From: Hondaea fermentalgiana
Lineage: Eukaryota > Sar > Bigyra > Thraustochytrida > Thraustochytriidae
Direction: 5' to 3'
DNA length: 22,513 nucleotides
Assembly (NCBI GenBank): GCA_014084085.1
Contig: NPFB01000013.1
Coordinates: forward strand, 82,172-104,684
The position numbers and the translations under genes are program-made. Under the pieces are notes generated by a model, which saw nothing but the letters and a program-made list of their open reading frames with translations, had not been told where the DNA came from and searched no databases. Within the stretch, counting starts at the first letter, position 1. Every line of letters starts with the position of its first letter. This document shows positions 1-22,513 of this stretch, in pieces.

Positions 1-1
1 G

Positions 2-18
2 GATGGACGGATGGATGG
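2..18. repeat. Terminal GGAT-type repeat, inverted copy at the other end
   Basis: The 17 bases at 2-18 (GATGGACGGATGGATGG) occur in inverse complement at 22494-22510, so both ends of the window carry the same short GGAT/GGAC array facing inward. It is simple sequence, so chance or repeat-driven contig ends can explain it. Confidence 0.6.
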
Positions 19-133
19 GATGCGATGCGATGCCGAGCCGCCGGGATGAAATCGGCTTGCAGGGGGACCTCGACGCCCGCACGCGCTGCCGCGCGTCGCC
101 CCGTACGCGCCCGCTCGCTCGCGCCGGCCCCGC

Positions 134-134
<1 letters not shown>

Positions 135-164
<30 letters not shown>
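135..164. repeat. (GCAC)n tetranucleotide tract
   Basis: About 30 bases of uninterrupted GCAC repeats run directly into a short GCTC array (163-176). Confidence 0.9.
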
Positions 165-466
165 TCGCTCGCTCGCGCGTCGCCGCGCAGCTCGCGAGCC
201 GGGTGGAGAAAAGCGAATGCGAATGCGGAAGCGAATGCAAATGCAAATTCAAATTCAAACGCAGAGAGGCAGGGAGATGCGGATGTGCAAGCAGCGCAGA
301 GAGCAGCAAAGGCGCAATGAATGAATGCGAGGCAAGTAAGGACTGAGAAACAGACACATGCAGTCAGCCTGGCACACAGACAGACAAACAGACACACACA
401 CAGACAGACTCGACACGCAGCCTGCGCAGGAACCGGGGGTCGCGCAGCGGCAACGACGGCCGCGAG

Positions 467-498
467 TTCGTTCGTTCGTTCGTTCGTTCGTTCGTTCG
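467..498. repeat. (TTCG)8 tetranucleotide tract
   Basis: Eight perfect TTCG units. All neighbouring frames through this tract read as repetitive Ser/Phe/Val/Arg, which argues against coding. Confidence 0.9.
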
Positions 499-593
499 TG
501 CAATCGATCGATCGTCCGTTCGCCGTGCGCAGACAGCCAGGTATAGGCGGTTTGAACGTTTGTCGCATGAACTGCCGCGTCGATTGCTTGATT

Positions 594-611
594 GATCGAT
601 CGATCGATCGA
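594..611. repeat. (GATC)n tract
   Basis: Eighteen bases of GATC repeat, a self-complementary unit, preceded by the related GATT/GCTTG sequence. Confidence 0.85.
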
Positions 612-913
612 CAGCGGAGAGGATTCCGGAGATGCAGGCGGCGGAGAAGAAGAGGACGCACTGCACTCGAGCCTCGCCCGCCCACCCACCCGCACGGCCG
701 CTGTGCTGTGCACCGCCCGGCCGTCGCGAGCCCAGCCAGCGTGCCTGTCCCGAGAGGAATTTCAAATCCCTATCGGCGCAGCGTGCGTGCACGATGCGCG
801 ACGCGACGGCGCTCGCGGCCGCGCCCTCCCTCCCTCCCTCCCCCTGACCCTCCCATTCTCCCTCGTCCGCCGCCTACACGCAGCGAGTGCGTGCTGCGCG
901 GGCTGTGCAGAGC

Positions 914-943
914 GCAGTGCAGTGCAGTGCAGTGCAGTGCAGC
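914..943. repeat. (GCAGT)n pentanucleotide tract
   Basis: About six units of a 5-base repeat, GCAGT, followed by degenerate GCAGA/GCAGC units. It belongs to the same 5-base periodic family as the tract at 1041-1075. Confidence 0.85.
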
Positions 944-1040
944 GCAGAGCAGAGCAGTGCAGCGGAGAGCACTGAGCGATGTAATGCAGATGTAATGAAA
1001 TGCGGGGCCGGCGGTGAAATGCAAGGCAGGGCAAAGAAAT

Positions 1041-1075
1041 GCAATGCAATGCAATGCAATGCAATGCAACGCAAT
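1041..1075. repeat. (GCAAT)n pentanucleotide tract
   Basis: Seven units of GCAAT with one GCAAC variant, continuing as degenerate ACAAC/ACAAT to about 1090. Three more perfect units lie at 22270-22286. Confidence 0.9.
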
Positions 1076-1471
1076 ACAACCCAACACAATGTATTGTAAT
1101 GCAATGCGCGCAGAGCATTTTCTTCCTCCCTTCTTTCCTTCCCGCAAGCAGTGCGTGCATGGATGCACAACTCGCCTCGTCGCGGTCGCAGCGACACGCT
1201 GTGCACAATGGAGGGGAGGGAGGGAGGGAAGGAGGACAGGCGCGAAGGTGCAGAATGGGAGAAAGAGACAGGGAGAAGGGAAGAGGATCTACAGGCAGCT
1301 GCGCCTGTCTGCCTCCCTGACAGACAGTGAAGCTGGCTGCTGGACTGACTGATCTCTCGGTGCTGGTGGCGGCTCGTGGACGCGACACCCAATCTCACAA
1401 TCGATCGGCCAAACGATCATTCAACTCTGTCAGTGCCGAGAAAGGTCGACGTCACCGTGACCGAGAGCGCG

Positions 1472-1477
1472 TATAAA
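1472..1477 (+). promoter_or_regulatory. TATA-like box upstream of the exchanger gene
   Basis: TATAAA in the context GCGTATAAACC, at the boundary where repeat-dominated sequence gives way to more balanced composition. If it is used, the leader of the exchanger gene would be roughly 880 bases with several upstream ATGs. A nearer, weaker start region around 2360 (ACTTATACG) is the alternative. Confidence 0.35.
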
Positions 1478-1528
1478 CCAAACCTCCAAAGAACCACTGA
1501 CGCATGCGCTCTGTCCTCACCCGGAAGA

Positions 1529-1711
1529 ATGCAAGACTGGAAGCCATACGAGACGGGGATGTACGAGCGCAAGGCGGACACACTCGGGAAAAAGGGAAAA
1601 CTTGGAGCGGCCTCCGTGCGCGGTGCGCGCGCCGGGTTGAAATTCAACGGCTTTGCGAACCAAAAGGCTGGCAGGTCCGGGCAACTTGAGTCGCGACTCG
1701 TGCTGAGGTGA
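1529..1711 (+). other. Small ORF in the leader region (60 codons)
   Basis: An ATG with A at -3 opens a 60-residue frame beginning MQDWKPYETGMYERKADT. It is lysine/arginine/glycine-rich with no recognised domain. It lies about 50 bases past the TATA-like box, so it would be an upstream ORF if the leader starts there. A second ATG frame (1504-1689) overlaps it. I give no function and consider chance likely. Confidence 0.15.
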
Positions 1712-1968
1712 CCTACCAGTCAGCTAGTAGCAGCTCATTCGTTGGCTTGTTGTGTGTGCCGCTCACGATTATGGCAAGTCGGTCACCCACCCACCCACCG
1801 ACCCTACTCACGGGACGAGCAGCGAGCAGCCAAAGTGAAGAAGAAGAAGAACGAGAACGGCATATGCCCGTTGAGACTCGATCTGCACTGCATTGCGCAC
1901 CCGATTGGGCCGCAGCCACGGGTACTACGTATGTTGCGACAAGGCTTGGCGAGGGAGGACGAAGGAAA

Positions 1969-2035
1969 GTAGGTCACAAGAAGCCTCACTCGGGTTAGTT
2001 GCATTTATTGGCGTTGTTGTTCTTGTCTGTTGCAG
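1969..2035 (+). other. Candidate intron in the leader of the exchanger gene
   Basis: A 67-base segment begins GTAGGT and ends in a pyrimidine/T-rich run followed by TTGCAG (2030-2035), a good 3' splice site. It is AT-richer than its surroundings. Both flanks are non-coding, so the evidence is only the splice-site shape. Confidence 0.3.
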
Positions 2036-2075
2036 CTGCTGTGGCGTGCTGACGAGCCAAGAACAAACAACTGCT

Positions 2076-2104
2076 TGCCTGCCTGCCTGCCTGTCTGCCT
2101 GCCT
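2076..2104. repeat. (TGCC)n tract
   Basis: Seven TGCC-like units with one TGTC interruption, within the leader of the exchanger gene. Confidence 0.8.
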
Positions 2105-2250
2105 GTTTCGCTGGGTGACTGACGTGAGTCCGCGCAGCTGTTGTTTGATCTGTAGCAGGAATTGAAAAACCCAGGGAACCTCTTGCAAAAAACGTACGAC
2201 AGGTTTTGCTCTGCCGCAAGGCAGTGGCGCGCACGGAGTGGCGCGAAGCC

Positions 2251-2306
2251 GGCGGCGGCGGCGGCGGCAGCGGCAGCGGCAGCGGCAGCGGCGGTGGCGG
2301 CGGCGG
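2251..2306. repeat. GCG/GCA trinucleotide tract
   Basis: About 56 bases of GGC/AGC triplets. An Arg/Gln or Ala frame runs through it, but the frame lacks an ATG before 2382, so I treat the tract as untranslated leader. Confidence 0.8.
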
Positions 2307-2381
2307 GCGCCCGAGCAGGACAAGACACCTGCGTACGCGGGTGGCTACTACTACAGCATAACTTATACGAACTTAGCCAAA

Positions 2382-4604
2382 ATGCCTGCTTCTCCTCCTC
2401 ACGCAGAGGCACACAAGCGCGCAGCAAATCAAGACGCGCGTCTCATGCTCAGCAAACCAGCGAAAAGACCAAGCCCCCGCGAAATGGTGCTTGCGCGTCG
2501 ACAACGACGCGGCAGCCCACACCGGTCTTGGACCATGGCCAAGCCAAGAAGGCACAGACATCACCGGTTCTCGCGCAAGCATTTGCTGCGCATGCAAGTC
2601 CTTTTCTTTACGCTCGTCGCAATTTTTGCCCTCCTCCCCGCGGGAAGCGTCATGCTCGCCATCGAACAGACCCTTGGAAGCGAGACCTCTACCGCGCTCC
2701 GCAGACATCTTGAAACGAGCGGTAACTCGACTTCGTGCAGAGACACAACCTCTTCAAGCAGCGGCGAGTTTCCGCCCGACTTTTTCGACGAAACACAAAA
2801 GGACTCGGGCGGAATCCTTGTGCACATTTTCCTCATCTTTTACATGTTTATGGGTCTGGCCATCGTCTGCGACGAGTACTTTGAGTCTTCCCTGTCCGCT
2901 CTCTGCGAGGACCTCAAACTCAAAGAGGATGTGGCAGGAGCTACTTTCATGGCTGCCGGCGGTTCAGCCCCAGAGCTCTTTTCAAGTATCATTGGCGTTT
3001 TTGTGGCCAAGAGTGATATCGGCTTCGGCACCATTGTCGGTTCCGCGACCTTTAATGTACTCTTTGTCATTGCCGCTTGCGCCTTCGTTACCAACAACCT
3101 CGCTCTCAGTTGGTGGCCGCTTACGCGGGACTGCGTTTTCTACTGTATCTCGATCGTGGTACTCGTCACGTGCATCATTGACCAGGAAATCGCCGTCAGT
3201 GACTCCGTTGCGCTTCTCATCATGTACTGCTTGTACATTACCGTCATGTATTTTAATGAGGCACTGGAAAAGTGGGTCACAGCGCGCATGGAGGCCGCCA
3301 AAGCCCCGCGCTACGGGTGGCGCCTCCGTCTCGAGAATTTTCTCGAGCACGACTACTTCAATTACTTCATCTACATGGTCATTATCGCCAACATCGTCGT
3401 CATCTTTGTCGAGGTTGCCAATGGTGAATCAAACGCAACCCAAGCGATCAACTCCTGGTGCTCTGCTGTTTTCATTGCAGAGATGGCGCTCAAAATTGCC
3501 GCCCTCTCCTTCTTTGGCTACTGGCACAATCCAGTTAACGCATTCGACGGCACTCTCGTCGTGCTTATTCTCATCGAAATGGTCCTTTCCTCCTCGAGCT
3601 TTTCTGGTGGCCTTCGCGCCCTGCGCGCCTTTCGCTTTCTTCGCGTTGCCCGCGTTTTCCGGCTCTACATGGCTTCCTTTGTCGAAAAGATTCACGTTGC
3701 CACGCAAACAACCGCTGAGGACTGGAAAATGCTCGAGGTTGTGGAGAACATGACCGCCGAAGAAGCTGCACAGTATGCGCTTCCCTGCCCGACACGGTCG
3801 ACCACCGCGGTTGCGCCTGTGCGCCTTTCGCTGCGCGGCTCCTCGCTTTCCGAGGACCCCAAACTCGAGGGCCTCATTGCTGAAGCCGAAGCCGCGCAAC
3901 GCCAGCGTCAGGAAACAACAGTCAAGGCGACGCGGTCATCTGCGGACAGTAACAATTCGCACAATATATACGATGACGACGACGATGACGATGACGACGA
4001 TGAGCCGTGCAACCCCTTTGAGCTCCCAGATGGCGGACCCTTCGATCTCTTCCTGTGGGCGCTGGCCTTTCCCTTGAGCCTGGGTATGTTTTTGACCATT
4101 CCGGACTGTCGGCGACCGATCTTTAAGCGTTTCTACATGCTTACCTTTCTCATGTGTATCGTTTGGATCGCACTACTTTCCTACGTCATGGTGTGGATGG
4201 CAACCATCTTTGGTGAGTTTGCATGTATTCCACAGCCCATCATGGGTCTCACCTTGCTTGCCGCTGGTACGAGTGTCCCGGATCTCATGTCCAGTATCGC
4301 CGTCGCGAAGCGAGGTTTGGGAGACATGGCAGTCTCTAGTTCGGTGGGTTCGAACATCTTCGACATTCTTATTGGTCTCCCCGTGCCCTGGTTCATTTCC
4401 ACAGCTATTGTCAACCCGGGCGAGACAGTTCCCATCCGTTCAGATGGAATCACCATCATGGTCCTCACCCTATTCATCATGGTCGCAGCCGTCGTTTCTA
4501 TCATTCATTGGTGCAACTGGGTCATGACCAAAAAACTCGGCATTGCCATGATGGCACTCTACGCCGCCTTTGTGGCCGAGAGCCTCATTCTCGAAATGCT
4601 TTAG
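2382..4604 (+). CDS. K+-dependent Na+/Ca2+ exchanger with an internal voltage-sensor domain
   Basis: Predicted membrane exchanger of 740 residues that would move Ca2+ (and K+) against Na+. The stop-to-stop frame begins at GTG 2238; the first ATG is 2382, with A at -3. A basic N-terminus leads to a hydrophobic segment (71-94), an Asn-Ser-Thr site (115) and a TM helix (144-164). Alpha-1 repeat (about 185-235) contains GATFMAAGGSAPELFSS with Glu198. Two more helices follow (251-268, 274-292). Residues 322-430 form an S1-S4 voltage sensor: S1 Asn337, S2 Phe364/Glu367/Lys371, S3 Asn386/Asp389, S4 with Arg at 412, 415, 418, 421, 424 and 427. No pore follows. A charged linker with ten Asp (531-540) leads to TM helices and the alpha-2 repeat (about 619-670), with Asp634 and Asp661, the latter aligning with the Asp linked to K+ dependence in NCKX2. 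The family match is close; voltage control is inference. Confidence 0.93.
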   Translation: MPASPPHAEAHKRAANQDARLMLSKPAKRPSPREMVLARRQRRGSPHRSWTMAKPRRHRHHRFSRKHLLRMQVLFFTLVAIFALLPAGSVMLAIEQTLGSETSTALRRHLETSGNSTSCRDTTSSSSGEFPPDFFDETQKDSGGILVHIFLIFYMFMGLAIVCDEYFESSLSALCEDLKLKEDVAGATFMAAGGSAPELFSSIIGVFVAKSDIGFGTIVGSATFNVLFVIAACAFVTNNLALSWWPLTRDCVFYCISIVVLVTCIIDQEIAVSDSVALLIMYCLYITVMYFNEALEKWVTARMEAAKAPRYGWRLRLENFLEHDYFNYFIYMVIIANIVVIFVEVANGESNATQAINSWCSAVFIAEMALKIAALSFFGYWHNPVNAFDGTLVVLILIEMVLSSSSFSGGLRALRAFRFLRVARVFRLYMASFVEKIHVATQTTAEDWKMLEVVENMTAEEAAQYALPCPTRSTTAVAPVRLSLRGSSLSEDPKLEGLIAEAEAAQRQRQETTVKATRSSADSNNSHNIYDDDDDDDDDDEPCNPFELPDGGPFDLFLWALAFPLSLGMFLTIPDCRRPIFKRFYMLTFLMCIVWIALLSYVMVWMATIFGEFACIPQPIMGLTLLAAGTSVPDLMSSIAVAKRGLGDMAVSSSVGSNIFDILIGLPVPWFISTAIVNPGETVPIRSDGITIMVLTLFIMVAAVVSIIHWCNWVMTKKLGIAMMALYAAFVAESLILEML

Positions 4605-4662
4605 TTGCATTGTATCACGCCATCATTGAAAAAAAGCCATGTGATGAACACAGCTCTCCCAC

Positions 4663-4668
4663 AATAAA
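4663..4668 (+). terminator. Poly(A) signal AATAAA
   Basis: A canonical AATAAA lies 59 bases after the exchanger stop codon, a normal distance for 3'-end formation. It is followed at once by the CAA-rich array. Confidence 0.55.
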
Positions 4669-4670
4669 GA

Positions 4671-4790
4671 GAACAACAACAACAACAACAACAATAACAA
4701 CAATAACGAGAACAACAACAACAATAACAACAATAACGAGAACAATAACAACAACAACAACAATAACGATAACAACAACTACAGCAAACA
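4671..4790. repeat. CAA-rich array with 30-base tandem units
   Basis: About 120 bases of AAC/AAT triplets. Within it 4681-4710 and 4711-4740 are identical 30-base units ending AACGAG, and 4741-4770 is a third diverged copy ending AACGAT. It sits directly downstream of AATAAA. The plus strand has almost no T, so an RNA copy would be largely unstructured. Confidence 0.9.
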
Positions 4791-5425
4791 TTTTGATTTT
4801 GCAATCTGAAATATTTTGGGAAAGTTTAGAAGCCTCGAAGCACCGGGCCGTGTAAGAAGGAAAGAAAAGTATTGTATGATCCTCGAACCAAATCGAGACC
4901 AAAACACTTCTCCCTCTTTGCAGTGTGTCTCGATTGTGTTTTCATCTCCACTTGTTGTATGTCGGCACTTCCTTCCTCTTTTCGTCACGACTCGTCGTCT
5001 CTTGGTATACACGTATATAGCTCCTTTGATATCCAAGTCTATCTCAACATCCCCCACCCGGATTGTCAACTCATTCCACGTCGCATCACCGTGCCCTTCG
5101 CCGTGGCTCCACCCGAGCTCGAGCTTCTCCTAGGCTGCTAACATGTAGGTCAGTAGCGAATGTCAATCAACCACGGCTCACAAGTCAAGCAAACGAATAA
5201 CTCTCTTGAGGCGGCGCTATACCCCACTTGGGGGACCACTTCGCAAGAGCGGCGGCCCGCAGAGCCCATTCTGATTGACTGTGAGCGAAGCGAGGCGAGC
5301 CTCTGCGCGAGTGCCCTGGCTCTGGCGCGCGACGCGGCGGAGCGACGACACGCGCGCGCGAGGGAGTGACCCTGAGCTCGCGGCAAAGCCCCGGGCCTCA
5401 GTATCTGCCAGCCTCCCTCGCGCTG

Positions 5426-5439
5426 TCTCTCTCTCTCTC
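5426..5439. repeat. (TC)n dinucleotide tract
   Basis: A short perfect TC repeat inside a wider C/T-rich block (about 5408-5455), some 170 bases upstream of the importin ATG. It could be part of a promoter or leader, but nothing specific is recognisable. Confidence 0.7.
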
Positions 5440-5622
5440 CCTCACTCTCTCCGCCGCTGCGCAAGCATTAGGACTTGGCCCCAACGACCTTGGGGGAGAC
5501 ACCGTCGCCTTCTTCTCTCTTGGTGGTCGTCGCCGTTGTCGTAGAGCTCCCATACCTGCGTGGCGCGTGAGCTAAACGAGCTGGACAAGCAGAGAGGAGG
5601 GCACAGACGAAACGAGGCGCCA

Positions 5623-8600
5623 ATGGCGACGGCAGAAGAAGTCCAGAATGTCATACACGTCGTGTACCAGAACGGCGCCGCAGAAAATGCCCGCCGCGAA
5701 GCGCTTGCCTGGCTACAAAACTTTTCTGCAAAGCCCGAGTCTTGGGCCACCTGGTTGGACCTTGTGGCCTCGCAGGCGCAGCAAACGCAATTCTTTGCAG
5801 CAAATATGATCTACACAAAAGTTCAGAAAGACTGGTACGATCAACCTGACGCCGTCAAGCAAGACGTCCATGGGCGCGTTCTGCAGCTTGTGCGCGAATT
5901 CGTCCGCGACGACTCGCAGCGGCTGAGTAACAGGTGTCTGCGTCGTCTTTGTCTTGCGCTCGCGCGAATGACAGTACAAACCCCAAGTGTGCTAGATATG
6001 TACATGAACGAGGCGTGGACATTGCTCAGCGCCGGCCTGGATCAGCAGCAGCAAGCCGGCAACTCCTCCGCTGCTGGTGCCGAGCGAGCACTCTTCGTCG
6101 CCACCGAGCTTCTCATTGTCCTTCCCGAGGAAAAAGAAGCCGAAGATCCACCTAGCACAGCTTCGCTTTCAGACACGGACCCGCAGGGCATCGCTCAACG
6201 CATGCGCGGCGTCCTCGCGCAGGTGGTCGAAGCCGTCACGCAGCTCATGATGAAGAGCGACAAATCCCACATTCACGCGCGCGCTCTCGAGGTGCTCCAC
6301 GCGTGGGCTTCCACCGGCGTGGATGTCCCAACACTTGCACAGTGTAATTTACTTCGGCCCATGCTCATGTCCCTTGTTTCGTGCCAGGAGCTCAATGTCC
6401 TCGAAATGGCCTCGCAGGCACTCGTAGCATGCGTAAAAAAGGATTCGCCTGAAGCTATCACGGGCCAAGAGGAATCGCCTGCGACGCTGGCCAGCTTTGA
6501 CGAGCTTGTCGAGGGCATTCTCGCAGCCCGTGGACGCATTGCGGCAACCTGCGAAGCGAATCCATCATCTTCTGGCCAGTCGCATCTTTCAATAGAACAA
6601 GATCCGGCAACGCAAGAAGAGGTGGCTCTTAGTCTGTGCAAGCTTGTTGTCGCCGTGGCCGAGGCCCAAATTGACCGCGTCGTGGTCGGCGCCACGCCTT
6701 CGCTCCTGGCACTTGTGGATATCGTCATGATGTTCACGGCGCACCACTCGAGAAACGTTGCGATTCTCACACTCGAATTTTGGCATCTCGTGCAAGACTA
6801 CAGCTTATCGCAGCGCCACGAGAGCTTGCGTGAGCCATGCTATCTGCAGCTCCTCGAAGTGCTCCTCCGACAGTCTCAAATACCCGAAGACGCAAGCTCC
6901 GGCTATGAAGAGGATATTCCTGACGATGTTCAGAGTTTTCGCAACAGCGGAGATGGCGTCAAGGAGCTCTTCATCGTTATCATGTACGTGCTTGGCCCTC
7001 GGTATGTGGAATGCATGCTCTCCGTGTTGCGGGGTACGCAGGACTGGAAGGCCTTTGAAGCTGCTCTTTTTGCACTGAGTTCTGCTTCGCGCGTCATCAA
7101 TGAGCAGGCCTCCAAGCAGGATCCGCGGAGCGCGACGCTTCGCTCCTTCGTGGAGACCATGCTACAGGAGCTGGCGTCGCTCGGCCTCTTCGGCGCAAAT
7201 GGCGCCACGCTTGGCGCCGGCGTTCAAGTGATCGGAAGCTTTGCCTCCTTTTTGGCGCGAATGGATCTTGGAACTATTGAGCGCAATCTCGAGTGCGTCA
7301 TCTTCGCGTTGCCATTCTCGGACCCGGTCAGTAGGACGGGCGCCGAGGCATTTCAACGCGTGTGCATTGCCAGTCGACTTGAACTCGCACTGCACGCCGA
7401 CGCCGTGAAGACGCTTGCGACAGGTATCGAGAATGCCTATCAAAAATTCCCGACGGACCCTGCTAGTCATGGGGAAGGTAGCTTTGCGGCCACGAAATCG
7501 GTTATTTTTCCTTTGCAGGCGAGAATGAAGGCCATCGAGGGCATCACGCGCATCGCCTCTTGCATGAAGCTGGATGCTGGGCGCGAAACCCTAGCGGTTC
7601 TTCTCAATCCAGGTCTTCAGCGTCTCTTCAAAGCTGTGAATGCCTCGGACGCCAACGTTGTAGCTCAGGAGCTATCCGTGCTGTGTTGCGCCGCCAACTA
7701 TGTGGACATCAATGTCAAGTCCCTCAAGTCCCCGCTCGACCATCCTGTCTCCGCAATTCTCTCCGAGATCCTTCCGCTTCTAGAAAACATTACTGCTAAT
7801 GCAGCGTTGCAGCGAGACACCGAAGTTGTCGATGCCTTGTATTCTCTCATCTCGGCCTCTTTTCTCTCTGCCAAGGCTGTTCTTTTGCAGCATCTCGACA
7901 CGCTGCTCACCTCGGCCGTCACGCAATTCCGCATCACGTGGTCACCGAGCTGCGTGTCGTGTCTGGGCAAGGCGGTCGAGGTTTTTTCATCGCAGCCAGG
8001 CGCCGAAGCTGGCTTCAAGAATCTTTTTGCTCGTCTTACGGAAAGCATGGTCGTTTGTATTCAAGAAGGCCATGTGACCAGTGATCCGACCGTGGTATCG
8101 ACCTTTTTCAATACCTCGCTCACCTTCCTCATCTTCTGCCCCGGGGCCATTTTCGCCGCCAGCACTGGTACGGCCACGGGGGCCTCGGCAAATGGCACCA
8201 TGTCCCACGAAGGGGACTCGACCCTCGACACCTTTTTGCAGATCCTCGCTCGCTGCGTCTCGAGCGATGAGGTGGAGACACTGCGTTCGGTGGCAGTCTT
8301 TTTGACATCGCTCATGAGCCGCCTGGGGGGATCGGCGGCTGCTGCGGCGGCTGCAGTCGGGAACGCAAACGCAGCTGCCAAGGCCCGTTCGGTGGCACAA
8401 TACAGACCCATATTTGATAATGCTCTTGGGCGCAATGGAAGGGATCTCGTCAAAGAGATCATCCTCGCACTCGCGGCAACTTGCCCTCCGACTCCGCTCT
8501 CTCGCCTAGCGCAGGGCATGGCAGACCTTGCAGTCCGTTATCCTCAGCTCGTGCAGAGCGCCGTCTACGATGTCTTTGTGCAGAACCCTTCTGCTCTTTC

Positions 8601-8790
8601 GCGTCTCACAGACGCGGACAAGGAAGCTCTCGTGACCACGATTCCATTTATGGCACAGGGCGTCGGCACTCGCGCCAAGGACGCCTTTCTTGAATTCGCG
8701 CGTCTTTGCCGCAAGCAAACTTCTTCGGATTGTTTCAGGCAGCTCATGTCAAGCCTTCGTGCGCCTCCTGAGGTGATTGAGATTGCATAA
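5623..8790 (+). CDS. Importin-beta family nuclear transport receptor, transportin-3/Mtr10/importin-13 type
   Basis: Predicted karyopherin of 1055 residues. Such receptors bind cargo at one nuclear pore face and release it through RanGTP; transportin-3 and Mtr10 import SR-type RNA-binding proteins. The N-terminus matches the family: a first helix, then WLQNF (30-34), SW (40-41) and QFFAANMIYTKV (56-67), equivalent to the 'CYFAAQTMK' element of transportin-3. The rest is all-helical, Leu/Ala-rich, HEAT-like sequence with no membrane segment or catalytic motif, including LLRQSQIPED and a C-terminal LVKEIILALAATCPPTPLSR resembling the transportin-3 end. It is somewhat longer than animal homologues, partly from an Ala/Asn-rich insert near residue 905 (8329-8390). 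The frame is open back to GTG 5560; ATG 5623 has G at +4. Transportin-3 and importin-13 cannot be separated reliably by eye. Confidence 0.88.
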   Translation: MATAEEVQNVIHVVYQNGAAENARREALAWLQNFSAKPESWATWLDLVASQAQQTQFFAANMIYTKVQKDWYDQPDAVKQDVHGRVLQLVREFVRDDSQRLSNRCLRRLCLALARMTVQTPSVLDMYMNEAWTLLSAGLDQQQQAGNSSAAGAERALFVATELLIVLPEEKEAEDPPSTASLSDTDPQGIAQRMRGVLAQVVEAVTQLMMKSDKSHIHARALEVLHAWASTGVDVPTLAQCNLLRPMLMSLVSCQELNVLEMASQALVACVKKDSPEAITGQEESPATLASFDELVEGILAARGRIAATCEANPSSSGQSHLSIEQDPATQEEVALSLCKLVVAVAEAQIDRVVVGATPSLLALVDIVMMFTAHHSRNVAILTLEFWHLVQDYSLSQRHESLREPCYLQLLEVLLRQSQIPEDASSGYEEDIPDDVQSFRNSGDGVKELFIVIMYVLGPRYVECMLSVLRGTQDWKAFEAALFALSSASRVINEQASKQDPRSATLRSFVETMLQELASLGLFGANGATLGAGVQVIGSFASFLARMDLGTIERNLECVIFALPFSDPVSRTGAEAFQRVCIASRLELALHADAVKTLATGIENAYQKFPTDPASHGEGSFAATKSVIFPLQARMKAIEGITRIASCMKLDAGRETLAVLLNPGLQRLFKAVNASDANVVAQELSVLCCAANYVDINVKSLKSPLDHPVSAILSEILPLLENITANAALQRDTEVVDALYSLISASFLSAKAVLLQHLDTLLTSAVTQFRITWSPSCVSCLGKAVEVFSSQPGAEAGFKNLFARLTESMVVCIQEGHVTSDPTVVSTFFNTSLTFLIFCPGAIFAASTGTATGASANGTMSHEGDSTLDTFLQILARCVSSDEVETLRSVAVFLTSLMSRLGGSAAAAAAAVGNANAAAKARSVAQYRPIFDNALGRNGRDLVKEIILALAATCPPTPLSRLAQGMADLAVRYPQLVQSAVYDVFVQNPSALSRLTDADKEALVTTIPFMAQGVGTRAKDAFLEFARLCRKQTSSDCFRQLMSSLRAPPEVIEIA

Positions 8791-8954
8791 TTGATTACTT
8801 TTTATCAAATTTTCACACGAAAATGAGTCAAATGGCTGTCCTATCGATTTCTTTACACATACATACACTTACTTTTTGGAAAAACTCTGCTTTGTGCTGA
8901 TTAAGATTGTCGGGCATGCAGTAGTGGCTTGCATTCGCAGACGATCGACAATGC

Positions 8955-9168
8955 TCAATAGTCTTTCGAGCTATTTCTTGTTTCCTCGTAGGAATCGTCG
9001 CTCCCTCTGCCATCATTATATGCATCGAAACTTTCACGACTCATTCTGCTGACCTCTCGTTCTTCGTCGTCTTCATCGTCATCTTCTCCACCATCTTCAA
9101 TCTCGTCATCGTCATCTTCTTGGTCGTACTCTTCGTCGACGTCGTCGTCCTCATCCTCATCGTCGTCG

Positions 9169-9200
<32 letters not shown>

Positions 9201-12068
9201 GTCATTCTCTTCATCATCTTCATCCTCGCTCGCAGATCCGCGCTCCGAGTCCTCTCTGTCATCGTCCACGCTTCCTTGGCGCTCTTTGGTATCGTTGACC
9301 TGCTCCGATGCATTAGCATCAACATTCTCTGCCTCTGCGGCGGCCTGAGCACTCGATGCAAGTTTCTCCTCCATGACAGCCTTTTCGACGCGACGTTGTT
9401 GTCGTGCAAGAAGCTCATCATTCCTTCGGCGAAGGACAGATCGTACGCCAATGGTATCTTCTTGCGTAACGAGTTCGGCAATTTCGGTCTCGATCTGGTC
9501 GAGAGCTGCTTCGGGGAGCTGATTCGCATCTGCATTTTGAAAAGCTCTTTGCATAAGCCGCAAAAGACATTTCTGGAAAACAAGCTTGAGCTCTGCCATG
9601 AAGTTTTCATTCTGCAAAAGTTCAATGAGCTGCTTATCCTGAAAGAGGTCGGGAAGGTAATACTCAAGCCCTTGATAGCGCACAGTCTGCGATGGGTCAT
9701 CGTCAGCCTCAATATCTTCTGTTTCGCCCTCATCATCATCCCCTTGACTGCTTATTTTGAGCCCGCTTGCGCGTTCGTGGTCAGCCCCAGTACTTGGCCT
9801 GGTTTCCTGGGCGCCTAGGTCCGCAGCGTTCCTCTCATTGTCTTCTTCAGGAGCGACGGCGCTCTTGGACGGTTTTCCGCGCGAGAACCATCGTGTTCGC
9901 GGCTTTGCTTTCGACGTCTCTTTCGCGATCACAGAAGCAATTTCGGATACATTGGATGCACGGCGAATGAGTCGAAGACTATCACGTCGTCCCAGCTTTG
10001 CTGACGGCGCTCCACCGTCCACAGATTCCCGAACGTACTGCTCGGCAGGTTGGCCTTGTTCAGGGCCACCGACGCACGAGCGCGTCAAGATGTAGACCAT
10101 TGTGGCCACCGCAAGAAGATTCGCTTGCGATCGCTTGTCTGCCTTGGCTGTGGCTCCCAACTCCCATGGCCTGCAGAGAACAGGTATCAGACATCGCACA
10201 AAGAGAAAGGTGCAGAGCATAAGCTTGGAGCGTGATGTGTCATATTGCATGGCTTTTGCTGGTGCTGGGATAGAATCCTCTGACGCTTGGTCAGACGCAT
10301 TCTTGGATGAGAGTGCCGCCTCGCTAGAATCACTTGTGCTAGGTTTGATCATCCATCGCGTGCAACCCGCATAGCTAAGGTCAAGGGCCTCCTCTTCCAT
10401 GGCGAACAGGTAATTATGCGGGAAGACCATGCCATCGAGCGTAAGTCTGCTCAAAAACCCAACGACCGGTCGTGGCAGCGGTGGCTTTTCGTGCTCGAGG
10501 GAATTAAGTAAGGCCTCAAAGATGCCCCGGACGCGAACTTTGAGCCGAAGAGTAGCGAGTTCAACATCGCTCATGGTAGTCTCTGCTGTAACTGGAGCGG
10601 GCGCGTTTCGTTTCGGTTTTGCACGCCAGAATCCACCGCCGAGTTTTTGTCCAAGCGCGCCTCTTGTATTGCTAGGGTCGAGATTTAGATCTCGTTTTCC
10701 AACAATGTCAGCGAGCGGGAGGGCAAGCACCTGAGCCATCCAGGAACGAGTCGTGTCTGCAAACCACAAAATACCCTTTTCCATTTCCTTGCGGTCATCC
10801 TCTGCTAGCGCCATGCGTCGTGCTATTGCATGTCGCTTCATACGGGCGAGGGCGATGAAGAGACATACGATGCTGCGAAAAAGTGCTTTGCCCTTGAGGA
10901 CCTGGTCCGGAGGTGGTGTGTCGATGCCTTCTTTCCGCCAACGATACATGGGTCTCCCGCTTCCAAAAACGACCGCTTTGAGAGCCTTGCGTTTTTTTTC
11001 CTCTGCAGCAGCAGTGGCTTTGTCCTGTTCTTGCTTTTCTGTCTCTTCCTTGTCACCTTCGTCGTCGCTCATGTGCAGCAAATCCGTATCGTCTTGAAGA
11101 AGCTCTTCCCAGATATTTGCAGGTTCTTCTTTCTCTTTCTCTGTAACATGTTGCTGCGTTTTGTTGTCCTTCAAAGTTTGATTCGGGCTTGTGACGTCAG
11201 TCCTCATCTCTTCCGACGCTCTGCTGAGACCATTATCCGTTTTGGCGGACATGCTATTGGACATTTTGGAGCTCTGATGCATGATCGAGGCGAAATGGCC
11301 TGAATGATGTTGCTGGTCTTGCTTCGAAAGGTTCGATGTGGGGCTCGTCGCTGCTGTCATTCGCTCTGGTGCGGGCAAGTGCATGTGAGAGGCAAGCACT
11401 GGAGCAAGTCGTTGTTCGATGGCAGCCAGCATTAATTTGTTTTGTGTGGTGATGCGCTGCTCGAGTCGGTGTTCGAACTCTTGCCTGTCTTTCAGATCGA
11501 GCTGCGCCTGTAGCTGATTGTCAAGACCGCTCAGAACCTCTAGCATTGCGGCTTGCTGCGTGCGCATTTGAGAGCGGACCCTGGCAATCATGGGGTTCTC
11601 TTGAATGGGCGACGTCAAGCTTTCATGTGGGTGTCTCGGTCTGTGTCTAGTTCTGTGTGATCGCTGCCTGGCGTCTGGCGTTTGAGAACGTCTGTGCTTT
11701 CTCCTTCTTTTTTTGTCTGACATGTAGCTGCTGATGCTTGACGCTTTGCTAGACTCGTCTTCGTCATTCAACGCGGAGTCGAGCTCGTCCAATGCATCTT
11801 CTTGGGGCAAGCCAGCCCTGCCATGGCGACGCGAGGATGAGCGCGAGGAAAGAGACTCATGTTGGTTTGAGCGAGAGGAAGCGGAGGAGAAAGAGGATTC
11901 GTCTGATGCGGGAGGGAATTTAGGCTCGATAGCAAGTCTGTGCCGTGTCAAAACACTCCTCTCGCAACGGGCGTCACCTTGCGTTTGAAACGCACGATCT
12001 CGCTCAAGACGCATGCGCTCGCGCAGGAGTTGCGCCTTAACCCGTAAGAGCTGCTCCTGCGCGGACAT
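8955..12068 (-). CDS. Large protein of unknown function with coiled-coil N-terminus and acidic tail
   Basis: I do not recognise this 1037-residue protein. The ATG (12066-12068) has A at -3. Residues 1-30 are a charged helix. Residues 50-150 are Ser/Arg-rich with a basic patch (KKRRRKHRR, about 119-127). Residues 155-225 look like coiled coil (Gln/Leu/Glu-rich). Two more ordered regions follow: about 360-570 (GSGRPMYRWRKEG; RTLDG-like FLSRLTLDGMVFPHNY) and 610-670, with hydrophobic helices at 615-637 and 650-668 that could be buried or membrane-associated. RRDS and RRAS (694-705) fit basophilic kinase sites. Residues 795-905 form another helical block (VRYQGLEYYLPDLF). From 930 the tail is Asp/Glu-dominated, including a run of 15 Asp, and ends in Ser/Tyr-rich sequence. 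It is convergent with the importin gene, with 164 bases between stops. Confidence 0.85.
9130..9215. repeat. GTC/GAC trinucleotide tract inside the acidic tail
   Basis: The plus strand reads GTCGTCGTC...; on the coding minus strand these are GAC/GAT codons giving the long Asp run of the unknown protein. It is a coding trinucleotide repeat, likely length-variable between strains. Confidence 0.8.
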
Positions 12069-12553
12069 GGTTCACCTCAAGCTGGAGAAGCAGCATTCAT
12101 GTCCAAGTAGTATTGCGAATTGGTGTGGATGGGGCTTGTGACTACATCGACTAGCGTCGGGCTTGACGTAACGGCCAAAATGAGATGGGACTTGGGCCAA
12201 AATGGCGAAGCGAGCTGACACTGCGGCGAAGAAGAGAGAAGAAGATTTGAGAGCGAGTTGAAAAATAAGTCTTTCGTGACGGAAATTACATATTCATTCA
12301 CGTAAAACTTCTTGAGCCTGAGGGTCGTTCTTGATCTGTCGGACAATGCAGAATTTGCAATCACTGACTACTGGAAATTAGTTGGAGCTATCGTGGAAAC
12401 GCGAAAATGATGCTTGGCATTCGACGCTTGGCGTAAACAGCGTGTGTGTGTTTTTTTAATTAAACAAGCGATCGCGAAGGGATGAGACCCGAGAATCCTG
12501 ATGGTGGTTTATGTTCGAATCCATCCTCATCAATGGAAAAATTAACTTCAAGT
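12069..12553. other. Intergenic region between two minus-strand genes
   Basis: No gene I can support. It should hold the promoter and leader of the unknown large gene and the 3' end of the SPRY gene. A 95-codon minus-strand frame (12364-12077) has no recognisable features and lies where the leader is expected. The segment at 12430-12470 is AT-rich (T7 AATTAA). Confidence 0.55.
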
Positions 12554-13211
12554 TCACAGCCGCCAGCAACTTCTACGCATCGTAAGTAGCACATCATTCA
12601 TTGCGAGATCATCCGTGAAAGTCAGCGATCGAGAGGACAATATTCCTGGGAAGAAAAAGATCCCATGCGTCAACGTACCAACAGCTGGATGAACCACGCC
12701 ACGAAACCCTCTGACCTCCGTACCCGGCGGAAGTGATTCGCCATTCCTGGTCAGCGAAAGAACTGGTCTTCCCGAGCTCTGGTCAAAGCAGCAGCCTAGA
12801 ACATCACCTTGCGAGAACGTCTCTGTGCTTGTTGTACTTTTGAAAGCCCAGCTGTGCGAGGCATCTCCAAGAGAGCCTTGCAAAGCCTCTGGGGTTCTGT
12901 GTGCAACGCCAATGGAAAACGAGGCCTCTTCGCCAGCAAAGACGGCGAGTTTTACTTCAAAATAGCACTGATCTTGATGAAGAGCTGCATTGGCGATGCA
13001 TGATCCAGCACCTTTAATAAGCGTCCCATGCTTGTCGAGCACTACATTTGCAGCCTTGGCCTTTTCGTCTGCGGTCTGGTTAGTTGACTGAAGAGTGCAT
13101 ATTTGCTTTTGAGACGAACGTCTTTGATATTTTTATTCGCAAACGTACCAAAGAAGGCCTGGTCGACCGTCGAGACTTGGTCGTGCTTGGACTCGCTGTG
13201 CGTGCACTCAT
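12554..13211 (-). CDS. SPRY-domain protein, SPRYD7-like, probable single intron
   Basis: The clear coding part (about 13070 down to 12554) reads ANVVLDKHGTLIKGAGSCIA, then ALHQDQCYFEVKL, FSIGVAHRT, FSQGDVLGCCFDQ and GFRGVVHPAV, the strand order of a SPRY domain. It is closest to SPRYD7, including the 'LHQ..YFE' element. SPRY domains bind protein partners; no enzyme role is expected. This frame has no usable ATG, and an in-frame stop lies at 13135-13133, so an upstream exon is needed. My model: exon 1 13211-13149 (ATG, 21 codons), intron 13148-13088 (GTACGT...TTCAG, 61 bases, phase 0), exon 2 to 12554, giving 198 residues, about the size of animal SPRYD7. A rival acceptor at 13069 (CTAAC then CCGCAG) would join a different exon-1 frame that lacks an ATG. 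The domain call is firm; the first exon is not. Confidence 0.72.
13088..13148 (-). other. Predicted intron of the SPRY gene
   Basis: On the minus strand it starts with GTACGT and ends CTCTTCAG. It is AT-rich and carries in-frame stops relative to the downstream SPRY frame, so it cannot be coding in that frame. Acceptors at 13076 and 13069 are alternatives; the last has a CTAAC branch-like motif about 14 bases before it. Confidence 0.5.
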
Positions 13212-13260
13212 TCTTTGTCAGTCGTCATCGAAAGGATGGAGAGACAGAGAGGAAGCACAA

Positions 13261-13267
13261 TTTAATA
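13261..13267 (-). promoter_or_regulatory. TATA-like element for the SPRY gene
   Basis: TATTAAA on the minus strand, about 50 bases upstream of the proposed ATG at 13211. Position and sequence fit a core promoter element, but no second element supports it. Confidence 0.3.
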
Positions 13268-13313
13268 CTCTGGATGCTCGGAAGGTATGTTGCACATAGC
13301 TACGCATTGCACG

Positions 13314-13334
13314 CCAGCCAGCCAGCCAGCCAGC
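13314..13334. repeat. (CCAG)n tract
   Basis: Five CCAG units followed by CTAGC. A similar CCAG array follows the acyl-CoA dehydrogenase stop codon at 21751. Confidence 0.8.
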
Positions 13335-13914
13335 TAGCTTCTTGCGCTGGCAAGCGCGCTCGCCGCAGGCTTTTGGACTATCTTTCTCCCTTTTGTTCAT
13401 GGCAAAAGCAGACCTTGACCATTGAAGTGTGGCTCGCGACTTTCTCAGAGACGCGCGCGCGCGCGCACGCGCGGAACTCGGCGAACTGACGAACGCGGTC
13501 GGCTCGCGGCGCCTAATGCTCCTTCCCTTTCGTCGCCTCGGTCCTGGCTGTCGTCTTCAATCCTACGTACCAGCAATCGAGGAGCTGGCCCATGATGCCA
13601 GCCAACCTGTGGAAAAATTAGGAATAGGGATTTGGGCGAATTGGGTTTCGTTGCGATACCCAAGCGCGTGCGCATGCATGCACGCACAGGAAATGCAGCA
13701 AGAAAGAAAACAAGCACAGCGTCGAGACGGGCGGAGAAGCGAGAAGAAGAACGTGCAAGAGACAAGAGACAAGAGATAAACAAAGGTCTGTCATGAAGAG
13801 ATGACGTGCGTTCAAGGGTTCACAGTCAAGTCGAAGAGGACGAACGCGCGCTGCGCTGCGTTGCGTATTTATGTCCCTGATGTGATCACGAAAACCCGGC
13901 AAAAGTAGTTTGTC

Positions 13915-14817
13915 TTAGTACAGCTCCATGCTCAGCTCCTCAAAATACGGGTGGCGAAGGGCGGCGCGAGCGGAAATGCGTTTAGCAGTGTCGTAGAGCA
14001 GGCACTGTCGAAGAAGGTCGAGGCCATCTGCGTCGAGTCCAGGCACAGCCTTTTCAAGCGGTTGTGGCCTCCAGTGCGGAAACTCGGTATTGAAGTCCGG
14101 AAGCGAGTGAACGCCGGGCCACGTTTCTTCGGTCGGGGTGCCGAGCTGACGGAAGATGCGAAAGATTTCGTCGATCTCGCACTCACCAGGCCAAAGGGGC
14201 CGACGGTTGACCATTTCGGCAAAGATGGTACCAACAGACCACATGTCGACGGGCAGCGCGTAGCGACGCTGGCCGAGGAGAATCTCAGGCGCGCGGTACC
14301 ACAGCGTGACCACCTCGTGCGTGTAGGTGCGAAAGGGCAAGGAGAAGGCGCGGGCGAGACCAAAGTCGGCTACCTTGAGGACGCCCTGCTGGTCAATGAG
14401 GAGGTTCTGAGGCTTGAGGTCGCGATGGAAGATGCCAGAAGCGTGGCAATACTCGAGACCAAGCAGCATTTGTGACATGTAGGAGCGCACAAGATCTGGG
14501 CTCATGGGGCCGTCCATGTTGTCCATGTACTTGCGGAGATCCTGGTCAAGCCACTCAAAGACGAGGTAGAGACGCGCGGGCGACTGCTGGTGCTCTACAT
14601 CGCGGAGACGCACAATGTTTGGGTGCTCGAGTTCCTTCAGGAGGCTGATCTCGCGGAGAGCGGTGCTGGGCACGCCCTCGTCCTCGACCTCGAGGCGAAT
14701 TTTCTTGAGCGCTACGAGCTCGCCGCTCGAGCGATGCTTGGCCTTGTACACCACGCCGTATGTGCCTTCGCCCGCAGGCTTTTCCACCATGACGTACTTT
14801 TGCTTAATGGACGCCAT
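13915..14817 (-). CDS. Cyclin-dependent kinase with a PSTALRE helix
   Basis: A 300-residue Ser/Thr kinase, the size of CDK1/CDK2, which phosphorylate cell-cycle substrates when bound to a cyclin. All kinase elements are present: glycine loop GEGTYG with inhibitory sites Thr19 and Tyr20, Lys38 in VALKK, the cyclin-binding helix PSTALRE (50-56) with Glu56, HRDLKPQN (Asp133), DFG (151-153), and an activation loop with [13 protein letters not shown] whose Thr166 aligns with Thr161 of human CDK1. C-lobe motifs [12 protein letters not shown] and [10 protein letters not shown] are typical of the family. The helix differs by one residue from PSTAIRE and is neither the PPTALRE of plant CDKB nor the PSSALRE of CDK5, so I place it as CDK1/2-like. 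The ATG has A at -3 and G at +4. It is divergent from the GST gene; the 1.1 kb between them would hold both promoters. Confidence 0.95.
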
Positions 14818-15900
14818 TGTGCTATGCTAGACGCTGTTCACCGTTTTCTGTTTTCGGGTGCTAACCGTCTGTCTGAGCGCGGCGCGGCCAGTCAGGCCCT
14901 GCGCGGCACGCTTTCGCGACTTCTTGTTCGCAAGTCTGCGCAGAGGGGCGCTTCACGGCGCTCTTGCTCGCCTCGCAGGTCCGAGAACCCTGCAAGCACG
15001 GGCAAGGCGAGACCACGAAGGTGAGCTCGAAGGAGAAGGAGAAGGAGAAGGGGTCCGGGCTGCCGGTCGTAACCGTGGCTGCCGAGCTCGACTCCTCGAG
15101 GGCTTCGCCCCGGGTACGCGCGGGCGAACGAGCGAGCGAGGGAGCGGGCGCACGAGCGATAAGGAAGCCGCGAGTGGCGGCGACGGCGCGGGCTAGCGAG
15201 GGCGCGCGGAAGCGGTTCGGGCGCGTCGCAAGTGGGCAATGGTGCTCTGCTCGAGACCAAAAGGGCCTCGCAAGAGAATCCAAGACTCCGCGCGTGCCTC
15301 CCTTCTCGAGTTTGAATGCTCTTGCTTAGGGTCTTTCCATGAGCTACACTAGCAGTCCGTTCTGTCTGGGCGGTTTTGCCTCCAAGGGGGGCAGCTCGCG
15401 AAATCGTCTGGGGACCTCAAACCGGCACACACTCTGTACGGGGACCCCGGTGCGCACCATGCCGGGTTCTTCGATCTTTTTCCTTTTGCAGGCTGTGCTG
15501 GCTGGACCGCCGATGAAGATGCACCGCCGCCGCCGCCGTGTGAGAGCGGGACGGGGAGCAGAAAAAGCCTCACAGGAAGCCCATCGTGCATAGCTGCCAC
15601 TAGTACGCTCGCACGGGCGTTCAAGCAGGTCGCGCCGAGTCGGACCGTGCCACTTTAGGTGGTAAACCCAGGTTTCGTCGGTATCTAGTCCAGCTTTGGT
15701 GCAAGATACGGCGGCCTCGGGCAGACCTCAAACAGGAGAAGGCGCGCGAGCACGAGCGAGCAGAGCAGGCACCGCGAGCACCGCGAGCACCGCGCGAGCG
15801 TAGACGCCGCAAGAGGACCGCGGCCCCATCCGTTAGCGCCAGTACCAGCGTACCCAGCAAGGTTCCGCCAGCAAGGTCTCGCAAGAAAGAAGAGGACAAA
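14818..15900. other. Divergent promoter region between CDK and GST kappa genes
   Basis: No gene seen over 1083 bases. It includes a GAGAAG purine tract (15031-15050), GC-rich sequence, and a candidate leader intron of the GST gene. An ATG-initiated 84-codon plus-strand frame (15339-15593) is Ser/Arg-rich without domains and is probably a chance upstream ORF. No convincing TATA box was found on either side. Confidence 0.55.
15021..15491 (+). other. Candidate leader intron of the GST kappa gene
   Basis: AAG/GTGAGC at 15021 and a strong acceptor, TTTTTCCTTTTGCAG/GC, ending at 15491 bracket 471 bases in the leader. Only the splice-site shape supports it. The acceptor is convincing; the donor partner is uncertain, since other GT sites lie nearer. 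Confidence 0.25.
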
Positions 15901-16620
15901 ATGCGAATCGAGTACTTTTTCGACGTCATTTCGCCGTATTCGGCCCTTGCATGGAATGTGGTGCGGAGATATCAGAACCTGTGGAATATTGAGCTTATTG
16001 CGCGGCCGATTTTTCTCGGAGGAGTGATGCAGGCCACCGGGAACAAGCCGCCGGCGATGCTTCCCCCTCGCGCCAAGATGCAGAATGAGGATATGGCTCG
16101 AAATGTGGCACTTTATGACGTCCCAATGCTTCCCACGCCCAACAACTTCTTCACGGAGGTAGCGCGCACCGTTCTTCAGTGCCAGCGCGTCCTCGTGGCC
16201 GCAGAGAATCTGCAAAAGGATGGTGCCCAGATCGACATGTATGCTCTGATCGATTCCTTTACGGAGGGCGTGCACCTTGACAAGTCGGCTCGCGATGAGA
16301 AGAACGATCTGAAGATTGATGACGACTTTTTGCGGTGGCGCTGTGAAAAGGCAGGTCTCTCGAGCGATGTCGTGAGTCAGCTCCTTGACGCCCGTTCGAG
16401 CAAAGCCGTCAAGGAGGCCTTGCAAAAGAACACCATGGATGCTGTCGAGGCCGGTGCATACGGGGCCCCGTTCATGCGTATCACGGGCGGAAAGCCTCCT
16501 TTTGACAACACATTTACCATTTTTGGCTCGGATCGCTTCGAGCAGATTGCGCACATTTGCGACAAGACTTGGTACGGTCCGCAGCCGACGCGGCATCCGG
16601 ATGCCAGCAGCAAGCTCTAA
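15901..16620 (+). CDS. Glutathione S-transferase kappa, peroxisomal (DsbA-fold)
   Basis: A 239-residue thioredoxin/DsbA-fold enzyme. The N-terminus FFDVISPYSALAWNV puts Ser11 at the catalytic serine of GST kappa (Ser16 in human GSTK1), and RYQNLWNIEL, RPIFLGGVMQATGNKPPAML and GAYGAPFMRI (with the cis-proline) follow in family order. The end reads IFGSDRFEQIAHICDKTWYGP, again family-typical. Kappa enzymes conjugate glutathione and reduce peroxides; the related bacterial 2-hydroxychromene-2-carboxylate isomerases share the fold, but the GNKPP and length favour GST kappa. The last three residues are SKL, the canonical PTS1 peroxisomal signal, so a peroxisomal matrix location is predicted. The ATG has A at -3 (GACAAAATG). 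It converges on the PP2C gene, with 223 bases between stops. Confidence 0.93.
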   Translation: MRIEYFFDVISPYSALAWNVVRRYQNLWNIELIARPIFLGGVMQATGNKPPAMLPPRAKMQNEDMARNVALYDVPMLPTPNNFFTEVARTVLQCQRVLVAAENLQKDGAQIDMYALIDSFTEGVHLDKSARDEKNDLKIDDDFLRWRCEKAGLSSDVVSQLLDARSSKAVKEALQKNTMDAVEAGAYGAPFMRITGGKPPFDNTFTIFGSDRFEQIAHICDKTWYGPQPTRHPDASSKL

Positions 16621-16843
16621 TTGTTTCAGAGCGAGAAGAAGTCCAACATACGCGTGCACGCCAGATGTACGCGAAAAGAACAGAAGAGAAGAAAAGAAAA
16701 GAAAAACTCCTTCACAACTAGTATAGTACTTATTACAAAACGATTTTACAGGTGTGAATCAACGGGTGAATGAATGATTGTATGTGACAGGCCTGAAGGC
16801 AGACGCGAAGTACACATGTCAACGACGGATGGCTGACTTTTCA

Positions 16844-18139
16844 TTAAAGACACATGATCGCGACGCTAAGATTGTCAGCCGAGCCAGCGCGGATGGCATG
16901 GTGTACGAGCGTTTCGGCTGCCTCGTTGGCAGTCGCGCCAGAGTGCAGCGCCTCCCGGCAGATCTCGACGGCGATCTCGTTCTCCACTACATCCCAGACG
17001 CCATCAGAAGCGATGATGACAAAGTGATCCTCTGCGGTAAGTCGCACGTCGCAAATTTCCGGGACGCTCGAAAGCACATTCTGGGCTTGCAGACGGCGAT
17101 CATTGTCGGTCTCCTTGGTTTCGGAGAACGGCGGCAATATCGCATAGAGGTCATGACCCTTGTGCTTGAAGCTGCCCATGGCGCGCGAGAGATTGAGATC
17201 GTGAAAGAGTCGCCCGGACCCACTGAGTACACCGCCCATGTCGAGAACGCGTTGACGCTCGTCGGCATCAACCGCGGGGCGATGATCGCGAGTGAGTGGC
17301 ACAGCACGACCATTTCTGCAGAGAACAGCCCGGGAGTCGCCGACCCATGCTACAACAAGCTGGCGCGTCTCAGGGAAGAGAGCAGCCACAGTGGCAGTCG
17401 ATCCTGCGTCTTCCTTTGCAGCTCCTTGCGATTTGCAACGGCGAAGTGATTGATCGGCTTGCGCCTGTAACGATTTGCCGGCCGCCTGCTTAATTTCGCG
17501 GACCTGGGCGAGAAGCTCGAGGTCTGCGTTGAGAAAGGCCTCTTTAAGCAGCACCGGCGCGAGGGTTTCGTTGGAAGCTTCGGCAGCGAGGGTTTCGTGG
17601 AGATGCGCGCAAAACGTTGTTGCGAGCCAATGGCTCATCATGGACCCGCCGTGGCCGTCGAAAATGCCCGCAAGGACTGCTCGAGTATCCGCCTCAATGG
17701 CGACGCGGTCCTCCATCGTGGACCGAGATCCTTTCGCGGCAGCAAAGCCTGTCGCTGCAGGACCTTGTCCATGGACATGGATAGCCTCAAAGCTTGGGCG
17801 TGCAAGTAGAGATCTACGCGGGCGCGTTCGAGGAGATGTGTCGTCGTCGTCGTCGTCGTCGTCGTTGGCGTCGTCACAGACTTGAAGCGAGGCGGCAAGC
17901 GCATCATCGTCCAGCGAAAGGTCCTCGACCGAGCCGATTGAGGACTCGTCCGAGTCTTCGCTATCGCTTTCTTCTTCTCCTTGCTTGCGTTCGGTGACGC
18001 GGTCGATGCTTTGAAAACTACGCGCATGCTTCCGAAGGAACGGCTGCGCCAGCGGCATACACTTGACGTTGTGCTCTGCAGCAGTCCCGGTCTGCTGCAT
18101 CGGCTGCATCGCCTGCAAAGAGTGAAGATTAGAAGGCAT
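16844..18139 (-). CDS. PP2C-family (PPM) protein phosphatase
   Basis: Metal-dependent Ser/Thr phosphatase, 431 residues from the ATG at 18139. Signatures in order: RSTMEDR (Glu143, Asp144), FDGHGG (Asp161, Gly162), AGSTATVAAL, VGDSRAVLCRNGRAV, LTRDHRP, LSRAMGSFKHKG, ASDGVWD (Asp379) and SADNLSVAI (Asp422). The metal-binding acidic residues are therefore present. One oddity is RAMGS: the usual family motif is RAxGD. The N-terminal 130 residues are acidic and Ser-rich with an eight-Asp run and look disordered. The 5' end is uncertain: the frame is open to 18715 (GTG), with in-frame ATGs at 18640 and 18619, but it is Arg/Ala/Gln-rich there, like untranslated leader. A splice-like pair (18216/18113) would remove ATG 18139 and leave 18109 as the start. 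The catalytic domain is unaffected. Confidence 0.9.
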   Translation of the reverse strand: MPSNLHSLQAMQPMQQTGTAAEHNVKCMPLAQPFLRKHARSFQSIDRVTERKQGEEESDSEDSDESSIGSVEDLSLDDDALAASLQVCDDANDDDDDDDDTSPRTRPRRSLLARPSFEAIHVHGQGPAATGFAAAKGSRSTMEDRVAIEADTRAVLAGIFDGHGGSMMSHWLATTFCAHLHETLAAEASNETLAPVLLKEAFLNADLELLAQVREIKQAAGKSLQAQADQSLRRCKSQGAAKEDAGSTATVAALFPETRQLVVAWVGDSRAVLCRNGRAVPLTRDHRPAVDADERQRVLDMGGVLSGSGRLFHDLNLSRAMGSFKHKGHDLYAILPPFSETKETDNDRRLQAQNVLSSVPEICDVRLTAEDHFVIIASDGVWDVVENEIAVEICREALHSGATANEAAETLVHHAIRAGSADNLSVAIMCL

Positions 18140-18216
18140 TCTCTCCCCCCACCTCTCTGCTTCCGATTCTTGTTGCTGTTCTTGTTGCTGCCCGCGTTGG
18201 CGATGCTCGCTCTTAC
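18113..18216 (-). other. Candidate 5' intron of the PP2C gene
   Basis: On the minus strand GTAAGAG (18216) to CTTCTAATCTTCACTCTTTGCAG (ending 18113), 104 bases. The acceptor has a CTAAT branch-like site, a pyrimidine tract and CAG, the best-formed acceptor in the window. Splicing breaks the open frame that runs through it, but the first ATG after the acceptor (18109) is in the phosphatase frame, so a leader intron fits. Confidence 0.45.
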
Positions 18217-18754
18217 TTGCTGCTCGTGCTGTTGCGGTTGTGTTGCCGCGCGCGGATGCGCAAGAGCTCGCCTGGCGTGCAACGCCACGTCGCCACTCCA
18301 CCTCAACGAAGGTGGTGCGCAGATGCCCGGGTGGGGTGGCCTGAAGTGGCGTGGCTCTGGCACTCGCTGCCCGGCACCTGGGCTGCTGGTTGGCTCGCTG
18401 CTGCTGGCTGTGGCTGGCTGGCTGGGTGCAGACTTCTCGCAGACCCGCTCGCTCGACGCCGGCCTCGCTCGCGCCGTCGCTGCGCTCTCTCCGCGCGCAG
18501 CCCCGACGCAGCGCAGGCTCGCTCGCGGGCGCGAGGTTTCCTCCCGGGTTGCAATTCTGCTCCGGGCCGGTGGACGATGCCGGTGCGCTCGAGCGTTTCT
18601 GCCTGCCGGCGCGCCACATCGGCCCCCGCGTTCTCGGCATTTCGCGCGCGCGAGCGAGAGGGTGTGCGCCCGGGAACGCTGCTCTATCGTGCACGTTACC
18701 GCGCGTGAAGCGCACCTCGGCCTCGCTGCCACCGAACCCCGTTTCGTATCGTCC

Positions 18755-18762
18755 CTTTAATA
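18755..18762 (-). promoter_or_regulatory. TATA-like element for the PP2C gene
   Basis: TATTAAAG on the minus strand, the same core as the element upstream of the SPRY gene. Transcription starting about 30 bases below it would make 18640 the first ATG, which bears on the N-terminus of the phosphatase. Confidence 0.3.
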
Positions 18763-19236
18763 TTTGGGAGATGCCGGCTGTGGGGCAGGATGGTGCCGGG
18801 TCTTGTGCAGAGCAGTGGGTGAAAGAGACTTACGCGCGTCATGAAATGGAGCGGGCGGCGCTGCGGCGCGCAAGTAAAGAATGGTCTGCGCGCAAGTGGA
18901 GCATCGCGCGGGCGTAAATAGCGGTTCTCTGCAATAGCGCACTTGCGGCTTGCGGCGGGAGCTCTATAAGCTGCTGCTGCACTGCTGCTTCGACCATTCT
19001 TTCGAGTCCGCACGATCTAATCTAATCCCTGCCACTGACGAAGGCTGGCTTCGACTGCGACTTCAACTCGAGGCTTGGCGGCGATCCCAAGCCTCGCTTC
19101 GGCGAGTTTTGCGGGCTGCTCGGTGCGGCTGGCCGCGTCCCACGGAGATGCTTCCGGGGGGTAGATTGCGGTGGTCCCAGCCTGCCGCCTCCAAGCTGTA
19201 ATAGGCCTTCTCCTACTCCTACTGCTGCACATCGCC

Positions 19237-19252
19237 ACGCAACGCAACGCAA
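19237..19252. repeat. (ACGCA)n tract
   Basis: Three ACGCA units, 5-base periodic, related to the GCAAT family elsewhere in the window. Confidence 0.6.
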
Positions 19253-19362
19253 GCCTTGGCGCTGCTAGCATCCAGGTGTATACATACAGCAAAGAACGCC
19301 GTGCAATGCGAGGCGGCGCGCGTTGAAATGCAGAGCCCTCGCGCTGCAATGCTTCGAGTCCG

Positions 19363-19384
19363 CACTGCACTGCACTTCACTGCA
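19363..19384. repeat. (CACTG)n tract
   Basis: CACTG CACTG CACTT CACTG CA: a 5-base repeat with one variant, the reverse complement of the GCAGT type seen at 914-943. Confidence 0.8.
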
Positions 19385-19478
19385 GGCAGTGCGTGCGTGT
19401 TTGTGTGCACCGCCTTTCCACTAGTATTCCATTTCGACGTTGAGCTGGGCGGCACTGCGAGGCGGCTTGCGTAAGCTG

Positions 19479-19500
19479 CATTCCATTCCATTTCATTTCA
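19479..19500. repeat. (CATTC/CATTT)n tract
   Basis: CATTC CATTC CATTT CATTT CA: again 5-base periodic with an invariant CA start. Confidence 0.8.
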
Positions 19501-20118
19501 CCTTGCCCTGCCTTCGTTGGCCGTTCACAAGCAAGGCGGATTGCATTTCACTGCTGGCGCATTGCACGCGTAATAAATGACCCCCGTGCAACAAGGGTTT
19601 GTTTGTAAGCACGCACTGCTTGCAGCGACGCCCTCCAAGTAAGTCCCGCGCCCGAGCCCGAAGGCGCGAGCCCGAGCGGGCGAGCGAGAGGCCAAGTCCT
19701 GGCTTCTGAGTCGCGAACGAAGCGCGTACCTCGATGGCGATGCCGCGGCAGGCCTGCGTCTCTGCGCTGGCTGCTCCATTTATTCCGGGCTGCGAGCGAG
19801 CATCCTGGTCCACCGCGCAGGCTCCGGCCGCGGTGGACGCGCGAGAAGGACTCGACGTGGATGTAGCGCCGGCGGTAGCAGCGCGCTACGAGTCGAGGGA
19901 GTGCGAGCTCCCGGAAGGAGCCTGCCTGACTGTGAGGGAGGCCAGGAAAAGTACGGTATGTAGTAGCAGAGCATTAGTGGCGTACTAGAAGCGGCGGCGG
20001 CTGAGCGCGGCGAGGGCAAGGTCGAGACTCGACAGAACCGTAACGCACCCGCGGAGACTACATTACAAGCTTGAGCTTGAGCGAGAGCAGCAGGCAGGCA
20101 GGTGGCGGTGAAGCACAA

Positions 20119-20149
20119 GGCAAGCAAGCAAGCAAGCAAGCAAGCAAGC
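20119..20149. repeat. (AAGC)n tract in the dehydrogenase leader
   Basis: Seven to eight AAGC units ending about 24 bases before the ATG at 20174. The frame through it lacks an ATG, so it is probably untranslated leader. Confidence 0.85.
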
Positions 20150-20173
20150 GAAGAGGCGAGCGAGCGAGGCAGG

Positions 20174-21751
20174 ATGGGCGTCAAGACCGTGAGCACGAAG
20201 GAGCTCGCGCAGCACAGCACCAAGGAGAACGCGTGGCTGGTCATCGACGGCAATGTCTATGACGTCAGCAAGTTCGCCATGCTCCACCCGGGCGGAGAGG
20301 AGATCCTCTACGAGTACGCCGGCCAGGACGTGACCGAGACCTTTTACGGCCTCCACAGGCACGAGGTCCTCGCCAAGTACGCCCCCAAGCTCCTCGTGGG
20401 CCGCCTCGAGGGTACGGGCGAGGAGTCGGCCGACACTAAGCCTCTCGAGCGCAGCGAGCTCAGCATCCTGCCCTTTGCCGAAAACACCGGCTTCCAGGGC
20501 TTTGATTCGCCGTACTGGACCGAGTCCCACGTCGACTTCCGCCGCAATGTCCGCCAGTGGCTCCACGACAACGTTCGCGACGCCGCCGAGGAGGGCGAGT
20601 TGAGCGGCAAGGCGCCCACGCAGGAGCTCTTCCAGCTCATGGGTGATGTCGGTCTCCTGGCAGGCCGCATGGGCCCCGGCGCCGCCATGAAATACGCACC
20701 CAAGGAGCTCTTCGGTCTCCCCAAGGAGAAATTCGACTACTTTTACGAGATGATCCTCCACGAGGAGGTCGGCCGCCTCGCGTGCCCTGGCTTCGTTGAT
20801 GGCATCGGGTCCGGCATGGCCATTGGCCTCCCGCCCGTCCTTCAGTTCGGCCCGGACTGGATGAAGGATAAGGTCGCCAAGGAGGTCCTCTCGGGCGAGA
20901 AGCGCATTTGCCTCGCCATTACTGAGGCCTTTGCTGGTTCCGATGTGGCGCACGTCAAGACTCGCGCTGAGCTCTCCGCCGACGGCACGCACTACATTGT
21001 CAACGGCACCAAGAAATGGATCACGAACGGCCACGATTCGCACTACTTCACCACCCTCGTCCGCACCGGCGGCGAGGGCCATGGTGGCCTCTCGTTCATG
21101 CTCATCGAGCGCGGCGAGGGCGTCGAGACCAAGAAGATTAAGACTTCGTACTCTCCCTCTGCAGGTACGGCCTACATTACCTTTGAGAACGTCAAGGTCC
21201 CGGCCGAGAACCTCATTGGCGGCGAGAACATGGGCTTCTTGCTTTCCATGTACAACTTTGTTCACGAGCGCTGGATGATCTGCGCCTACATCAACGCCGG
21301 CTCGCGCGGCATGATTGACGAGTGCCTGCGCTGGACGCAGCAGCGCAAGGCGTTTGGCAAGCCTCTTCTTTCGCAGCCCGTCGTCCGCAAGCAGATTGGC
21401 GAGATGATTTCGCGCGTCGAGGCCGTCTCGGCTTGGACTGAGAACATCACGTACCGCATGTGCAACATGCCTTACCACGAGATGTCCTCCAAGCTTGCGG
21501 GCCAGGTCTGCCTGCTCAAGTACGAGTGCACGCGCGTGGCGCATGATGTGGCTGACATGGCCGTGCAGATCTTTGGTGGTCGCGGCATCACCCAGAGCGG
21601 TATGGGCAAGTACGTGGAGCGTTTCATGCGCACGTACAAGTTCGCCAGCATCCTGGGCGGCAGCGAGGACGTCTTGATCGATGCCGGCCTGCGTCTGTCC
21701 ATGGCCACCGCTGCCAAGGAGTTTGGCAACCTTGCCCGCGCGCGTCTGTAA
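20174..21751 (+). CDS. Cytochrome b5-acyl-CoA dehydrogenase fusion, PTS1-like end
   Basis: A 525-residue flavoenzyme fused to a heme domain. Residues 5-80 are cytochrome b5: WLVIDGNVYDVSKF, then HPGGEE with heme ligand His38, and LHRHE with the second ligand, probably His61. From about 115 an acyl-CoA dehydrogenase follows: AITEAFAGSDVA (near the family signature), VNGTKKWITNG, FENVKVPAENLIG, QQRKAFGKPL and QIFGGRGITQ. The MCAD catalytic Glu position is Gly495 here; counting back from RKAFG, Glu365 falls at the helix-G Glu used by isovaleryl-CoA and long-chain dehydrogenases, so that is the likely base. The enzyme would introduce a 2,3-double bond into an acyl-CoA, with b5 a possible electron acceptor. 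The end, ARL, is a PTS1 variant. The frame opens at GTG 20102; ATG 20174 has A at -3 and G at +4. Confidence 0.93.
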   Translation: MGVKTVSTKELAQHSTKENAWLVIDGNVYDVSKFAMLHPGGEEILYEYAGQDVTETFYGLHRHEVLAKYAPKLLVGRLEGTGEESADTKPLERSELSILPFAENTGFQGFDSPYWTESHVDFRRNVRQWLHDNVRDAAEEGELSGKAPTQELFQLMGDVGLLAGRMGPGAAMKYAPKELFGLPKEKFDYFYEMILHEEVGRLACPGFVDGIGSGMAIGLPPVLQFGPDWMKDKVAKEVLSGEKRICLAITEAFAGSDVAHVKTRAELSADGTHYIVNGTKKWITNGHDSHYFTTLVRTGGEGHGGLSFMLIERGEGVETKKIKTSYSPSAGTAYITFENVKVPAENLIGGENMGFLLSMYNFVHERWMICAYINAGSRGMIDECLRWTQQRKAFGKPLLSQPVVRKQIGEMISRVEAVSAWTENITYRMCNMPYHEMSSKLAGQVCLLKYECTRVAHDVADMAVQIFGGRGITQSGMGKYVERFMRTYKFASILGGSEDVLIDAGLRLSMATAAKEFGNLARARL

Positions 21752-22035
21752 GCCAGCCAGCCAGTCAGCCAGCCTATTTCCCCTTTAAACCCTCTTTTCG
21801 TGAGGACAGGCGTTGAGTTCATTGGACCTTGGCGATCGCTTTGGTGTCAATGCTGCTGCACTCCTGTCCTGCGAACGTTGCAAGCGAGTTCGCTCAGCTT
21901 GCGTCTTTTGTCCCGTCTAACTATCATTATCTAAGCATGAAACTTGAATCGAGCGATGGCATCCTTTTCGGACCATGGCCTTCGACCCTCCGCTCATCCT
22001 CTTTCTCTCTTTTCCCACTCGGCTCGCTGCCTTAA

Positions 22036-22055
22036 CCCCCCCCCCCCCCCCCCCC
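22036..22055. repeat. Poly(C) run of 20
   Basis: Twenty consecutive C residues, the longest homopolymer in the window, inside a pyrimidine-rich stretch. Length from sequencing is unreliable for such a run. Confidence 0.9.
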
Positions 22056-22269
22056 GTCTCCTCCACTTTCTCCTTCTCCGCAGGCAGCAACCTCGCGCGC
22101 ACAAGCTTGATCATCTCATCATCTCCACGAGCGAGCAGACGCCGCAGCTCCCAAACTTGCCCTCCCCACGCCCCACCCTTGTGAGTTTCCATGCCCACCG
22201 CGGTGCTGATGGTGCTCCCGGACCAGCCAGATGTCGCCCATCTCGAGCGACGGGTAGTTTACACGCACC

Positions 22270-22286
22270 GCAATGCAATGCAATGC
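22270..22286. repeat. (GCAAT)3 tract
   Basis: Three perfect GCAAT units, the same unit as at 1041-1075 near the opposite end of the window. Confidence 0.8.
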
Positions 22287-22493
22287 GGGCTGGTCCTGTT
22301 GCGCTGGGCTACTAGCATGAGCAGGCCGAGCGGCGAAGGCGGCGCGAGCAGAGTTGAAATTGCATTCCCCGACGGAACCGCGACGCTCGCGCGGCAGAGC
22401 GCGGGCACGGCGCTGCCGGCGGCCTCGAGGGCGGCGCGGGCGAGCGGGCGGGCGCGCGCGGGCGGGCGGCGGCGCGGCGCAGGCGGAGTCCGT

Positions 22494-22510
22494 CCATCCA
22501 TCCGTCCATC
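22494..22510. repeat. Inverted copy of the left-end GGAT-type repeat
   Basis: CCATCCATCCGTCCATC is the exact reverse complement of 2-18. Confidence 0.6.
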
Positions 22511-22513
22511 GGG

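Follow-up and report, generated by a model that had tools for sequence, protein, structure and literature searches.

Results

A calcium exchanger gene with a voltage-sensor domain between its halves

The stretch of DNA analysed here (the window; 22,513 nucleotides, C25:82172-104684 in the 36.0 Mb, 238-contig genome of Hondaea fermentalgiana) carries on its + strand an open frame that runs, in the ORF listing, from a GTG at 2238 to a stop codon at 4602-4604. Translation from the ATG at 2382 is free of stops and gives a protein of 740 residues, P0001, with the following features.

2382..4604, + strand: coding sequence of the sensor-bearing NCKX-type exchanger P0001, 740 aa plus stop (frame, Pfam, NCBIfam)
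2574..2633, + strand: N-terminal hydrophobic helix, residues 65-84 (helix in the AlphaFold model)
2790..3302, + strand: N-terminal exchanger half, TM1-TM5 with the first alpha repeat, residues 137-307
2937..2987, + strand: alpha-1 motif GATFMAAGGSAPELFSS, residues 186-202 (E198 in 93/93 aligned)
3255..3344, + strand: TM5-S1 linker, helical and near-constant in length, residues 292-321 (spacing in 93 proteins; pLDDT blocks >90)
3318..3683, + strand: voltage-sensor domain S1-S4, residues 313-434
3351..3422, + strand: S1, residues 324-347 (structure model; N337 in 92/93)
3432..3506, + strand: S2, residues 351-375, with N357, F364, E367 and K371 (family alignment)
3531..3593, + strand: S3, residues 384-404, with D389 and E399 (family alignment)
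3612..3680, + strand: S4, residues 411-433 (one continuous helix in the second model)
3684..4037, + strand: S4-TM6 linker, mostly disordered, residues 435-552 (spacing in 93 proteins; low pLDDT)
3693..3725, + strand: post-S4 segment with a partly kept TQ motif, residues 438-448 (family alignment)
4038..4598, + strand: C-terminal exchanger half, TM6-TM10 with the second alpha repeat, residues 553-739 (Na_Ca_ex at 585-732; structure comparisons)
4245..4295, + strand: alpha-2 motif GLTLLAAGTSVPDLMSS, residues 622-638 (D634 in 93/93 aligned)
4362..4364, + strand: Asp661 (present in 93/93 aligned)

The earlier note had read alpha-1, an S1-S4 module and alpha-2 in a single frame, and the 740-residue stop-free frame together with the Pfam matches bears this out; at the level of sequence the fused architecture is certain. 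Third-position GC is 0.65 in the N-terminal exchanger half, 0.66 in the sensor and 0.65 in the C-terminal half, a similarity that fits the expectation for one gene. The full fused protein finds a single match in its own genome. By likeness to animal NCKX, the helix at residues 65-84 may be a signal peptide or an anchor; we take it to resemble the N-terminal helix of surface NCKX. Directly past the stop codon, the 3' flank holds a long AAC/AAT-rich repeat (window 4661-4790). Elsewhere in the window, at 20102-21751 (+), a cytochrome b5 domain and an acyl-CoA dehydrogenase lie in a single frame.

The exchanger halves

Pfam Na_Ca_ex matches P0001 in two stretches (E 1.3e-51), and the feature that defines membership is present, namely two alpha repeats, each with an acidic residue (G-x-S-x-P-E/D). 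Glu198 (codon 2973-2975) and Asp634 (codon 4281-4283), which we take to be the ion-site positions of NCKX2, are kept in all 93 aligned fused proteins. Asp661 presumably occupies the place of NCKX2 D575, the alpha-2 aspartate needed for K+ dependence. On the strength of the alpha repeats and these three residues, the assignment to the NCKX (SLC24) type made in the earlier note holds. P0001 scores 291.3 bits against the general Ca/Na antiporter profile TIGR00367, above its cut-off of 179.65 and close to proteins named NCKX3 and NCKX4 (294.5 and 297.3). Against the K+-dependent exchanger profile TIGR00927 it reaches 395.3 bits (E 5.6e-118), below the curated cut-off of 710.1, which proteins named NCKX2 and NCKX1 pass (834.9 and 933.2). 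That cut-off fails to define the whole of SLC24, because the proteins named NCKX3 and NCKX4 also miss it (449.6 and 431.4). By its NCBIfam matches the exchanger is a Ca2+/Na+ antiporter, nearest to the K+-dependent type.

The voltage-sensor domain

Between the exchanger halves, Pfam Ion_trans matches residues 324-429 (68.7 bits, cut-off 25, E 5.6e-19), a sequence match far beyond chance. The match covers profile positions 2-109 of 241, that is S1-S4 only, with the pore absent. We rejected a reading of the domain as a channel, since no S5-P-S6 pore is present and the match stops at position 109; the highest 19-residue hydropathy between S4 and TM6 is 0.54, compared to 1.85 for TM6 and 2.37 for S1.

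The residues on which a voltage sensor depends are nearly invariant across the 93 aligned fused proteins. In S2, N357 and E367 are found in every protein, position 371 is always K or R, and an aromatic residue, F in 82 proteins and Y in the other 11, occupies position 364. D389 in S3 is likewise invariant and position 399 is always E or D, so that the charge-transfer centre, composed of the S2 aromatic and Glu and the S3 Asp, is complete in 93/93. In P0001, S4 carries an arginine at every third position (R412, R415, R418, R421, R424 and R427); all six positions are R or K in 82 of the proteins and five of the six in the remaining 11. Mean pairwise identity is 0.36 in the sensor, lower than in the exchanger halves (0.60 and 0.545) and higher than in the linker (0.19). 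In the alignment, the sensor drifts in sequence while its working residues stay fixed. From these residues we predict that the sensor is very probably competent. The S4 of P0023, P0042 and P0051, which form part of one clade, contains RAWRVLR, presumably the pattern known for Hv1 proton channels.

Structure predictions give the exchanger part an NCX1-like fold and the sensor a fold similar to that of Cav/Nav channel sensors. The models were built from 48 of 93 and 87 of 102 sequences. S4 is less certain in them, with pLDDT blocks of 60-79 compared to 88-96 for S1-S3. The charge tally is mixed: K+R per residue amounts to just 0.060 in the S2-S3 loop, which is expected to lie inside, and in the post-S4 segment acids slightly outnumber bases. 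Among the matches listed, the nearest solved sensor sequence is that of Cav3.2 (E 6.7e-29), with its second domain as the best stretch.

Linkers on either side of the sensor

The two connections of the sensor differ markedly. The spacing from N292 to I334, which spans the TM5-S1 linker, is 38-48 aa with a median of 41 in the 93 proteins, whereas that from R427 to F589, across the S4-TM6 linker, is 84-304 aa with a median of 139. A link of such varied length means that no taut mechanical connection is conserved between S4 and TM6. In the models of P0001 pLDDT is below 50 across most of residues 466-538, and the linker includes an acidic run at residues 532-541 (3975-4004). Just after S4, Q442 is found in 74 of the 93 aligned proteins; TQ or SQ followed by T, W, V, S or I occurs in 53, including TQT in 37. 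TQT is an anchor motif for dynein light chains.

A family of fused proteins

A protein search scored 7990 candidates and gave 3167 relatives, of which the best 120 were analysed. The sensor is present in 93 of these best 120 of 3167 (P0001 counted, its own copy P0002 dropped) and absent, by sensor profile and alignment, from 27, namely P0084 and P0096-P0121, among which P0107 keeps a remnant. The order alpha-1, sensor, alpha-2 is found in 93/93, as read from aligned columns, a count that covers the 93 and not the nine fused proteins (P0122-P0129 and P0131) that were added later by a profile search from distant members. With these nine, the family numbers 102 fused protein clusters or more (93 + 9), so that the fusion, first seen here in one gene, recurs well beyond it. 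A sequence search with residues 400-620 of P0078 matched only that protein itself.

The closest organism-tagged relative among the matches listed is P0005 from the thraustochytrid Mucochytrium quahogii (59% identity). The fused P0072 is cercozoan (taxid 136419), and P0093 is near-identical outside the sensor to P0107 and P0130 of Aureococcus anophagefferens (94 and 98% over the 44% reported). Organism tags thus cover P0005, P0072 and, via its Aureococcus match, P0093; the other sensor-bearing entries are shown without an organism name. Several fused entries bear transcript-type names, P0005, P0072 and P0123 from MMETSP and P0013, P0016 and P0078 from EukProt, and P0123, which is outside the 93, holds both domains. 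Since such entries contain the whole sensor, it is very probable that transcripts of the fused form exist. In the Aureococcus gene models the sensor is skipped in frame, partly in P0107, which lacks S3-S4 and keeps a 58-residue remnant, and wholly in P0130; these skips could be mis-annotation or alternative splicing. We rejected an assembly or splicing artefact in view of the 93 aligned fused proteins, some of which have transcript-type names; the splicing-out of the sensor that the earlier note named as a refuting event has a faint echo in these two models.

Evolutionary history of the fusion

A tree of the exchanger columns was built from 124 rows, 93 with the sensor and 31 without, with P0084 and P0107 scored as sensor-less and the own-genome matches on C14, C7 and C51 left out. 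Three changes of the sensor label suffice on this tree, compared to 27.9 on average when the labels are shuffled; SH-aLRT is only 85 for the branch that unites all sensor-bearing rows with P0084 and P0107. P0084 has no sensor though it is nested among sensor-bearing rows, which looks like a real loss in the sequence comparison and indicates that the exchanger can do without the sensor. In a sensor tree, from which P0045 was left out, 92 fused sensors and 10 sensors of channels encoded in the same genome fall into separate groups (SH-aLRT 99), on 131 columns, a number flagged as few. The simplest reading of these trees is a single sensor insertion followed by rare loss.

We rejected a prokaryotic source, as a contig scan with two peptide patterns gave three loci: L015 is a 359-aa exchanger without a sensor, the coordinates of L016 leave no room for one, and L017 is a 38-residue match at a contig end that is uninformative. 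A viral source was rejected as well, none of 28 pattern matches encoding a relative.

Paralogues and other sensor-like frames in the same genome

Four exchanger paralogues in the same genome were scanned for domains, and none has the sensor; three further matches lie on C14, C7 and C51. One of the four (L002:163-2469, - strand, on C200) is NCKX-like, with paired EF hands in the loop that links its exchanger halves, while the other three have no recognised domain there. One and the same loop would thus take either Ca2+ or voltage as its input.

Searched with Ion_trans, the genome yields at least 88 matches, with some frames containing four each. A 1497-aa frame on C173 (L018:1295-5785, - strand) is a possible sensor-phosphodiesterase fusion: it combines an S1-S4 stretch resembling Ion_trans (E 5.4e-6, positions 6-114 of 241) with a 3',5'-cyclic nucleotide phosphodiesterase (E 3.7e-76), although its S4 has few regularly spaced arginines. 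A short Hv1-like frame of 265 aa on C91 (L021:1031-1825, - strand) has RVWRLIR in S4 and is a candidate for a separate proton channel; its best structure match is 3wkv, 'Ion channel' (E 1.5e-6), with a weak match to an Hv1 structure (E 0.0069).

Discussion

Our analysis identifies an NCKX-type Na+/Ca2+ exchanger gene with an S1-S4 domain inserted between the exchanger halves, and the product is likely a voltage-controlled Ca2+ exchanger, a reading to which we give a probability of roughly three in four. Voltage control of Ca2+ exchange is a prediction, and the best explanation. Since four helices are inserted, the sensor would have both its ends in the cytosol, on the same side of the membrane as this loop in NCX and NCKX. 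Depolarisation would move S4 outward and thereby alter the readiness of the exchanger to turn over, without the sensor itself forming an ion path. The near-fixed TM5-S1 linker and the long, variable and disordered S4-TM6 linker make it probable that the sensor docks on the TM5 side and that the end of S4, with the segment after it, would couple by contact rather than through a pull on TM6. We lean slightly towards depolarisation speeding Ca2+ extrusion after electrical Ca2+ entry rather than the opposite. Such speeding would offset the brake that depolarisation would otherwise put on an electrogenic 4Na+:1Ca2+,1K+ exchanger.

A variant of this explanation, not counted apart from it, places the exchanger on an intracellular or flagellar membrane, or has it shut by depolarisation so that Ca2+ rises. 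We regard this as a tentative second choice, as the N-terminal hydrophobic helix is like that of surface NCKX and nothing specific favours the variant. On its side, sequence fixes neither membrane nor direction, and SLC9C1 is activated by hyperpolarisation (PMC6052114).

It is unlikely that the domain has lost its voltage response and serves as a structural, targeting or dimerisation module or as a docking site. Several observations would suit such a role: the long and variable tether to TM6, the faster divergence of the sensor than of the exchanger (0.36 compared to 0.545-0.60 identity), the nested P0084 without a sensor, and the TQT after S4 in 37/93, a dynein light-chain anchor motif. A sensor domain also need not gate, as CNG channels carry one and are not voltage-gated (PMC6052114). 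However, E367, D389 and F/Y364 in 93/93, together with five or six S4 charges in 93/93, are unexpected for a passive module at such divergence.

Very improbable is that the sensor is the active part, for instance a proton or gating-pore leak path, with the exchanger merely its carrier. Hv1 needs an Asp in the core of S1 and has the pattern RxWRxxR in S4. The S4 pattern occurs in 3/93 (P0023, P0042 and P0051), but P0001 lacks it, the S1 core (residues 329-341) has D or E in 0/93, and the genome has the separate short Hv1-like frame L021. What speaks for a leak path beyond these three proteins is that sensor domains alone can conduct protons, as in Hv1 (PMC13095418). That the fused frame is an illusion of annotation or assembly, made of separate genes or a segment that is spliced out, can practically be dismissed: the Aureococcus models P0107 and P0130 omit, in frame, part and all of the sensor respectively, but alpha-1, sensor and alpha-2 lie in one protein in 93 aligned sequences, including MMETSP and EukProt transcript-type entries, and the frame studied here is open throughout with uniform third-position GC.

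The voltage-controlled Ca2+ exchanger proposed here resembles several known systems in part. According to a 2023 structural paper, no transporter other than SLC9C1 is known to be regulated by voltage-sensing domains (PMC10620092). Like P0001, SLC9C1 combines a secondary active exchanger with an S1-S4 sensor in one protein and has a charge-transfer centre of an aromatic, a Glu and an Asp (PMC13095418, PMC10620092). It is, however, a Na+/H+ exchanger, while the sole transporter domain in P0001 is Na_Ca_ex (Pfam, E up to 1). The S4 of SLC9C1 extends about 60 Å into cytosolic helices and its sensor is thought to lift an inhibition (PMC10620092), whereas the S4 of P0001 ends in a slack linker; SLC9C1 also has a CNBD (PMC10620092), a domain that Pfam does not find in P0001. 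In SLC9C1 the sensor follows the exchanger, in contrast to the fused family, where it lies between the repeat halves in 93/93. We therefore rejected a relationship to SLC9C1, given the other exchanger family and the other layout, in agreement with the separate design proposed in the earlier note. SLC9C1 is not among the 60 sensor-search matches or the 50 per fold comparison that are listed, which is no evidence of its absence.

With NCKX1-5 (SLC24), P0001 shares the alpha repeats, the conserved acids including the Asp661 equivalent and a large loop between the halves. The difference lies in the sensor, whose profile is unmatched in 25 of the 26 proteins P0096-P0121, the 26th being the Aureococcus remnant P0107, and has no match in any protein named as an animal NCKX among the matches listed. 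The main text of a review on NCKX regulation does not contain the word 'voltage' (PMC9820825). NCX1 (SLC8A1) has the same fold, and its corresponding loop also houses a regulatory module; this consists of Ca2+-binding domains (PMC9820825) and thus senses Ca2+, while the module of P0001 is a voltage sensor. Domain II of Cav3 and other Cav/Nav sensors have the same fold as the P0001 sensor, and Cav3 is the closest solved sequence among the matches listed, but P0001 has no S5-P-S6 pore after S4. Ci-VSP and Hv1 likewise employ an S1-S4 sensor outside a channel pore; P0001 differs from the former in having no phosphatase domain (Pfam) and from the latter in having neither the S1 acid nor RxWRxxR.

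The earlier note knew of no described example in SLC24, and we found no earlier description of the fusion in the parts of the open-licence full-text literature covered; most subscription papers are outside this scope, and priority is unproved. In a paper on an Arctic pelagophyte, PF00520 and PF01699 are named next to each other under K+-transport genes (PMC9133084).

Taken as a whole, the evidence makes it probable that these proteins are a protist family of voltage-gated Ca2+ exchangers that arose through one ancient insertion of a Cav-like sensor, kept working ever since. If this is true, single cells own a Ca2+ extruder with a direct read-out of the membrane potential. SLC9C1 would then be joined by a second kind of sensor-gated transporter, with an independent origin, another fold and another coupling, and a second case, spread over many sequence entries, would make the voltage sensor on a transporter a repeatable design, not an oddity of sperm. 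The family would also offer an architecturally different system for the study of sensor-to-transporter coupling, and it would give a protist with several four-domain channel-like frames a voltage-read Ca2+ extruder.
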